Shown: positions 1 to 64,000 of the stretch, piece after piece | Layout of the letters: each line of letters starts with the position of its first letter | Position numbering within the stretch: the stretch's first letter is position 1 | Assembly: GCF_942548115.1 (NCBI RefSeq) | Contig: NZ_OW824151.1 | Location: 3,038,001-3,102,000, forward strand | Direction of reading: 5' to 3' | DNA from: Aeromicrobium sp. Leaf245 | GTDB lineage: Bacteria; Actinomycetota; Actinomycetes; Propionibacteriales; Nocardioidaceae | DNA: 64,000 nt | The notes under the pieces: generated by a model | Database searches by the model: none | Seen by the model: only the letters and a program-made list of their open reading frames with translations | What the model was told of the DNA's origin: nothing | Made by a program: the position numbers and the translations under genes

Positions 1-31
1 CGAGGTCGGCGAAGAGTCGGTCCCAGCGCAT
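1..31 (-). CDS. Partial 5' end of a gene leaving the window
   Basis: An ATG at 31-29 on the minus strand opens a reading frame that begins MRWDRLFADL and leaves the window after ten codons. In many actinobacteria a conserved small protein of unknown role beginning in this way lies next to the Rv3235-like and secA genes, so the position fits. Only the first residues are visible, so no function is proposed. It is divergent from the LysM gene. Confidence 0.5.
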   Translation of the reverse strand, partial: MRWDRLFADL

Positions 32-80
32 GGCAGCACCGTAGCGCGGGCACGGGCGTCCGACCCCTGTGCACGAACCC

Positions 81-109
81 TTGACGACACGACACGAACG
101 ACCTTCACT
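81..109 (+). promoter_or_regulatory. Candidate promoter of the LysM gene
   Basis: A consensus-like -35 (TTGACG, 81-86) is followed after 17 bp by TTCACT (104-109), a weak -10. The start codon lies 36 bp downstream of the -10. The -35 is good and the -10 imperfect, so this is a tentative call. Confidence 0.35.
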
Positions 110-110
110 G

Positions 111-140
111 TCATCAAACGTCGTCAAACGCTAGGAAACG
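111..140 (+). repeat. Three in-register 10-bp repeats in the LysM gene leader
   Basis: Three consecutive 10-mers (111-120, 121-130, 131-140) each end in AAACG; the first two differ at one position (TCATCAAACG, TCGTCAAACG). The third contains AGGAAA, the likely ribosome binding site for the ATG at 145. They could be tandem helical-turn-spaced protein sites or chance. Confidence 0.4.
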
Positions 141-144
141 ACCG

Positions 145-804
145 ATGCGCTTGTCCCGGACCGGGTTCGTCACCTGGAGCCTCGCCCTCACCTCGCTCGT
201 CCTGCGCCTGCCGCACGTCGCCACCACCGTCGACCAGCTCTCCTCGCCGTCGTTCCCCGTGGCCCTGGGCGCGCTCGTCGAGCTGGCCCTGCTCGCCGTC
301 GCGACGTGGACGTCGCTGGCCCTGGGCGCGTGCGTCCTGGGCGGCGGTGCGGCCCGAGCCGCCGGACGCCTGGTCCCCCGCGCCCTGCGAGGCATCCTGC
401 TCGCCGGGGTCGTCACCGGGTTCGGGATCGGCACCGCCCACGCCGGCGTCGACCATCCTCGTCCGGATCGGCAGACGACCGACCAGGGTGCCCTGCACCG
501 GTCCGACGCCGGGCACCGGATTACCGGTGTCGGACTCGACGGACTGTCGCTGCCCGACCGGCCGGTGCTCGTGGCCCCGGTCGAACCGTCGGCACCTCCG
601 CCACAGGGACGCGAGATCGTGCTCGTCGCCCCCGGCGACACCCTCTGGTCCATCGCGGCACGCTCGCTCGGGCCCTCGGCCCACGACGGCGAGATCGCCG
701 ACGCGGCGAGGCGGTGGTACCTCGCGAACCTCGAGGTCATCGGCTCCGACCCCGACCTCATCCGTCCCGGCCAGCGTCTGGTGGCCCCCGGAGGAGCAGC
801 ATGA
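145..804 (+). CDS. Membrane-anchored LysM-domain protein
   Basis: 219 residues. Hydrophobic segments at about 8-25, 38-66 and 82-100 suggest an integral membrane N-terminal half. A proline-rich stretch near 136-155 leads into a C-terminal LysM domain (about 158-214) containing PGDTLWSIA and ending IRPGQRLVAP, the usual start and end of the fold. LysM domains bind N-acetylglucosamine-containing glycans, so the C-terminus probably faces peptidoglycan. The stop overlaps the ATG of the next gene (ATGA at 801-804), implying translational coupling with the Rv3235-like protein. The ATG at 145 follows AGGAAA. Specific role unknown. Confidence 0.8.
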   Translation: MRLSRTGFVTWSLALTSLVLRLPHVATTVDQLSSPSFPVALGALVELALLAVATWTSLALGACVLGGGAARAAGRLVPRALRGILLAGVVTGFGIGTAHAGVDHPRPDRQTTDQGALHRSDAGHRITGVGLDGLSLPDRPVLVAPVEPSAPPPQGREIVLVAPGDTLWSIAARSLGPSAHDGEIADAARRWYLANLEVIGSDPDLIRPGQRLVAPGGAA

Positions 805-1292
805 GGGCCGCGACCGAGCTCCGGACCCCGGCGCGCTTCATCACCGACGAGGACGCGCTCCCCACCCAGCTGCCCCTGCCACTACCCGGTTCACCCTCGT
901 CCGTGGTCCCCGTCCCACGGACCCGCGACGGCGAGGAGCTCGCACGGCAGCTGCGCGCGCCGATCGCCCGCTTCATGCAGGGGCTCACCGAGGTGCTCTG
1001 CGGGGGCCGACCGGCCCGTCAGCTGTCGGCCTGGATGACGCCCGACGCCCACGCGGCCCTCGTCACGGCGCTGGCGGGCGAGCGCTCCGGACGACCCCGA
1101 CGTCGCGACGAGCGCGCCGTCGGCGGACGCCTGGCGTCCGTCCACCTCAGCGTCGTGCACGCGGGCGCGGTCGAGGTCACCGGACGCATGGTGCACCGCG
1201 GGCGATCGCGGGCCGTCGCCCTGCGGCTGGAGCTCGTCACCTCGCCCCGCGGGCGCCAGGTGTGGACCTGCACCGCCCTCGTCTGGGCCTAG
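801..1292 (+). CDS. Rv3235-family protein
   Basis: 163 residues from the ATG that overlaps the upstream stop; a longer in-frame opening exists but runs through the LysM gene. The first 50 residues are Pro/Arg-rich and look disordered. The rest forms an alpha/beta domain ending in RGRQVWTCTALVWA, typical of the actinobacterial Rv3235 family, which lies beside secA in mycobacteria, streptomycetes and nocardioids. The biochemical role of the family is unknown. The compact domain resembles the NTF2-like fold in outline, which is inference only. It converges on secA, with a strong hairpin between. Confidence 0.75.
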   Translation: MRAATELRTPARFITDEDALPTQLPLPLPGSPSSVVPVPRTRDGEELARQLRAPIARFMQGLTEVLCGGRPARQLSAWMTPDAHAALVTALAGERSGRPRRRDERAVGGRLASVHLSVVHAGAVEVTGRMVHRGRSRAVALRLELVTSPRGRQVWTCTALVWA

Positions 1293-1335
1293 GACCCGCC
1301 CTCGGGCCCTCGAGCCCGCGACCGGAGGAGTCCTT

Positions 1336-1363
1336 GCTCGCCGGGCCCTCGGACCCGGCGAGC
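1336..1363. terminator. Bidirectional terminator-like hairpin between Rv3235-like gene and secA
   Basis: A perfect 10-bp inverted repeat (GCTCGCCGGG at 1336-1345 and CCCGGCGAGC at 1354-1363) surrounds an 8-nt loop between two convergent stop codons. There is no T-tract on either side, as is usual for high-GC actinobacterial terminators. Confidence 0.7.
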
Positions 1364-1368
1364 CCGGC

Positions 1369-4089
<2,721 letters not shown>

Positions 4090-4128
4090 GGTGGACGCAC
4101 TCCTGAGTTGGTAAGTCGGGCTTCTCGC

Positions 4129-4134
4129 AGTCTA
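4129..4134 (-). promoter_or_regulatory. Candidate -10 element for secA
   Basis: TAGACT on the minus strand lies 39 bp upstream of the GTG of secA, leaving a short leader that contains the CAGGAG site. No convincing -35 is seen. This would let secA be transcribed separately from the upstream glycosylase gene. Confidence 0.3.
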
Positions 4135-4153
4135 TGCCGAGCGGCCTGACGTC

Positions 4154-4175
4154 CGGGGTCGGGTCGTGGACCCCG
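4154..4175 (-). terminator. GC hairpin after the glycosylase gene
   Basis: CGGGGTC (4154-4160) and GACCCCG (4169-4175) form a 7-bp stem with an 8-nt loop, 12 bp past the glycosylase stop codon. There is no U-run. It may terminate or attenuate readthrough into secA. Confidence 0.4.
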
Positions 4176-4186
4176 TCTCCGAACCA

Positions 4187-5392
4187 CTACACCCGGTCGC
4201 GCAGCCCCTCGACGAGGTCGCCGCGGTGGCCGATCTCGATCGCGGTGAGACCGAGCCAGGCCGCCATGGTGCGCAGCTCCTCGGCGAGCTCGGCCGTGGT
4301 GTCGCCCGGCGCGCCGGCCTCGGCCCAGGCGCCGTGCACGACGAGCGTGCCGCGCGACCGGTCCGCCTTGAGGTCGACCCGGGCGACCAGGTCGTCGCCG
4401 AGCAGGAAGGGCAGCACGTAGTACCCGAACTCGCGCTGGGCCTCGGGCACGTAGATCTCGATGCGGTAGCGGAAGCCGAACAGCCGCTCCGCACGCTCGC
4501 GCTCGAAGACGACCGGGTCGAACGGGCTGAGCAGGGCGCGTGCACGCACCGCGCGCGGCCGGACGGCCTCGTGGTGCAGCCAGGCCGGCCGGTCCCACCC
4601 CCGGACCTGGACCGGCAGCAGGACGCCGGCGTCGGCCAGGTCCTCGATGGCGGCCCGCGTGGGTTCGGGGGCGGAGCGGAAGTAGTCGCGCAGGCACGGG
4701 GCGGTGGCGACCCCGTGGGCCCGCGCCGCGTGCTCGACCATGACCCGGTGCGCCTCGGCCTCGTCGAGCGCGGGTCGCGCCAGCACCGCCGCGGGGATCA
4801 CCCGCTCGGGCAGGTCGTACTGGCGCTCGAACTGCGCGGTGCGTCGCGCCGACGTGAGCTGCCCGGTGTGGAAGAGGTACTCGAGCGCGTTCTTCGTGGC
4901 CGACCAGTTCCAGCCCCAGTGGGACCGGTCCCGATCGGCCTCCTCGCCGACGGCGGCGTCGACCTGGCGAGCGGTGCGCGGGCCGTGCGCGGCCACGTGC
5001 TCCAGCACGGCGTCGACGAGGTCGGGCTGCTCCTGCGCCACGCGCTCGGGTCCGCCCCACAGACCGCGCCGGCCCGCCATGCGGTGCTGCATGGCCGGCC
5101 ACAGGTCGACGTCGACGAAGGTCGCGACGTGCGCCCAGTACTCGAACATCGCGCGCGGTGCGCGCCCTGCCGCGCGATGGAAGACCTCGAGGTCGTACGG
5201 CCCGACGCGTGAGTACAGCGGCAGGTAGTGCGCCCGTTGCAGCACGTTCACCGAGTCGATCTGGAAGAAGCCCAGACGGCGCAGCGTCGAGACCAGGTGG
5301 CGCCGCTCGACCGCGTCGGGGCGGGGCCGCGTGAAGCCCTGCGCCGCGAGGGCGATCCGGCGGGCCTGCAGGGTCGAGAGTCGTTCGGTCAC
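4187..5392 (-). CDS. YcaQ/AlkX-type winged-helix DNA glycosylase
   Basis: About 401 residues from the GTG at 5392, chosen because GGCAGG lies 9 nt upstream; an in-frame GTG at 5416 would add eight residues. The N-terminus (TLQARRIALAAQGF) and the FFQIDSVNVLQRAH segment are typical of the HTH_42/YcaQ family, whose members remove alkylated bases or unhook interstrand crosslinks. As I recall the family, the Q-I-D triplet matches the QxD signature of the YcaQ-like subfamily rather than the QxQ of the antibiotic-resistance AZL subfamily. No secondary-metabolite genes are near, so a housekeeping DNA-repair role is more likely than self-resistance. It is an unusual neighbour for secA. Confidence 0.8.
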   Translation of the reverse strand: MTERLSTLQARRIALAAQGFTRPRPDAVERRHLVSTLRRLGFFQIDSVNVLQRAHYLPLYSRVGPYDLEVFHRAAGRAPRAMFEYWAHVATFVDVDLWPAMQHRMAGRRGLWGGPERVAQEQPDLVDAVLEHVAAHGPRTARQVDAAVGEEADRDRSHWGWNWSATKNALEYLFHTGQLTSARRTAQFERQYDLPERVIPAAVLARPALDEAEAHRVMVEHAARAHGVATAPCLRDYFRSAPEPTRAAIEDLADAGVLLPVQVRGWDRPAWLHHEAVRPRAVRARALLSPFDPVVFERERAERLFGFRYRIEIYVPEAQREFGYYVLPFLLGDDLVARVDLKADRSRGTLVVHGAWAEAGAPGDTTAELAEELRTMAAWLGLTAIEIGHRGDLVEGLRDRV

Positions 5393-5469
5393 ACCGTCGA
5401 TCCTGCCCTGCCGCACGGACGGATCCTGCAGGAGCCGTCACCGCGGATCGACCACGACCCCGGGAACGC

Positions 5470-6135
5470 TCAGACCGAGTCGTCGAGCAGGTTGCTGCGC
5501 ACCGCGTACATGGCTGCCTCCATGCGCGACTTCATCTGCAGCTTCTCGAGCATGTTGCGGATGTGGTTCTTGACCGTGTTCTCGCTGATGTAGAGCTCCT
5601 CGGCGATCTCGCGGTTGCTCAGCCCCTTCGCGACCAGCCGCAGCACCTGCAGCTCGCGCTGGGTCAGCTGCGCCGTGGCCGGCGCCGGGCTGCGCGACAT
5701 CTGCACGAACTCGTCGAGCAGCTTGGTGGCCATGCTGGGGCTGATCAGCGACTGGCCCGCCGCCACGAGCCGGACGGCCTCGGCGACCTGGTCGTAGGTC
5801 GATCCGTCCTTGAGCAGGTACCCGGAGGCGCCGCTGCGGATCGACTCGTAGAGGTCGGACTCCTCGTCGCTGGCGGTCAGCATGATGATGCCGGTCGAGG
5901 GCGAGATGGCCTTGATCGCCTTGCAGACCTCGACCCCGGAGCGACCCGGCATGCGGACGTCGAGCAGGACCACGTCGGCCGGGGTCTCCTCCACCGCTGC
6001 GATGGCCTGGTCGCCGTCGCCGACCTCGACGAGCTCGAGGTCGGCGTCGGCGCTCAGCACCATCGACACGCCACGACGGAACAGCTCTTGGTCGTCGACG
6101 AGCAGCACGCGGATACGAGGTGCCCGAGAAGTCAC
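5470..6135 (-). CDS. NarL/LuxR-type response regulator
   Basis: 221 residues from a GTG at 6135. The receiver domain (about 8-125) has the acidic pair in LLVDDQELF, the phospho-acceptor Asp in DVVLLDVRMPG and the conserved Lys in GYLLKDGS. A LuxR-type helix-turn-helix follows (about 150-215; LTQRELQVLRLVAKGLSN, then ENTVKNHIRN). No ribosome binding site is obvious at the chosen start. No histidine kinase gene adjoins it, so it is an orphan in this window; its partner may be distant or it may act without phosphorylation. It follows hpf in the same orientation with a 32-bp gap, so co-transcription with hpf is possible. Confidence 0.88.
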   Translation of the reverse strand: MTSRAPRIRVLLVDDQELFRRGVSMVLSADADLELVEVGDGDQAIAAVEETPADVVLLDVRMPGRSGVEVCKAIKAISPSTGIIMLTASDEESDLYESIRSGASGYLLKDGSTYDQVAEAVRLVAAGQSLISPSMATKLLDEFVQMSRSPAPATAQLTQRELQVLRLVAKGLSNREIAEELYISENTVKNHIRNMLEKLQMKSRMEAAMYAVRSNLLDDSV

Positions 6136-6167
6136 TCCCGCATCATGCCACGCAGCGCGCGTTCGCG

Positions 6168-6824
6168 TCAGGGGGCGATCCCGCCCTCGATCGAGCCCGA
6201 CTCGTCGACGTCGAGGTGGATGACGCCGTAGTCGTAGCCCTTGCGCAGGTACACGACGCTCGGACGCATCGAGTCCTTCTCGAGGAACAGGTAGAAGTCG
6301 TGACCGACCAGCTCCATCTCGTAGAGCGCCTGCTCGAGGGTCATGGGGACGCCGCTGTGCGTCTTCTCGCGCACCACGAGCGGGCAGTCGCCCTGGACCT
6401 CCACGCCGGCGATCGTGGTGGTCTCCACGTCGGGGTCGTCCTGGCTGCCGTCGAGCAGGTCGGTCGAGAGGTCGGCCGGCATCTCCGCGATCGAGGTGGG
6501 TCGACGCTTGCCGTGGCTGATCCGGCGGCGATCGGTCGCGCGACGCAGCTGCGCCTCCAGCTTGTCGATCGCCGAGTCGAGCGCCGAGTGCTGGTCGGTG
6601 GAGCTCGCCTCGGCCCGGACCGCCGGCCCTCTGGAGCGCAGGGTCATCTCGACGCGGGCGGCATGCTCGTGCTGACGAGGGTTCTTCTCGTGGGTGACCT
6701 CGACCTCGACGCGGTGGATCTTCTGGCGCTGGTCGTACTTCTCGATCCGGTGCAGCTTGTCCTGGACGTGCTCGCGGAATCGTTCGGAGATCTCGCTGTT
6801 CCGGCCGTTGACGACGATTTCCAT
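6168..6824 (-). CDS. hpf: Long-form ribosome hibernation promoting factor
   Basis: 218 residues. The N-terminal HPF/RaiA domain (about 1-105; MEIVVNGRNSEIS, then Lys/Arg-rich helices) binds the 30S decoding region. A linker leads to the roughly 60-residue C-terminal domain (PLVVREKTH, then YLRKGYDYGVIHL) that dimerises and pairs two 70S ribosomes into inactive 100S particles. The long form is normal for actinobacteria. The ATG at 6824 has a strong GGGAGG site. It lies 30 bp downstream of comF, the usual actinobacterial order. Confidence 0.95.
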   Translation of the reverse strand: MEIVVNGRNSEISERFREHVQDKLHRIEKYDQRQKIHRVEVEVTHEKNPRQHEHAARVEMTLRSRGPAVRAEASSTDQHSALDSAIDKLEAQLRRATDRRRISHGKRRPTSIAEMPADLSTDLLDGSQDDPDVETTTIAGVEVQGDCPLVVREKTHSGVPMTLEQALYEMELVGHDFYLFLEKDSMRPSVVYLRKGYDYGVIHLDVDESGSIEGGIAP

Positions 6825-6854
6825 GGAGGGCCTCCCTGCGCTCGGTCGTGCGTT

Positions 6855-7655
6855 TCACATATCAGTGACCGTAGACCGCCGGGGGCCCATATTCCAGAGG
6901 ACGGCCGAGTTCGTCCCGAACGGCGGGTGTCCCCGCCCACGACCCCGGCCCTCGCGGACGTCCCTCGTGGTCGATCCGGGCGCCGGACGTGCTGTCACGA
7001 CGGCGGCACCGAGCACACCGACGCCGTCGGAGACGAGCACGCGGACGGCCTCGGCCAGCGTGGCCCCCGTGGTGACGACGTCGTCGACGACCACCACGTC
7101 CGCACCACCGGTGAGGCGACGACGCGACCGTCGCAGCGCGCCGTCGAGATTCCCACGACGCTCCCGTGCAGCCAGGCCCACCTGGTCCCTCGGCTCCCGC
7201 TCGAAGGTCAGGGCGGGCACCACCGTCGACCGCAGCCCCACCGCCTCCAGGCGCCGCGAGGCCTCCTGCACCGCGCTCGTCAGCAGGTCACCACCGCGCC
7301 GACGTCGGCCGCGTCTGGTGGTCGGCACCGGCACCAGGCAGACGGCGGGGCCCGGCTCCAGCGCGCACACGGACGCCGCGACGAGCGCACCGATCGTCGG
7401 GCCCAGCCGCGTGTGTCCGCCCCGCTTCCAGGCCAGCATCACGTCACGCAGCACACCCTCGTGCTCCCCGACCGCCACGACGGGGACCGGTCGGTCCGCG
7501 ACCAGGCGCGGTCGCGGTGCGATCCTGCGCCGGCACGGTCCGCACAGGTCCACGGCCGGGGACCCGCAGCCCGCGCAGGCAGCGCCGAGCAGCAGGTCGG
7601 CCGCGGCGAGCAGAGGGTCCACCCCACGAGCGTGGGCCGGCCAAGGACCTCGCAC
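6855..7655 (-). CDS. comF: ComF-family phosphoribosyltransferase-like protein
   Basis: About 266 residues from a GTG at 7655. An N-terminal double-Cys zinc-ribbon-like segment (CAGCGSPAVDLCGPC, about 27-41) precedes a type I phosphoribosyltransferase domain with the PRPP loop VVVVDDVVTTGATL. ComF proteins support DNA uptake in Bacillus, but their role in actinobacteria is not settled. The position between lpqB and hpf is strongly conserved. The last 35 residues are Gly/Arg/Pro-rich and probably flexible. No clear ribosome binding site precedes the GTG, so the start is uncertain by some residues. Confidence 0.85.
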   Translation of the reverse strand: MRGPWPAHARGVDPLLAAADLLLGAACAGCGSPAVDLCGPCRRRIAPRPRLVADRPVPVVAVGEHEGVLRDVMLAWKRGGHTRLGPTIGALVAASVCALEPGPAVCLVPVPTTRRGRRRRGGDLLTSAVQEASRRLEAVGLRSTVVPALTFEREPRDQVGLAARERRGNLDGALRRSRRRLTGGADVVVVDDVVTTGATLAEAVRVLVSDGVGVLGAAVVTARPAPGSTTRDVREGRGRGRGHPPFGTNSAVLWNMGPRRSTVTDM

Positions 7656-7707
7656 CAGGGGTGCCCCGCAGGGTGTGGACGAGGGGGACCACGACCCGTC
7701 GGCGGGA

Positions 7708-9492
7708 TCAGACCCCTGGGGACAGCGTGCTCACCGCTCCGACGCCGAGCCGCGTCCAGGTGGCTCCGGGCCCGAGGTACCAGAGCCGGTCGCGCCGGTC
7801 GACGGCCCAGCGCTGCTCCCCCGCGACCACGAGGGTCCGAGCACCGACGTCGGGCAGCACCGGCGCTCCGCCGGCCCCGCCACCCTCCAGCTCCGTGCCG
7901 TCGGCCATGCCCTCGAAGACCTGCCGCCCCAGGTCGGTGTCACCGAGGAACGCCAGGCGCGCTCCGTCGACCCAGGCCACCGAGGCCGGCCGGCCGACGT
8001 CCCATCGCAGCGCGACGGACGCACCGAGTCCCACCACGCGGTCGTCGGCGGACCGCTCCACCGCCCCGATGCGGACCAGGCCGCCCCCGCCGGTGCCGTC
8101 CTCCGCCCCCGGCCCGGAACCCCCGCCCGCTCCGTCCTCCGCCCCCGGCCCGGAACCCCCGCCCGCGGTCGTGATGGCGTACCGCGACCCGTCGGGCGAG
8201 AGGGCGAACGACGTGACGTCCAGCGACGCGAGCGCCGCCGACGGGATCGACCGCGTGGCGTCGGGCTCGACGACCCGCACCCGCGACCCGCCGCCCGGGC
8301 GGTCGACGACGACGAGCACGTCGTCGGGGAGCCACCGGGCCGAGACGAGGTCCGTCACCGCGACCTCCACCCGATCCTCGCCCGTGGTCCTGCGGACCAC
8401 GAGCACGTCGCCCGAGCGGGACAGCGTGGCCACCCGCGACGGCCCCACGTCGATGGCGGCGGTCTCGTCCGGCTCGACGGCCCACGCCTCGGGCACCGGG
8501 CGGATCGTGGCACCCACGATCTCGACGACGCCGGCGTCCTCCCCGTCGAGCACGGCGAAGGGCCCCGACTCCACGGCGCGGGGCACGTACCGCCGCCACG
8601 ACCCGACCGGCTGGACCCGCTGTCCCCGCGGTGTCAGCACGGTGGCGCCCGCCGAGACCCGCACACCGGTCACGTCGCGGACCTGGCTCAGCGTCCAGAC
8701 CAGCTGTGCCGCCAGACGCCCCTGGTCGGCGACCGACAGCTGCGCGGCATCAGGCCCCAGGTCGACCTCGGCGACGCCCTCGGCGTCCACCGGGACCGAG
8801 GGGCGCAGGTCGCCCAGGCCGGGCACGTAGGTCCGGAGCTGGGCGGTGGGGTCGGACGGACCCCGCGCCAGCGACGTCACGAGCGACGTCGCGAGCTGTT
8901 CACCCGCCGGCAGGTGCACCACCGAGGGCGCCAGACGCTCACCGGAGCGGTCGAAGAAGAACACCGGGAACGCCCGGTAGTAGTCGGTGTAGAACTTCTC
9001 GGTGACCAGCAGGCCCTCCGGTGGTGCCGAGATCCGCCACTCCCCGTCCACCTGCTGCAGGCCGAACGAGCGTCGTTCCCGGGTGGCGGCGGGCTCGACG
9101 CGACCGCGCGCGTCGAGGTCGAGCACCCCCCGTGCGGTCAGCTCCACCTGCATGCCGTCGTCGCGACGGTCCGCACGCACGGCGGACACCAGCGGGTCGC
9201 GGTAGACGTGCGTGGCGGCGGCCGGGTTCCAGCGCTCCGCCGCGCCCTGCGTGAGGTACTGCTCGGCCACACCGGTCGACGGCGGGAACGCGAGCATCGC
9301 GTCGAGGTAGCCGGAGACCACCTGCTGCGGCGTGGCGCCCGGGCTCGGCGGGGCCGGGGCGTAGCGCACCGTGCTCTGGCCGAGGTCGTCGTCCTCGCGG
9401 ACCTGCTGCACGGTCCCGCCGGTCGGGATGCCCGAGCAGCCGGCCACGACCACCAGGACGGTCGCCGCGGCGACCAGCCGCAGGCCCCTCAC
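7708..9492 (-). CDS. lpqB: Lipoprotein LpqB
   Basis: 594 residues from the GTG at 9492, which overlaps the mtrB stop (GTGA). This start gives a short signal peptide with lipobox VAGC (Cys at 19); a longer in-frame opening would bury it. The mature protein has the N-terminal LpqB/GerMN region (about 60-330) and a C-terminal beta-propeller-like half. In mycobacteria LpqB contacts the MtrB sensor domain and modulates MtrAB signalling and cell-wall homeostasis. Near residues 445-470 the sequence holds two copies of a Gly/Pro/Glu-rich 12-residue repeat encoded by a 36-bp duplication, probably a surface loop. Confidence 0.95.
   Translation of the reverse strand: MRGLRLVAAATVLVVVAGCSGIPTGGTVQQVREDDDLGQSTVRYAPAPPSPGATPQQVVSGYLDAMLAFPPSTGVAEQYLTQGAAERWNPAAATHVYRDPLVSAVRADRRDDGMQVELTARGVLDLDARGRVEPAATRERRSFGLQQVDGEWRISAPPEGLLVTEKFYTDYYRAFPVFFFDRSGERLAPSVVHLPAGEQLATSLVTSLARGPSDPTAQLRTYVPGLGDLRPSVPVDAEGVAEVDLGPDAAQLSVADQGRLAAQLVWTLSQVRDVTGVRVSAGATVLTPRGQRVQPVGSWRRYVPRAVESGPFAVLDGEDAGVVEIVGATIRPVPEAWAVEPDETAAIDVGPSRVATLSRSGDVLVVRRTTGEDRVEVAVTDLVSARWLPDDVLVVVDRPGGGSRVRVVEPDATRSIPSAALASLDVTSFALSPDGSRYAITTAGGGSGPGAEDGAGGGSGPGAEDGTGGGGLVRIGAVERSADDRVVGLGASVALRWDVGRPASVAWVDGARLAFLGDTDLGRQVFEGMADGTELEGGGAGGAPVLPDVGARTLVVAGEQRWAVDRRDRLWYLGPGATWTRLGVGAVSTLSPGV
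8096..8166. repeat. Two-copy 36-bp in-frame tandem duplication inside lpqB
   Basis: The segments starting at 8096 and 8132 are the same for about 35 bp. They encode two copies of a 12-residue unit (GGGSGPGAEDG followed by A or T). The unit length preserves frame, so copy number can change without breaking the gene. Confidence 0.85.
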
Positions 9493-11033
9493 GCGAAGAC
9501 CCTGCGGACCACGGGCAGCGGCGCGACGGAACGTCTGGCCGGGTCGACGACGCGAGGGAGGGTCAGCACGAACTCGCTGCCCTCGCCCGCCCTGCCCCAT
9601 GCCTGGAGGGTGCCACCGTGCAGCACGGCGTCCTCGCGCGAGATCGCCAGGCCCAGGCCGGTGCCGCCCTGGGTGCGCGCCGGATCGGCGCGCCAGAACC
9701 GGTCGAAGACCCGCAGGTTCTCGTCACCCTGCAGGCCCACGCCGAAGTCGCGGACCGCGAGCGAGACCGCGAACGCGTCCTGGGCGACCTCGATCTCGAC
9801 GACGTCGGACCCGCTGTACTTCGCCGCATTGGCCACGAGGTTGCGCACGATCCGGTCGATGCGGCGGATGTCGGCCTGCACCACCGCCGGACGATCTGCA
9901 CCCACCGCACGGCCCACGATGCCGCCGCGCGCCAGGATCGGGTCCTCGGCCGCGGCGCGGGCCACCCGCGCGAGGTCGACGTCGGCGAGCTCGAGCTGCG
10001 CCGCTCCCGCGTCGAACCGGCTGAGGTCGAGCAGGTTCGACAGCAGCTCCTCGAACCGGTCCAGCTCCCGCTTGAGGAGCTCGGTCGAGCGAGCCGTCTG
10101 GGGGTCGAAGCGACGCCTTGCGTCGAACAGCACCTCGCTCGCCATCTGCACCGTCGTGAGCGGGGTGCGCAGCTCGTGGGAGACGTCGGAGACGAACCGC
10201 TGCTGCAGACGCGAGAGGTCCTCGAGACGTCGGATCTGGCTCTGCAGGCTGGCGGCCATCTGGTTGAACGACGTGGACAGCCGGGCGATGTCGTCCTCGC
10301 CACTCACGTGCATGCGCTGCTCGAGGCTGCCGGCGGCGTACCGCTCCGCGATGCGTCGGGCCAGCCGGACGGGCGTGAGGACCTGGCGCGACACGATGAA
10401 GGCGACCCCGCCGACCATGAGCACCATGGCCAGGCCGCCGAGCAGCAGCGCGTTGCGCACGAGCGACAGCGTCTGCTGCTGCTCGGAGAGGGAGAACAGG
10501 TAGAAGAGGGCGTAGGTGTCGCCCGTCCCCGGCGACCGCAGCTGGCTGCCGACCACCACGGCCGGGCTGGCGTCGGCACCCACGAGCGACAGCTCGGAGT
10601 AGCGCCAGAACACGCCCGGACCGTCCAGGACCTCCGCTCGCAGGTCCGTCGGCAGGGACCCCGGGGCGAGCTCGGCCGACGAGCGGATCGGCGGTGCCCC
10701 GCTGCCGGAGCCGAGCGGCCCCTCGAGCACGAGCTCGTAGGCACGGTTCTCGCTGTCGGTGTCGGTGACGGAGTCAACCAGCTGGGTCAGGGTGGGAGCC
10801 TGCGCCTGGGGCTGCGTCTCCACCGCCGCGTCGAGCTCGGCCTGGGCCTTCTCGAAACCCGTCCGGGCCTCGGCCACCGCGGTGTCGCTGCGGCTCTCGG
10901 TGAGACCGTCGGCGACCTGCTGCAGCAGCGCCCACCCCACGAGACCCACCACCAGCGCCACGAGCAGGACGGTGCTGGTCACCACCCGCGTCTGCAGCGA
11001 GCGACGCCAGAGCGAGGCGACCCGCCGGATCAC
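9489..11033 (-). CDS. mtrB: Sensor histidine kinase MtrB
   Basis: 514 residues, GTG start at 11033. Transmembrane helices at about 18-38 and 194-215 flank an extracytoplasmic sensor region (about 40-190). Then come a HAMP domain (about 215-268), the DHp H-box with the phospho-acceptor His in SDVSHELRTP (about 286), and an ATPase domain with N-box VRNLVANAAKYS, RDFGVGL and GTGLGLA. MtrB phosphorylates MtrA; together they coordinate cell division, peptidoglycan remodelling and, in some actinobacteria, development and osmoadaptation. It lies 40 bp after mtrA and overlaps lpqB. Confidence 0.97.
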   Translation of the reverse strand: MIRRVASLWRRSLQTRVVTSTVLLVALVVGLVGWALLQQVADGLTESRSDTAVAEARTGFEKAQAELDAAVETQPQAQAPTLTQLVDSVTDTDSENRAYELVLEGPLGSGSGAPPIRSSAELAPGSLPTDLRAEVLDGPGVFWRYSELSLVGADASPAVVVGSQLRSPGTGDTYALFYLFSLSEQQQTLSLVRNALLLGGLAMVLMVGGVAFIVSRQVLTPVRLARRIAERYAAGSLEQRMHVSGEDDIARLSTSFNQMAASLQSQIRRLEDLSRLQQRFVSDVSHELRTPLTTVQMASEVLFDARRRFDPQTARSTELLKRELDRFEELLSNLLDLSRFDAGAAQLELADVDLARVARAAAEDPILARGGIVGRAVGADRPAVVQADIRRIDRIVRNLVANAAKYSGSDVVEIEVAQDAFAVSLAVRDFGVGLQGDENLRVFDRFWRADPARTQGGTGLGLAISREDAVLHGGTLQAWGRAGEGSEFVLTLPRVVDPARRSVAPLPVVRRVFA

Positions 11034-11073
11034 GTGGCCCGCCGACGCCGGGTGGCCGGAGCCGGCGTCGTCG

Positions 11074-11766
11074 TCATGGCGCGATGGCCTGGTAGCCCAC
11101 GCCGCGCACGGTGCGGATCACCTCGGGCGACTCGGCGTCGTCCTCGATCTTGGACCGCAGCCGGGTCATGTGGACGTTCACGAGCTTGGTGTCGCCCGGG
11201 TGGTGGTACCCCCACACGCGCTCGAGGAGCACCTCGCGGGTGAACACCTGCTCGGGGTTGCCCAGCAGGCACGCCAGCAGGTCGAACTCCAGCGGTGTCA
11301 GGTCGAGCGGACGTCCCTTGCGGCTCACGGTGTGGGCCGCCGGGTCGAGCACGATGTCGCCGAACTCGAGCACCTCGCCCACCGCATCGGTGCGACGCAG
11401 GCGCGCCCGCACCCGCGCCACCAGCTCGGTGTTCTTGAACGGCTTGGTGATGTAGTCGTCCGCCCCGGCCTCGAGACCGCGCACCACGTCGGGGGTGTCG
11501 GACTTCGCCGTGAGCATGATGATCGGCACGGCCGAGCCGGCACGGATCTGCCGACACACCTTCATGCCGTCCATGCCCGGCAGCATGAGGTCGAGCAGCA
11601 CCACGTCGGGCTTGAACGCCCCGAAGGCCGTCATCACCTCGTCGCCGGACCGGCAGACGAGGGTCGTGAGCCCCTCGGCCTCGAGCACGATGGTCAGCAT
11701 CTCGGCGAGCGACGCGTCGTCGTCGACGACGAGCACCCGGTCGCGCTTGCTGCGCCGGTAGCTCAT
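11074..11766 (-). CDS. mtrA: DNA-binding response regulator MtrA
   Basis: 230 residues from the ATG at 11766 (MSYRRSKRDR); the longer reading frame runs into ahcY and is rejected. An OmpR-type receiver (VLVVDDD, phospho-Asp in DVVLLDLMLPG, Lys in DYITKPF) is followed by a winged-helix domain with RPLDLTPLEFDLLACL and VNVHMTRLRSKIE. MtrA binds direct repeats of a GTCAC-type motif and controls cell-wall hydrolases, and dnaA/oriC in mycobacteria. A matching triple repeat is present at 50916-50939 in this window. The tmk gene found between mtrA and ahcY in mycobacteria is missing here. Confidence 0.97.
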   Translation of the reverse strand: MSYRRSKRDRVLVVDDDASLAEMLTIVLEAEGLTTLVCRSGDEVMTAFGAFKPDVVLLDLMLPGMDGMKVCRQIRAGSAVPIIMLTAKSDTPDVVRGLEAGADDYITKPFKNTELVARVRARLRRTDAVGEVLEFGDIVLDPAAHTVSRKGRPLDLTPLEFDLLACLLGNPEQVFTREVLLERVWGYHHPGDTKLVNVHMTRLRSKIEDDAESPEVIRTVRGVGYQAIAP

Positions 11767-11815
11767 CGACGCTCGACCGCCGTGTGCCGGACCATCGTGC
11801 TCGCTCTCACCACCC

Positions 11816-13258
11816 TCAGTAGCGGTAGAGGTCCGACTTGTACGGCCCCGCCACGTCGACGCCGAGGTACGCGGCCTGCTCCTTCGTGAGCTCGGTGAGC
11901 TCGACACCCAGGGCGTCGAGGTGCAGACGGGCGACCTCCTCGTCGAGGTGCTTGGGCAGCACGTGCACGCCCAGCTCGTACTGGTCGGCCTTCGTGAACA
12001 GCTCGACCTGCGCGAGCACCTGGTTGGTGAAGGAGTTGCTCATCACGAACGACGGGTGGCCGGTGGCGTTGCCGAGGTTGAGCAGGCGACCCTCCGAGAG
12101 CACGATGATCTTCTTGCCGTCGGGGAAGATCCACTGGTGGACCTGCGGCTTGATCTCGTCCTTGACGATGCCGGGGATCTTGGCCAGGCCCGCCATGTTG
12201 ATCTCGTTGTCGAAGTGGCCGATGTTGCCGACGATGGCCTGGTTCTTCATCTTCTCGAAGTGCTCGACGGTGATGATGTCGAAGTTGCCCGTCGTGGTGA
12301 TGAAGATGTCGGCCGTCTCGACGACGGACTCGAGACGCTTGACCTCGTAGCCGTCCATCGCGGCCTGGAGGGCGCAGATCGGGTCGATCTCGGTGACGAT
12401 GACGCGCGCACCCTGGCCGCGCAGGGACTCCGCCGAGCCCTTGCCGACGTCGCCGTAGCCGCACACGACGGCGACCTTGCCGCCGATCATCACGTCGGTG
12501 GCGCGGTTGATGCCGTCGATGAGCGAGTGGCGGCAGCCGTACTTGTTGTCGAACTTGCTCTTCGTGACCGAGTCGTTGACGTTGATCGCCGGGAAGAGCA
12601 GCGTGCCCTCGCGGAAGCGGTCGTAGAGGCGCAGCACGCCGGTGGTGGTCTCCTCCGAGACGCCCTTCACGAGCGGCGCGCGGTTCGTCCAGCGCTTGGG
12701 GTCGTTCTCGAGCGAGCGGGCCAGGACGCGCAGCACCTCCTTGAACTCCTCGTTGTCGGTGGAGTCCTGGGGCGGCACGGCGCCGACCTTCTCGTACTCG
12801 ACGCCGAGGTGCAGCAGCATCGTGATGTCGCCACCGTCGTCGAGGAGCATGTTGGGTCCACCCACCTCGCCGTCGACGCCCGGGAAGTCGAAGACCTTCT
12901 CGGCCTCGTCCCAGTACTCGGCGAGGCTCTCGCCCTTCCAGGCGAAGACCGGGACGCCCTGCGGGTCGTCCGGCGTGCCGTGGGGGCCGACGACGACCGC
13001 AGCGGCCGCGTGGTCCTGGGTGGAGAAGATGTTGCAGGTGGCCCAGCGGATGTCGGCACCCAGGTCGGCGAGGGTCTCGATCAGCACGGCGGTCTGGACC
13101 GTCATGTGCAGGGAACCGGCGATGCGGGCGCCCGCGAGGGGCTTCTTGTCCCCGAAGCGCTCGCGCATGGCCATCAGGCCCGGCATCTCGTGCTCGGCGA
13201 GCTCGATCTCCTTGCGTCCGAACTCGGCGAGCGACAGGTCAGCGACGTTGAAATCCAT
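11816..13258 (-). CDS. ahcY: S-adenosyl-L-homocysteine hydrolase
   Basis: 480 residues. It cleaves S-adenosylhomocysteine to adenosine and homocysteine, relieving product inhibition of methyltransferases. The NAD-binding glycine motif ([16 protein letters not shown]), the substrate-domain HMTVQTAVL region and the C-terminal KSDLYRY tail, which reaches across to the neighbouring subunit's NAD, are all present. Length matches the long actinobacterial form. It lies 42 bp downstream of the Trm112-like gene and 50 bp upstream of mtrA, all in one direction. No SAH riboswitch fits in the 42-bp gap. Confidence 0.98.
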
Positions 13259-13300
13259 GTCGCCCAGGATACCCGGCCCGCCCCTGGTGCGTGGGGGGAG

Positions 13301-13471
13301 TCAGGAGAGAGCGCGCGCTTCCTCGACCAGCATCACCGGGATGTCGTCACGGACGGGGTAGGCGAGGCTGCAGGCCTGGCACACCAGCTCCGACGCGTCG
13401 TGGTCGACGAACAGCGACGACCGGCACTGCGGGCAGACCAGGATCTCCAGGAGTGCGGGGTCGAGGATCAT
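13301..13471 (-). CDS. Trm112-family zinc-ribbon protein
   Basis: 56 residues. Two CxxC pairs (CPQC at about 13-16 and CQAC at about 31-34) form the zinc ribbon of the Trm112/UPF0434 family. The tail [15 protein letters not shown] is characteristic. In eukaryotes and archaea Trm112 activates methyltransferases; in actinobacteria the small homologue lies between manB and ahcY and its partner is unproven. The proximity to ahcY, which recycles the methyltransferase product, is suggestive but may be fortuitous. The ATG at 13471 has no Shine-Dalgarno; a TAGAGT -10 lies 6 nt upstream, suggesting a leaderless message. Confidence 0.88.
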
Positions 13472-13477
13472 GCGTCC

Positions 13478-13483
13478 ACTCTA
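13478..13483 (-). promoter_or_regulatory. -10 of a probable leaderless promoter for the Trm112-like gene
   Basis: TAGAGT on the minus strand ends 6 nt before the ATG at 13471, so transcription would start at or beside the start codon. The 18-bp gap to the manB stop allows a separate promoter inside the cluster. Confidence 0.5.
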
Positions 13484-13489
13484 GAGGGC

Positions 13490-14851
13490 TCAGGACCGGA
13501 TCGCGGCGAGCACCTCGTCACGCACCCGTCCCATGGTGGCCTCGTCGGCACCCTCGACGTTGAGCCGCAGCAGCGGCTCGGTGTTGGAGGCCCGCACGTT
13601 GAACCACCAGTCGGCGGCGGTGACCGTCAGGCCGTCGAGTCGGTCCTGCTCGTGGTCGGCGTACGCGCGGACGAGTCGTTCGATCACGGCGTCCGCGTCG
13701 TCGACCCGACTGTTGATCTCGCCCGACGCGCTGTAGCGGGAGTACTCCGCCATGAGGGCGCTGACCGTGGAGTCGGTCTCGGCCAGGGCGGCCAGGACGT
13801 GCAGCGCCGCCAGCATCCCGGAGTCGGCGAGGTAGAACTCGCGGAAGTAGAAGTGCCCGGAGTGCTCGCCGCCGAAGACCGCGCCGGTGCGGGCCATCTC
13901 CGCCTTGATCAGCGAGTGCCCGACGGGCGTCCGGACGGGCACTCCCCCGCGCTCGGTGACGATCTCGGGGACGGCCCGCGAGCAGATGACGTTGTGCAGG
14001 ATGGTGGCGCCGGGCTCGAGGAGCAGGTGGCGCGAGGCCACGAGCGCCGTGATGGCGGACGGCGCGACGACGTCGCCGTGCTCGTCGATCACGAAGCAGC
14101 GGTCGGCGTCCCCGTCGAACGCCAGGCCGAGGTCGGCCCCGTGCTCACGGACCGCGGCCTGCAGGTCCACCAGGGTGGTGTGGTCGAGCGGGTTGGCCTC
14201 GTGGTTCGGGAAGGTGCCGTCGAGCTCGAGGTACAGACCGATCACCTCGAGGTCGAGGCGGCCCAGCACGGCGGGGACCGTGTGCCCGGCCATGCCGTTG
14301 CCGGCATCCACCACGACCTTCAGCCGACGGCCCTCGACCGGCGCCAGGCGCAGCAGGGTGTCGGCGTAGGTGGTCAGGAACTCCAGCGTCTCGACCGTGC
14401 CGACCGGTGCCGGCACGGCGGACTCCTCGCGCTCGAGCAGCGGACCGGCCGCCTCGGCCATGGCCGCCAGGCCGGTGGACAGACCGATCGGTCGCGCGCC
14501 CGCACGGCACAGCTTGAGACCGTTGTCGGCCGCAGGGTTGTGGCTGGCGGTGACCATGATGCCCGGGACGTCGAGCACGCCGGACGCGCAGTACAGCATG
14601 TCGGTGGAGGCGAGCCCGATGTCGACGACGTCGGCGCCGCGCGACCGGATCCCGTCGGCGACCGCCCGGACGACGTCGGGCGAGGAGGCCCGCATGTCGC
14701 GGCCGACCACGGCGCGTCCCCCGCCGTCCGCGATGCCGACCTCGTCGGCGAAGGCCTCGCCCAGCGCCCGCGCGATCGTGGTGTCGAGCTGGTCGGGGAC
14801 CCGACCACGGACGTCGTAGGCCTTGACGACAGGGCGCAGCCGTGCGTGCAT
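13490..14851 (-). CDS. manB: Phosphomannomutase/phosphoglucomutase
   Basis: 453 residues, four-domain alpha-D-phosphohexomutase. The active phosphoserine lies in TASHNP (Ser about 103), the metal loop is FDGDADRC, the sugar-binding loop is GGEHSGHFYF, and the phosphate-binding C-terminal loop is RASNTEP. It interconverts mannose 6-phosphate and mannose 1-phosphate (and likely the glucose pair), feeding GDP-mannose for glycolipids and glycoprotein. The start codon abuts the DUF3499 stop (TGAATG), so the two are translationally coupled. manA, often next to it in other actinobacteria, is absent. Confidence 0.95.
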   Translation of the reverse strand: MHARLRPVVKAYDVRGRVPDQLDTTIARALGEAFADEVGIADGGGRAVVGRDMRASSPDVVRAVADGIRSRGADVVDIGLASTDMLYCASGVLDVPGIMVTASHNPAADNGLKLCRAGARPIGLSTGLAAMAEAAGPLLEREESAVPAPVGTVETLEFLTTYADTLLRLAPVEGRRLKVVVDAGNGMAGHTVPAVLGRLDLEVIGLYLELDGTFPNHEANPLDHTTLVDLQAAVREHGADLGLAFDGDADRCFVIDEHGDVVAPSAITALVASRHLLLEPGATILHNVICSRAVPEIVTERGGVPVRTPVGHSLIKAEMARTGAVFGGEHSGHFYFREFYLADSGMLAALHVLAALAETDSTVSALMAEYSRYSASGEINSRVDDADAVIERLVRAYADHEQDRLDGLTVTAADWWFNVRASNTEPLLRLNVEGADEATMGRVRDEVLAAIRS

Positions 14852-15187
14852 TCAGTCCTCGTTCGGTGGGGGGACCAGGGTCAGTCCCGGTGGTCCCGGT
14901 GCAGGGCGCGGACGTCGGCGGCCCACCTCGCGCACCGCGTCGGCGAGCGCCAGGAGGTCGTCGTGGCTCGGGCGCACCGTGGACGGGTCGGGTGCGAGCC
15001 GCAGCACGCTCCAGCCGTTGGGCGCGGACAACCGGGCTGAGTGCGCCTCGCACAGGTCGTAGGTGTGCGGCTCCGCCGCCGTGGCCAGCGGGCCGAGCAC
15101 CGCGGTCTGGTCGGCGTAGACATAGGTCAGCGTCGCCACAGCCGGCTGGGAGCACGCGGACCGCGTGCAGCGTCGAACAGCACCCAC
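14852..15187 (-). CDS. DUF3499 family protein
   Basis: 111 residues from the GTG at 15187. Cysteines in RRCTRSACSQ and YDLCEAH suggest a small metal-binding fold. The C-terminal 25 residues are Pro/Arg-rich and end VPPPNED. The family is restricted to actinobacteria (Rv3258c-like), always beside manB, and has no assigned function. There is no Shine-Dalgarno; TACGCT lies 6 nt upstream of the GTG, consistent with a leaderless transcript that would also carry manB. Confidence 0.85.
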   Translation of the reverse strand: MGAVRRCTRSACSQPAVATLTYVYADQTAVLGPLATAAEPHTYDLCEAHSARLSAPNGWSVLRLAPDPSTVRPSHDDLLALADAVREVGRRRPRPAPGPPGLTLVPPPNED

Positions 15188-15193
15188 CCGCCG

Positions 15194-15199
15194 AGCGTA
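15194..15199 (-). promoter_or_regulatory. -10 of a probable leaderless promoter for DUF3499-manB
   Basis: TACGCT on the minus strand ends 6 nt before the GTG at 15187. It is only about 25 bp from the divergent -10 at 15225, so the two promoters must share or overlap their upstream DNA. Confidence 0.45.
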
Positions 15200-15224
15200 G
15201 CCGTGTGATCGGCCTCCGGGCCGT

Positions 15225-15230
15225 TAGGCT
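15225..15230 (+). promoter_or_regulatory. -10 of a probable leaderless promoter for the zincin-like gene
   Basis: TAGGCT ends 6 nt before the GTG at 15237, and no Shine-Dalgarno is present in the gap. Confidence 0.5.
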
Positions 15231-15236
15231 CTCGGT

Positions 15237-15686
15237 GTGGCGGGACGTCTGCAGCACCTCGGCGGGGCGGTGAGCGGACCCCGGCCCGGTCGGATGCGGG
15301 CGCGCCGACGCGCTGCACGCGGGCCACTCGCCCTGCCCGGCCCGTTGTCACCGGCGAGCGTCCCGGCCCACCGGACGCCCCGCGAGGAGTTCGACCACCT
15401 GGTCGCCGGTGTGCTTGCGCCGCTCGAGAAGCACTTCGACGCCGAGCCCGACGAGGTCGAGGTCGTCGTCGAGGACGTCCCCCTGCTGCCGGCCGACTGG
15501 ACCGACGAGGTGCCGCTGAGCAACCTGTCGCGACGCGGCGACGTGGCCCTCGTGGTGCTCTACCGCCGACCGCTCACCGACCGCTGCACGAGCCGGGTCG
15601 AGCTCGAGGACCGGGTCTGGGACGTCGTCCTGCACCGTCTCGCCGAGGTCTGGCAGGTCTCCCCCGACGACCTCGATCCTCGCTGA
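15237..15686 (+). CDS. Zincin-like metallopeptidase-family protein (degenerate)
   Basis: 149 residues, GTG start. The first 40 residues are Arg/Pro/Ala-rich. The domain at about 48-149 matches the actinobacterial 'metallopeptidase family' (Rv3259-like): EFDHLVAGVLAPLE, a VEVVVEDVP strand and an LVVLYRRPL strand. The position where true family members carry HExxH instead reads WDVVLHRLAEVWQ, so zinc-dependent catalysis is doubtful and it may be a structural relative. It stands divergent from DUF3499-manB and converges on DUF5719, an arrangement conserved in mycobacteria. Confidence 0.75.
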   Translation: MAGRLQHLGGAVSGPRPGRMRARRRAARGPLALPGPLSPASVPAHRTPREEFDHLVAGVLAPLEKHFDAEPDEVEVVVEDVPLLPADWTDEVPLSNLSRRGDVALVVLYRRPLTDRCTSRVELEDRVWDVVLHRLAEVWQVSPDDLDPR

Positions 15687-15722
15687 CCACGACGACCGGC
15701 ACGGCCGGGTCGTGGGCGGGGC

Positions 15723-17144
15723 TCAGGGCGCCGGTCGGACCCGTGGTGCGAGGACGTCCGTCGGGGCAGCGGTCAGCGCCAGGCTCGCTCTCCGGTCGCC
15801 GTCGCTGAACTGCGCCGCGCCCACCACGCCCCCGGTCGAGCGGACCACGAGCGACGTCACGCCGTCGAGGTCGAGCTCGTCGTCGGGGTCCACCCCGATC
15901 GTCGTGCCCGCGGGGACCGCGACCTCGGCACGCGACACCACCTCGAGGTCGGCGTCGCGGGCCTCGAGGACGACTCGTCGGTCCACGTCGGCGCCAGGGG
16001 CGCTGAGCACGAGCTCGGGCACGCCGAGGCCTCCCTTGACCGGCACGACCGCCGGGCCGGTCCACGGTCCGACCGCCTCCGTCGTCACCGTGTCGTCACC
16101 GGTCGGGGACACCGAGGCCGTCGCGACGACCGGGGTGTCGGCGACCAGGCGGAGGGCGACGCGTCCCGACCCCGCGCTGCGCGGGACCTCGACCGACACG
16201 ACCCGCCCGGCCCCGACCTTCACCTCGCCCAGGCCCTCGGGGACGAACGCACCGTCCGATCCCAGCACCTCGACCGCGACACGGGCCGTCGACCCCGACG
16301 GGTTGAGCACGTGGAGCGTGCGGCCGCGTTCCCCGGCCGGGAGCCCGGCCACCACGAGACGGCGCGCGGGCTCGGGTGCCGGGCTCACGAGCTCCGAGCC
16401 CTGCGAGGCGCCCGTGGAGGTGTCGAGCACGGAGACCGCGACGGCGCCTCGACGACGGGAGACGTGCACCCCGAGGTCGGGCTCGCCCGCCGCGAGGTCG
16501 GCCAGGGGCACCGTGCGGGTGTCGCCCGGCTCGACGACGAGACCGTCTCCGCCCACCGCGTCGACGGGGCCGTCCGCCGACCACAGCGACACGTCGACGA
16601 CGGCCGGGGTGTCGGCGAGGTTCGTCAGCACGAGGTCGCTCAGGTGGCGCTGACCCGACCCGAGCCCGGCGTACCAGGCGTCGGCGACGACGCCCTGGCA
16701 CCGGCCGACGACGAGACCCTCGCCCTGGTCCTCGTCGAGGGTCCCGGAGACGAAGCCGACCGCGCCGGACCCCGTGCCGCGCTGCGTGACGACGAGCGCG
16801 TCGGCGTCGTCGCCCAGCACGTCGTCGAGCTCCGAGCGGACCCAGCTCCGTGGGTCGGCGGCACCGTCGACGGCGGCGCCACCGGGCCGCGCTCGAGCCG
16901 AGGTCGAGGATCCGGCGTCGACCTGGCCCGTCGCGAGGTCGGGCGCACCGGTGCAGGCGTAGGTGGTCTCGCTCGCGGGCACCGGGCGCGGCGCCTCGGT
17001 GGACCCGGGCGCGGCGGGCGCGAGCCCTGCCGCGACGACCAGGCCCGCCGCGATCACCGGCAGCAGGGCGAGGGCGAGCCCGCGACCACCGCCGGGGGCG
17101 GATCGAGATCGCGATCCACCGCGCACGCGTGTTCCGCCACTCAT
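15723..17144 (-). CDS. DUF5719 secreted or membrane-anchored beta-rich protein
   Basis: 473 residues from the ATG at 17144, which overlaps the upstream glycosyltransferase stop (ATGA). One hydrophobic helix at about 22-46 (LALALLPVIAAGLVVAAGL) acts as signal anchor. The rest is Ala/Val/Gly/Thr-rich, with repeating beta-strand blocks such as RTLHVLNPSGSTARVAVEV and RVALRLVADTPVVATASV, resembling tandem immunoglobulin-like folds. The family is found next to the large GT2 membrane protein in actinobacteria. Its function is unknown; the constant pairing suggests it receives, presents or stabilises the glycan product outside the membrane (inference). Confidence 0.8.
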   Translation of the reverse strand: MSGGTRVRGGSRSRSAPGGGRGLALALLPVIAAGLVVAAGLAPAAPGSTEAPRPVPASETTYACTGAPDLATGQVDAGSSTSARARPGGAAVDGAADPRSWVRSELDDVLGDDADALVVTQRGTGSGAVGFVSGTLDEDQGEGLVVGRCQGVVADAWYAGLGSGQRHLSDLVLTNLADTPAVVDVSLWSADGPVDAVGGDGLVVEPGDTRTVPLADLAAGEPDLGVHVSRRRGAVAVSVLDTSTGASQGSELVSPAPEPARRLVVAGLPAGERGRTLHVLNPSGSTARVAVEVLGSDGAFVPEGLGEVKVGAGRVVSVEVPRSAGSGRVALRLVADTPVVATASVSPTGDDTVTTEAVGPWTGPAVVPVKGGLGVPELVLSAPGADVDRRVVLEARDADLEVVSRAEVAVPAGTTIGVDPDDELDLDGVTSLVVRSTGGVVGAAQFSDGDRRASLALTAAPTDVLAPRVRPAP

Positions 17145-19972
17145 GCCCGGACCTCCTCGGCGTCGTCCTCGACCGTGCTCTCGCGGCGCCGGACCGGTGC
17201 GGTGAGCACGATGGCGAGGAGCCACAGCACGAGCTGACCGCCGGCGACCCACGGCCGCCACGGCACCCCGTCGACGGCGGGCCGCGCGGCCGGCTCCACC
17301 ATCGTCCAGACGCGCGACGTCGGCGCGTCGCTGCCCGAGGGCTCCAGCAGGGGTGCGGCGTCGAGGGCTCGGGCCACGTCGGCGTCCACGTCGGGGGCGT
17401 ACACCGCGTCGATGCCCAGGGCGCCCAGCCGCCGGATCCCGTCGGCACCCGGCGCCGACAGCACCGACTCCACCGCTGCCGTGAGGTCCGCCGTGGAGCG
17501 CTCGGACGGTCGCAGGCCCTCCTCGCCGATCACGGGCCCCTCGCCGCGGACGACCGAGACCAGGACCCCCTCGGCCGTCGAGCCGGAGACGACCAGCGTG
17601 TCACCGGGACGCTCCGTGAGGAAGGCCGGGACGCTGTCGGGACGCGCCCGGTCGATCGGGTCGGCGACACCGCGGGCCACCCACCAGACCCCCGTGCCGA
17701 CGGGCAGGACCAGCGCGACGACCAGGACCGCGACGCCTGCGCTCCGGCCCCGGTCGGCCATCAGGGTCGGCACGCCGACCAGTGCGGCCGTGCCGAGCGC
17801 CAGGACGACGGCCCCGACCGGGACGCCGACCCACGGCTGCACCGGGACCGGGCTCCCCGGGACGGCACCGTCCACGACGACGCCGACGACCGCGACCGCC
17901 AGGGCCAGCAGTCCGAGCACCCAGCACACCCCGGCGACCGAGCGCGTGGCCCGCGGCAGGAGCGCGAGGACCGCCAGGACGACGAGCCCCGCCCCGAGCC
18001 AGAGGGGCGCCTGCTCCGGCGAGCCCGCCCGGCCGACGACGAGTCCGAGCGCGGTCCGCCACCCGGGCCCGGCGCCGGGAAGGAGCTCGCCGCTCTCCCA
18101 CCACCACAGCATCGGGTGCAGCACCCGGGTGAGCAGCCACGGGCCCACCAGGACCACGGCGACCGCCACGCCGATCAGCGCCGGTCGGGCGAGCCTGCGG
18201 TCGACCAGCAGCAGGACCCCGAGACCGAGGACGGCCAGCAGGAGCACCACGGGGGCGAAGGCCGTGCCCACGGCCACCCAGATCCCCCACCGCAGGGCCG
18301 TGCGACGCGGCGCCTCCCCGTGATCGGCCAGCTGCAGCGTCGTGGTGACCACGACGGGCAGCACCACGAGGGCGACGACCGTGCCGAGCCGACCCTCGGA
18401 GACCGCTCCGGTGGCGACGACCGTCAGCGCGTAGCCGACCGCCCAGACGATCCGCAGCCTGCGGTGGTCGGTGAGACGCCGTCCCAGACGGTGGGCCGTG
18501 AGCCCGGCCAAGGGGACGGCCAGCAGCAGGAGCGGTCCGACGACGAGCCCTGGCGCGAACCACACGGGCGTGGAGGCGAGGGCCAGCAGCAGCACCGTCG
18601 TGGGCACCGGGTCGGTGCTGCCCAGGCCGACGTCGTGGCTGCGCTCGAACCAGATCCGCCACCACTCCCCCGCAGAGCCGGGGGTGGCACCGAGCGCCCC
18701 ACCGGTGAGCGAGCTCCCCGCCGGCCCGACGAAGAGCCCCCGGGCGGCCAGGAGCGAGAGGAGCACGAGCACCGACACCGTGACGAGCCAGGGCCTCCGC
18801 CTCCACAGCGACGGTCCGTCGTCGAGGGGCGCGTCGCCGACGCCCTCGTCGGCCGTGGACCGGCGTCCCGTCGTCTCGACGGACTCGGGTCGCACGAGCG
18901 CCACGACCGCGTCGCGCGCGGCGTCGTACCCGTGCCGGTAGGGCAGCCAGAACGGCGCGAACAGGTGTCGGACCTCCCGGTCGTCGCGGCGGGCGGTGCC
19001 GATCCGGCTCCGCCGGGCGTCGCGCAGCCGGCCGGGGTGTGCGTAGACGGAGACCAGCGCCTGCAGCTCGTCGCCGGCCGCCTCGGGGTCGCGGGCGACG
19101 AGGAGACCCAGCGTGCGCAGGAGGGTCCCGGCCAGCAGCCGGAGGTACTGCCACCAGAACCGGCGACCGGACACGTTCGCGAGCTGCACGTGGAGCGCTG
19201 CCCGTCGCTGCTCCCAGGGCTCGACGTCGCCCGCCACCCGGCGCCGGGTCCCGCGACGCGAGGCCTCGGCATGGAAGAGGACGGCCCGCGGGGCGATCCG
19301 GGTGCGGTACCCGGCCCGTGCCACGCGCCAGCCGAGGTCGACGTCGTCGAAGTACAGAGGGAGCTCGGCGTCGAGTCCGCCCAGCTCGTCCCACACGTCG
19401 CGACGCACGAGCATGCCGGCGGTGTTGACCGCGAGCACGTCGCGCGGCCAGTCGTGCTGGCCGGCGTCGGGCTCACCCGTCTCCAGCCCGGTCTCCCTGG
19501 CACCGGTGGACGTGACGGTCAGACCCACCTCGACGAGGCGCCGCAGGGACGGCCACTCGCGGATCTTGGGACCGACCACGGCGATGTCGTCGGCCGTGGT
19601 GGCCTCGTCGAGGAGGGCGGCCAGCGTGTCGGGACGCACCGCCGCGTCGTCGTGCAGGAGCCAGATCCAGTCCGTGCGCGGCATGGCCGAGACCGCCCGG
19701 TGGACGGCCTCGCCGAAGCCGGTCCCGGCCGGCGCGTAGGTGATGCGGTCCGCACCGAACGAGGAGCGGACCAGGTCGGCCCCGTCGTCGGTGGAGCTGA
19801 CGTCGACGACCCGCCACAGGGTCGGGTCGTGCTCGAGGGCGGCGAAGGAGGCCAGCACCTGAGGGAGCCACCGGGCTCCGTTGTGGGTGACGAGGACCGC
19901 CCCCACCGTCGGAGGCGACGATCGCCAGGCGGGGACGACAGGTGCCTCGTCGTCGGTACCGGGCTCGTCCAT
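17141..19972 (-). CDS. Large GT2 glycosyltransferase with multi-pass membrane C-terminus
   Basis: About 943 residues from the ATG at 19972; an in-frame TTG at 19981 would add three. The N-terminal GT-A domain (about 20-280) has VGAVLVTHNGARWL, the nucleotide-sugar acidic motif in WLLHDDAAVRPD and the acceptor-side LPLYFDDVDLGWR, like rhamnosyl/galactofuranosyl transferases. From about residue 375 there are at least ten hydrophobic helices, then a soluble extracytoplasmic-looking segment and a last helix near 915. This GT2-plus-polytopic layout occurs next to whiB2 and DUF5719 in many actinobacteria. It probably transfers a sugar to a lipid-linked envelope polymer; donor and acceptor cannot be read from sequence. 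Confidence 0.85.
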   Translation of the reverse strand: MDEPGTDDEAPVVPAWRSSPPTVGAVLVTHNGARWLPQVLASFAALEHDPTLWRVVDVSSTDDGADLVRSSFGADRITYAPAGTGFGEAVHRAVSAMPRTDWIWLLHDDAAVRPDTLAALLDEATTADDIAVVGPKIREWPSLRRLVEVGLTVTSTGARETGLETGEPDAGQHDWPRDVLAVNTAGMLVRRDVWDELGGLDAELPLYFDDVDLGWRVARAGYRTRIAPRAVLFHAEASRRGTRRRVAGDVEPWEQRRAALHVQLANVSGRRFWWQYLRLLAGTLLRTLGLLVARDPEAAGDELQALVSVYAHPGRLRDARRSRIGTARRDDREVRHLFAPFWLPYRHGYDAARDAVVALVRPESVETTGRRSTADEGVGDAPLDDGPSLWRRRPWLVTVSVLVLLSLLAARGLFVGPAGSSLTGGALGATPGSAGEWWRIWFERSHDVGLGSTDPVPTTVLLLALASTPVWFAPGLVVGPLLLLAVPLAGLTAHRLGRRLTDHRRLRIVWAVGYALTVVATGAVSEGRLGTVVALVVLPVVVTTTLQLADHGEAPRRTALRWGIWVAVGTAFAPVVLLLAVLGLGVLLLVDRRLARPALIGVAVAVVLVGPWLLTRVLHPMLWWWESGELLPGAGPGWRTALGLVVGRAGSPEQAPLWLGAGLVVLAVLALLPRATRSVAGVCWVLGLLALAVAVVGVVVDGAVPGSPVPVQPWVGVPVGAVVLALGTAALVGVPTLMADRGRSAGVAVLVVALVLPVGTGVWWVARGVADPIDRARPDSVPAFLTERPGDTLVVSGSTAEGVLVSVVRGEGPVIGEEGLRPSERSTADLTAAVESVLSAPGADGIRRLGALGIDAVYAPDVDADVARALDAAPLLEPSGSDAPTSRVWTMVEPAARPAVDGVPWRPWVAGGQLVLWLLAIVLTAPVRRRESTVEDDAEEVRA

Positions 19973-20026
19973 GCCCGCCAACCTAGCGGGGGGCGAAAGT
20001 GCGGCCGGGTGCGCCCGGACGCCGCC

Positions 20027-20281
20027 TCAGGCGCGCTTCTTGAGCTTGCGCCGCTCCCGCTCGGAGAGCCCGCCCCAGATGCCGAACCGCTCGTCGTGGG
20101 CCAGGGCGTACTCGAGGCACTCGCCCCGGACGTCGCAGGTGAGGCAGACCCGCTTGGCCTCCCGGGTCGAGCCGCCCTTCTCGGGGAAGAACGCCTCCGG
20201 GTCGGTCTGGGCACAGAGCGCACGCTCCTGCCACATGAGCTCCTCTTCGGGCGACAGTGGCAGACCCAGATCGAATGACAT
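20027..20281 (-). CDS. whiB2: WhiB2-type iron-sulfur transcription factor
   Basis: 84 residues from the ATG at 20281; the longer frame has no promoter support. Four cysteines (about 23, 46, 49, 55) in C-x(22)-C-x2-C-x5-C hold a 4Fe-4S cluster. The GIWGGLSERERR turn contacts the sigma factor, and the KLKKRA tail binds DNA. The sequence CAQTDPEAFFPEKGGSTREAK marks the WhiB2/WhmD/WhiB subgroup, which with WhiA controls septation genes. The promoter at 20289-20317 would produce a leaderless mRNA. Confidence 0.95.
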   Translation of the reverse strand: MSFDLGLPLSPEEELMWQERALCAQTDPEAFFPEKGGSTREAKRVCLTCDVRGECLEYALAHDERFGIWGGLSERERRKLKKRA

Positions 20282-20288
20282 GTCCGTA

Positions 20289-20317
20289 ATTACACGCCTG
20301 GCGCTGCCATACGTCAA
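20289..20317 (-). promoter_or_regulatory. Strong sigma-70-type promoter of whiB2, leaderless
   Basis: On the minus strand TTGACG (20317-20312) is separated by exactly 17 bp from TGTAAT (20294-20289), and the ATG follows after 7 nt. Both hexamers match the housekeeping consensus at five of six positions. It is the best-formed promoter in the window. Confidence 0.8.
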
Positions 20318-20430
20318 GCGGAATTGCACGATCCGCGGAACCTCCGGCGTGTCGCGCCGCCTTCCAGGGGCCGCGCCGTGCTCACCGGCCCCACCCGACC
20401 GCGCTCGCGCCACGGCGGGAGGATGGACCC

Positions 20431-21102
20431 ATGCCCACCCTCGCCGACCTCCTCCCCGCCGTCCGCGAACCCGGGCGACCGCTGCTCACCTGGGACGACC
20501 GCACGACCGGCGAACGGGTGGAGCTGAGTGCCACGACCACCGCCAACTGGGTCGCGAAGACGGCGTCCCTGCTCGTCGACGAGCTCGACGCCGAGATCGG
20601 GACCCGCGTCCGGATCGGCCTGCCGAGCCACTGGCTGCGCTTCGTGTGGCTGCTCTCCTCCTGGACCGTGGGGGCGGTCATCGTCGACCGCGACGCCGAC
20701 ATCGGGGTCAGCGGCCCCGACCTCGTGGGCGACGAGCCGGTGCGTCTGGCCGCGTCGCTGCGTCCGCTCGGTGGCCCCTTCGTCAGCCCGCCGGAGGGAT
20801 TCGTCGACCTCGCCACCGTCGTCCCGGGGCAGCCGGACGCGTTCACGCCCCTCGACGTCCCGCACGCCGGGTCGGCCGCGCTCGACCTGGCCGGCGCGGA
20901 CCCGCTCGACCACGCCGGGCTCGTCGAGCTCGGCGCTCCCGATCCGCGGCGGGTGCTCGTGGAGCCCGGCGACCTCCGCCGGGACGCGCTGCTCCTGGTG
21001 AGCGCCCTGCGTGGTGGTGGATCGCTCGTGGTCGTGGCTGGTGCCGACGCCGACCAGCTGGAGCGCGTGGCGCAGCAGGAGCGGGCCCATGTCCAGCCCT
21101 GA
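20431..21102 (+). CDS. TIGR03089 family protein
   Basis: 223 residues, ATG after GGGAGGA. The family (Rv3268-like) resembles the N-terminal lobe of acyl-CoA synthetase/AMP-binding enzymes (TWDDRTTGERVELSATTTANWVAKTASLL) but stops before the ATP and adenylate-forming motifs, so it is unlikely to catalyse adenylation. Function unknown. It is divergent from whiB2, with the envelope-polymer transporter just downstream, as its mycobacterial counterpart lies near an LCP-family gene. Confidence 0.8.
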   Translation: MPTLADLLPAVREPGRPLLTWDDRTTGERVELSATTTANWVAKTASLLVDELDAEIGTRVRIGLPSHWLRFVWLLSSWTVGAVIVDRDADIGVSGPDLVGDEPVRLAASLRPLGGPFVSPPEGFVDLATVVPGQPDAFTPLDVPHAGSAALDLAGADPLDHAGLVELGAPDPRRVLVEPGDLRRDALLLVSALRGGGSLVVVAGADADQLERVAQQERAHVQP

Positions 21103-21111
21103 CCCATCCAC

Positions 21112-21117
21112 TACACT
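21112..21117 (+). promoter_or_regulatory. Candidate -10 for the polymer-export ABC operon
   Basis: TACACT lies 61 bp upstream of the permease ATG, after the TIGR03089 stop. No clear -35 is present. The same hexamer precedes accA3. Confidence 0.35.
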
Positions 21118-21178
21118 TTCGACGGCTGCATCCCCTTCCCCGCCCGCCGCCGCGACGACAGAAAGGCCCTCCGCCAGG

Positions 21179-22051
21179 ATGAGTCGTCACCGCGCGATCG
21201 CCAGCAAGACGGGCGGGACCCACGGGCTCACGAAGGTGGGTGGACGGCCGCCGCTGCTCCGCTACCTCGCCGAGGTCCTCCGGCGCCGCGAGTTCATCTA
21301 CTCGCTGGCGCGCTACCGGCTCGAGGCCGAGAACGGGCGCAACCGGCTCGGCATGGGCTGGGTCGTGCTCAAGCCCCTGCTCAACGCCGCGGTCTACGGA
21401 CTCGTGTTCGGCTTCCTGCTGCAGACCAGCCGCGGCGTCGAGTCGTTCGTGGCGTTCCTCGTCATCGGGGTCCTGATGTTCGAGTACTTCTCCACGTGCT
21501 TCACCACCGGCGCGAAGTCGATCACCTCCAACGCCGCGCTCGTCCAGAGCCTCAGCTTCCCGCGCATGTCCCTCCCGCTCGCCCTCGTGGCGCAGCGGTT
21601 CATGCAGTTCGTGCCGATGGTGGTCATCATGGCCGCCGTGGCGCTGGCCTACGGCAGCGTGCCGGACGTCGAGTGGCTCCTGCTGGTGCCGCTCGTCCTG
21701 CTCTTCACGGTGTTCAACACCGGGCTCACGCTCATCACGGCGCGTCTCACGGTGCACTTCCGCGACCTGACGCAGCTGCTGCCGTTCGTCTCGCGGTTCT
21801 TCTTCTACACGTCGGGCATCTTCTACAGCATCGACCAGCGCTTCGACGCGAACTCGATCTTCCGGACCGTCGCCGACGCCCAGCCGATCCACGAGTTCCT
21901 GTCGCTGGGTCGGGCCATCCTGCTGGACGGGCCCTCGTACACGATGCCCTGGCACTTCTGGGCGTACGCCTCCGCCTGGTCGGTGGCCGTGCTGGTGTTC
22001 GGCACCATCTACTTCTGGGCGGCGGAGGAGCGTTATGGCCGAACCGACTGA
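21179..22051 (+). CDS. ABC-2 type polysaccharide/teichoic acid export permease
   Basis: 290 residues from the ATG at 21179 (MSRHRAIASK). Six hydrophobic helices start near residue 75. The N-terminal amphipathic stretch RREFIYSLARYRLEAENGRNRLGMGW is the gate/elbow helix typical of TagG/Wzm permeases. Such permeases flip a lipid-linked glycopolymer across the plasma membrane. The ATPase gene overlaps its 3' end by 17 bp, so the two are obligate partners. The neighbouring TagF-like and LCP genes point to a teichoic-acid-type substrate rather than an O-antigen. Confidence 0.9.
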   Translation: MSRHRAIASKTGGTHGLTKVGGRPPLLRYLAEVLRRREFIYSLARYRLEAENGRNRLGMGWVVLKPLLNAAVYGLVFGFLLQTSRGVESFVAFLVIGVLMFEYFSTCFTTGAKSITSNAALVQSLSFPRMSLPLALVAQRFMQFVPMVVIMAAVALAYGSVPDVEWLLLVPLVLLFTVFNTGLTLITARLTVHFRDLTQLLPFVSRFFFYTSGIFYSIDQRFDANSIFRTVADAQPIHEFLSLGRAILLDGPSYTMPWHFWAYASAWSVAVLVFGTIYFWAAEERYGRTD

Positions 22052-22841
22052 CGACACGGGCCTCGACGACACGGGCCTCGACAGCGCCGGGCCGACGGGG
22101 GAGCTCACCCGACGTCCCGTCGTGGAGGTCGTCGACGTGCACGTGGAGTACAAGGTGCTGGCCACCGGCAAGCGTGCGACCGCGGCCGACGCGGGGCGCA
22201 AGCTCATGCAGCGGTCCCGCAGCACCCGCACCGTGCACGCCCTCAAGGGGGTCTCGTTCACGGCCTACGAGAACGACAGCATCGGCGTCATCGGCTCCAA
22301 CGGCTCGGGCAAGTCGACGCTCATGCGCGCGATCGTCGGCCTGACCCCCACCTCCAAGGGCGCCATCTACGCGTCGTCACGGCCGAGCATGCTGGGGGTC
22401 GGCGCCGCGCTCATCAAGGACCTCTCGGGCGAGCGGAACGTGATCCTGGGCGGACTGGCGCTCGGTCTGTCCCGCGACGAGATCGAGGCGAAGTACGACG
22501 AGATCGTCGAGTTCTCCGGCATCCGCGACTTCATCGACCTGCCGATGCGCACCTACTCCTCCGGCATGACCGCGCGCCTGAAGTTCGCGATCGCCACGGC
22601 GCGCGACCACGAGATCCTCATCGTCGACGAGGCGCTCGCCGTCGGCGACAAGGGCTTCCGCGACCGCAGCGAGGCCCGCATCCGCGAGATCCGCGACAAC
22701 GCCGGCACCGTGTTCCTGGTCAGCCACTCGATGCGCTCGATCCGCGACACCTGCAACCGGGTGATCTGGATCAACAAGGGCGTCCTGATGATGGACGGAC
22801 CGCCCGACGAGGTCATCCCCGCCTACGAGAAGTCCAAGTAG
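22035..22841 (+). CDS. ABC transporter ATPase for polysaccharide/teichoic acid export
   Basis: 268 residues. The nucleotide-binding domain has Walker A GSNGSGKS, an ABC signature region around YSSGMTARLKFAIATA, Walker B ILIVDEAL and the switch His in FLVSHSM. The insert between the first strand and Walker A and the 'TYSSGM' signature are typical of TagH/Wzt/RfbE-type ATPases. No long C-terminal carbohydrate-binding domain is present, so substrate recognition probably lies in the permease. A short acidic repeat (DDTGLDDTGLD) lies at the N-terminus. The start overlaps the permease gene. It converges on the TagF-like gene. Confidence 0.92.
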   Translation: MAEPTDDTGLDDTGLDSAGPTGELTRRPVVEVVDVHVEYKVLATGKRATAADAGRKLMQRSRSTRTVHALKGVSFTAYENDSIGVIGSNGSGKSTLMRAIVGLTPTSKGAIYASSRPSMLGVGAALIKDLSGERNVILGGLALGLSRDEIEAKYDEIVEFSGIRDFIDLPMRTYSSGMTARLKFAIATARDHEILIVDEALAVGDKGFRDRSEARIREIRDNAGTVFLVSHSMRSIRDTCNRVIWINKGVLMMDGPPDEVIPAYEKSK

Positions 22842-22854
22842 CCGCGCCCTCCGG

Positions 22855-24489
22855 TCACGACATCGCCTCGATGGCAGCGACCGCCCGGGCCGCGCTTCCC
22901 TGGTCGCCGGCATGGGCGAAGAAGCGGTGCACCGCGGCGTCGGCGGCGGGGTCACGGCGCCCGGCGTCCAGCCGCTCCACCACCGCTGCGACGGCGGCGT
23001 CGACGTCGCGCACGACGGTGGCGATGCCGATCTCGTCGACCTCGAACGCGTGCGGGCGCCCGGCCTGCTCGAACGCGGGGTCGACGTGGGCCGCCACCAC
23101 CGGCAGGCCGAGGAGGGCCGCGTCGAACAACGTCGAGGAGTAGTCGGTGAGGAAGACCGAGGCGCGGCGCAGCACCGCACCGAACTCCTCACGCTCCTGG
23201 TCGACCAGTCGCACGTCCGACCGGGCGTCCACGAGGTCGGCGAGCAGCCCCCGCGCCTCGTAGTGGGGCAGGACCTCCAGCACGGCGCCGTGACGCTCGA
23301 GCGCAGCAGCCAGCGCGGGGTGCTCGACGACCCCACGGACGAGCTGCGCGTACCCGGACTCCTCCACGCCACGGACGGGGCCACCGCCGCCCTCCCGGTA
23401 GGAGGGCACGACCAGGTCGGCCCGCCACGTCGGCGCGAAGAGGACCCGAGGCCCCCCGGCGGCAGGCTCACGGACGAGCAGGTCGTGGCGAGGCAGTCCG
23501 GTGAGCACCGCACGGTCCCCGTACCCGAGCCGTCCGGCGATCCAGTCACGCTCGGCCGCTGCGGACGTGAGCACGAGGTCGTACCCGGCGACCAGCCGCC
23601 CGATGACCGGCGCCAGGTCGCGGTAGACGACGCCGTGCTGGAGGAACACCCGGCGTGTGCCGACCCGGGGCCGGACGTGGCGCACGTAGTCGTCGCGTCC
23701 CCACGCCTCCGGGATGCCGTAGACGTCGGGGTCGAAGGCGTTGACGAGGTGGCTGGCGTGCCACAGCAGCAGCCGGTGCCGCCACGACCCGTGGGCCACC
23801 ACGCGACCGAGCGGACGCATCCGGGCCCAGCCCGGGGTGCCCCGCTCGACGACGTAGTACGCCCGCAGGTCGCGCCGGTGCCGGCGCAGGTGCGCGAAGA
23901 GCGCAGCGCCGTTGTCCTGCGCGGTGTCACGTCGCTCCCCCACCAGCCAGAGCGGGCGGCGGTGCATCCACCCGGTCAGGGCACGGAGGACCCGCCAGCC
24001 CCAGAGCGGCTCACGCCGGCGCACCGCACGCAGGTCGGAGCGGCGCCTCAGCCGCGCCGCCGCACGCTCCCCACCGTCGAGCAGCTCGACCACGACCGCG
24101 TCGCCGTCGGCTCGCACGTCGAGGGCGACGTCGCCGTGGGCCCCGAGGGTGGCGTTCCTGAACAGGGCCCGTGTCGGGCGGAGCCGCAGCACCCGGCCCT
24201 CGACGGCCATCTCGGGGCGGACGACGCCCCGCGGCCACGCGGCGAGGGGCACCTCGACGACCAGTGCGGACCAGGGGCCGTACCGAACCCGGCGGTCCGG
24301 TCGTTCCACCCATCGCGCCCCGACCCGGACGTCCCCGAGCCGCAGCTCTGCGTCCAGGCCCGGCCGCTCGTCGACGCGGGTGTCCGGCACCCGCAGGTGG
24401 GCGTGCAGCGTGACCGTGCCTGCGTCGGCGTCCACGTCGATCGCGTCGACGAAGCCCTTCGAGCCCTCCAGGTCGGCGGCACTCAGCAC
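22855..24489 (-). CDS. TagF-like CDP-glycerol/ribitol phosphotransferase
   Basis: 544 residues from the GTG at 24489, which overlaps the upstream LCP gene by 7 bp. Residues 1-160 form a beta-rich accessory domain; the rest is a Glyphos_transf domain (GT-B type) with FLQHGVVYRDLAPV (His-Gly of the catalytic site), VLFAPTWR, and LTDYSSTLFDAALLGLPVV for donor binding. Enzymes of this class polymerise glycerol- or ribitol-phosphate onto a lipid-linked primer. Together with the exporter and LCP ligases it argues for a wall teichoic acid or related polyol-phosphate polymer. Donor (CDP-glycerol or CDP-ribitol) cannot be told from sequence. Confidence 0.88.
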   Translation of the reverse strand: MLSAADLEGSKGFVDAIDVDADAGTVTLHAHLRVPDTRVDERPGLDAELRLGDVRVGARWVERPDRRVRYGPWSALVVEVPLAAWPRGVVRPEMAVEGRVLRLRPTRALFRNATLGAHGDVALDVRADGDAVVVELLDGGERAAARLRRRSDLRAVRRREPLWGWRVLRALTGWMHRRPLWLVGERRDTAQDNGAALFAHLRRHRRDLRAYYVVERGTPGWARMRPLGRVVAHGSWRHRLLLWHASHLVNAFDPDVYGIPEAWGRDDYVRHVRPRVGTRRVFLQHGVVYRDLAPVIGRLVAGYDLVLTSAAAERDWIAGRLGYGDRAVLTGLPRHDLLVREPAAGGPRVLFAPTWRADLVVPSYREGGGGPVRGVEESGYAQLVRGVVEHPALAAALERHGAVLEVLPHYEARGLLADLVDARSDVRLVDQEREEFGAVLRRASVFLTDYSSTLFDAALLGLPVVAAHVDPAFEQAGRPHAFEVDEIGIATVVRDVDAAVAAVVERLDAGRRDPAADAAVHRFFAHAGDQGSAARAVAAIEAMS

Positions 24490-25958
24490 GCGGCGTCCAG
24501 GTCCTCGACGTTGTTCGCCGCGGCCTGGCTCGGGTCCTCCGAGGGATCGGTGGAGGGCGTCTGCGTCGGGTCGCTCGGGTCCGGCGTCGCCGACGACTCG
24601 GGCTCGGCCGACGTCTCGCCCTTGTTGGCGTCGCCACCGTGCGTCTCGATGATGGCCTGCTTGATCATGTCCTGGATGAGCGGGTAGTCCGGGGTCACCG
24701 TGGAGACGACCGGCGGGACGAGCGAGACCGTGCGGATCTTCGTGTTGCGGGCCTTCAGGGCCATGTCGGCGAACTCGCCGAGCGCCTCCGAGGGCATGTT
24801 CGTCGACAGGAGCTCCGCGCCCGACTTGGCGATGTCGGTGGCGTTGAGCAGCACCGTCTGCGGACTCATCTGGTCGAGCATCGCGACCATGAGGCACTTC
24901 TGGCGTCCCATGCGCGTGTAGTCGTCGGACTGGATCCGGCTGCGGGCGTACCAGAGCGCCTGGTTGCCGTCGAGGTTCTGGCGTCCGGGCTCGATGTACG
25001 TCTGCTTGTAGGCGTCCTCCTTGCCGAACATCGCGAGCCGTGTCTTGACGTCCATCTCGACGCCGCCGACCGCGTCGACCAGGGAGCGGAAGCCCTTGAG
25101 GTTGATCATCACGTAGTAGTTGATGGAGAGGTCGGTGACGCCCTCGACGGCGTCGATGGTCGCCTCGAGCCCGGGGTCGGCGGCACCGGGGTAGAGGTCG
25201 CTGCGGTTCTCGGCGGCCGTGTGCACGGCGTTGAGCAGGCACTCGGAGCCGCAGTTGTAGCCGAACGGGTACAGCTGGTGCATCGGCGACGACTCGCGGA
25301 ACGGCACGTTCTGCAGGTTGCGCGGCAGCGAGACCAGGACCGTCTTGCCGCTCGAGGCGTCGATGCTGGCCACCGTCATGGAGTCGGGCCGGATGCCGGT
25401 GCGGTCCTTGCCGGAGTCCGAGCCGATGAGCAGGATGTTGTAGCGACCGGCCAGCGGAGGGCTCGTGGTCTCGGCCGAGAACACCTCCTGCACGGCGTCA
25501 CGGCTCGCCGTGCTCACGCGCGAGGCGTAGACCGCCGAGCCGAGGACACCGACGACCAGGGCGGTGTTGAGCACCACCACGACGCCGGCCCGCGCGGGCG
25601 TCAGGCGCAGCGGACGCGCGAGACGCCAGGCGTCGATGAAGAGGGCGGCCCAGGCCACCGCGAGCACGCCGACGCCGATGCGGAAGACCTGGAGCACGTC
25701 GGGGTCGGTGACCAGCCCGATGATGCCGGCGCGGTCACCTCGGTAGGTCCACACGAGGTAGCCCAGCCCGGCGAGCAGCAGCACGTACACCGTGAGAGCG
25801 ATGCGACCGACCCAGCGGTTGCCGACGGCCAGCTGCGCCGATCCCGGTGCCACGGCCGACATGAGGCACAGGCGGAGGGCGCGACGGAACCGCAACCGGG
25901 GTGTCAGGTCGTCGACGTCGGGTCCACGGCTGAGCACCTTCGCGCGACGACGTGTCAT
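24483..25958 (-). CDS. LytR-CpsA-Psr ligase with N-terminal membrane domain (paralogue 1)
   Basis: 491 residues from the ATG at 25958, chosen because GAGGAA precedes it; a GTG 45 bp upstream has no site. After a motif APGSAQLAVGNRWVGR come three transmembrane helices, then an extracytoplasmic LCP domain (about 170-390) with IGSDSGKDRTGIRPDS, SLPRNL, the NYYVMINLKGFRSLVDAVGGVEMDV core and LWYARSR. LCP enzymes attach lipid-linked glycopolymers to peptidoglycan, using conserved Arg and Asp residues seen here. A low-complexity Ser/Pro/Glu/Thr tail ends in DLDAAC. Paralogue 2 lies 87 bp upstream and ends in DLDSSC. Confidence 0.93.
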   Translation of the reverse strand: MTRRRAKVLSRGPDVDDLTPRLRFRRALRLCLMSAVAPGSAQLAVGNRWVGRIALTVYVLLLAGLGYLVWTYRGDRAGIIGLVTDPDVLQVFRIGVGVLAVAWAALFIDAWRLARPLRLTPARAGVVVVLNTALVVGVLGSAVYASRVSTASRDAVQEVFSAETTSPPLAGRYNILLIGSDSGKDRTGIRPDSMTVASIDASSGKTVLVSLPRNLQNVPFRESSPMHQLYPFGYNCGSECLLNAVHTAAENRSDLYPGAADPGLEATIDAVEGVTDLSINYYVMINLKGFRSLVDAVGGVEMDVKTRLAMFGKEDAYKQTYIEPGRQNLDGNQALWYARSRIQSDDYTRMGRQKCLMVAMLDQMSPQTVLLNATDIAKSGAELLSTNMPSEALGEFADMALKARNTKIRTVSLVPPVVSTVTPDYPLIQDMIKQAIIETHGGDANKGETSAEPESSATPDPSDPTQTPSTDPSEDPSQAAANNVEDLDAAC

Positions 25959-26045
25959 GGTTCCTCGGTCTCGAAGTGCTGGCGACGCACCATTATCGCT
26001 CACCGCGCCAAGCCCTCTCGTCCACGACCCGTGAGCACGGCGTGA

Positions 26046-27503
26046 TCAGCAGGACGAGTCGAGGTCGTCGCTCTGGTTCGCCTTGGTCGGGTCCTTCGCG
26101 TCACCCGCCGACGAGGGCACCGACAGGGACGCGGCGAGGATGCCGTCCTTCGCCTGCTTCTTGCCCTCGGCCTTGTCGATCGCCTTGGAGATGAGCGAGC
26201 GCACCTTGTCGTAGTCGGGGTTGCCGGTGAAGATCACCGGAGGCACGAGCGAGACCGACGAGATGGGCTGCGCCTTGGCCTTCAGCGCGAGGTCCATGAA
26301 CACGTTGAGGTCACGGGCCGGGATGTCGGTGTCGAGCAGCGTCTTGCTCGAGTCGGCGATCTTCTCCACGTTCATGAGGACCTTCTTGGGGCTGAGCTCG
26401 CGCAGCATCGCCGTCATGACGCACTTCTGGCGGCCCATGCGCGAGAAGTCGTTGTTGAGCACGCGGCTGCGGGAGTACCAGAGCGCCTGGTCGCCCGTGA
26501 GCTTCTGGCGTCCGGGCTCGATGTACCCACGGATCGGCGAGCCGATGCCGCCGATCGCCGTGCGCTCCTGGACGTCGATGCTGACACCGCCCACGGCGTC
26601 GATCAGGTCGGAGAAGCCCGCCATGTTCACGAGGGCGTAGTAGTTGAGGTCGAGCCCGGTGATGGCCTCGACGGCGTCGATCGTCGCCTGGATGCCGGGA
26701 GTGCGGTGCCCGACCTTCTTCACACCCATCTGGGCCGCGTTGTCGTCGGCCCACGTGTTGACCGCGTTGAGGTAGCAGCCGTCGCAGTCGAACGTGGACG
26801 GGAACTCCTTCTTCATGAACGAGTCGGAGGGGAACGGCACGTCCTCGAGGTTGCGCGGCAGGCCGATGAGCACCGTGCGGCCGGTCTCGGCGTCGATGCT
26901 GGCGACGTTGAGCGAGTCGGGGCGCATGCCCGAGCGGTCCTTGCCGGAGTCGGTGCCCATGAGCAGGACGTTGTAGCGGCCGTCGACGGGCTTGGAGGTC
27001 GTGGAGGCAGCGAACACGGTGTCGAGCACGCCGGTCTGGACGCCCACGAGGTGCGCGCCGAAGAACATGGCGCCGGCGGTGACGAAGCACAGCGCGCCGT
27101 TCAGCCCGGCGACCCAGAACCGGTGCCGACGGGCGAGGCGCAGCGGCTGGCCGAGGCGCCAGGCGTCGACGATGAGGACCATCCAGAACAGGGCGCCGCC
27201 GATGAGGGCGTACCGGACGGGCGTCAGGATCCGCCCGTCGGTGAGGAGCATGAACAGGCCGGACCGTGAGGTCAGGGCGAGCACGAGCACGAGGGCACCG
27301 ACCGCGAGGCAGCCGAGCCAAATGCGCAGGGCGATACGGCCGATGCGCTTGTTGCCGGTGACGATCTGGGCCGAGCCGGGCATGACCAGCGTCATGACGG
27401 TCAGCGTGAGGGCGCGGCGCAGCTGGATGCGCTCGGAGGCCGCGTGGGCCGCCGCCGGGCCCGTCGAGGGCGAGTGGGGCGAGGTACGGGTGTTCTCGTG
27501 CAT
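26046..27503 (-). CDS. LytR-CpsA-Psr ligase with N-terminal membrane domain (paralogue 2)
   Basis: 485 residues, ATG at 27503. It has the same layout as its neighbour: a cytoplasmic stretch with MPGSAQIVTGNKRIGR, three membrane helices, then the LCP domain with MGTDSGKDRSGMRPDS, GLPRNL, NYYALVNMAGFSDLIDAVGGVSIDV and LWYSRSR. A cysteine pair (DCDGCYLNAV) occurs where paralogue 1 has NCGSECLLNAV, so both probably have a disulfide there. The C-terminus is DLDSSC, again a terminal cysteine. Tandem duplication followed by divergence is likely; the two may prefer different polymers or acceptors. Confidence 0.93.
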   Translation of the reverse strand: MHENTRTSPHSPSTGPAAAHAASERIQLRRALTLTVMTLVMPGSAQIVTGNKRIGRIALRIWLGCLAVGALVLVLALTSRSGLFMLLTDGRILTPVRYALIGGALFWMVLIVDAWRLGQPLRLARRHRFWVAGLNGALCFVTAGAMFFGAHLVGVQTGVLDTVFAASTTSKPVDGRYNVLLMGTDSGKDRSGMRPDSLNVASIDAETGRTVLIGLPRNLEDVPFPSDSFMKKEFPSTFDCDGCYLNAVNTWADDNAAQMGVKKVGHRTPGIQATIDAVEAITGLDLNYYALVNMAGFSDLIDAVGGVSIDVQERTAIGGIGSPIRGYIEPGRQKLTGDQALWYSRSRVLNNDFSRMGRQKCVMTAMLRELSPKKVLMNVEKIADSSKTLLDTDIPARDLNVFMDLALKAKAQPISSVSLVPPVIFTGNPDYDKVRSLISKAIDKAEGKKQAKDGILAASLSVPSSAGDAKDPTKANQSDDLDSSC

Positions 27504-27659
27504 GTCGTCCTCAGAGGTCGCTGCCGGGGGAAGAGCAGGGCGAGCAGGTCGCGTCGATCGTCACACAAACTCTGTACCCGAGGTCGAGGGCGCGCCGGGA
27601 CGAGCAGGTTTCTGCGTGGCGCCACCGCGCAGAAGCACCGCCGACGGGTACCGCTCGGA

Positions 27660-27665
27660 TAGGTT
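27660..27665 (+). promoter_or_regulatory. -10 of a probable leaderless promoter for the third LCP gene
   Basis: TAGGTT ends 7 nt before the ATG at 27673, and the gap (CGGACCC) contains no Shine-Dalgarno. Confidence 0.5.
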
Positions 27666-27672
27666 CGGACCC

Positions 27673-28815
27673 ATGCCAGAGCAACGCCCCGAGGACAGCT
27701 ACGGATGGTTGTACGGCTCGGGCGACGACCGCGACGCCGATCGCGACCGCACCCGGCAGCAGCCGCAGCAGACCGTGCGCCGAGACGAGCTGCCGCCCCC
27801 CAACCTGCCCCCGCCCGGGTCGAGCCGCCGACCCGCGGCGGAGCCGCCGCGCAGGAAGCGCGGCCGACGCGGGCCCGGGCGCGTCGTGGCTCTGCTGCTG
27901 CTGGCCTGGCTCGCCTTCCTGGTCGGCACGCCTCTCTACGCCTACTCGACCGCCTCGAAGATCCCGTTCCAGCCCGAGGCCGAGCGTCCGGGCGACCAGC
28001 CCGGGACCACCTTCCTCATCGTCGGCTCGGACAGCCGGGCCGGACTCAGCAAGGAGGAGCAGTCCGAGCTGAGCACGGGCGGGGACGGCGGAGGTCGCGG
28101 ACGCACCGACACGATCATGCTGCTGCACACCGGCGCCGGTCCGTCGATGCTCATGTCGATCCCCCGTGACTCGATCGTCGACGTGCCGGGCTACGGCTCG
28201 ACCAAGATCAACGCGGCCTACGCCTACGGAGGCGCTCAGCTGCTGACCCAGACCGTGGAGCAGAACACCGGCATCACGGTCGACGACTACGTGGAGATCG
28301 GCTTCGGCGGGCTCGTGAAGGTGGTCGACGCCCTGGGTGGCGTCGAGATCTGCCCGAAGGAGGACATCAAGGACAAGGACTCCGGGCTCGACGTGAAGGC
28401 CGGGTGCCAGGAGGCCGACGGTGCGACGGCGCTGGCGTACTCGCGCAACCGCCACAGCTACGCCACGCAGGACATCCAGCGCGTGCAGAGCCAGCGCGAG
28501 GTGATCAGCGGCATCGCGAAGAAGGCGGCGTCGCCGTGGACGATCGTGAACCCGGTCCGGTACTGGGGCGTCAACACCGGCGCGGCCAGCGCGGTGCAGA
28601 TCGGCGAGGGCACCAACCCCTACGACCTGGTCAAGTTCGCCCTCGGTCTGCGCTCGGCCATGGGGTCGGACGGTCTGAGCTGCACCGTCCCCCTGGCCGA
28701 CTTCTCGGTCCGCTGGGACGCCGAGCGCAGCCAGCAGATGTTCGACCTCGTCAAGGCCGACCGCACCGGGAGCATCGGCGACCTGTGCACGGCCGACGGC
28801 CTGCCCAAGGACTGA
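27673..28815 (+). CDS. LytR-CpsA-Psr ligase, classical single-anchor form
   Basis: 380 residues from the ATG at 27673; the frame is open upstream but that DNA belongs to paralogue 2. A 70-residue cytoplasmic tail rich in Pro, Arg and Gln precedes one transmembrane helix (about 72-92). The LCP domain has VGSDSRAGLS, RTDTIMLLH, SIPRDS, YVEIGFGGLVKVVDALGGVEI and ALAYSRNRH. This is the CpsA/Rv3267-like form, divergent from the two paralogues. Three LCP ligases in 4.3 kb indicate a locus devoted to attaching polymers to the wall. Confidence 0.94.
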   Translation: MPEQRPEDSYGWLYGSGDDRDADRDRTRQQPQQTVRRDELPPPNLPPPGSSRRPAAEPPRRKRGRRGPGRVVALLLLAWLAFLVGTPLYAYSTASKIPFQPEAERPGDQPGTTFLIVGSDSRAGLSKEEQSELSTGGDGGGRGRTDTIMLLHTGAGPSMLMSIPRDSIVDVPGYGSTKINAAYAYGGAQLLTQTVEQNTGITVDDYVEIGFGGLVKVVDALGGVEICPKEDIKDKDSGLDVKAGCQEADGATALAYSRNRHSYATQDIQRVQSQREVISGIAKKAASPWTIVNPVRYWGVNTGAASAVQIGEGTNPYDLVKFALGLRSAMGSDGLSCTVPLADFSVRWDAERSQQMFDLVKADRTGSIGDLCTADGLPKD

Positions 28816-28827
28816 GCGGCGGAGCCG

Positions 28828-28843
28828 CCGGCCACCGGGCCGG
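28828..28843. terminator. Hairpin between convergent LCP and acetyltransferase genes
   Basis: CCGGCC (28828-28833) and GGCCGG (28838-28843) form a 6-bp stem with a 4-nt loop, directly after a second inverted repeat, GGCGG/CCGCC. It lies just past the LCP stop codon. There is no T-run. Confidence 0.45.
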
Positions 28844-28863
28844 TCGGCGCGGGTCCCAGCAGG

Positions 28864-29157
28864 TCAGCGAGGGGCGTTGAACTGCAGGTCCTGGTAGTCC
28901 GGGTGGCGCCCGATCCAGGCGAGCACGAACGGGCACGTGACGAGCGCCTTCGCCCCCCGGGCCCGCGTGTCGTCGAGGATGCCGCGTGCCAGGAGGGAGC
29001 CGATGCCACGGCCCTCGTTCTCGCGCGGCACCTCGGTGTGGGTGATGACGACCAGCTCGTCGGTGCGCTGGTACTCCACGAAGCCGAGGAGCTCGTCGCC
29101 GAGGCGCGCCTCGAACCGGTTCTTGCCGGGCTGGTCCTCGACGGTCAGCTCTGCCAT
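28864..29157 (-). CDS. Small GNAT-family N-acetyltransferase (YidJ/Gtn type)
   Basis: 97 residues, ATG after GAGAGGA. The compact fold matches the minimal acetyltransferase group: a central strand VVITHTEVP, the acetyl-CoA pyrophosphate loop ENEGRGIGSLLARGIL, and a C-terminal CPFVLAWIGRHPDYQDL. The substrate of this small subgroup is generally unknown. It converges on the third LCP gene and has the repeat island upstream of it. Confidence 0.88.
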   Translation of the reverse strand: MAELTVEDQPGKNRFEARLGDELLGFVEYQRTDELVVITHTEVPRENEGRGIGSLLARGILDDTRARGAKALVTCPFVLAWIGRHPDYQDLQFNAPR

Positions 29158-29229
29158 GGGACATCCTCTCGGTCGTGCGCCGCACCAGTTCCGTACGAGT
29201 GCCGCACCAGGATCCTGTCACGTCACGGA

Positions 29230-29500
29230 AGGGCCTCAGTCGGTCCGGGTGTTGCGGGTGGGTCCGCGGGGCGGGGGTCGACTTCCGCTCGCTGCTGCGT
29301 CGCAGTGGCCGCGAGTCGGGGTGGTCTCCCAGGGCCTCGACCGGAACGGTGGGTCTCGAATCGGCTGGGTCTGCGGGGCGCGACTGGGCCTTCTCCTGTT
29401 GCTGCGTCGCTGTGGCTGCGAGGCCGGTCGGTCTCCGAAAGGGCCTCGACCGCAGCCGGGGGTCTGGGCTCGGTTGGGTCTGCGGGGCCTGGCCACGATT
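29230..29500 (+). repeat. Degenerate tandem repeat, about 100-110 bp unit, 2.6 copies
   Basis: AGGGCCTC recurs at 29230, 29331 and 29440 (spacings 101 and 109). Each copy continues with a related order of blocks: a GGGTCTG- or GGGTCC-rich segment, GGTCTGCGGGGC, then CTGCTGCGTCGC, GTGGC and GGTCTCC. Reading frames through the array differ between copies and end early, so I treat it as noncoding. This opens a gene-free stretch from 29158 to 29937. Confidence 0.7.
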
Positions 29501-29527
29501 CTCCATCTGCGCGTGATCCACGCACAG

Positions 29528-29565
29528 TTCTTCCTTCGCGTGGACCGTGCCACGGAGAGGAAGAA
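29528..29565. repeat. Symmetric hairpin in the repeat island
   Basis: TTCTTCCT (29528-29535) pairs with AGGAAGAA (29558-29565), and an inner CGTGG pairs with CCACG; both sides of the 3-nt internal bulge are equal, with a 6-nt loop. It could be an RNA hairpin or a recombination-prone cruciform. Confidence 0.6.
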
Positions 29566-29606
29566 TCTCTGCCCACCCCACACGCACCGGGGCCCCGGCG
29601 GACGCA

Positions 29607-29711
29607 GGATGCTGCCTTCGCGTGCTCAAGCCCGAACGATGCTGCGTTCACGACGGGATCCAACCGCGAACGCAGCATCCTTGGCCCCCTGACGCACGAA
29701 CGCAGAATCTT
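29607..29711. repeat. Four-unit element: two forward and two inverted copies of a GATGCTGCGTTCGCG-like unit
   Basis: Forward units lie at 29607-29624 and 29637-29652; inverted units at 29665-29680 and 29695-29711. The middle pair holds a perfect 12-bp inverted repeat (GATGCTGCGTTC/GAACGCAGCATC) around a 16-bp loop. The outer pair is less exact. The forward-forward-reverse-reverse order equals that of the purE-purK element, with a different unit sequence. This resembles BIME/REP-type intergenic elements. Confidence 0.7.
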
Positions 29712-29767
29712 GCGTCACCGGGAGCCGCGCTCCGAGTGCTCGACCGAGCCCGGACCCCGCCGCCGGC

Positions 29768-29816
29768 CGAGGCCCTTTCGGAGAGCAGGTCGACGACGGG
29801 CCACAGCAACGCAGCC
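29768..29816 (-). repeat. Inverted partial copy of the 29.2-29.5 kb unit
   Basis: Read on the minus strand, this segment shows GCTGCGTTGCTGTGGC, then a divergent spacer, then TCTCCGAAAGGGCCTCG. The last block is nearly identical to 29432-29449 on the plus strand. Thus the central hairpins are flanked by repeats in opposite orientation. The rest of the gap to 29937 is CGAGCAACGCA-type related sequence with no gene that I can recognise. Confidence 0.6.
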
Positions 29817-29937
29817 GCAAGGCACGACCCAGCCGGAGCAGCGCAGCAGCAACCGAAAGCCCACCTCGAGCAACGCACCCGCAGGAGAACACGGAGACCA
29901 CCCGACCGCGACGCGGCGGCCGAGTGGAACCGCCTCG

Positions 29938-30480
29938 TCAGCGGTCGCTGATCGCGCCCACCGTCCGGTACGTCCGGTCGTGGTAGACCAAGGGCTCGCC
30001 CACGGGACCGAGCTGCACGTCACGGACCTCGGCGACCACGACGACGGACTCCCCCACCGGCACCCGCGCGAGGGGCACGCACCGCAGCGACGCGACCGCC
30101 TCGGGAAGCGTGGTGCCGACGTCGTCGGACGCCCAGCCCTGCTCGGGGACGAAGCGCGCGCCGGCCGACCGGCCGTAGGCGTCGGCCAGGTCGGCGAGCC
30201 CCGAGGGGAGCAGGTGGACGTCGAGCTCCGCCGCCTCGGCGATCGCGCTGCCGGACGTGCTGGACGTCAGGACCGAGAACGAGAGCGCCGGCGGGTGGGT
30301 GGACACCGAGGCCACGCTGGAGGCGGTGAGTCCGACCGGACCGTCCGGACCCGTCGCCGTGATGATCGCGACGCCGCTGGCGTGGCGTCGGAACGCCGCC
30401 TTCAACAGCTCGGCCACACCGGCGGAGCCGTGGGTCGAGATCGCGTCGGCCCCGGTCTCCACGTCCGTGCGCGTGCCCAT
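29938..30480 (-). CDS. Flavin reductase family protein (FMN-binding split barrel)
   Basis: 180 residues from the ATG at 30480, preceded by GGAAGGGAG; upstream in-frame codons lie inside the promoter. The split-barrel flavin reductase domain has AFRRHASGVAIITA, VGLTASSVASVSTHPPALSFSV (flavin phosphate contacts) and a C-terminal LVYHDRTYRTVG. Such enzymes supply reduced flavin to two-component monooxygenases or reduce flavins and quinone-like redox agents. No monooxygenase gene adjoins it. The promoter carries a near-perfect SoxR box, so induction by redox-cycling compounds is the most specific clue to its job. Confidence 0.9.
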   Translation of the reverse strand: MGTRTDVETGADAISTHGSAGVAELLKAAFRRHASGVAIITATGPDGPVGLTASSVASVSTHPPALSFSVLTSSTSGSAIAEAAELDVHLLPSGLADLADAYGRSAGARFVPEQGWASDDVGTTLPEAVASLRCVPLARVPVGESVVVVAEVRDVQLGPVGEPLVYHDRTYRTVGAISDR

Positions 30481-30505
30481 GCCGTCTCCCTTCCTCGTCC
30501 TCACG

Positions 30506-30536
30506 ACCCTAGAACCTCAAGTCCACTCGAGGTCAA
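30506..30536 (-). promoter_or_regulatory. SoxR-type promoter of the flavin reductase gene
   Basis: On the minus strand TTGACC (30536-30531) and TAGGGT (30511-30506) are separated by 19 bp, the stretched spacing typical of MerR-family activated promoters. In the spacer lies the palindrome ACCTCAAGT-CC-ACTCGAGGT (30514-30533). It matches the classical SoxR box (CCTCAAGTTAACTTGAGG) at 15 of 18 positions. No soxR gene is in this window. The site recognition rests on remembered consensus. Confidence 0.75.
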
Positions 30537-30545
30537 GCGCTCCGT

Positions 30546-31706
30546 TCAGAGGTCCGACTGGATCCCCGCGAGCAGCTGACGAGCCATGACGATCCGCTGG
30601 ACCTGGTTCGTGCCCTCGTAGATCTGGGTGATCTTGGCGTCGCGCATCATCCGCTCCACCGGGTAGTCGCGGGTGTACCCGTACCCGCCCAGGAGCTGCA
30701 CGGCATCGAGGGTGACCTGCATGGCGGTGTCGGAGGCGAAGGCCTTCGCCGCGGCGCCGAAGAACGTGAGGTCCTTGTCGCCGCGCTCGGACCGACCCGC
30801 AGCGGCATAGGTGAGCTGGCGCGCGGCCTCGATCTTCATGCCCATGTCGGCGATCATGAACTGCAGTCCCTGGAAGTCGCTGATCGGCTTGCCGAACTGC
30901 TGGCGCTCCTGGACGTAGCCGAGCGCGTAGTCGAGGGCGCCCTGCGCGACGCCGACCGCCTGCGCGGCGATCGTCACACGGGTGTGGTCGAGCGTCTGCA
31001 TGGCAAGGGCGAAGCCCTGGCCGACGTCGCCGATGATGCGGTCCTCGGGGATGCGGACGTCGTCGAGGTAGACCTCGCGCGTGGGCGAGCCCTTGATGCC
31101 CAGCTTCTTCTCGGGCGCTCCGAACGAGACGCCCTCGTCGGACTTCTCCACCACGAAGGCCGTGATGCCCTTGCTGCGCTTCTCGGGGTCGGCCTGCGCG
31201 AGGACGGTGTAGAACTCCGACTCCCCCGCGTTGCTGATCCAGCGCTTGGTGCCGTTGAGCACCCAATGGTCGCCGTCGCGCACCGCGCGGGTCTTCTGGT
31301 TCGCGGCGTCGGACCCGGCGTCGGGCTCGGAGAGGCAGTAGCTGAAGCCCTCGCCGGCCGCGAGGCGCGAGAGGTAGTCCTTCTTGATCCGCTCGTCGCC
31401 TCCGAGGATGACCGGGAGCGACCCGAGCTTGTTCACGGCCGGGATGAGCGACGCCGAGACGTCGACGCGGGCGATCTCCTCGATGACCAGCACCGTGGCC
31501 AGCGCGTCGGCACCGGCTCCGCCGTACTCCTCCGGGACGTGGGGGGCGTGGAAGTCGGCCGCCACGAGTGCCTCGTGGGCCTCGCGGGGGTAGCGAGCCT
31601 CCTCGTCGACCTCGGCGGCGAAGGGCGCGACCTTGGCCTGGGCCACGGCCCGGACCGCCTCGCGGATGGCCTGGTGCTCCTCGGACAACACGAACATGTC
31701 GGACAC
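30546..31706 (-). CDS. Acyl-CoA dehydrogenase, FadE25-like
   Basis: 386 residues, GTG start at 31706 with CTGGAG upstream. FAD-dependent alpha,beta-dehydrogenation of acyl-CoA. Features: the N-terminal helical domain, FAD contacts around [19 protein letters not shown] and WISNAG, the [20 protein letters not shown] helix, the [20 protein letters not shown] signature and the catalytic-Glu region IYEGTNQVQ. The same gene precedes purE/purK in mycobacteria (FadE25), so the neighbourhood is conserved. Chain length is unclear; short to medium is plausible. A CTAGG palindrome sits 36-49 bp upstream. Confidence 0.93.
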
Positions 31707-31741
31707 GGTGCGGCTCCAGATGCTTGACGAAGATCGAAATA

Positions 31742-31755
31742 CTAGGACGACCTAG
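31742..31755. promoter_or_regulatory. CTAGG-ACGA-CCTAG palindrome upstream of acyl-CoA dehydrogenase
   Basis: A perfect 5-bp inverted repeat with a 4-bp centre lies in the 115-bp divergent gap between the dehydrogenase and the next plus-strand gene. Flanking TACTA and TAGTA extend the symmetry loosely. Position and form suit a TetR-type operator, but I know of no regulator that matches. Confidence 0.45.
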
Positions 31756-31821
31756 CAATAGTACGTCGCCCGCCCTCCGCTCACACTGCCGGGACGCGTG
31801 GGATCGCCCACACTGTGAGGC

Positions 31822-32409
31822 GTGATCCAACGATTCGACGGCCACATCGTCGGGCTCGGCACCACCAGCGGCACCCGGGTCGTCGTGGGCATGTGGGATC
31901 GGAGCCCGTACGGCCGCTTCGCCGATGCGATGGTCGAGCGCCCCGACGGGCACCGCGTGCTGCTCGCCCCCGACGAGCGCATCGCCGACCTGGTCTCGAC
32001 CACCTACACCTTCGACGACGTCCGGATCGTCCCCGTGGCGCTCGCCGGATGGGGCATCGACGCCGGCCCACTGAGCGCCCGCTGGACTCCCGGGACGCGC
32101 GCGCCGATCGGCTGGCTGCTGCAGGCCGTCCCGACTCCCCTCGCGCACCGCGAGGCCTGGGCGCGCTTCTGCGACCCGATCGCACGACGCGTGATGCCGG
32201 GCGTGCGCACCCACGGCAGCGCCGGTCGGGGACGCACGGAGTGGTACGCCGCCTCCGACGCGTGGGGGGTGGAGTCCGCGTCCGTCGCGTGGGACGGCCA
32301 GGACCTCGGCCCACTGGCGCCCGTGGACCCGCCCGTCCGATTCGGCTTCGGCTCGGCGCCGCGGACCCCGACGCTCACCCGCGTCACGTCGTTCATCCGC
32401 GACCACTGA
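31822..32409 (+). CDS. Conserved hypothetical protein
   Basis: 195 residues, GTG start. No signal peptide or membrane helix. The sequence is rich in Trp/Arg/Pro, with blocks VVVGMWDRSPYGRFADAMVERP, LLAPDERIADLVSTTYTF and RFGFGSAPRTPTLTRVTSFIRDH. The length and the even spread of conserved-looking aromatic and charged residues indicate a real globular protein. Similar unannotated proteins are common in actinobacteria. I do not recognise a family or function. A weak -10 (CACACT) ends 7 nt before the GTG. Confidence 0.7.
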   Translation: MIQRFDGHIVGLGTTSGTRVVVGMWDRSPYGRFADAMVERPDGHRVLLAPDERIADLVSTTYTFDDVRIVPVALAGWGIDAGPLSARWTPGTRAPIGWLLQAVPTPLAHREAWARFCDPIARRVMPGVRTHGSAGRGRTEWYAASDAWGVESASVAWDGQDLGPLAPVDPPVRFGFGSAPRTPTLTRVTSFIRDH

Positions 32410-32467
32410 CCCGAGGCGCGACCGCCGACCCGCGGCGGAGCGCCTCGGCTGCGCACCGGTCGGGGGC

Positions 32468-32473
32468 TAGCGT
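32468..32473 (+). promoter_or_regulatory. -10 of a probable leaderless promoter for the PPOX-type protein
   Basis: TAGCGT ends 6 nt before the ATG at 32480 and no Shine-Dalgarno fits between. Confidence 0.45.
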
Positions 32474-32479
32474 GTCGCC

Positions 32480-33106
32480 ATGGCCGAGATCCACGACGTC
32501 GACGAGCTCCGCGAGGTGCTCGGCACCCCCCTGCCCCGCACCGTCGCGAAGGACCGGGACCGCCTGCACCCGCTCCACGTCGCGTGGCTCGATGCCTCCC
32601 CGCTCTGCCTGCTGTCGACGTCGGCAGCTGACGGCTCGTGCGACGTGTCACCCAAGGGCGACCCGGCCGGGTCGCTCGTGCACGTGGTCGACGAGCACAC
32701 CATCGCCCTGGCCGAGCGGCCGGGCAACCGTCGGGCCGACGGCTACCTCAACGTGCTCACCAACCCCCACGTCGGACTGCTGTTCGTCGTGCCGGGTCGC
32801 GGCGACACGCTGCGCGTCAACGGGCGGGCGCGACTGCTGCGCACCGACCACGCGCCGCCGCCCTACCTCGAGCACCTCGAGGTCAAGGGACACCGACCGG
32901 TGCTGGTCTGCGAGGTCGCGGTCGAGCAGGTCTTCTTCCACTGCGCCAAGGCGTTCCTGAGGTCCGAGCTGTGGGAGCCGAGCACGTGGCGGCCGGACTC
33001 CGTGCCGTCACGGCCCGAGATCGCCCACGCCCTCGAGCGGCCCGACGAGACGCTCGAGGAGATCGCCGCCTACTACGGCGAGTCCTATCGCGCCGCCCTG
33101 TACTGA
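32480..33106 (+). CDS. Pyridoxamine 5'-phosphate oxidase-family flavoprotein (MSMEG_1061 type)
   Basis: 208 residues. The N-terminal helix HDVDELREVLGTPLPRTVAKDRDRL is typical of the MSMEG_1061 subgroup of PPOX/FMN split-barrel proteins. The barrel (about 35-165) contains CLLSTSAADGSCDVSPKGDP, YLNVLTNPHVGLLFVVPG and TLRVNGRARLL. The C-terminal FFHCAKAFLRSELWEPSTW is also characteristic. Members bind FMN or F420-like cofactors and may reduce small organic compounds; the physiological substrate is not known. It stands alone, with mqo 162 bp downstream. Confidence 0.85.
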   Translation: MAEIHDVDELREVLGTPLPRTVAKDRDRLHPLHVAWLDASPLCLLSTSAADGSCDVSPKGDPAGSLVHVVDEHTIALAERPGNRRADGYLNVLTNPHVGLLFVVPGRGDTLRVNGRARLLRTDHAPPPYLEHLEVKGHRPVLVCEVAVEQVFFHCAKAFLRSELWEPSTWRPDSVPSRPEIAHALERPDETLEEIAAYYGESYRAALY

Positions 33107-33268
33107 CGGGCCGCAGGGGCCGGCGGCCCCGACGCGAGGAACATCACACACCTCCTGAGCAAGATCACACCGTTTCGAGTCGCGCTCACCGTGCCTCACG
33201 CGGGAGATTTGACGGTGCTGCAGACGTCGACCACGTCGTTGCCCCGGTGAGATCCAGGAGAGTCCGCG

Positions 33269-34792
33269 TTGAACACGCCCGCATCCCCCGTACGTCAGTC
33301 CGCCACACCCACGCGCATCACGACCGACGTGCTGCTCGTCGGCGCCGGCGTCATGAGCGCCACGCTCGGCTCGCTGCTGAAGACCCTGCAGCCCGACTGG
33401 TCCGTCACGGTCCTGGAGCGCCTCGAGGCCCCGGCGCTGGAGAGCAGCGACCCCTGGAACAACGCCGGCACCGGCCACTCCGCGCTCTGCGAGCTCAACT
33501 ACACGCCGCAGCAGCCCGACGGCAGCGTCGACGTGTCGAAGGCGATCACCGTCAACGAGCAGTTCCAGCTGTCGCGCCAGTTCTGGGCGCACGGTGTGGA
33601 CAACGGCCTGCTCAAGGACCCGTCGACGTTCATCAACCCCGTGCCGCACGTGAGCTTCGTGCGCGGCGCGGAGAACGTGGAGTACCTGCGCAAGCGCCAC
33701 GACACCCTCGCCGGCCACCCGCTCTTCGCCGGACTCGACTTCATCCACGACCGTGACGAGTTCGCCCGGCGCCTGCCCCTCATGGCCGAGGGGCGCGACG
33801 AGCGCGAGGACGTGGCCATCAGCTGGACCGACCACGGCACCGACGTGGACTTCGGCTCCCTGACCGCCCAGATGCTCGGCACCCTCACCGCCCAGGGCGC
33901 CGACGTGCGCTACGGCCACGAGGTCAAGAACCTCGGCCGCGACACCGATGGCACCTGGCGCGTCAAGGTCAAGGACCGGACCGAGGACCGCACGGTCACC
34001 ATCTCCGCCAAGTTCGTGTTCGTGGGCGCAGGCGGCGGCGCGATCCAGCTGCTCCAGAAGTCCGGCATCGAGGAGATCAAGGGCTTCGCCGGGTTCCCCG
34101 TGAGCGGGCAGTTCATCCGCTGCCTCGACGACACGGTCACCGAGAAGCACGAGGCGAAGGTCTACGGCATGGCCGCCGTCGGCGCCCCGCCGATGTCGGT
34201 GCCGCACCTCGACACCCGCGTGATCGGCGGCAAGCGGTCGCTGTTGTTCGGCCCCTACGCCGGCTGGACGCCCAAGTTCCTCAAGGAGGGCTCGTTCACC
34301 GACCTGCCCCTCTCGATCCGTCCGCACAACCTCATGCCGATGGCCGCCATCGGCGTCACCTCGTGGGGGCTCATCAAGTACCTGGTCCTCGAGCTCGCCA
34401 AGACCCGCGGCCGCAAGGTCGAGGACCTGCGCGCCTTCGCCCCGCTCGCCGAGGAGGAGGACTGGGAGCTCATCACGGCCGGTCAGCGCGTTCAGGTGGT
34501 GCGCAAGAAGGGCCGCTTCGGCGGGTCCCTCGAGTTCGGCACCACTGTCGTGAATGCCGCCGACGGGTCCATCGCCGGCCTGCTGGGCGCCTCGCCGGGC
34601 GCCTCCACCGCGGTCTCCGCGATGCTCGACGTGCTGGAGCGCTGCTTCCCCGGGCAGATCGAGGGGTGGCGGCCGCAGCTCAAGGAGATCGTGCCGTCCT
34701 ACGGCCTGTCGCTCGGCGAGAACCCGTCGCTGTACTCCGACCTCAAGGACTGGACGGACCGCACGCTCGGGCTCACCGGCACCACCGTCTGA
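33269..34792 (+). CDS. mqo: Malate:quinone oxidoreductase
   Basis: 507 residues, TTG start at 33269 supported by CAGGAGAG 6-8 nt upstream. The FAD-dependent membrane-associated enzyme oxidises malate to oxaloacetate and passes electrons to quinone, bypassing NAD-dependent malate dehydrogenase. It has the N-terminal Rossmann motif [17 protein letters not shown], the family motif [41 protein letters not shown] and the C-terminal [14 protein letters not shown]. Length fits the family. It converges on purE with only 7 bp between stops. The 162-bp leader contains no element I can name. Confidence 0.97.
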
Positions 34793-34799
34793 GCCCTCC

Positions 34800-35294
34800 T
34801 CAGCGGTCGCGGATCGCCTCGCCCTTGGCGCGGGCGGCGTCGGCCAGCTCGGCCTGGAAGTCCAGCATGCGCCCGGTCAGCACGTCGTCGCCGACGGCGA
34901 GGATGCGCACGGCGAGGAGTCCGGCGTTGCGGGCGTTGCCGATCGAGACCGTGGCCACGGGGACGCCCGCGGGCATCTGCACGATCGAGAGCAGCGAGTC
35001 CATGCCGTCGAGGTACTTCAGCGGCACCGGCACCCCGATGACGGGCAGGGGCGTGACCGCGGCCAGCATCCCGGGCAGGTGCGCCGCGCCGCCGGCACCG
35101 GCGATGATCACCTCGATGCCGCGCGTGTGCGCGTCACGCCCGTAGGCGAGCATCTCGTCGGGCATCCGGTGGGCCGAGACGACGTCGGCCTCGTACGCCA
35201 CCCCCAGCTCGGCGCACGCCTGCGCCGCCGCCTCCATGACCGGCCAGTCCGAGTCCGACCCCATGACGATGCCCACGCGGGGCGTTGCGCTCAT
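34800..35294 (-). CDS. purE: N5-carboxyaminoimidazole ribonucleotide mutase
   Basis: 164 residues from the ATG at 35294; the frame extends into the repeat element but has no better start. Class I PurE converts N5-CAIR to CAIR in purine synthesis. Hallmarks: [24 protein letters not shown] and [16 protein letters not shown]. It pairs with purK upstream, separated by 223 bp holding a large inverted repeat. TAGGAT ends 7 nt before the ATG, so purE has its own probable leaderless promoter and need not depend on readthrough from purK. Confidence 0.97.
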
Positions 35295-35301
35295 GGCCGC
35301 G

Positions 35302-35307
35302 ATCCTA
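35302..35307 (-). promoter_or_regulatory. -10 of a probable leaderless purE promoter
   Basis: TAGGAT on the minus strand ends 7 nt before the ATG at 35294. The -35 region would fall at about 35325-35330, just before the first repeat unit at 35335. Confidence 0.5.
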
Positions 35308-35334
35308 GCGAGGTCCGGCGCCGCCCCTCCCCCC

Positions 35335-35465
35335 GAGCGGTGAGTTCTCCACCGAGAGGTGCCGGGTGCGGTCGAGCGGTGCGGACTCCACCGCCCCAGC
35401 GCTGAGACGGTGGAATCCGCACCGCGCACCGGGTCTCCGCACATTCGGTGGAGAAGTCACCGCTC
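35335..35465. repeat. Nested inverted-repeat element between purK and purE
   Basis: Four copies of the unit GAGCGGTGnGnnnTCCACCG: forward at 35335-35354 and 35374-35393, reversed at 35408-35425 and 35446-35465. Outer copies differ at one base, inner copies at about one to two, so the whole 131 bp can fold into two nested stems. Flanks are C-rich on the left and G-rich on the right, extending the symmetry. It looks like a REP/BIME-type element. Confidence 0.8.
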
Positions 35466-35517
35466 AGGGGGGGCGGTGCCGGCGGGTGGTGTCGGGAGGG
35501 CGACGTGGAGGACGTCG

Positions 35518-36657
35518 TCAGCCGTCCTGGAGGAGGGCGGCCGCGCGACGGGCGTCGGCCAGCACCACGTCGAGGTCGTCGCCGACGACGGTCACGTGGC
35601 CGACCTTGCGACCGGGCTTCACGGCCTTGCCGTACAGGTGCACCTTGGCGTGCGGCACGGCGGCCAGGACGACGGCCTCCTGCGCCTCGAGGTCCTGCAC
35701 CGCGCCACCGAGCACGTTGACCATGACCGACCAGGAGGCGTGCGGCGTCGCCGGGCCGAGGGGCAGGTCCAGGACGGCGCGCAGGTGGTTCTCGAACTGG
35801 CTCGTGGCGGCGCCGTCGATGCTCCAGTGACCGGTGTTGTGCGGGCGCATCGCCAGCTCGTTGACGAGCACGCGTCCGTCGCTGGTCTCGAACAGCTCGA
35901 CGGCGAGCATGCCGGTGACCCCCAGCGCGGTGGCGACGCGCACCGCGACGTCGGTGGCCTCCTGCGCGAGGGCGGGGTCGAGGTCGGGAGCCGGCGCCAC
36001 GACCTCCTTGCAGATGCCGTCGACCTGCGTCGACTGCACGACCGGGTAGGCGACGACCTCGCCGGAGGGGTTGCGGGCCACCTGGGCACTGAGCTCGCGA
36101 CGGAAGTCCACCAGCTCCTCCGCGACGAGCTCCTGGCCGTCGGCAGCGGCCAGGACCTCGGCCGCCTCGTCCTCGGACCGGACCACCCAGACACCCTTGC
36201 CGTCGTAGCCGCCCCGGGTGGTCTTGAGCACCGCGGGGTAGCCGAAGTCCTCGAGCTCGGCGAGGGCCTCCTCCGCCTCGCTCGGCAGCAGGAGGAAGAG
36301 CGGGCACGGCAGGCCGAGCACGCTGAGGCGCACCCGCATCTCGCCCTTGTCCTGTGCGTACAGCAGGGCGTCGGGCCCGGGCCGAGGCAGGTGTCCCTCC
36401 GCCTCGAGCGTGCGCAGGTGGGCCGGCGGCACGTGCTCGTGGTCGAACGTCACGACGGGCACGCCGTCGCACACGGCACGCAGGTCGGCGAGGTCGGTGT
36501 GGTCGCCCACCAGCTGGTCGGGCACCACCTGTGCGGCCGAGACGTCGGGGCCCTCGGCCAGCAGGCGGATGCGGAGCCCGAGGGCCACGGCGGGCACCTG
36601 CATCATGCGGGCGAGCTGGCCGCCACCGACGACGGCCAGGTGCGGGGTCAGCGGCAT
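35518..36657 (-). CDS. purK: N5-carboxyaminoimidazole ribonucleotide synthase
   Basis: 379 residues. ATP-grasp enzyme that carboxylates AIR using bicarbonate and ATP. Visible motifs are the N-terminal Rossmann-like LAVVGGGQLARMMQVPA, the VTFDHEHVPP loop, the ATP-grasp core AVLKTTRGGYDGKGVWVV and the metal/substrate region VNELAMRPHNTGHWSIDG. It works with purE downstream. A TAGGCT -10 lies 6 nt upstream of the ATG, with no Shine-Dalgarno, so the mRNA is probably leaderless. Confidence 0.97.
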   Translation of the reverse strand: MPLTPHLAVVGGGQLARMMQVPAVALGLRIRLLAEGPDVSAAQVVPDQLVGDHTDLADLRAVCDGVPVVTFDHEHVPPAHLRTLEAEGHLPRPGPDALLYAQDKGEMRVRLSVLGLPCPLFLLLPSEAEEALAELEDFGYPAVLKTTRGGYDGKGVWVVRSEDEAAEVLAAADGQELVAEELVDFRRELSAQVARNPSGEVVAYPVVQSTQVDGICKEVVAPAPDLDPALAQEATDVAVRVATALGVTGMLAVELFETSDGRVLVNELAMRPHNTGHWSIDGAATSQFENHLRAVLDLPLGPATPHASWSVMVNVLGGAVQDLEAQEAVVLAAVPHAKVHLYGKAVKPGRKVGHVTVVGDDLDVVLADARRAAALLQDG

Positions 36658-36663
36658 GGCAGG

Positions 36664-36669
36664 AGCCTA
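36664..36669 (-). promoter_or_regulatory. -10 of a probable leaderless purK promoter
   Basis: TAGGCT on the minus strand ends 6 nt before the ATG at 36657, within the 44-bp gap after the cyclase stop. Confidence 0.5.
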
Positions 36670-36701
36670 CTGACCCCTCGTCCGCCCTCCGACGTCCCCC
36701 G

Positions 36702-37709
36702 CTACCAGCGCCGCACCGTGCGCGGACGGAACGCCCGCCGGCGGCTGATGGTGATGGGCGAGACGTTGCCGAAGCCGCGCAGCGGCCGTGGGGGCAGCGC
36801 GCGCATCTCGAACTCGTCGTCGGTGAGGTGTCCGGCGGTCTCGTCGTCGACGAGCACCCGGTTGCTGCGGGCCACGTGGGAGAGGCGCGCGGCCAGGTTC
36901 ACGGGCGGGCCGAAGACGTCGCCCAGCCTGCTGATGACCGAGCCGGTGGCCAAGCCGACCCGCACGTCGGGCAGGTCGTCGCGCGAGCCGATGTTGGCCA
37001 CGAGCTCGAGCGCCGTGAGCGTGGCCTCACGCGGATCGGGGTTCACGAACAGCACGGCGTCGCCGAGGGCCTTGATGACCCGGCCGTCACGCGACGTGAC
37101 GACGTCGGTGCACCGGGTCTCGAAGTTCTCCACGAGCTCGCCGAGGCGGGCGTCGTCGAGCGTGTTGGTCATGGCGGTGAACCGCGACAGGTCGGCGAAG
37201 CCGATGCTCATGGTGGTCGACAGCAGCTCGGCGTCGACGGCCCCGAGCGCCTCGAGGCGGCCGGCCGCGGCGGCCAGGTGACGCCGCCAGGCGTACAGCA
37301 GGAGCCGTTCGAAGCCCGGCCCCACGTGCTCGGCGATCGCGACGGCGCTCTCCAGGCGGCTCGCGGCCCGGCCCGACTCGACGTCGGACTCCACCTGGTC
37401 GACGATCGTCTGGACCTCCCAGTCGGCCAGCCGCGCCAGCGTCTGGCCGAGCGCCCTGGTCATCCGGAAGATGGTGCGTTCCTCGAGGACGCCCTCCTCG
37501 AGCGCCAGCGCAGCGAGTCGCGCGGCGGCCACGTCGTGCTCGCCGTAGGCCGGATCGTCGCCGCTGTCGGCGAAGCCCAGCGAGCGCCAGAGCCGCTCGG
37601 CGCGGTCGAGGTCGAGCCCGGCCTTCCCGGCGACCTGCTCACCCGTGAGCTCCATGCCCTCCTGCAGGATCAGGCGGGCGAGCTCGTCACGCAGCTCAGA
37701 CCGATTCAT
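36702..37709 (-). CDS. Class III adenylate cyclase with N-terminal regulatory domain
   Basis: 335 residues. The N-terminal helical region (about 1-160) resembles the autoinhibitory, pH-responsive regulatory domain of mycobacterial Rv1264/Rv2212 cyclases. The catalytic domain (about 165-330) keeps the metal aspartates (GFADLSRFT and LGDAV), the purine-selecting Lys (VIKALGD), the Asp in GDVFGPPVN and the transition-state Asn/Arg in VNLAARLS, so it should be active as a homodimer making cAMP. It is soluble, with no membrane helix. The 5' end overlaps the PH-domain gene by 14 bp, implying a two-gene unit linking cAMP with a membrane protein. Confidence 0.9.
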   Translation of the reverse strand: MNRSELRDELARLILQEGMELTGEQVAGKAGLDLDRAERLWRSLGFADSGDDPAYGEHDVAAARLAALALEEGVLEERTIFRMTRALGQTLARLADWEVQTIVDQVESDVESGRAASRLESAVAIAEHVGPGFERLLLYAWRRHLAAAAGRLEALGAVDAELLSTTMSIGFADLSRFTAMTNTLDDARLGELVENFETRCTDVVTSRDGRVIKALGDAVLFVNPDPREATLTALELVANIGSRDDLPDVRVGLATGSVISRLGDVFGPPVNLAARLSHVARSNRVLVDDETAGHLTDDEFEMRALPPRPLRGFGNVSPITISRRRAFRPRTVRRW

Positions 37710-38202
37710 CGCTCTGGCGGTGCGAGTCGAACACGAGGTTGCTGACGGTGCGGTGGAAGCCCTCGATGCGCGGGATGTCGCGCAGCTCCAGGCCGGCCTC
37801 GTCGCTCGCGTTGTGGATGATGAGGGTCCCGCAGCCGAGGATGCGGTCGTTGAGGTTCTTCTCGAACGAGACGTCGTTGATGCGGCTGAGCGGGATGACC
37901 CGCCCCTCGCGCGTCAGGATGCCCTTCTGCTCGACGATGCGCTTGTTGGTCAGCGTGTAGGTCCAGAGGAACCAGCGCACGAACGGCAGCACGCTGCCCC
38001 ACAGGACGAGCACGACGGCGATGCCGATGATCACCCAGCGCACGTACCCGTCCCCGCTGTTGCCGACCTGGGCGGCGAGGAAGCCTCCGGCGAAGGCGAC
38101 CGCCAACAGGATGACCAGCGGCACGAACAGCACCTTGACGTGCGTCCGGGTCGTCGCGACGGTCTGTTCACCGTCCATCATCAGCTTGCGTGAGAGGGCC
38201 AT
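37696..38202 (-). CDS. PH-domain (bPH2) membrane protein
   Basis: 168 residues from the ATG at 38202 with GGGAGGA ahead. Two transmembrane helices (about 25-45 and 55-75) are followed by a bacterial PH domain (about 78-155) containing WFLWTYTLTNKRIVEQKG, VIPLSRINDVSFEKNLNDRILGCGTLIIHN and LRDIPRIEGFHRTVSNLV. It matches the Rv3278c type that sits next to birA in mycobacteria. The family may sense or stabilise membrane or envelope proteins; the function is unproven. Translation is coupled to the adenylate cyclase gene by overlap. Confidence 0.88.
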   Translation of the reverse strand: MALSRKLMMDGEQTVATTRTHVKVLFVPLVILLAVAFAGGFLAAQVGNSGDGYVRWVIIGIAVVLVLWGSVLPFVRWFLWTYTLTNKRIVEQKGILTREGRVIPLSRINDVSFEKNLNDRILGCGTLIIHNASDEAGLELRDIPRIEGFHRTVSNLVFDSHRQSDESV

Positions 38203-38324
38203 GGGCTGATCCTCCCACGTGGCGCACGGGCCGCGGGCGACGTCTGGGCAAAGGCCTCCGTCGTCGAGCCTCCCGACGACGTGGGTGACCTGGGGACCCG
38301 CTGGTCGCACGGGCGGCGGAAGGC

Positions 38325-39149
38325 TCAGCCGACGGCACGGACGTGGGTCACGTCGCCCGCGCTGATCGCCCGCCCGTCCACGACGAGCCGGCCGAGCGGG
38401 TCGATGTCGTGGGCGACGCCGGTCAGCGTGGACCCGTCGGGCAGCTCGACCCGCACGCGCGACCCGAGGGTCACGCTCTGCTCGAGGTAGTCGCGCCGCA
38501 GGAGCGCCGGGTCACCGGCGCTCGCCAACCACGGCCGGTAGAGCCGCTCGAGGTGGCCCAGCAGGAGCTGGAGGACGACCCCCCGGTCGACGGTGGTGGC
38601 CCCCTCGATCGCGAGGGAGGTCGCCGTGGGCACCGGCAGCTCGTCCGGCGTCGACGACACGTTGAGGCCGATCCCCACCACGGCGGCAGGACCGGCGGGC
38701 CCGTCGGCACGCTCGAGCAGGATCCCGCTGATCTTGCGGCCCTCGACGAGCACGTCGTTGGGCCACTTCAGCCCGGAGGTCACACCGCAGTCCCGCGCCG
38801 TCAGGTCGACCGCGAGGCCCGTCAGCAGCGGCAGCCAGGTCCACTGTGGCAGGGCGACGCCGTCGGGGCGCAGGAGCACCGAGACCATGAGCCCCGCCCC
38901 CGGCGGCGTCTCCCACCGCCGGTCGAGCCGCCCCCGGCCGGCGGTCTGGTGCTCGGTCGCGACCACGAGGCCCTCGGGAGCGCCGGCACCCACCGCGGCG
39001 ACGACGTCGGCGTTGGTGCTCGTGGTGGACGCGGAGACCTCGAGGCCCGTCCACACGCTCCCCTCGAGCAGCAGCACGCGACGCAGCTCGTCGACGTCGA
39101 GGGGATCGCGCCCCCCGGGCCCCGGCGTGTCGCGACGGTCGCTGCTCAT
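38325..39149 (-). CDS. birA: Biotin--[acetyl-CoA-carboxylase] ligase
   Basis: 274 residues. Forms biotinyl-5'-AMP and transfers biotin to the carrier Lys of acyl-CoA carboxylases, here probably that of AccA3 encoded at 44193. Motifs: TTSTNADVV, the biotin-binding [10 protein letters not shown] and KWPNDVLV, and [10 protein letters not shown]-terminal SH3-like domain (about 225-274) is present. There is no N-terminal DNA-binding winged helix, so it is a class I enzyme and not a repressor. It is divergent from accD5 with a 51-bp gap. Confidence 0.96.
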
Positions 39150-39187
39150 GCGTCAAGCCTCACACACCACGGCGCGTCGAGGATCGT

Positions 39188-39193
39188 TACTCT
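39188..39193 (+). promoter_or_regulatory. -10 of a probable leaderless accD5 promoter
   Basis: TACTCT ends 7 nt before the GTG at 39201. No Shine-Dalgarno lies between. The divergent birA start is only 51 bp away. Confidence 0.5.
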
Positions 39194-39200
39194 GACCCAC

Positions 39201-40799
39201 GTGAGCGAAGCAGAGGCAGAGATCGAAGAGCGTCCGGAGCTGCACACGACCGCCGGGAAGCTGGACGACTTCCGGCGCCGGCACCACGAGGCGACCGTCG
39301 AGGTCGCCGAGCGGGCGGCCGAGAAGCAGCACGCGAAGGGCCGCCAGAGCGCCCGCGAGCGCATCGACCAGCTGTTCGACGAGGGCTCCTTCGTCGAGCT
39401 CGACGCACTGGCCCGGCACCGCTCCACCAAGTTCGGGCTCGAGAACAACCGGCCGCTCGGCGACGGCGTCATCACCGGATACGGCACGATCGACGGCCGC
39501 CAGGTGTGCGTCTTCAGCCAGGACTTCAGCGTCTTTGGCGGCAGCCTCGGCGAGGTGTACGGCGAGAAGATCACCAAGGTCATGGACCTCGCCATCAAGT
39601 CGGGCTGCCCCATCATCGGCATCAACGAGGGCGCCGGCGCCCGCATCCAGGAGGGTGTGGTCTCGCTCGGCCTGTACGGCGAGATCTTCCGCCGCAACGT
39701 GCACGCGTCGGGCGTCATCCCCCAGATCTCGCTCATCATGGGCTCGTGCGCCGGCGGCCACGTCTACTCCCCCGCGGTCACCGACTTCACGGTCATGGTC
39801 GACGAGAAGTCGAACATGTTCATCACCGGGCCCGACATCATCAAGACGGTCACCGGCGAGGACGTGACCATGGAGGAGCTGGGCGGTGCCCGCACGCACA
39901 ACACGCGCAGCGGCAACGCCCACTACCTGGCCTCCGACGAGGAGGACGCCCTCGAGTACGTGAAGGCGCTCATCTCGTTCCTGCCGCAGAACAACATGGA
40001 GGAGGCGCCGGTCTACGACGAGGGCGTCGACCTGGAGCGCAACGAGACCGACCTGGCGCTCGACACGCTGATCCCGGACTCGGCCAACCAGCCCTACGAC
40101 ATCCGCACCGTGATGGAGTCCGTGCTCGACGACGGCGACTTCCTCGAGGTCCAGCCGTTGTTCGCGCCGAACCTCGTGATCGGCTTCGGCCGGGTCGAGG
40201 GTCGCAGCGTCGGCGTGGTGGGCAACCAGCCCATGCAGCTGGCCGGCTGCCTCGACATCGACGCCTCCGAGAAGGCCGCCCGCTTCGTGCGCACCTGCGA
40301 CGCGTTCAACATCCCCGTGCTCACGTTCGTCGACGTGCCGGGCTTCCTGCCGGGCACCGAGCAGGAGTGGAACGGCATCATCCGCCGCGGCGCCAAGCTC
40401 ATCTACGCCTACGCCGAGGCCACGGTCCCGCTCGTCACGATCATCACGCGCAAGGCCTACGGCGGTGCGTACGACGTCATGGGCTCCAAGCACCTCGGCG
40501 CCGACGTGAACCTGTCGTGGCCCACCGGCCAGATCGCCGTCGTGGGCGCCTCCGGTGCCGTCAACATCCTGTACCGCCGCGAGGTGGCTGCGGCCGACGA
40601 CCCCGAGGCCAAGCGCGCCGAGCTGATGACGGAGTACGAGGACACGCTCTGCAACCCGTACGTGGCGGCCGAGCGCGGCTACATCGACGGCGTGATCGAG
40701 CCGTCGCAGACCCGCGCCGAGGTCACCAAGGCCCTGCGCCTGCTGCGCACCAAGCGCGAGACGCTCCCGCCCAAGAAGCACGGGAACATCCCGCTCTGA
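39201..40799 (+). CDS. accD5: Acyl-CoA carboxylase beta subunit (carboxyltransferase), AccD5-like
   Basis: 532 residues from the GTG at 39201; the longer frame overlaps birA. The carboxyltransferase moves CO2 from carboxybiotin to propionyl- or acetyl-CoA, giving methylmalonyl- or malonyl-CoA. N- and C-terminal crotonase-like domains carry the oxyanion-hole glycines ([24 protein letters not shown] and [19 protein letters not shown]). Sequence and synteny (birA-accD5-accE-maf-accA3) match the mycobacterial AccD5 propionyl-CoA carboxylase. The stop overlaps the accE start (TGATG). Confidence 0.96.
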
Positions 40800-41068
40800 T
40801 GAGCGACGAGACGACGCCTGCGGCCGACGCCGCCGAGCAGACGCCCGCAGCACCGGTCACGCCGGTGCTGCGGGTGGTCCGCGGCGACCTGTCGCCCGAG
40901 GAGCTGGCGGCGCTCGTGGCCGTCGTGGCCGCACGCAACGCAGCTGCCGCGAACGCCGCAGCGGGCGCGAAGCCGGCACCGCGCAGCGAGTGGGGACACC
41001 CGGTGCGCGCGCACCGCACGCCGCACCGTGTGGGCCCCGACGCCTGGCGTCGCTCCGCCTGGGCCTGA
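40799..41068 (+). CDS. accE: Acyl-CoA carboxylase epsilon subunit
   Basis: 89 residues. After a disordered Ala/Pro/Thr-rich start comes VLRVVRGDLSPEELAALVAVVAARN, the short helix that defines the AccE/PccE family; the tail ends in SEWGHPVRAHRTPH and a Trp/Arg-rich stretch. AccE binds the carboxylase beta subunit and raises holoenzyme activity, and is specific to actinobacteria. Start and accD5 stop overlap, so the two subunits are made in step. Confidence 0.93.
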   Translation: MSDETTPAADAAEQTPAAPVTPVLRVVRGDLSPEELAALVAVVAARNAAAANAAAGAKPAPRSEWGHPVRAHRTPHRVGPDAWRRSAWA

Positions 41069-41075
41069 GTCCTGC

Positions 41076-41732
41076 ATGACCCTGCGCCACGAGCCCGACG
41101 TGTCGGCGGCGGACTGGATCGTGCGGGCCGACGCGGACTGGGGTGTCATCGCCGGCCAGGGACCGCCGGGCTTCGAGGCGTACGCGCAGGTCCCGTTCGA
41201 CAGGGACGCCTCACCGGAACGAACTGACGACGTCGTCCACGCCGACGTCGTCCACCTGGCGACCGCCCACACCTCGACGCCCGACGACGCGGTCTTCGCC
41301 CTCTGGGAGGGGTGGGGCGACATCGAGGGTGGCGATGCCGTCTCGATGCTCTACCAGAGCCCGGCGCTCACCGGCTTCGGCCGGGTCTTCCGCCGCCCCA
41401 GGCCGCCGCGGATCCCGCCGGCGTTCGACGACGCCGTGATGAAGGCGCCGCGGGCCGACCTGGACGGGTTCCGGGCCTACCTGCTCTTCCGCGGCCCGCT
41501 GTCGGACGTCGGTCGCTGGGGCGCCCGCCCCGAGGCGCCGGACTGGCCACGTCGGCTGGCTCCCGCCTCGTTCGTCTGGCCGCAGGACCGGTCGTGGTGC
41601 ATCGCCCAGGACGTGGACGACGACAGCCTGACGATCGGCGGCTCGCAGGCGCTCGTCGACGCCGTCCTAGCCCACCCGGACCTCCGCGCCGAGCCCGCGA
41701 CGTACGGGTCCCCACCGCCGTTGCCCGACTGA
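41076..41732 (+). CDS. Conserved hypothetical protein downstream of accE
   Basis: 218 residues from the ATG at 41076, 7 bp after accE. No signal, helix or metal motif stands out. Aromatic-rich blocks (PGFEAYAQVPFD, ATAHTSTPDDAVFALWEGWG, DGFRAYLLFRGPL and FVWPQDRSWCIAQDVDDDSL) recur in a family of actinobacterial proteins without known function that I recognise only by pattern. The final part, TIGGSQALVDAVLAHPDL, ends the domain. Position suggests co-transcription with accD5-accE, but nothing in the sequence links it to biotin or acyl-CoA. I cannot propose a function. Confidence 0.7.
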   Translation: MTLRHEPDVSAADWIVRADADWGVIAGQGPPGFEAYAQVPFDRDASPERTDDVVHADVVHLATAHTSTPDDAVFALWEGWGDIEGGDAVSMLYQSPALTGFGRVFRRPRPPRIPPAFDDAVMKAPRADLDGFRAYLLFRGPLSDVGRWGARPEAPDWPRRLAPASFVWPQDRSWCIAQDVDDDSLTIGGSQALVDAVLAHPDLRAEPATYGSPPPLPD

Positions 41733-41749
41733 CGCCGCGCCGCCCTCGT

Positions 41750-41843
41750 CATCGGTGGATCCTCAACCGCAGGGACGGCGCTGAGGTTGCCGATCCACCG
41801 ATGGCCGCCCCGAAGCACCCCTGATGTTGCGGATCCACCGATG
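41750..41843. repeat. Three-unit inverted/direct repeat before maf
   Basis: Units of the form GnTTGnnGATCCACCGATG: one on the minus strand at 41750-41768, and two on the plus strand at 41785-41803 and 41825-41843. The first pair forms a hairpin. The core ATCCACCGAT is shared by all three. The TCCACCG core also occurs in the purE-purK element. It lies in the 144-bp gap between a stop codon and maf. Confidence 0.7.
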
Positions 41844-41876
41844 GGGGGTCGAGAGCGGTCCTGCCACGATGGGCCC

Positions 41877-42479
41877 ATGGTGCGCATGGTCCTGGCCTCA
41901 CAGTCCCCCGCCCGGCTCGCGACGCTGCGAGCGGCCGGCATCGAGCCGGAGGTGGTCGTCTCCGGGGTCGACGAGTCGCAGGTGCAGTCACGCGACGCCG
42001 CGAACCTGGCCGCGGCCTTGGCGCAGCTGAAGTGCCGCGCGGTCGCGGCGACGGTCGACGACCCGGACGCGCTCGTCGTCGGCTGCGACTCGGTGCTCGC
42101 CTTCGAGGGCGAGATCCTGGGGAAGCCCGGCGACGCCGCGACCGCGCGCGCCCGGTGGCGTCGGATGCGTGGTCGCTCGGGCGTGCTGCACACCGGGCAC
42201 TGCGTCCGCCGTGCCGGCCGGGAGGTCGTCGACGCGGCCTCCACCGTCGTGCACTTCGCCGACGTCGGCGACGCCGAGATCGACGCGTACGTCGCCACCG
42301 GGGAGCCGCTGCACGTGGCCGGAGCCTTCACGATCGACGGCCTGGGCGGCGCGTTCGTCCGCGGGATCGAGGGCGATCCCCACACCGTGGTGGGCATCAG
42401 CCTGCCGCTCCTGCGCGACCTCGTGGCCGATCTCGACGTCGTCTGGACCGACCTCTGGAATCGTCCCGGCGCGGTGTGA
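41877..42479 (+). CDS. Maf-family nucleotide pyrophosphatase
   Basis: 200 residues from the ATG at 41877 (a second ATG is three codons on). Maf proteins hydrolyse dTTP/UTP or modified pyrimidine nucleotides to monophosphates. Motifs: the N-terminal VLASQSPARLATLRAAG, VVGCDSVLAFEGEILGKP and the C-terminal IDGLGGAFVRGIEGDPHTVVGISLP. The same place in mycobacteria is held by the Maf homologue Rv3282. No Shine-Dalgarno is obvious. Confidence 0.92.
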   Translation: MVRMVLASQSPARLATLRAAGIEPEVVVSGVDESQVQSRDAANLAAALAQLKCRAVAATVDDPDALVVGCDSVLAFEGEILGKPGDAATARARWRRMRGRSGVLHTGHCVRRAGREVVDAASTVVHFADVGDAEIDAYVATGEPLHVAGAFTIDGLGGAFVRGIEGDPHTVVGISLPLLRDLVADLDVVWTDLWNRPGAV

Positions 42480-42549
42480 CGAGCCCCGCGAGCGAGCGTG
42501 TGACGAGAACTCGGTACCGGAACGTGCAGGAAGATGAGAGAATGGGGAC

Positions 42550-42762
42550 ATGGCCCCTCGTCGCAAGTTCCACGCGTCCAGCCCCTTCCAGCCCCAGGCG
42601 GTGGAGCCGGACGCGGTCTACGAGGTGGCTTCGCGCGTCAGCCACGACACCTACGGTCTCGGCCGGATCGTGAGCCTGCAGGGCACCCGGTCGGCCCAGG
42701 TCGACTTCGGCGACCAGGTGCGCCACGTGCCGCTTCCCTGCCGCGCGCTCGTCAGCCTCTGA
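42550..42762 (+). CDS. Small SH3/Tudor-like protein
   Basis: 70 residues. The core SRVSHDTYGLGRIVSLQGTRSAQVDFGDQVRHVPL resembles the small beta-barrel that ends UvrD/PcrA helicases (VxHxxYGxGxV...VDFG), which binds RNA polymerase or nucleic acid. The N-terminus MAPRRKFHASSPFQP is basic. A free-standing copy could bind RNA polymerase, but this is inference. It follows maf by 70 bp and its stop faces the convergent acyl-CoA dehydrogenase. The 108-bp gap to the next gene holds a small GCAGG/CCTGC hairpin. Confidence 0.7.
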   Translation: MAPRRKFHASSPFQPQAVEPDAVYEVASRVSHDTYGLGRIVSLQGTRSAQVDFGDQVRHVPLPCRALVSL

Positions 42763-42870
42763 CGGAGTCCGGGGCCTGGTCGTCGCCTGGGAACGGCCGG
42801 CAGCGGCATGCCCGGCGACAGTCGCGCACGGATCGGTGCGACGGCACCGCAGGCCTGACCTGCCCGTGAG

Positions 42871-44052
42871 TCACTCGACGGGCAGACCCAGCCCGCGGGC
42901 GATCAGCATGCGCTGCACCTCGCTGGTCCCCTCGCCGATCTCCAGGATCTTGGCGTCGCGGTAGAACCGGGCCACGGGGTACTCCTCCATGAAGCCGTAC
43001 CCGCCGAAGACCTGCGTCGCGATGCGGGTGCCGGTCACGGCCGACTCCGTCGCGTGCAGCTTGGCCACCGACGCGGCCTGCTTGACCACGGCGTACGGGG
43101 CTCCGGCGTCCTTCAGGGCTGCGGCTCGGTAGGTCAGGGCCCGCGCCCCCTCGAGCAGCACGGCGAGGTCGGCGATCTGGAAGGCCACACCCTGCTTCGC
43201 ACCGATCGGCACCCCGAACGTCTGCCGCTCCCCCGCGTACTGCACGCACAGGTCGAGGCAGGCCTGCAGGCAGCCGACCGAGAGCGCCGAGATCGCGATG
43301 CGGCCGTCGTCGAGCGTGGCGAGGAACTGGGCGTAGCCACGGCCGCGCTCGCCGAGCAGGTGGTCGGCGGGGACGCGCGCCCCCGTGAAGGCCAGCGGGT
43401 GGGTGTCGGAGATGTGCCACCCGAGCTTGTCGTAGGCGGGCTCAGCCACGAACCCGGGCGTTCCCGCGGGCACCATGATCGCCGAGATCTCAGGACGCCC
43501 GTCGGCGCGCTCCCCGGTACGTGCGGTGACGGTGACGACCGACGTCAGGTCGTTGCCGGAGTTGGTGATGAACTGCTTGGCGCCGTCGACCACCCAGGTG
43601 TCGCCGTCGAGCACGGCGCGGGTGCGCGTGGCACCCGCGTCGGAGCCGGCTCCGGGCTCGGTGAGGCCGAAGCCCGCCAGGGCGCGACCGGCGACCAGGT
43701 CGGGCAGCCAGCGCTCCTTCTGCTCCGCGGTGCCGAACGCGACGATCGGGTTGATCCCGAGACCGACCCCGGCCTGGAGCGTGATGCCCATCGACTGGTC
43801 GACGCGACCGAGCTCCTCGATCGCGACGCACAGGCTGGTGAAGTCCGCGCCTGCGCCGCCGTACTCCTCCGGCGCCGTGAGGCCGAACAGACCGAGGTCG
43901 CCCATCTCGCGCACGACGTCGACCGGGAAGTGGTGCTCGCGGTCCCACTGCGCGACGTGCGGCGCGATCCTCGACTCGGCGAACTCCCGCACCGTGCGGC
44001 GGAAGTCCTCGTGCTCGCGGGAGAGACCGGACAGCTGTGCGACGTCGACCAT
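42871..44052 (-). CDS. Acyl-CoA dehydrogenase, isovaleryl/short-branched-chain-like
   Basis: 393 residues, ATG at 44052. Full-length FAD acyl-CoA dehydrogenase with GFGLTEPGAGSDAGATRTRAV, FITNSGN, the substrate/FAD helix RQTFGVPIGAKQGVAFQIADL and FGGYGFMEEYPVARFYRDAK. The EIGEGTSEVQ segment carries the usual catalytic-Glu position of the short-chain group; other members place it elsewhere. Adjacent divergent accA3 suits branched-chain amino acid or propionyl-CoA metabolism. A perfect GGTTAAC palindrome 8 bp upstream is a likely operator. No regulator gene adjoins. Confidence 0.92.
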   Translation of the reverse strand: MVDVAQLSGLSREHEDFRRTVREFAESRIAPHVAQWDREHHFPVDVVREMGDLGLFGLTAPEEYGGAGADFTSLCVAIEELGRVDQSMGITLQAGVGLGINPIVAFGTAEQKERWLPDLVAGRALAGFGLTEPGAGSDAGATRTRAVLDGDTWVVDGAKQFITNSGNDLTSVVTVTARTGERADGRPEISAIMVPAGTPGFVAEPAYDKLGWHISDTHPLAFTGARVPADHLLGERGRGYAQFLATLDDGRIAISALSVGCLQACLDLCVQYAGERQTFGVPIGAKQGVAFQIADLAVLLEGARALTYRAAALKDAGAPYAVVKQAASVAKLHATESAVTGTRIATQVFGGYGFMEEYPVARFYRDAKILEIGEGTSEVQRMLIARGLGLPVE

Positions 44053-44059
44053 GCACTCA

Positions 44060-44077
44060 GGTTAACACTCGTTAACC
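44060..44077. promoter_or_regulatory. GGTTAAC-ACTC-GTTAACC operator-like palindrome
   Basis: A perfect 7-bp inverted repeat with a 4-bp centre lies immediately upstream of the acyl-CoA dehydrogenase start codon, in the gap to divergent accA3. Symmetry, AT content and place fit a TetR-family repressor site controlling acyl-CoA catabolism; the regulator is not in the window. Confidence 0.6.
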
Positions 44078-44133
44078 CGACGGTCGGACGTCCGCGTGAC
44101 GTACCTCATCCACCCTCGGGCCGTCCCGCCCCC

Positions 44134-44139
44134 TACACT
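44134..44139 (+). promoter_or_regulatory. Candidate -10 for accA3
   Basis: TACACT lies 53 bp upstream of the GTG of accA3. No clear -35 is visible. Unlike several neighbours, accA3 has a leader with a Shine-Dalgarno. Confidence 0.35.
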
Positions 44140-44192
44140 CGGCAGGCAGTGCCCGCCCCCGCCCAGCCTGTCCATCCCGAGGAGAGCCGTCC

Positions 44193-45971
44193 GTGAGCAA
44201 GCCCCTGCAGAAGGTCCTGATCGCCAACCGTGGAGAGATCGCGGTCCGCGTGGTCCGAGCCTGCAAGGACGCCGGCATCGGCAGCGTCGCCGTCTACGCC
44301 GAGCCCGACCGCGACGCCTTGTTCGTCCGGCTCGCCGACGAGGCCTACTCCCTGGAGGGCTCGACCCCGGGCGACTCCTACCTCTCGATCGAGAAGATCG
44401 TGGCCGTCGCCCAACGCTCGGGCGCCGACAGCGTGCACCCGGGCTACGGCTTCCTCGCCGAGAACGCCGAGTTCGCCCAGGCCGTCATCGACGCCGGACT
44501 CGTCTGGATCGGCCCCCCGCCCGCGGCCATCGAGGCCCTCGGCGACAAGGCCAAGGCCAAGCAGATCGCCCAGACGGCGAACGCCCCGCTCGCTCCCGGC
44601 ACCAAGGACCCCGTCAAGGACGCCGACGAGGTCGTGGCCTTCGCCCAGGAGAACGGTCTGCCGGTCGCCATCAAGGCCGTCTTCGGTGGTGGCGGTCGTG
44701 GCCTCAAGGTCGCCAAGACCCTCGAGGAGATCCCCGACGCCTACGAGTCCGCCGTCCGCGAGGCCGTCAGCGCCTTCGGTCGCGGCGAGTGCCTCGTGGA
44801 GAAGTTCCTCGACAAGCCCCGCCACGTCGAGACGCAGTGCCTGGCCGACAGCCACGGCAACGTCGTCGTGGTCTCCACGCGCGACTGCTCGCTGCAGCGC
44901 CGCCACCAGAAGCTGGTGGAGGAGGCCCCCGCGCCGTTCCTGTCCGACGACCAGCTGGCGCGCCTCTACGATTCGTCGAAGGCCATCCTCAAGGAGGCCG
45001 GCTACGTGGGCGCCGGCACGTGCGAGTTCCTCGTCGCCGCCGACGGCACCATCAGCTTCCTCGAGGTCAACACGCGCCTGCAGGTCGAGCACTGCGTCTC
45101 CGAGGAGGTCACGGGCATCGACCTCGTGCGCGAGATGTTCCGCATCGCCGCCGGCGAGGAGCTCGGCTACGGCGACCCGGAGATCATCGGCCACTCGATC
45201 GAGTTCCGCATCAACGCCGAGGACGGTGGCCGCGGCTTCCTCCCGGCTCCGGGCACGCTCACGAAGTGGGCTCCCCCGAGCGGCCCGGGCGTCCGCCTCG
45301 ACGGCGGCTACGAGGAGGGCGAGACCGTGCCGGGCGCGTTCGACTCGCTCATCGCCAAGCTCATCGTCACCGGGCGCACCCGCGAGCAGGCCATCGAGCG
45401 CTCCCGCCGTGCCCTCGACGAGTTCGTCGTCGACGGCATGCCGACGGTCATCCCCTTCCACCGCGACGTGCTGGACGACCCGGCCTACAACGCGTCCGAC
45501 GGATCGTTCGACGTCTACACGACGTGGATCGAGACCGACTACGACAACCAGCTCGAGCCGTACGCGGGCGCCTCCGAGACCGACGAGCCCGCCGAGCGCG
45601 AGCGGGTCGTCGTCGAGGTGGCCGGCAAGCGCGTGGAGGTCGTCCTCCCCGGCGGGCTCGGAGCCGTGGCCGGCGCCGCGAGCGGTGGCGCCAAGAAGCA
45701 GAAGCGCAAGGGCGGCAAGGCCGCGGGCGCCGCTGCGTCCGGTGACTCCCTCACCTCGCCCATGCAGGGCACCGTGGTCAAGGTCGCCGTCGAAGAGGGC
45801 CAGGAGGTCGCCGCCGGCGACACCGTGCTCGTCATCGAGGCCATGAAGATGGAGCAGCCCATCACCGCGCACAAGGCGGGCACCGTCACCGGGCTCTCGG
45901 CCGAGATCGGCGCCACGATCGGTGCCGGCGAGGTCGTCGCGACGATCGCCGACGCCCCCGCTGCGGAGTAG
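44193..45971 (+). CDS. accA3: Acyl-CoA carboxylase alpha subunit (biotin carboxylase plus carrier)
   Basis: 592 residues, GTG at 44193 after GAGGAG. Biotin carboxylase domain (about 1-450): [29 protein letters not shown], the ATP-grasp loop [15 protein letters not shown], and [16 protein letters not shown] linker with a KKQKRKGGK basic stretch leads to the biotin carboxyl carrier domain, whose Lys lies in EAMKMEQP. It generates carboxybiotin for the AccD subunits, including AccD5 encoded at 39201; BirA (38325) modifies it. The equivalent mycobacterial AccA3 serves several carboxylases, including those for malonyl- and methylmalonyl-CoA. Confidence 0.97.
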
Positions 45972-45977
45972 CGGCCC

Positions 45978-46364
45978 TCAGGCCTCGAAGGGCGGCACGT
46001 CCGCCGGGGCCTGGGTGTCGACCTCGCCGTAGGCGACCCCTGCGGCCCAGACGACCAGGATCACGATCGCCCAGGTCCACGGCCCCTCCAGGTCGAACCC
46101 ACGGCGGGGCACGACGGCGTCCGTCAGCACGAGGGCCGCTGCCGTGACCACGAGGCCCCCGATCACGGCCGACGGTCGAGCGAGCCGCGGCGCCAGGGTG
46201 GTGGTCGCGCGACGCAGTCCGACCGCGAGCACCGTGAACAGGACGACCGCTGCGACGAAGCCGCCGAGGCGGATGTCGAACCCGTCGAGCAACCAGGCGG
46301 TGAGACCGAAGGAACCGATGTTCGCGAGGGCCGCGATGGCCAGGGACCGCCCGATCGACTGCAT
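45978..46364 (-). CDS. Small four-helix integral membrane protein
   Basis: About 128 residues from the ATG at 46364; a longer frame starts at 46403 with no site. Four hydrophobic helices are visible: AIAALANIGSFGLTAWLL, FVAAVVLFTVLAVGL, AVIGGLVVTAAALVLTDAVV and WTWAIVILVVWAAGVAYG. The layout resembles small membrane proteins that are often auto-annotated as phage holin-like; nothing nearby suggests a phage. GATACT lies 6 nt before the ATG and may be a -10. Function unknown. Confidence 0.65.
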   Translation of the reverse strand: MQSIGRSLAIAALANIGSFGLTAWLLDGFDIRLGGFVAAVVLFTVLAVGLRRATTTLAPRLARPSAVIGGLVVTAAALVLTDAVVPRRGFDLEGPWTWAIVILVVWAAGVAYGEVDTQAPADVPPFEA

Positions 46365-46399
46365 GGTGCGAGTATCCACGACGCTGCGCGCCGCCGCGC

Positions 46400-48064
46400 T
46401 CACCGGTACGCGACCTCCGCAGGGCTGCCGTCACGCTGCGTGATGATGCCGCCGTCGAACCGCGCTCGGGACAGGCCCGGCTTGCGGTAGACCCGCGTCT
46501 CGGGAGCGCCGAGGCGTCCCTCGGACTCCCCCAGCTCGCGGTACAGGTCCTCGATGCCGCCGTGGATGCCGAGCGCGATCGTGCCCGAGCCGCGGACCAC
46601 CCGGTAGACGCTGCCGCGCTCGAAGCGCTGCACGCTCACGGCCGGATCCGCGGTGCGGACGTGCAGGGCCGTGGGGAACCCCATCACTCCGGCGTGGGCG
46701 CCGAGGTGGTTGTACTCGCCACGCACCAGGCCGCCGACCCAGAACACGCCGACGCCCTGCTTCCAGTACAGCTCCATGGCCTGGAAGAAGGTCTTGCGCT
46801 GGGTCGCGTTCCCGTACTCGCTGGCGTACGGGTAGCCCGTCAGGTCGCGGCCGAGCTTCGCGGCGTACCGCTTGATCTCGGAGTCGTAGTCGGCGATGTA
46901 CGACGCGACGCTGTTGCGCAGCGTCGGCAGGTAGGCGTAGCCGTTGCGTCCGGGGCACGCCGTCCCCAGGACGTCGCGGTGCCCGTGGATCACCTGGTAG
47001 GTCTTGCCGTCGGCCGACCAGGTGCCCTTGGCGCCCCGGTAGAACGTGCCCAGGCGCCAGCCGATGACCTTCACCAGGGCGGAGCGCGTGGCCGTGCCGA
47101 CGTTGGCGGTGTCGTAGTTGCCCATCATCGACACCCCCATGGAGTAGGTGTTGACCTTCGCGTTCCCTGCGTGGGCGCCGCGGACCGTGCGATCGAGTCC
47201 GCCCTTGCGGCCCTCGAAGATCTGCCCGTACTTGTCGACGAGCACGTTGTACCCGATGTCGCACCAGTCGCGGCTCTTCACGTGGTACGACTGGATGCCC
47301 CGCACGATCGAGCGCGACTGCGCCTTCGTGTAGGAGTTCGAGCCGGCCGTGTGGTGCAGCGTCACGCCGAACGTGGTCATGCCGACGCGGGGGCTGTCGC
47401 ACGAGCCACCCGCCGAGGCCCCCCAGGAGGAACGGCTGATGACGGCCGGCTTGGGCGTGAACGTGGGCGAGGCGTCGGCGGCCTGGGCCAGGCTGCTCAC
47501 AGGTGCACTCGCCGAGGTCGCGGAGCCTGCGCCGTCGGACCCGAGGTCGAGGGTCTCGAGCCTGAGCCCGCGAGGCACCGATCCCGAGCTGGAGGCGACC
47601 TGCAGCGCCACGGCATCGGACTCCCCCACGTACATGGGCTCGGTGCCGGGCCGCCCGGCCTCCACCGTCTCCTCGTCCTGCGGGATCTCCTGCCAGGCAC
47701 CCCACCCGTCGGCGGTGCGCGTGCGCACCTGCACCACCACGTCCCCCAGTCCGGGGGTCGGCGACCAGGTGGCGCCGACCATCGAGAACGACGGGACGGT
47801 CCGGGGAGCGATCTCCGAGACCACGGGTGCGCTCGGGACGGCGGTCCGCGCCGTCGTCCGGGCCAGACGGCGTTCGCCGCGGCTCCGCGACGCCTCCACC
47901 GCACGGTGCTTCGGGCGCTCGAACCGTTCCAGGGAGACGTCCTGTCCGGACGACGCCGTGCGCGCCGGCGCAGGACCGGTCGCCGGGGCTGCGGCAGCCG
48001 CAGGGGCCACCAGCCCGCCCCCGGCCAGGACGAGCGTGGTCAGAGCGACGGACAGGTGCCTCAT
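46400..48064 (-). CDS. Secreted PGRP-type amidase with LGFP-like C-terminal repeats
   Basis: 554 residues, ATG at 48064. Signal peptide (about 1-26, SVALTTLVLAGGGLVAPAAAAA). An N-terminal region with GVTWSP-type strands precedes a PGRP/amidase_2 domain (about 205-370): VISRSSWGAS, zinc-site TLHHTAGSN, the CDIGYNVLVDKYGQIFEGRKGG signature, HGHRDVLGTACPG with the remaining zinc ligands. The final about 150 residues are repeats of the LGFP kind (VGVFWVGGLVRGEYNHLGAHAGVMGFPT, then RLGAPET), which bind the wall. It should cut the N-acetylmuramoyl-L-alanine bond. Zinc-site His and Cys are intact. It is a paralogue of the next gene. Confidence 0.93.
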   Translation of the reverse strand: MRHLSVALTTLVLAGGGLVAPAAAAAPATGPAPARTASSGQDVSLERFERPKHRAVEASRSRGERRLARTTARTAVPSAPVVSEIAPRTVPSFSMVGATWSPTPGLGDVVVQVRTRTADGWGAWQEIPQDEETVEAGRPGTEPMYVGESDAVALQVASSSGSVPRGLRLETLDLGSDGAGSATSASAPVSSLAQAADASPTFTPKPAVISRSSWGASAGGSCDSPRVGMTTFGVTLHHTAGSNSYTKAQSRSIVRGIQSYHVKSRDWCDIGYNVLVDKYGQIFEGRKGGLDRTVRGAHAGNAKVNTYSMGVSMMGNYDTANVGTATRSALVKVIGWRLGTFYRGAKGTWSADGKTYQVIHGHRDVLGTACPGRNGYAYLPTLRNSVASYIADYDSEIKRYAAKLGRDLTGYPYASEYGNATQRKTFFQAMELYWKQGVGVFWVGGLVRGEYNHLGAHAGVMGFPTALHVRTADPAVSVQRFERGSVYRVVRGSGTIALGIHGGIEDLYRELGESEGRLGAPETRVYRKPGLSRARFDGGIITQRDGSPAEVAYR

Positions 48065-48104
48065 CAGGTCGATTCCCCCTCGGATCGAGCCGGTGGACCG
48101 AGGT

Positions 48105-50900
48105 TCAGCCCAACCGGAAGTAGTGCGAGCGTAGCCCGAGCGCGAACCGGAGCTGAGGCCCCGTGACCGTCGTCGACCCCTTCGTGCCCGTGAGCGTGAT
48201 CGACTCGACGCGGCCCGCCCAGTCGCCCATCAGGTCGCGCTTGGTGACCTTGAGGCTGCGCAGGGTCCCGACCTGCGGGTAGGCCTTCTCGATCGTGGCG
48301 GCCGGGACGGACGCGGTCCAGTCGTGGTTGGCGTTGCCCGACCAGTCGTCCCAGGCGTCGAGGCGTCCCTTCAGGTACGGCTGGCTGCCCGGCGCCGAGG
48401 CGCCGCCCGAGGACGACGAGTACTGCGTGAACGCCGGCGCGCCCTGGTAGGTGAGGATCGCGCCGAGGGTCGCCAGCACGGCCTTGTCGGTGGTCGCGGT
48501 CTGGCCGGCCACGCCCTTGTAGACCTGGCAGGAGGTCGTGTCGCACACGTCGTAGTACCGCGACGGGGTGAGCGAGCGGACGCCGTAGGTGCGCGCAGCG
48601 ACCGACTGCGCCTTGAGCGCCTCCGGCTCCCAGCTCGACGGCATCTCGGCCGCCACGACGCCGAGGGTGTAGTTGTCGATCGACGTCACGTTCACCGTCT
48701 TGCGCGTGGTGGCGCCCTTCGACGGCACGGCCGAGCGCACGCTCGTGCGGTACTCCCGCACGCTCCCACCCGGCATCACGAGTGCCACCTTCGTGGCCTC
48801 GAACTGCGCGTCGCCCGTCCAGAAGTTCCGGTCGTAGGCGGTCCAGGTGGATCCGGTCCGGTACTGCAGCACGGACTTCTTCGGGTCCGCGGTGAGCGGG
48901 ATGATCCGCCACTGCGAGACGGTCTTGCCGTTGCGGGTGGCGGGCAGGACGATCCGCTTGCCCGACACCATGTTGCGGTAGGCCAGGCCCGAGCGAGCCG
49001 TCACCGTCACCGTCGACGAGGTCGCCGCGCCGAGCAGCACGCGGATGCTCCCGGTGCGCTCGGACAGGGTCGTGCCGGGGTAGTAGGCGGCCAGGATCTC
49101 CTTGAACGTCTTGCCGGAGCGGGCCGCACCCTGCGCGCCGTACTGGCTCATGCCGATGCCGTGACCGAAGCCGTGGCCACGGAAGGTCACGGTGCGACTG
49201 CTCGGCACGGTGAGCCCGTCGGGACCGATGCCGCCCGCGTACCAGGTGCTGACGACGCCCGAGGCCTCGGACAGCTCCAGGTAGCCCTTGGTCAGCTTGA
49301 GGCGCTGGTAGCCCGTCCGTGCGCGATAGACGGTCGACCGCGGCACGCCGAGCTTGCCGGCGGACTCCTTCTGGGCCTGGTACTCCTTGTACAGCGGTCC
49401 GTAGAGCGCGTAGCCGGCGGTGCTCGACCCGCTGGTGACCAGGTACACCGCTCCCTTCTGGAAGCGCTGGACCTTCGTGCCCGTGACCGAGGTCGCCACC
49501 GGGTCACCGGTCGGGAAGCCGAGCGAGCCGTTGTGCTCACCGGTGCGGTAGAACTCGGTCTTCGCCGGGCCCGAGACGGCGTAGGCACCCGCGGCCTTGG
49601 TCCAGAGCAGGTCCATGTTGGCGTAGATCGCGCGACGCTGGGTGGAGTTGCCCCACTCGGCCCGCACGACCTTGCCGAGCTTGGTGCTGCCGATCTTGGC
49701 CGCGAGCTTCTGGATCTCGGTGCCGGGGGCCGGCGTGCTCGGGGTCGGGGTGCTCGTCGACGTGCCGGCGAGGCGCTTGGCCACCTCGCTGCGCAGGCCG
49801 CCCGACTGCGTCAGCCACGCGTACCCGTAGCGCCCGGGGCACGCCGTGCTCTTGACGTCGCGGTGACCCATGATCCGGTTCACCGTCTTGCCCCCGAGGG
49901 AGTACGTGCCGGTGGCCTTCAGGCCGGCGAGCGAGTGGCGCCACGCGATGAGGTCCGCGACCGCGGTCTTCATGGCTGCGGGGACCTGCGCGACGTCGTA
50001 GTTGCCCATCATCGAGACGCCGACCGTGCGCTCGTTGGCGGCGTTGACGCCGGCGTGGGCACCGCGCACCATCTTCGTGATGCCGCCCTTGCGACCCTCG
50101 AAGATCTGGCCGTACTTGTCGACGAGGAAGTTGTAGCCGATGTCGCACCAGCCCTGGCTTCCCGTGTGGTACGCCTGCGTGGATCGCACGATGCCGGCGG
50201 ACTGGGCCTTGGTGTAGCTGTTCGAGCCGGCGGTGTGGTGCAGCGTCGTGCCGAGCATGGAGGCCCCGTACACCGGCGCGCTGCAGGACGATCCGCTCTT
50301 GGCGCCCCACGAGGCGCGGCTGATGATCTTGGGCTGGCCGACGGCGGCCGCCGTCGGCACGGTCGCGCTGCCGTTCTCGCCGTCGGTGACCGTGGACACC
50401 CGCACACCGCTCGGCGAGCGCCCGGACGGGGTGCTGACGCGGACGTCGACGCCGTCGGACTCCCCGACCCAGAGCGGGTCGGTGCCGGGACGCACGTCGG
50501 TGGACGCGGGATCGGTCGGTGAGGTCTCCAGGGTGGTCCAGTCGCTCCAGCCGTCGGCCAGCGAGCGCCAGCGCACCTCGACCGTCGGGTCCTCGTCGGT
50601 CGACCCGGCGTCCCAGGTCACGCCCAGGAGCGAGAAGGTCTCGGTCGACCGGGTCAGCTCCGCGGCCGGCTGGGGCTCCTCGGCCTCGGGGGTGCTCGGC
50701 GCCGTCCTCTGGTCGGGGCGAGCCTCGTCCTCGGCCGGGTCGACCGGGGGCACCACGGTCTCGGTCACCTCGGCCGGCTTCGCCTCGGCGGTGACGACGG
50801 CCGGCGGCGCGGCATCGGACGTGGAGACGAGGGAGGCCACCGCGACGGCGGAGACGACGGCGAACGGGACAGTTCGCCGGACCAAGGTCCAGGGGCGCAT
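48105..50900 (-). CDS. PGRP amidase - LGFP repeats - SpoIID/LytB fusion protein
   Basis: About 931 residues from the ATG at 50900 (signal peptide 1-30). Order: an N-terminal region and GVTWDAG strands, a PGRP amidase domain (about 185-370; LHHTAGSN, CDIGYNFLVDKYGQIFEGRKGG and MGHRDVKSTACPG), LGFP-like repeats (about 400-560) and a C-terminal SpoIID/LytB domain (about 590-920) with FRGHGFGHGIGMSQYGAQG, VVAAEMPSSWEPEALKAQSVAARTYG and FTQYSSSSGG. SpoIID is a lytic transglycosylase acting on denuded glycan strands, so one polypeptide carries both the peptide-stripping amidase and the glycan-cutting activity. Three GTCACA repeats lie upstream. Confidence 0.92.
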   Translation of the reverse strand: MRPWTLVRRTVPFAVVSAVAVASLVSTSDAAPPAVVTAEAKPAEVTETVVPPVDPAEDEARPDQRTAPSTPEAEEPQPAAELTRSTETFSLLGVTWDAGSTDEDPTVEVRWRSLADGWSDWTTLETSPTDPASTDVRPGTDPLWVGESDGVDVRVSTPSGRSPSGVRVSTVTDGENGSATVPTAAAVGQPKIISRASWGAKSGSSCSAPVYGASMLGTTLHHTAGSNSYTKAQSAGIVRSTQAYHTGSQGWCDIGYNFLVDKYGQIFEGRKGGITKMVRGAHAGVNAANERTVGVSMMGNYDVAQVPAAMKTAVADLIAWRHSLAGLKATGTYSLGGKTVNRIMGHRDVKSTACPGRYGYAWLTQSGGLRSEVAKRLAGTSTSTPTPSTPAPGTEIQKLAAKIGSTKLGKVVRAEWGNSTQRRAIYANMDLLWTKAAGAYAVSGPAKTEFYRTGEHNGSLGFPTGDPVATSVTGTKVQRFQKGAVYLVTSGSSTAGYALYGPLYKEYQAQKESAGKLGVPRSTVYRARTGYQRLKLTKGYLELSEASGVVSTWYAGGIGPDGLTVPSSRTVTFRGHGFGHGIGMSQYGAQGAARSGKTFKEILAAYYPGTTLSERTGSIRVLLGAATSSTVTVTARSGLAYRNMVSGKRIVLPATRNGKTVSQWRIIPLTADPKKSVLQYRTGSTWTAYDRNFWTGDAQFEATKVALVMPGGSVREYRTSVRSAVPSKGATTRKTVNVTSIDNYTLGVVAAEMPSSWEPEALKAQSVAARTYGVRSLTPSRYYDVCDTTSCQVYKGVAGQTATTDKAVLATLGAILTYQGAPAFTQYSSSSGGASAPGSQPYLKGRLDAWDDWSGNANHDWTASVPAATIEKAYPQVGTLRSLKVTKRDLMGDWAGRVESITLTGTKGSTTVTGPQLRFALGLRSHYFRLG

Positions 50901-50915
50901 GGGGAAGACCGATCC

Positions 50916-50939
50916 TGTGACAGATGTGACGGATGTGAC
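50916..50939 (-). promoter_or_regulatory. Triple GTCACA direct repeat, probable MtrA site
   Basis: On the minus strand GTCACA occurs three times with an exact 9-bp period (plus-strand TGTGAC at 50916, 50925 and 50934), 16-39 bp upstream of the amidase-SpoIID ATG. MtrA of mycobacteria binds directly repeated GTCACA-type motifs in cell-wall hydrolase promoters. The place is close to the start codon, so the transcript start would need mapping; repression or an extended site is possible. Confidence 0.6.
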
Positions 50940-51021
50940 GAGCGAGCCAGGCCAACGGAACCACACATCGGCGGCGACTTCCACCGGTGTGAGTGAACTA
51001 CACGCCTGTCATTTCCGCAGG

Positions 51022-52377
51022 TCAGCGGGGGTGCAGACTGCGAGCCGCCTCCGCCACCGAACCCGACAGCGAGGGGTACACCGTGAACGCGTCGGCCACC
51101 TGGTCGACCGTCAGGGAGGCGGACACGGCGAGCGAGACGGCGTGGATCAGCTCGCTCGCTCGCGGGCCCACCACCACTCCCCCCACCACGACGCCCATGC
51201 CGCGGCGCGAGAAGAGCTTGACGAAGCCGTGACGGACGCCCTGCATCTTGGCGCGCGCGTTCGTGGCCAGCGGCAGCATCACGACGTCGACGTGCAGGCC
51301 GGCCTCGTCGATCTTGCGCTGCGACAGGCCGACGGTCGCGATCTCCGGCGACGTGAAGATGTTGCTCGAGACCTTCTGCAGGTCGAGCGGGTGCACGGCG
51401 TCACCGAGCAGGTGCGCCATGGCGATGCGGCCCTGCTGGGCCGCGACGGAGGCGAGCATGAGCACCCCGGTGCAGTCGCCGGCCGCGTAGATGCCGGGCA
51501 CGCTCGTGCGCGAGACGCGGTCCACGCGGACGAAGCCGTTCTCGTCGAGCACGACGCCGGCCTCCTCCAGCCCGAGGTCCGCGGTGTTCGGGATGGAGCC
51601 GAGGGCGAGCAGGCAGTGCGACCCGACGACCTCGCGACCGTCGGTGAGCGTGACCACGACCTGGTCGCCGTCGCGCCGCACGGAGGCCATGCGGGACTGG
51701 CCCATGACGGTCATGCCACGCTCGGTGAAGACGTCCTCGATGAGCTCGGCGGCGTCCTCGTCCTCACCGGGCAGCACCCGGTCGCGGCTCGAGACGAGCG
51801 TGACGCGGGCGTCGAGCCCGTTGTAGGCACTCGCGAACTCCGCGCCGGTGACGCCGGACCCCACGACGATCATGTGGTCCGGGATCTCGCGCAGCGCGTA
51901 GACCTGCTCCCACGTGAGGATCCGCTCGCCGTCGGGGAGCGCGTCGGGGCTGACCCGAGGGTGCGCTCCGGTGGCGACCAGCACGGCGTCGGCCTGGATC
52001 GTACGACCGTCGACCTCGACGGAGCCGGCGGAGACCAGCCGGGCGGATCCCTTGACGAACTCGATGCCCTCGCGCTCGAGGCGCCCGGCGATGTCGGCGG
52101 ACTGGGCCAGTGCCAGCTTCATGACCCGGTCGTTCACCGCGGCGAGGTCGGCGCGGACGTCACGCGGGACCTCGACCCCCAGCTCGGCCGAGGACTCGAC
52201 CTCGGTCAGCAGGTCCGACGTCGCGATGAGCGTCTTGCTGGGCACGCAGTCCGTGAGGACGGTCGAGCCGCCCAGACCGTCGCGTTCGACCACGGTGACC
52301 TGAGCCCCCAGACGCGCCGCCACGAGCGCGGCCTCGTAGCCGCCTGGTCCCCCGCCGATGATCACCACATGAGTCAC
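51022..52377 (-). CDS. lpdA: NAD(P)H:quinone oxidoreductase, LpdA type
   Basis: 451 residues, GTG at 52377; closer in-frame GTG codons exist. FAD/NAD-linked disulfide-reductase-fold protein with FAD motif VVIIGGGPGGYEAALVA, NAD motif IVVGSGVTGAEFASA, and YAAGDCTGVLMLASVAAQQGR. Where dihydrolipoamide dehydrogenase has CxxxxC, this has STVLTDCVPSK, with a single Cys, as in mycobacterial LpdA (Rv3303c), which reduces quinones rather than lipoamide. The C-terminal His-Pro dyad of lipoamide dehydrogenases is not evident. It probably guards against quinone and oxidant stress. Confidence 0.9.
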   Translation of the reverse strand: MTHVVIIGGGPGGYEAALVAARLGAQVTVVERDGLGGSTVLTDCVPSKTLIATSDLLTEVESSAELGVEVPRDVRADLAAVNDRVMKLALAQSADIAGRLEREGIEFVKGSARLVSAGSVEVDGRTIQADAVLVATGAHPRVSPDALPDGERILTWEQVYALREIPDHMIVVGSGVTGAEFASAYNGLDARVTLVSSRDRVLPGEDEDAAELIEDVFTERGMTVMGQSRMASVRRDGDQVVVTLTDGREVVGSHCLLALGSIPNTADLGLEEAGVVLDENGFVRVDRVSRTSVPGIYAAGDCTGVLMLASVAAQQGRIAMAHLLGDAVHPLDLQKVSSNIFTSPEIATVGLSQRKIDEAGLHVDVVMLPLATNARAKMQGVRHGFVKLFSRRGMGVVVGGVVVGPRASELIHAVSLAVSASLTVDQVADAFTVYPSLSGSVAEAARSLHPR

Positions 52378-52428
52378 GGCGCCATTCTCGCACCGTGCGA
52401 CGCCCTGCCCCGCCGGGGGCGGGCCTGC

Positions 52429-55914
<3,486 letters not shown>

Positions 55915-56481
55915 CTACCGGTTGAACGCGCTCTGCGTCTCGGATAGTCCTCGCGTGAGGAGGCTCTCGACGGCGTCGGCCGCCTCCTCCAGCAGCACCG
56001 GGAGCTCCTTGCGCTCGGTGGACGAGTACGGCTTCAGCACGAAGTCGTGCACGCTCTGGCGACCGGGCGGACGACCGATGCCCACGCGGACCCGGTGGAA
56101 GTCGCCGGTGCCGATCGACTGACGGATCGACTTCAGCCCGTTGTGGCCGTTGTCGCCTCCACCGAGCTTCAGACGGAGAGCACCGAAGTCGATGTCGAGC
56201 TCGTCGTGGACCACCACGAGGTGCTCGGGCTCGACGTCGAAGTACGACGTCAGGGTCTTGACCGGTCCGCCGCTCTCGTTCATGTACGAGCGGGCCCGAC
56301 CGAGCACGGCGCGCTCGCCGGCGAGCCGGCCCTCGACCACCTCGGCGCGGCCGGACGTGTGGGCCTTGAACCGACCGCCCATGCGGTCGGCGAGCACGTC
56401 GGCCACGAGGTAGCCCACGTTGTGCCGGGTGGCGGCGTACGTGGGGCCCGGGTTCCCGAGCCCCACGACCAGCCAGGTCAC
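55915..56481 (-). CDS. pth: Peptidyl-tRNA hydrolase
   Basis: 188 residues, GTG at 56481. It recycles peptidyl-tRNA released prematurely from ribosomes. Catalytic-site motifs: VVGLGNPGPTY, HNVGYLVAD (His), MNESGG, VHDELDIDFG (Asp) and GGGDNGHNGLKSI. The GTG overlaps the L25/Ctc gene stop (GTGA), so translation is coupled to the ribosomal protein gene. The rplY-pth-mfd order is common in actinobacteria and joins translation and repair housekeeping. Confidence 0.97.
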   Translation of the reverse strand: MTWLVVGLGNPGPTYAATRHNVGYLVADVLADRMGGRFKAHTSGRAEVVEGRLAGERAVLGRARSYMNESGGPVKTLTSYFDVEPEHLVVVHDELDIDFGALRLKLGGGDNGHNGLKSIRQSIGTGDFHRVRVGIGRPPGRQSVHDFVLKPYSSTERKELPVLLEEAADAVESLLTRGLSETQSAFNR

Positions 56482-57155
56482 GACTCGGAGTCGGCGTCCT
56501 CGGCAGGCGCCTCGGCGTCGTCACCCTCGGCGGCCTCGGCGGCCTCCTCGTCGGACTCGTCACGCTCGATGCCGGCCTCGGCCTCGGCCTCCTCCAGCTC
56601 GGCCTCGACCTCCTCGGCGGTGGGCGCAGCGGTCACGTTGACGATGAGCAGCTCGTCGTCGACGACGAGGGTCGAGCCCTCGGGCAGCGTGAGGTCGGAG
56701 GCGAGCACCTGGGCGCCGACCTCGAGGCCCTCGACGGACACCTCGACCGACTCCGGGATGGCCGTGGCCTCGGCCTCGAGGGAGACGCTCGCGTTCTCGA
56801 GCACCACGAGGGTGCCGGGCGCGGCCTCGCCCTCGACGTGCACGGGGACGTCGACGGTGACCTTCTCGCCCTTCTTGACGATGAGCAGGTCGGCGTGCTC
56901 GATGAAGCCCTTGAGCGGGTCGCGCTGGACCTGCTTGGGGATCGCGAGGTGGGTGGTCGAGCCCAGCGCGATGGAGAGCAGTGCGTTGCTGTTCTTCAAC
57001 GCGAGCATGAGCGCGTGGCCCGGCAGGGTGACGTGCACCGGGTCGCTGCCGTGCCCGTACAGCACGGCGGGCACCTGGTCGGCGCGACGGATGCGACGGG
57101 CAGCGCCCTTGCCGAACTCGGTGCGGGTCTCTGCGGGGATCTTGATCTCGGCCAC
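56478..57155 (-). CDS. rplY: Ribosomal protein L25/general stress protein Ctc
   Basis: 225 residues from the GTG at 57155, with CAGGAG 6 nt upstream; the longer frame has no support. The N-terminal 5S rRNA-binding L25 domain (about 1-90; TRTEFGKGAARRIRRADQVPAVLYGHG, IPKQVQRDPLKG) is followed by the TL5/Ctc beta domain (about 95-185). The last 40 residues are almost entirely Glu/Asp/Ala. The long acidic tail is frequent in actinobacterial Ctc proteins. Confidence 0.95.
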   Translation of the reverse strand: MAEIKIPAETRTEFGKGAARRIRRADQVPAVLYGHGSDPVHVTLPGHALMLALKNSNALLSIALGSTTHLAIPKQVQRDPLKGFIEHADLLIVKKGEKVTVDVPVHVEGEAAPGTLVVLENASVSLEAEATAIPESVEVSVEGLEVGAQVLASDLTLPEGSTLVVDDELLIVNVTAAPTAEEVEAELEEAEAEAGIERDESDEEAAEAAEGDDAEAPAEDADSES

Positions 57156-57225
57156 GGGAAGCTCCTGGGGGTGGTGGTGCGGGAAGACGTGTGGGGCGGC
57201 CGCGTCGACGGCCGGGACGTCGCGA

Positions 57226-57261
57226 CAGGCGCTCGAACACGACACTCCGTGGAGCGCCCTG
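57226..57261 (-). promoter_or_regulatory. Stem-loop in the rplY mRNA leader
   Basis: CAGGCGCTC (57226-57234) pairs with GAGCGCCCTG (57252-57261), leaving one bulged base and a 17-nt loop. It lies about 70-105 nt upstream of the rplY GTG, in the predicted leader. The protein binds 5S rRNA, so autoregulation through this leader is possible but untested. Confidence 0.35.
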
Positions 57262-57306
57262 TCGATCACGGTCGGACGGGCCGACCCTCGCCGAGGCAAC
57301 TGCCGC

Positions 57307-57336
57307 AGCCTACCGCAGCCGGTCCTCGCCGGTGAA
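57307..57336 (-). promoter_or_regulatory. Candidate promoter of rplY-pth-mfd
   Basis: On the minus strand TTCACC (57336-57331) is separated by 18 bp from TAGGCT (57312-57307). Transcription would start near 57300 and leave a leader of about 145 nt. The 257-bp gap between rplY and the kinase gene also holds the divergent -10 at 57401. Confidence 0.5.
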
Positions 57337-57400
57337 ATCGGCCACCGCCCGCACCAGGTCGACCTCGGCCGAAGCGCCCTCGCGCCCGGCCTGGAATTGC

Positions 57401-57406
57401 TAGGGT
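57401..57406 (+). promoter_or_regulatory. -10 of a probable leaderless promoter for the kinase gene
   Basis: TAGGGT ends 6 nt before the ATG at 57413, and the intervening TTCCCC has no Shine-Dalgarno. Confidence 0.5.
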
Positions 57407-57412
57407 TTCCCC

Positions 57413-59212
57413 ATGCTGATGCCGACCTTCCCGGGACGTTCGGGACGGGTCACGTCGGGCGACGACGCCCCACCCCACGAGGCACCGCTCCACGAGGCAC
57501 AGCCCCAGGTCGCGCCCAGCGAGGTCTTCGCTGCGCAGTTCCTCTTCCTCACGGCCCTCGCCTTCCCGGTCGTCGCCGCGATCGCCACGTCGCTGCCCGC
57601 GCACCCCGCGGTCTTCACCGTCGGTGCCGTCCTGGCCGGGTTCACGGCGATCCTGTCGGCCCTGCTCGGCTCGCTCGGCATCGAGCGTCGCGGCGCCACC
57701 GTGGTCGCGGCGACCCTGATCTGCCTGCTCGACGTCGTGGTGTGCAGCCTGCTGTTCTTCGCCGCACCGGGGTCGGGCTTCTTCGTCCTCGCCGTCCTCC
57801 CGGTGGCCTGGGTCGCCGTCCAGCTGCCGACGCCTCCGCGTGTCATCGTGCTCTCGGCGAGCCTCGTCGGACTGCTCACGGCCCAGGCCGTCAAGGACCT
57901 GAACGGCGACCAGCCCTGGCGGGCCGGCGTGGCGACGGTGCTCAACCTCGGCCTGCTCCTGTGCATGTCGTCGTGGGCGGGAAGCCGCTGGACCCGGCGG
58001 AACGTCGCGCAGCGTCGCCTCCTGGAGGCCCAGACCCGGCTCGTCGGGTCGGCGCTGGACTCGGCGCGCACCCAGGAGCGGGTGCTCGCGGAGGTGCTCG
58101 ACGTGGTCGACTTCGTAGTGGTGACGTTCAACGCCGACGGCACCACGTCGGCCAACCGTGCCGCCGAGGACCTGGCCCGTCGCATCGGCGCGGTCGACGC
58201 CGCGTCGGTCGTGCGCGACGGGCCGTTCTACCTCGCGGACGGCACCACCCCCCTGGACTCCCGGTCCCACCCGCTCACGCTCTCGCGGGCGGGCGAGGAG
58301 GTCGAGCGCGCCCTGGTGCGCCTCGGCCATCCCGGGCCTTCGCAGGTACCGCTCCACGTGAGCGTGCGTCGGGTGGCCAGCCACCGGTCGGAGCGGTACG
58401 TCGTGGTCGCCCGTGACGTGAGCCGCGAGCTGGCCGACGAGCAGGCGCGCGACGACGCCGTGGCGGCCGTGTCCCACGAGATCAAGACGCCTCTCACGTC
58501 GGCCCTCGGCTACCTGGAGCTCGCCCTCGCCGAGCCCGACCTCGGCGACGAGGCGCGCGAGCTGATGGAGGTCGCGCTCGAGAACACCGAGCGCATGCTG
58601 GCGCTCTCGCGAGACTTCCTGACCGCCCGCAGCCGCACCCCGGGCGTCCCCCTCAGGATCGTGCGCGAGTCCTGCACCCCCAGCGCGGTGGTCCGGCAGG
58701 CGGTCGAGGGCGTCCGTCCCGTGGCCACCGAACGTCTGGTCACGGTCCGCGTCGACGCCGCCACCGAGATCGACATCGCTGCCGATCCGCTGCGTCTGCG
58801 CCAGGTCGTGGACAACCTGCTCACCAACGCCGTGAAGTACAACCGGTACGACGGCACCATCGAGGTGTCGGTCCGCGAGGTGACGCGGCCTCGACCGGTC
58901 GAGGCCGACGGCGGCGCCGGGTCGCCCCACGGAGCCCCCGCGGTCCCGGGGGTGGAGATCGTCGTCGCCGACACCGGCCACGGCATGACCGAGGACGAGC
59001 TGCAGGCGCTCTTCACCCGCTTCTACCGAACGAGGGGCGCGCGTGACTCCGGCGTGCAGGGCACAGGCCTCGGGCTGAGCATCGCGCAACAGATCGTCGA
59101 GGCGCACGGCGGCGTCATCGACATCCGCAGCCGGCCCGAGCAGGGCACCACGGTCTCGGTCTGGCTGCCCGCCTCCGCCGACGTCTCGTCGGCGGAGCAG
59201 GACGTGGCCTGA
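57413..59212 (+). CDS. Multi-pass membrane sensor histidine kinase
   Basis: 599 residues. Five to six hydrophobic helices (about 42-60, 66-88, 97-116, 122-138, 144-160 and 172-188) form a sensor region with little extracellular loop, so it may sense membrane state or a hydrophobic signal. A PAS-like segment (about 225-335) follows, then the DHp H-box AAVSHEIKTPLTSALGYLEL (His about 355) and a HATPase with N-box QVVDNLLTNAVKYN, ADTGHGM and GTGLGLS. It overlaps the GGDEF-like gene by one base (TGATG). The OmpR-type regulator at 62689 in the same block is the obvious candidate partner. Confidence 0.92.
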   Translation: MLMPTFPGRSGRVTSGDDAPPHEAPLHEAQPQVAPSEVFAAQFLFLTALAFPVVAAIATSLPAHPAVFTVGAVLAGFTAILSALLGSLGIERRGATVVAATLICLLDVVVCSLLFFAAPGSGFFVLAVLPVAWVAVQLPTPPRVIVLSASLVGLLTAQAVKDLNGDQPWRAGVATVLNLGLLLCMSSWAGSRWTRRNVAQRRLLEAQTRLVGSALDSARTQERVLAEVLDVVDFVVVTFNADGTTSANRAAEDLARRIGAVDAASVVRDGPFYLADGTTPLDSRSHPLTLSRAGEEVERALVRLGHPGPSQVPLHVSVRRVASHRSERYVVVARDVSRELADEQARDDAVAAVSHEIKTPLTSALGYLELALAEPDLGDEARELMEVALENTERMLALSRDFLTARSRTPGVPLRIVRESCTPSAVVRQAVEGVRPVATERLVTVRVDAATEIDIAADPLRLRQVVDNLLTNAVKYNRYDGTIEVSVREVTRPRPVEADGGAGSPHGAPAVPGVEIVVADTGHGMTEDELQALFTRFYRTRGARDSGVQGTGLGLSIAQQIVEAHGGVIDIRSRPEQGTTVSVWLPASADVSSAEQDVA

Positions 59213-60291
59213 TGACCTCGTCCGAGCTGTTCCTCGCCGGGACCCTCACGGTCTTCCTCGCGGTCGCGGTGCCGTTCGCGCTGACGACCGCCCTGCGGCA
59301 CAACGATCCGGCCAACCGGCTGTGGTGCGGAAGCCTCATGGCGGCCCTGGGTGCGGGTCTCGCCCCGCTCATCGACCAGGTATTCGTGCGGACGGTCGAA
59401 GTGGAGGCCGCGGGGGCGGCGTGTGCCGTGATGACCTTGGGCCTGATGTGGTCGGGCGTGCGTTGGTTCCGGGGCGCGACTCCCCTGCCGGCAGCACCCC
59501 TGCTGGTCGCCGCCGTCGTGCTGGTCGCCTGGTTCGCCCTCTCCGCCGCCGGGTCGGCCGTCATCCCGTCGGGCTACCTCGCGGCCTCGGGCTTCGCGGT
59601 CGCCACCATCGTGGAGCTGCACCGCGGACCCATGCGCCTGAATGTCAACGTCAGCCTCCTGCAGGTCGTCCTCGGCCTCTTCGCCGCCGCCGCGACGATC
59701 AACTCCCTCGTCCACCGAGGCGACGACGGCTCCACCTTGCTCCCGGCGACGTTCCTGGTGGTCGCGACCACGGTCGGCCTGCAGCTGCTGGTGTCGATGC
59801 GCGCCGAGCGGGACGGCGCGTGGTGGTCCGAGGACCACGGCACGGGACGTGCGTTCGGCGTGCACTCCCGCGGCCAGTTCCTGGAGGCCGCGTCCGACCG
59901 GCTCGGTCGGCTGGAGCTGCGCGGCGGGCATGCCGCCCTCCTGCTGGCCGAGGTGACGGACCTCGCGGAGCTGAACGAGGCCTTCGGTCGGCGTGGCGGC
60001 GACCTGGCCCTCTCCACGCTGGCCGACACCCTGCGCCGGCACGTGCCCGCCTGGTCGGTGCTGGGATACCTGGGCGTCGGCCGGTTCGCCGTCCTCGCAC
60101 CGGCGGACTCACCCGAGCGTGCGGCCGAGATGGCCGCGGCCGTCGAGCACGCCCTCTACACGAGGTCCACGGAGCCGGACCAGCCGCAGGACGTCCCGGT
60201 CCCGGTGCTGCTGGGCACGGCGGACACCTACACGTCACGCGCCGACCTGACCGCGCTGATGACGGCGGCGGAGGCTGCTCGACACGCTTGA
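59212..60291 (+). CDS. Six-helix membrane protein with degenerate GGDEF domain
   Basis: 359 residues. Six hydrophobic helices (about 1-200) precede a GGDEF-like domain (about 225-355). The N-terminal part of that fold (LLLAEVTDLAELNEAFGRRGGDLALSTLADTLRRHV) is well kept, but the active-site hairpin reads YLGVGRFAVLAP where active diguanylate cyclases have RxGGDEFxxLLP. The acidic catalytic residues and the first glycine pair are lost, so c-di-GMP synthesis is not expected; it may bind nucleotide or act as a scaffold. It is translationally coupled to the histidine kinase. Confidence 0.85.
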   Translation: MTSSELFLAGTLTVFLAVAVPFALTTALRHNDPANRLWCGSLMAALGAGLAPLIDQVFVRTVEVEAAGAACAVMTLGLMWSGVRWFRGATPLPAAPLLVAAVVLVAWFALSAAGSAVIPSGYLAASGFAVATIVELHRGPMRLNVNVSLLQVVLGLFAAAATINSLVHRGDDGSTLLPATFLVVATTVGLQLLVSMRAERDGAWWSEDHGTGRAFGVHSRGQFLEAASDRLGRLELRGGHAALLLAEVTDLAELNEAFGRRGGDLALSTLADTLRRHVPAWSVLGYLGVGRFAVLAPADSPERAAEMAAAVEHALYTRSTEPDQPQDVPVPVLLGTADTYTSRADLTALMTAAEAARHA

Positions 60292-60314
60292 GGCAATCTT
60301 GAGCAGACCTTGAT
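60287..60314 (+). promoter_or_regulatory. Three CTTGA repeats with an exact 11-bp period
   Basis: CTTGAG at 60287-60292 and 60298-60303, then CTTGAT at 60309-60314. An 11-bp direct-repeat period is the classical arrangement of PhoB/OmpR-type regulators, whose dimers bind tandem half-sites on one face of the helix. It starts in the last codons of the GGDEF-like gene and lies 73 bp upstream of the glycosyltransferase start. The RR encoded at 62689 is a winged-helix regulator of that class. Confidence 0.6.
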
Positions 60315-60386
60315 CACGCACCGAGGCGAAACCTGAGCGTGAGGCACCAGGCTGGTCGGACCGACCGATCCCTGCAGGAGCCCTCA

Positions 60387-61847
60387 GTGTCGTACGACCC
60401 CAGCGGACCCATGGACCGCCACCCCCTCGCCTTCGACGCCTCACCCGAGGCGTTGCACCGCGCGCTCGGCGCTGCCGTCGAGGAGGTGGCCGGGAGCATC
60501 AAGCCCCGCGCCACCGTGGCGTGCGTCGTCCCCTCGTACAACGAGGCCGAGACGATCGCCTCCGTCCTGGATGCCCTGCTCGTGCAGACCCGTCTGCCCG
60601 ACGTGATCCACGTCGTCGTGAACAACACGACCGACGAGACCGTGGAGATCGCCGGCCACTACGCCGGGCAGCACGTGCTGGACCGTCCGGAGGGCACCCA
60701 GCTGGTCGAGATCTTCGTGCACGACATCGGCGAGAACCCCGACAAGAAGGTCGGCGCGCTCAACTACGGCTTCTTCCTGGCGGAGGGCTGCGACTACATC
60801 ATCGGCGTCGACGGTGACACCACGCCCGAGCCGACCGCGATCAAGGACCTCGTCGACGAGATCATGAGCGACGACCGCATCGGCGGCATCTCCGCGATCT
60901 ACAGCATCGACGACAGCGCCCTGCCGACCGCCATGGCCAAGTTCCTCACCGCCGGGCAGCGCGCCCAGTTCGCCGCCTTCAACATGCAGAACCTGTTGCG
61001 CGGCCGGAACATGGCCGTCCTCGGCGGGCAGTTCTCCATCTTCTCCACGCAGGCGCTGCGCGACGTCATGACGCTCACCCACCAGCGCGCGCCCTGGGTC
61101 AAGGACAGCGAGGTCGAGGACTCCCTGCTGTCGCTGCAGATCAAGAGCGCCGGCTACCTGACGAAGATCAGCGCCACCGCCCGCGCCCACGTGGGTGGCA
61201 TGAACACGCTGCGCGCCCTCGACGCCCAGCAGGTGAAGTGGAACTTCGGCGCGATCGAGCTGATGTGGCCGGGCCAGCGCGGTGACACGAAGGGACAGCC
61301 CTTCCACCCCAACCTGCGGCTGCGCTGGTTCGAGCACCTCTCGATGGTGCTCAACATCATCACGCGCGCCATGTTCTTCTCCCTGCTGCTCGCCAGCCTG
61401 TCGATCGACGCCTTCGTGTTCAGCCCGTGGTGGCTGATCCCACCGGTCGTCGCGATCCTGCTCAACTACCGGGTCGCCCGCTCCATGCACTACGGCCACC
61501 GGCGGGACATCCTCTTCGCCGTGCTGCTGCTGCCCGCCGAGATCTACATGTGGATCCGGATCGGGCACTTCGTGCGCGCGTGGACGAAGTTCGCGAGCCG
61601 CAAGCAGACCGACAACTGGGCGGCGCAGGCGAAGGCCGAGCGCGGCTCGGGCAACAGCTACCTGTACCCCTTCGCCATCGCGCTGCTCGTGTTCGCGGCC
61701 GCCGCCGCCGCGTGGATGCAGCTGCCCATCGGGTTGAGGTCCGACGTGCTCGCCGTCGGCTGGCCGATCCTCGGCGTCATCACCGTGTCCCAGACCTTCT
61801 GGATGGGCATCAAGATCCTGCGCAACTACCGTGGCTACACGGTGTGA
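60387..61847 (+). CDS. Cellulose-synthase-like processive GT2 glycosyltransferase
   Basis: 486 residues from the GTG at 60387, with AGGAG 6 nt upstream; the longer frame has no site. The cytoplasmic GT-A domain contains VPSYNEAE (about 48-55), the DGD metal motif (142-144), the VEDS general-base region (243-246) and QQVKW (281-285), a variant of the processive-synthase QxxRW. C-terminal hydrophobic helices (about 320-410 and 430-480) would form the translocation channel. No N-terminal helix or PilZ domain is present. This resembles CslA/PgaC-type enzymes making beta-linked polysaccharide; the sugar is not known. Downstream are a lipoprotein and, beyond the regulator, a GH6 cellulase. Confidence 0.88.
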   Translation: MSYDPSGPMDRHPLAFDASPEALHRALGAAVEEVAGSIKPRATVACVVPSYNEAETIASVLDALLVQTRLPDVIHVVVNNTTDETVEIAGHYAGQHVLDRPEGTQLVEIFVHDIGENPDKKVGALNYGFFLAEGCDYIIGVDGDTTPEPTAIKDLVDEIMSDDRIGGISAIYSIDDSALPTAMAKFLTAGQRAQFAAFNMQNLLRGRNMAVLGGQFSIFSTQALRDVMTLTHQRAPWVKDSEVEDSLLSLQIKSAGYLTKISATARAHVGGMNTLRALDAQQVKWNFGAIELMWPGQRGDTKGQPFHPNLRLRWFEHLSMVLNIITRAMFFSLLLASLSIDAFVFSPWWLIPPVVAILLNYRVARSMHYGHRRDILFAVLLLPAEIYMWIRIGHFVRAWTKFASRKQTDNWAAQAKAERGSGNSYLYPFAIALLVFAAAAAAWMQLPIGLRSDVLAVGWPILGVITVSQTFWMGIKILRNYRGYTV

Positions 61848-61898
61848 GCGCCCGACCGACCACCACCTCGCACCCCTGCTTCCCGAAGGAAACCTCTC

Positions 61899-62627
61899 GT
61901 GACCAGCGCTCAGCCCCGCCCGTCCCGTCGCGCCCGCCGGCCCCTCGCCGCCGTCGTGACCGCCGTCGCCCTCGCCCTCGTGCTCTCCTCGTGCGGCGTC
62001 CTGAAGGAGGACGCGCCACAGGCCGACGAGCCCGCGCCGACGGCCTCGGCCACCGCGGCCTTCGACTCTCAGTTCACCCGTGACGGCACGTTCCAGTCGC
62101 ACGTCAAGGTCGGCTCGATGGACTTCGTCTACACGATCTGGCCGACCAAGTCGACGCCGCGCACCAACGAGTGGTACCCCGGCGGCGACAAGTACTTCTC
62201 CTTCACGCTCCAGTCCTACGACCTGTCCCGCAAGCTCCGCGACAAGTTCAGCAAGAAGCGCAAGGTCTACCTCGACCGCATCGAGGTGACGTCGGCGACC
62301 ACCACGCCCTCCGGTGCCGTCGAGAACCCCTACGAGCTCGACGAGGAGGCGAAGAAGATCACCTTCGACCCGCAGCCGGTCTCGACGAAGTACGGCATGC
62401 TCATCACCTCGCCCAAGGGCGCGTTCGAGCTGCGCAACCAGAAGATCGGCCCGCTGGCCGCCGACACCCAGGGCGTCACGCTCACCTTCAGCGCGACGGT
62501 CTGGATCCAGAAGTCACGCGGCAGCGACGAGTACGAGCCCGAGCTGGTGACCCAGGAGGTCCCCATCGCGATCTTCGCCTCGAAGAAGCCGACCGAGGCC
62601 CAGAAGATCCCGATCAACGCCAACTGA
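61899..62627 (+). CDS. Secreted lipoprotein of the polysaccharide block
   Basis: 242 residues, GTG after GAAGGA. A signal peptide with lipobox LSSC (Cys about 32) is followed by a Glu/Pro/Ala linker and a beta-rich domain (about 55-240) with FVYTIWPTKSTPRTNEWYPGGDKYFSFTL, KKRKVYLDRIEV and GVTLTFSATVWIQKSRGS. I do not recognise the family. It is anchored outside the membrane, 51 bp after the glycosyltransferase gene and in the same direction, so a part in export, modification or display of the polymer is the simplest inference. Confidence 0.8.
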   Translation: MTSAQPRPSRRARRPLAAVVTAVALALVLSSCGVLKEDAPQADEPAPTASATAAFDSQFTRDGTFQSHVKVGSMDFVYTIWPTKSTPRTNEWYPGGDKYFSFTLQSYDLSRKLRDKFSKKRKVYLDRIEVTSATTTPSGAVENPYELDEEAKKITFDPQPVSTKYGMLITSPKGAFELRNQKIGPLAADTQGVTLTFSATVWIQKSRGSDEYEPELVTQEVPIAIFASKKPTEAQKIPINAN

Positions 62628-62648
62628 CGGCGCCACGCCAGGCGTTGC

Positions 62649-62678
62649 GGGCGCGGGTTCCTCCGGGGGCTCGCGCCC
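62649..62678. terminator. Hairpin between lipoprotein and response-regulator genes
   Basis: GGGCGCG (62649-62655) and CGCGCCC (62672-62678) make a 7-bp stem with a 16-nt loop between the two convergent stop codons. It lacks a U-tract. Confidence 0.55.
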
Positions 62679-62688
62679 TACGTCCGGC

Positions 62689-63744
62689 TCAGCCGTCCTC
62701 GGCCATGCGGTAGCCGACGCCCCGCACGGTCTCGATCCAGCGCGGCGTGGTGCTGGAGTCGCCGAGCTTGCGACGGATGTTGGCCATGTGCACCTCGACG
62801 GCGCGCTTGTCGGCCTCGTTCACGAAGTAGGTCGTGACGTAGTTCTGGCCGCGCAGCGTGAGGACGAGGTCGGCCTTGCTCCGCACACGGCGTCCGGTCG
62901 TCAGCAGCGAGGCGACGAGGTCGAACTCGGTCCGGGTGAGGTCGGCGTTGCGTCCGTCGACCACGACCGTCCGCGTGTCCACGTTGACGGCGAGTCCGTT
63001 GGAGCGGAGCCAGGCGTCCGCACCGGTGGCGGGGGCTGCAGCGGCACCCGCGCTCACGGAGGGGGCGTGGGCGACGCCCACGCGACCCGCGGAGGACCAG
63101 CCACCGGCGGAGGGCGGCGCTGCCGGAGCCGAGTGCACCGGGTGCGCGGACGAGTGAGGAGGGTGGGTCTGCGGCGCTGCGTGCTGGGCTGCTGCCTGCT
63201 GGGCGACGGCATGATGAGCAGCGGGCGACGGCGCGACCTCGCGCTGGGGCAGGTGCTGCTGCTCCGCGTCGGACCGAGTGGGCTCGGCCGCGGGCTGGGC
63301 CCACTGCTGGGGCTGCGCCGGACTGGTCCGGTCGGTCGCGGCGGCTGCAGCAGTGGTGGTCACGTGCTGACGCGGGCGACGCATCACGGACTCGATCCGG
63401 GCGCGGAGCTCGCGGGGCCGGAACGGCTTCACGAGGTAGTCGTCGGCGCCGGAGTCGAGTCCCTGCACGACGTCGATCTCGTCGTCCAGACCGGTGAGCA
63501 TGATGATGTAGGTGGAGCTGAACTCGCGGATCAGCTTGGCGGCCGCGAAGCCGTCCATGCCGGGCATGTTGACGTCGAGGGTGGTGAGCTCGGGATCGTG
63601 GGCGCGTACCGCCTCGACGCCCTCGGCGCCGTCCTTGGTCAGGATGACCTCGAAACCGCTCCGGACGAGGATCGTGCGCAGGAGGTGCCGGACGTCGGCG
63701 TCATCCTCGATGACGACCGCAAGGCGTGCAGAACTCTCTCCCAT
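62689..63744 (-). CDS. OmpR/PhoB-type response regulator with very long linker
   Basis: 351 residues, ATG at 63744. The receiver (about 1-125) has VVIEDDADV, the phospho-Asp in TLDVNMPGMDG and the Lys in DYLVKPFRP. The winged helix (about 250-351) has VDGRNADLTRTEFDLVASL and AVEVHMANIRRKLGDS. Between them lies an approximately 120-residue linker rich in Ala, His, Gln, Pro and Ser (runs such as HHAVAQQAAAQHAA), whereas PhoB-like linkers are usually under 30. It faces the kinase/polysaccharide genes and probably works with the kinase at 57413. The 11-bp-period repeat at 60287 suits its class. Confidence 0.92.
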   Translation of the reverse strand: MGESSARLAVVIEDDADVRHLLRTILVRSGFEVILTKDGAEGVEAVRAHDPELTTLDVNMPGMDGFAAAKLIREFSSTYIIMLTGLDDEIDVVQGLDSGADDYLVKPFRPRELRARIESVMRRPRQHVTTTAAAAATDRTSPAQPQQWAQPAAEPTRSDAEQQHLPQREVAPSPAAHHAVAQQAAAQHAAPQTHPPHSSAHPVHSAPAAPPSAGGWSSAGRVGVAHAPSVSAGAAAAPATGADAWLRSNGLAVNVDTRTVVVDGRNADLTRTEFDLVASLLTTGRRVRSKADLVLTLRGQNYVTTYFVNEADKRAVEVHMANIRRKLGDSSTTPRWIETVRGVGYRMAEDG

Positions 63745-63810
63745 GGGTCGAGCGTAGCAACGACGGCGTCCATCGCCCCTGAAACCGCAGGAATGCGCTG
63801 CGGGTCACGA

Positions 63811-64000
63811 TCACCAGCCAGCAGCGCGAGCGAGCTCGAGGGCCCGCTCGGTCCACCACGTGCCGGCCGCCGGACCACCTCCGCAGGAGCCGTCGCTCTC
63901 ACCCGGCGGCTTGATCCAGAGATGGGCGTCCAGGCGCCCGTCGCCGACCGAGGGCGCGCGGCCGAGGGCCCGGCCCGGAGGGTTGCACCACTGTCCGTCG
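63811..64000 (-). CDS. Glycosyl hydrolase family 6 (cellulase), 3' end only
   Basis: The last 62 codons before the stop at 63811 are visible; the gene continues past the right edge. They read DGQWCNPPGRALGRAP, then DAHLWIKPPGESDGSC, then GPAAGTWWTERALELARAA. WCNPxGRALG and LWIKPPGESDG with the following CGGGPAAGTWW are the signature of the C-terminal part of GH6 endoglucanases/cellobiohydrolases (the paired cysteines and the catalytic-site loop lysine and glutamate). It probably cleaves a beta-1,4-glucan. Position near a CslA-like synthase recalls the Streptomyces cslA-cslZ arrangement. Length and secretion signal cannot be judged. Confidence 0.8.
   Translation of the reverse strand, partial: DGQWCNPPGRALGRAPSVGDGRLDAHLWIKPPGESDGSCGGGPAAGTWWTERALELARAAGW

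Follow-up and report, generated by a model that had tools for sequence, protein, structure and literature searches.

A conserved actinobacterial cluster of GT2 synthase, lipoprotein, GH6 and two-component genes with a degenerate GGDEF protein: a candidate system for a surface beta-glycan

The window analysed here is the whole 64,000-nucleotide stretch of contig NZ_OW824151.1 from Aeromicrobium sp. Leaf245, and the genes of interest lie at its right-hand edge. On the plus strand, a gene for a membrane histidine kinase of 599 aa (57413..59212; HisKA and HATPase_c domains; PF02518, E 1e-29, and PF00512, E 7.4e-14) is followed by one for a membrane protein of 359 aa with a degenerate GGDEF domain (59212..60291; PF00990, E 5.5e-10), the ATG of which overlaps the kinase stop codon (..CCTGATGACC..). 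Tandem 11-bp direct repeats, a candidate operator (60287..60321, plus strand), overlap the GGDEF stop codon and precede the start of a GT2 glycan synthase gene (60387..61847, plus strand; 486 aa; PF00535, E 7e-17). For this gene the mechanical ORF call begins upstream at 60339, and the GTG at 60387, preceded by AGGAG and 95 bp past the GGDEF stop, is the likeliest start. A lipoprotein gene (61899..62627, plus strand; 242 aa, lipobox LSSC) starts 51 bp after the GT2 end. On the minus strand lie the gene of an OmpR/PhoB-type response regulator of 351 aa (62689..63744), in which a long linker of about 134 aa separates the REC and wHTH domains, and the 3′ end of a GH6 gene (63811..64000). The GH6 gene extends beyond the window, and the whole gene was taken from the genome (63811-64803 on the window scale, L004:9811-10803; PF01341, E 2.5e-55). 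The kinase/GGDEF overlap, the two gaps and the opposite-facing regulator and GH6 genes claimed by the first-pass annotation were all found as it described them.

Judged from sequence, this arrangement is more than chance, because it recurs next to orthologous GT2 genes in two orders. Of 332 named relatives of the GT2, the best 80 were examined; scoring only loci with sufficient flank, the lipoprotein was found in 77/78 loci, the regulator in 66/66 and GH6 in 62/65. Within the same best 80 of 332, the kinase and GGDEF genes occur in 6/6 Aeromicrobium-type loci each and in 27/28 and 26/28 Micrococcales loci, respectively, and are both missing from Nocardioides-type loci (0/39 each). Since the latter retain GT2, lipoprotein, regulator and GH6 without kinase and GGDEF, membership of the six-gene set is not rigid. 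The first-pass annotation had asked whether all six move together and had named a lack of conserved co-occurrence as grounds for refutation; the genes do co-occur across genomes and no such refutation arose, and only the notion of a fixed six-gene block has to be given up. The set is also kept through rearrangements, with the lipoprotein inverted in Micrococcales and with different chromosomal homes in Nocardioides. At one locus (L118) kinase and regulator are present, and GGDEF, lipoprotein and GH6 were not found there.

DxD, ED and QxxRW-like motifs are marks of processive GT2 synthases. In the present protein DGD, ED and QQVKW are invariant in 32/32, with K replacing the usual R of the QxxRW-like motif. 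The predicted structure consists of a GT-A domain and then five long C-terminal helices; because the model shows no N-terminal membrane helices, the case for processivity rests on motifs and fold. Its closest solved folds are hyaluronan, chitin and cellulose synthases, the best being hyaluronan and chitin synthases, and the match to 5ej1, of the Bcs cellulose synthase fold group, has an E of 1.8e-10; a mannosyltransferase and TarP are found among the lower-ranked matches. With an E limit of 0.1, an NCBIfam scan gave 14 families, none of them a cellulose synthase (BcsA), and the best curated match, PgaC/IcaA, scored 41.6 bits where the cut-off is 422.3. The HMM matching proposed earlier succeeded for GH6 and fell short for PgaC, and the label 'CslA-like' holds only for the likeness in fold and the GH6 partner, with no curated synthase cut-off reached and no GlxA-type gene in the cluster.

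The lipoprotein, present in 33/33 family loci, is predicted to fold as a beta-sandwich; it reached no Pfam or NCBIfam cut-off and had no PDB sequence match. A search of the phylum with the lipoprotein gave one match outside the family (G404, E 2.7e-4). The idea of a family confined to Nocardioidaceae was rejected on account of a divergent, inverted homologue in Micrococcales. The GH6 assignment is given by both the PF01341 profile and the positions of the catalytic acids, conserved in 29 or 30 of 30. In a single distant relative (L179), a GH8 gene follows the GT2-lipoprotein pair.

In the kinase, the H-box His and the N-box and G-box residues are kept in 15/15 aligned family orthologues. In its neighbour, GVGRF stands where GG[DE]EF is expected, and the GG[DE]EF active site was found in 0/15 aligned rows and 0/34 full-length relatives; on this motif an active diguanylate cyclase was rejected. 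The I-site RxxD is likewise missing from its expected position in 34/34 full-length relatives; an RFAD occurs about 10 residues further upstream of that position in four of the 34 rows. No PilZ match was detected in the GT2 protein or anywhere in the genome (the control was positive in 5/14 genomes), so that c-di-GMP control via PilZ was also discarded. The degeneracy of the GGDEF domain and the PilZ-free synthase, both noted at first pass, are therefore confirmed and extended, to the I-site and to the whole genome, respectively. The further claim, that the system runs without active c-di-GMP control, fares less simply: the motifs are missing, and from this we infer such freedom, yet the genome also encodes four further GGDEF proteins in which the motifs are intact. 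Because loci that have lost the kinase have lost the pseudo-GGDEF protein as well and still keep the synthase, we assign the pseudo-GGDEF protein to the kinase and not to the synthase.

The regulator keeps its acceptor Asp in 29/30 (one gap) and the Lys in 30/30, in agreement with an OmpR/PhoB REC pocket followed by a wHTH, many positions of which are conserved across both orders. OmpR/PhoB-type regulators use sites such as tandem 11-bp direct repeats, and the repeats ahead of the synthase constitute a newly recognised candidate operator. The pattern CTTGAG-N5-CTTGA has only two exact matches in the 3.46 Mb genome, both overlapping at this repeat site. We have built a site matrix from Aeromicrobium and counted as a success a locus-wide best site within the expected GT2 promoter. 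Success was obtained in 29/29 Micrococcales loci (when the spacing was changed, 0 to 2 of 29 succeeded), in 5/6 loci of the f8 sample, in 4/4 held-out Aeromicrobium and in 24/40 Nocardioides-type loci; as a control, 60 matrices with permuted columns were scored, the best of them succeeding in 28/82. A second, weak site (9.2) before GH6 was listed for the window genome alone, and a second operator at GH6 is not supported as a general rule, since it is among the four best sites listed per locus in 1/8 Aeromicrobium loci, namely that of the window genome.

Taken together, the conserved gene set, the kept kinase, regulator and GH6 residues, the lost GGDEF motif and the conserved repeats, all sequence-level features, make it fairly probable that the block acts as one functional unit in making and controlling a beta-glycan at the cell surface, the likeliest candidate being a cellulose-like beta-1,4-glucan. 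The first-pass claim that it synthesises, trims and regulates a surface glycan is partly supported, by the conserved gene set; the glycan itself we infer, and the cluster is probably a two-component-controlled cellulose-like system that the curated models for Bcs and Pga do not cover. Aided by the pseudo-GGDEF protein as membrane partner or sensor, the kinase would control phosphorylation of the regulator, which would bind the 11-bp repeats before the GT2 gene and switch on synthase and lipoprotein. The GT2 enzyme would polymerise a UDP-sugar and extrude the chain, and the lipoprotein, as an extracytoplasmic beta-sandwich, may assist the chain outside the membrane in a BcsB-like role, by analogy, as no relationship to BcsB was found. 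The GH6 enzyme, membrane-anchored or itself a lipoprotein, would then trim or release the chain.

The same architecture could instead make a glycan of amino sugars or uronic acids (resembling PNAG, chitin or hyaluronan), with GH6 acting on that chain or, as proposed for CslZ, on peptidoglycan. This is unlikely but has several points in its favour, namely the top rank of hyaluronan and chitin synthase folds, the PgaC/IcaA score as the best curated likeness, the position of the cluster next to prs-glmU in Aeromicrobium and, at L043, between GlmM-like and GlmS-like genes (named by eye), and a UDP-glucose dehydrogenase and a second GT2 near the L179 copy, by which a uronic-acid polymer becomes possible. 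However, the PgaC score is far under its cut-off, the cluster genes scanned include no deacetylase, and GH6, joined by GH8 in one relative, is a hydrolase of known beta-1,4-glucan systems. Moreover, glmU-prs-rplY is how these genes normally lie in relatives that lack the cluster (prs-rplY distance <600 bp in 15/16 such same-genus genomes), so the nearness to prs-glmU may be incidental. That the GT2 enzyme is non-processive and decorates a lipid or wall polymer, with GH6 incidental, would suit a model devoid of N-terminal membrane helices and the mannosyltransferase and TarP matches, but we regard it as very improbable given the invariant QQVKW and ED, the higher rank of the polysaccharide synthases and the steady presence of GH6.

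As to control, the pseudo-GGDEF protein might still be a c-di-GMP or GTP receptor gating kinase or synthase, as PelD and PssE do. PMC7112168 and PMC4125290 describe these two as degenerate GGDEF receptors, likewise encoded at polysaccharide loci, and the four intact GGDEF proteins in the genome imply that the messenger may be present. Both receptors, however, bind via the RxxD I-site, and the cluster protein has lost that site from its position along with the catalytic motif; it is also, unlike them, tied to a kinase gene with which it disappears, and synthase clusters survive without it, so that we hold the receptor reading to be rather unlikely. Still less likely, in our view, is that the repeats are read by another regulator while the cluster regulator controls something else. 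Nocardioides-type loci with the regulator yet without the kinase, the 16/40 such loci in which the matrix fails, and a best site scoring 13.2 at L178, though no regulator lies nearby, would fit this; against it stand the direct-repeat form expected for this regulator type, the single genomic place of the exact sites, the conserved wHTH and the lack of the site in two of three relatives without regulator.

The cellulose-like reading can be set beside known systems. Streptomyces CslA-GlxA-CslZ, the product of which is cellulose (PMC9040799, PMC11022532), also pairs an actinobacterial GT2 with a GH6 gene that lies opposite to it; xylan and chitin have been reported as further substrates of GH6 enzymes (PMC9040799). 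The present cluster shares the GH6 beside the synthase and has kinase, pseudo-GGDEF, regulator and lipoprotein instead of a GlxA-type oxidase. No GlxA radical copper oxidase gene was found among the cluster genes scanned, and a genome-wide search gave no match, but its control matched in no genome. With Bcs (BcsA-BcsB-BcsZ) the cluster shares the GT2 fold group, an extracytoplasmic protein and an endoglucanase (GH8 in L179); it differs in having no curated BcsA match at E 0.1, no PilZ in the genome and two-component genes. PgaC/IcaA PNAG synthases are the nearest curated GT2 model by score, and the cluster, in contrast to those systems, has no deacetylase among its genes. A clostridial cellulose synthase with the hydrolase CcsZ (PMC7710045) is reportedly another Gram-positive case with a cognate hydrolase, likened here by description.

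Literature searches confined to open PMC articles brought up no description of this cluster. A bolder and more doubtful proposal is an undescribed Gram-positive lineage of beta-glucan (cellulose-like) synthases that would have a dedicated lipoprotein partner family and two-component switch; a diguanylate cyclase fold may here have turned into a permanent, messenger-free kinase partner, kept inactive across two orders. The pseudo-GGDEF protein, the fate of which across loci tracks the kinase and not the synthase, offers a clean case for the role of a GGDEF fold after loss of catalysis and I-site, and the candidate operator makes this additional actinobacterial system directly testable. A seventh, less regular member, a secreted repeat protein, is encoded past the window end; like the repeats ahead of the GT2 gene, it had escaped the first reading.

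All six genes that the first-pass annotation had named (kinase, degenerate GGDEF protein, GT2 synthase, lipoprotein, long-linker OmpR/PhoB-type regulator and GH6 hydrolase) are present in the window, five of them with profile matches; the lipoprotein gave only weak profile matches, all under the cut-off. The window genome is a single contig of 3.46 Mb, from which we read the remainder of the GH6 gene, which runs beyond the window end. The GTG at 60387 is the most probable start of GT2, against 60339 for the mechanical ORF, since it is preceded by AGGAG and close orthologues start there.

Within the family, 32 of 149 genomes carry a clear GT2 orthologue (⩾64% identity; 33 copies, window genome counted), the score dropping from 645 to 80 bits between the last clear orthologue and the next match. 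Up to 20 kb was taken around each of the 32 other copies, some contigs being shorter. Profile searches of the family loci detected the lipoprotein in 33/33 (window counted), the regulator in all 31 with 2.2 kb of downstream flank, GH6 in 29 of the 30 with 4.2 kb of downstream flank, and GGDEF in 14 of the 32 with 4 kb of upstream flank. Among named genomes, 332 GT2 relatives were detected, the best 80 of which were examined and counted where flank sufficed; the closest records of these 80, Aeromicrobium sp. CnD17-E and one Propionibacteriales MAG, each have a GT2 that is 93% identical. The earlier expectation that the six genes travel as a set holds in these best 80 for GT2, lipoprotein (77/78), regulator (66/66) and GH6 (62/65), but not for the kinase and GGDEF genes, which occur in Aeromicrobium-type (6/6 for each) and Micrococcales loci (27/28 and 26/28, respectively) and in 0/39 Nocardioides-type loci. 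These groups were assigned by record titles, 'Micrococcales' being mostly Microbacteriaceae plus a Sanguibacter, an Actinomycetales MAG and a record titled Corynebacterium-like; named and family loci share several identical sequences and are therefore not independent of each other. By profile search of the named loci, GH6 was not found in L108, L118 and L126, the lipoprotein in L118, GGDEF in L118 and L136, or the kinase in L136. Loci L038, L040 and L073 carry an additional kinase-like gene, ~29% identical, directly before the cluster kinase.

In a class-wide sample not picked for likeness, GT2 was found in 21 of 393 genomes at E 1e-20, every match being ~1e-216 or better, and the nine genomes outside Nocardioidaceae were taken for locus reading. 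Regulator, GH6 and lipoprotein homologues all lie within the stretch searched in the six loci of one such family (f8), where GGDEF reaches threshold in L172 and a weaker GGDEF protein (PF00990 18.0 bits, cut-off 23.8) adjoins the kinase in L174; regulator and GH6 were not found in the stretches searched of three non-family loci (L178, L179 and L180). In L173 and L176 (f8), the Nocardioidaceae-type and Micrococcales-type lipoprotein profiles both match, at separate places, which suggests an old duplication. Genome G099 carries a second copy (L066), a diverged GT2-lipoprotein-regulator set with no GH6 match and, nearby, a gene that by eye resembles one for a chain-length protein.

The chromosomal home of the cluster differs between groups. 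In Aeromicrobium it is flanked by rplY on one side and prs-glmU on the other. The GT2 orthologue is missing from at least 23 genomes of the same genus, and of the 16 inspected at this place, 15 have a prs-rplY gap of <600 bp with no cluster-protein matches between the two genes; in the remaining one (L203), rplY falls outside the stretch inspected. Among the Nocardioides-type loci inspected gene by gene, with neighbours named by eye, a carboxylase-like gene lies directly upstream in L051 and L045, a Maf-like gene downstream in L039 and L051, and GlmM-like and GlmS-like genes flank the cluster in L043. In Micrococcales the lipoprotein gene is inverted, divergent from GT2; its product is matched by the Nocardioidaceae profile in 22/29 loci (E 7.5e-9 to 5e-4), and a profile from Micrococcales-type lipoproteins adds six more. 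A profile-profile comparison gave a probability of 98.4, for sequences that had been selected by the first profile. That the same partners are kept in differing order and place argues for a shared function.

The GGDEF protein is degenerate, as first proposed: GG[DE]EF is missing in all 15 family rows and in 34/34 full-length relatives of the named loci, the commonest sequence being GxGRF and the least altered GGGEL (L146). RxxD was not found at the I-site position in any of these 34 relatives, four of which have RFAD farther upstream; GGDEF or GGEEF is intact in four other GGDEF proteins of the window genome. Outside the genus, one more genome (G017, L055) keeps the kinase-GGDEF pair. In 17 GT2-bearing Nocardioidaceae genomes outside the genus (two <90% complete), profiles found no full-length GGDEF copy elsewhere, and two of them gave short GGDEF-domain matches. 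In a GT2 tree (quick method, midpoint root, 30/92 inner branches with support <80), pair-bearing loci fall on both sides of the pair-less ones, which fits loss of the pair in Nocardioides. The window's small clade groups with Nocardioides and not with other Aeromicrobium (support 87), a placement for which transfer between genera and weak resolution are both possible explanations. Since the kinase and pseudo-GGDEF protein disappear together and the other members remain, the two probably act together and upstream.

Promoter alignment revealed tandem 11-bp direct repeats near TGAGCCRATCT ahead of GT2, a candidate operator that overlaps the GGDEF stop codon in the window (60287-60321, + strand). 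From 22 units in eight Aeromicrobium loci we derived a matrix and scored it on both strands of each whole locus, nine loci being excluded from the test; a locus counted if its best triple site fell in the expected promoter (from 450 bp upstream of GT2 to 60 bp into it, or the same interval at the repeat-protein gene in loci where that gene precedes GT2). This was so in 63 of 82 loci: Micrococcales 29/29, f8 5/6, Nocardioides-type 24/40, held-out Aeromicrobium 4/4 (two very close to training loci) and relatives without the regulator 1/3. Altered spacings of 9, 10, 12 and 13 gave 2, 6, 7 and 5 of 82, whereas sixty column-permuted matrices averaged 6.7 and reached 28 at most. In L173, the one f8 locus that failed, the best site lies directly before the lipoprotein gene. 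Exact CTTGAG-N5-CTTGA occurs twice in the window genome, both matches at the operator and overlapping each other; when up to one mismatch is allowed, the pattern has 11 matches and its reversed control 15, which makes the number of such matches meaningless. One of them falls in the GH6 promoter. The regulator would be the natural reader of these repeats, since its phosphorylation pocket is intact and it is the sole recognised DNA-binding protein of the cluster; in 73 rows from the two orders many wHTH positions are conserved, and the linker is long in the proteins where it was measured (~78–206 aa, median 128, 63 of 96 proteins).

In the GT2 synthase, VDGDTT, ED and QQVKWN are invariant in 32/32 sequences, with S following ED in 31. 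In its model (pLDDT 76), a GT-A domain (~60–309) is followed by five long helices and preceded by a single short, poorly predicted helix (36–53). Foldseek ranked hyaluronan synthases first (7sp9, E 8.5e-15), chitin synthases next and then BcsA (5ej1, E 1.8e-10), with TM-scores of ~0.5 and large rmsd; GT2 scored below every cut-off in a curated family scan. The catalytic acids of GH6 are conserved in 29 or 30 of 30 proteins, the sole shortfall being a truncated gene, and by eye many start with a membrane anchor or lipobox.

Taken together, the loss of the pair, the regulator as presumed reader, the position of GT2 and lipoprotein after the repeats (adjacent on one strand in the window) and the accompanying GH6 make the cluster read, from its gene set, motifs and repeats, as a two-component-controlled β-glycan system. 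The kinase would pass phosphate to the regulator, and GH6 would trim the polymer, most likely a β-1,4-glucan. Text searches of open PMC papers listed no description of this cluster; it belongs among synthase-dependent exopolysaccharide systems, a known kind, of which it would be a new form.

Hydrolases of the BcsZ type belong to GH8. At L179 a GH8 gene (E 7.6e-32) lies directly after GT2 and the lipoprotein gene, and profiles detected no GH6 in the stretch searched; this is a single locus, one case and not a pattern. PMC7112194 describes bcsZ as a cellulose-operon gene, and PMC9040799 gives GH6 as the CslZ type. The GH8-bearing copy is accompanied by another GT2 gene and one for UDP-glucose dehydrogenase (L179:2858-4294 and 7303-8712), and the polymer there may be a uronic-acid polymer. 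The window genome has a second GH6 outside the cluster (G000:C1:2392335-2393078, L197), near which no match to CTTGAG-N5-CTTGA with up to one mismatch was found. At L004:10934-12319 (+ strand; 64934-66319 on the window scale) lies the gene for a secreted protein that combines CarboxypepD_reg repeats with a Thr/Pro/Ala/Ser-rich tail; it may be a seventh cluster member, since its homologues lie downstream of GH6 in Aeromicrobium or before GT2 in some Nocardioides. Elsewhere in the window (46400-50984, − strand) are two adjacent large proteins that by eye resemble peptidoglycan amidase or SpoIID-type secreted proteins.
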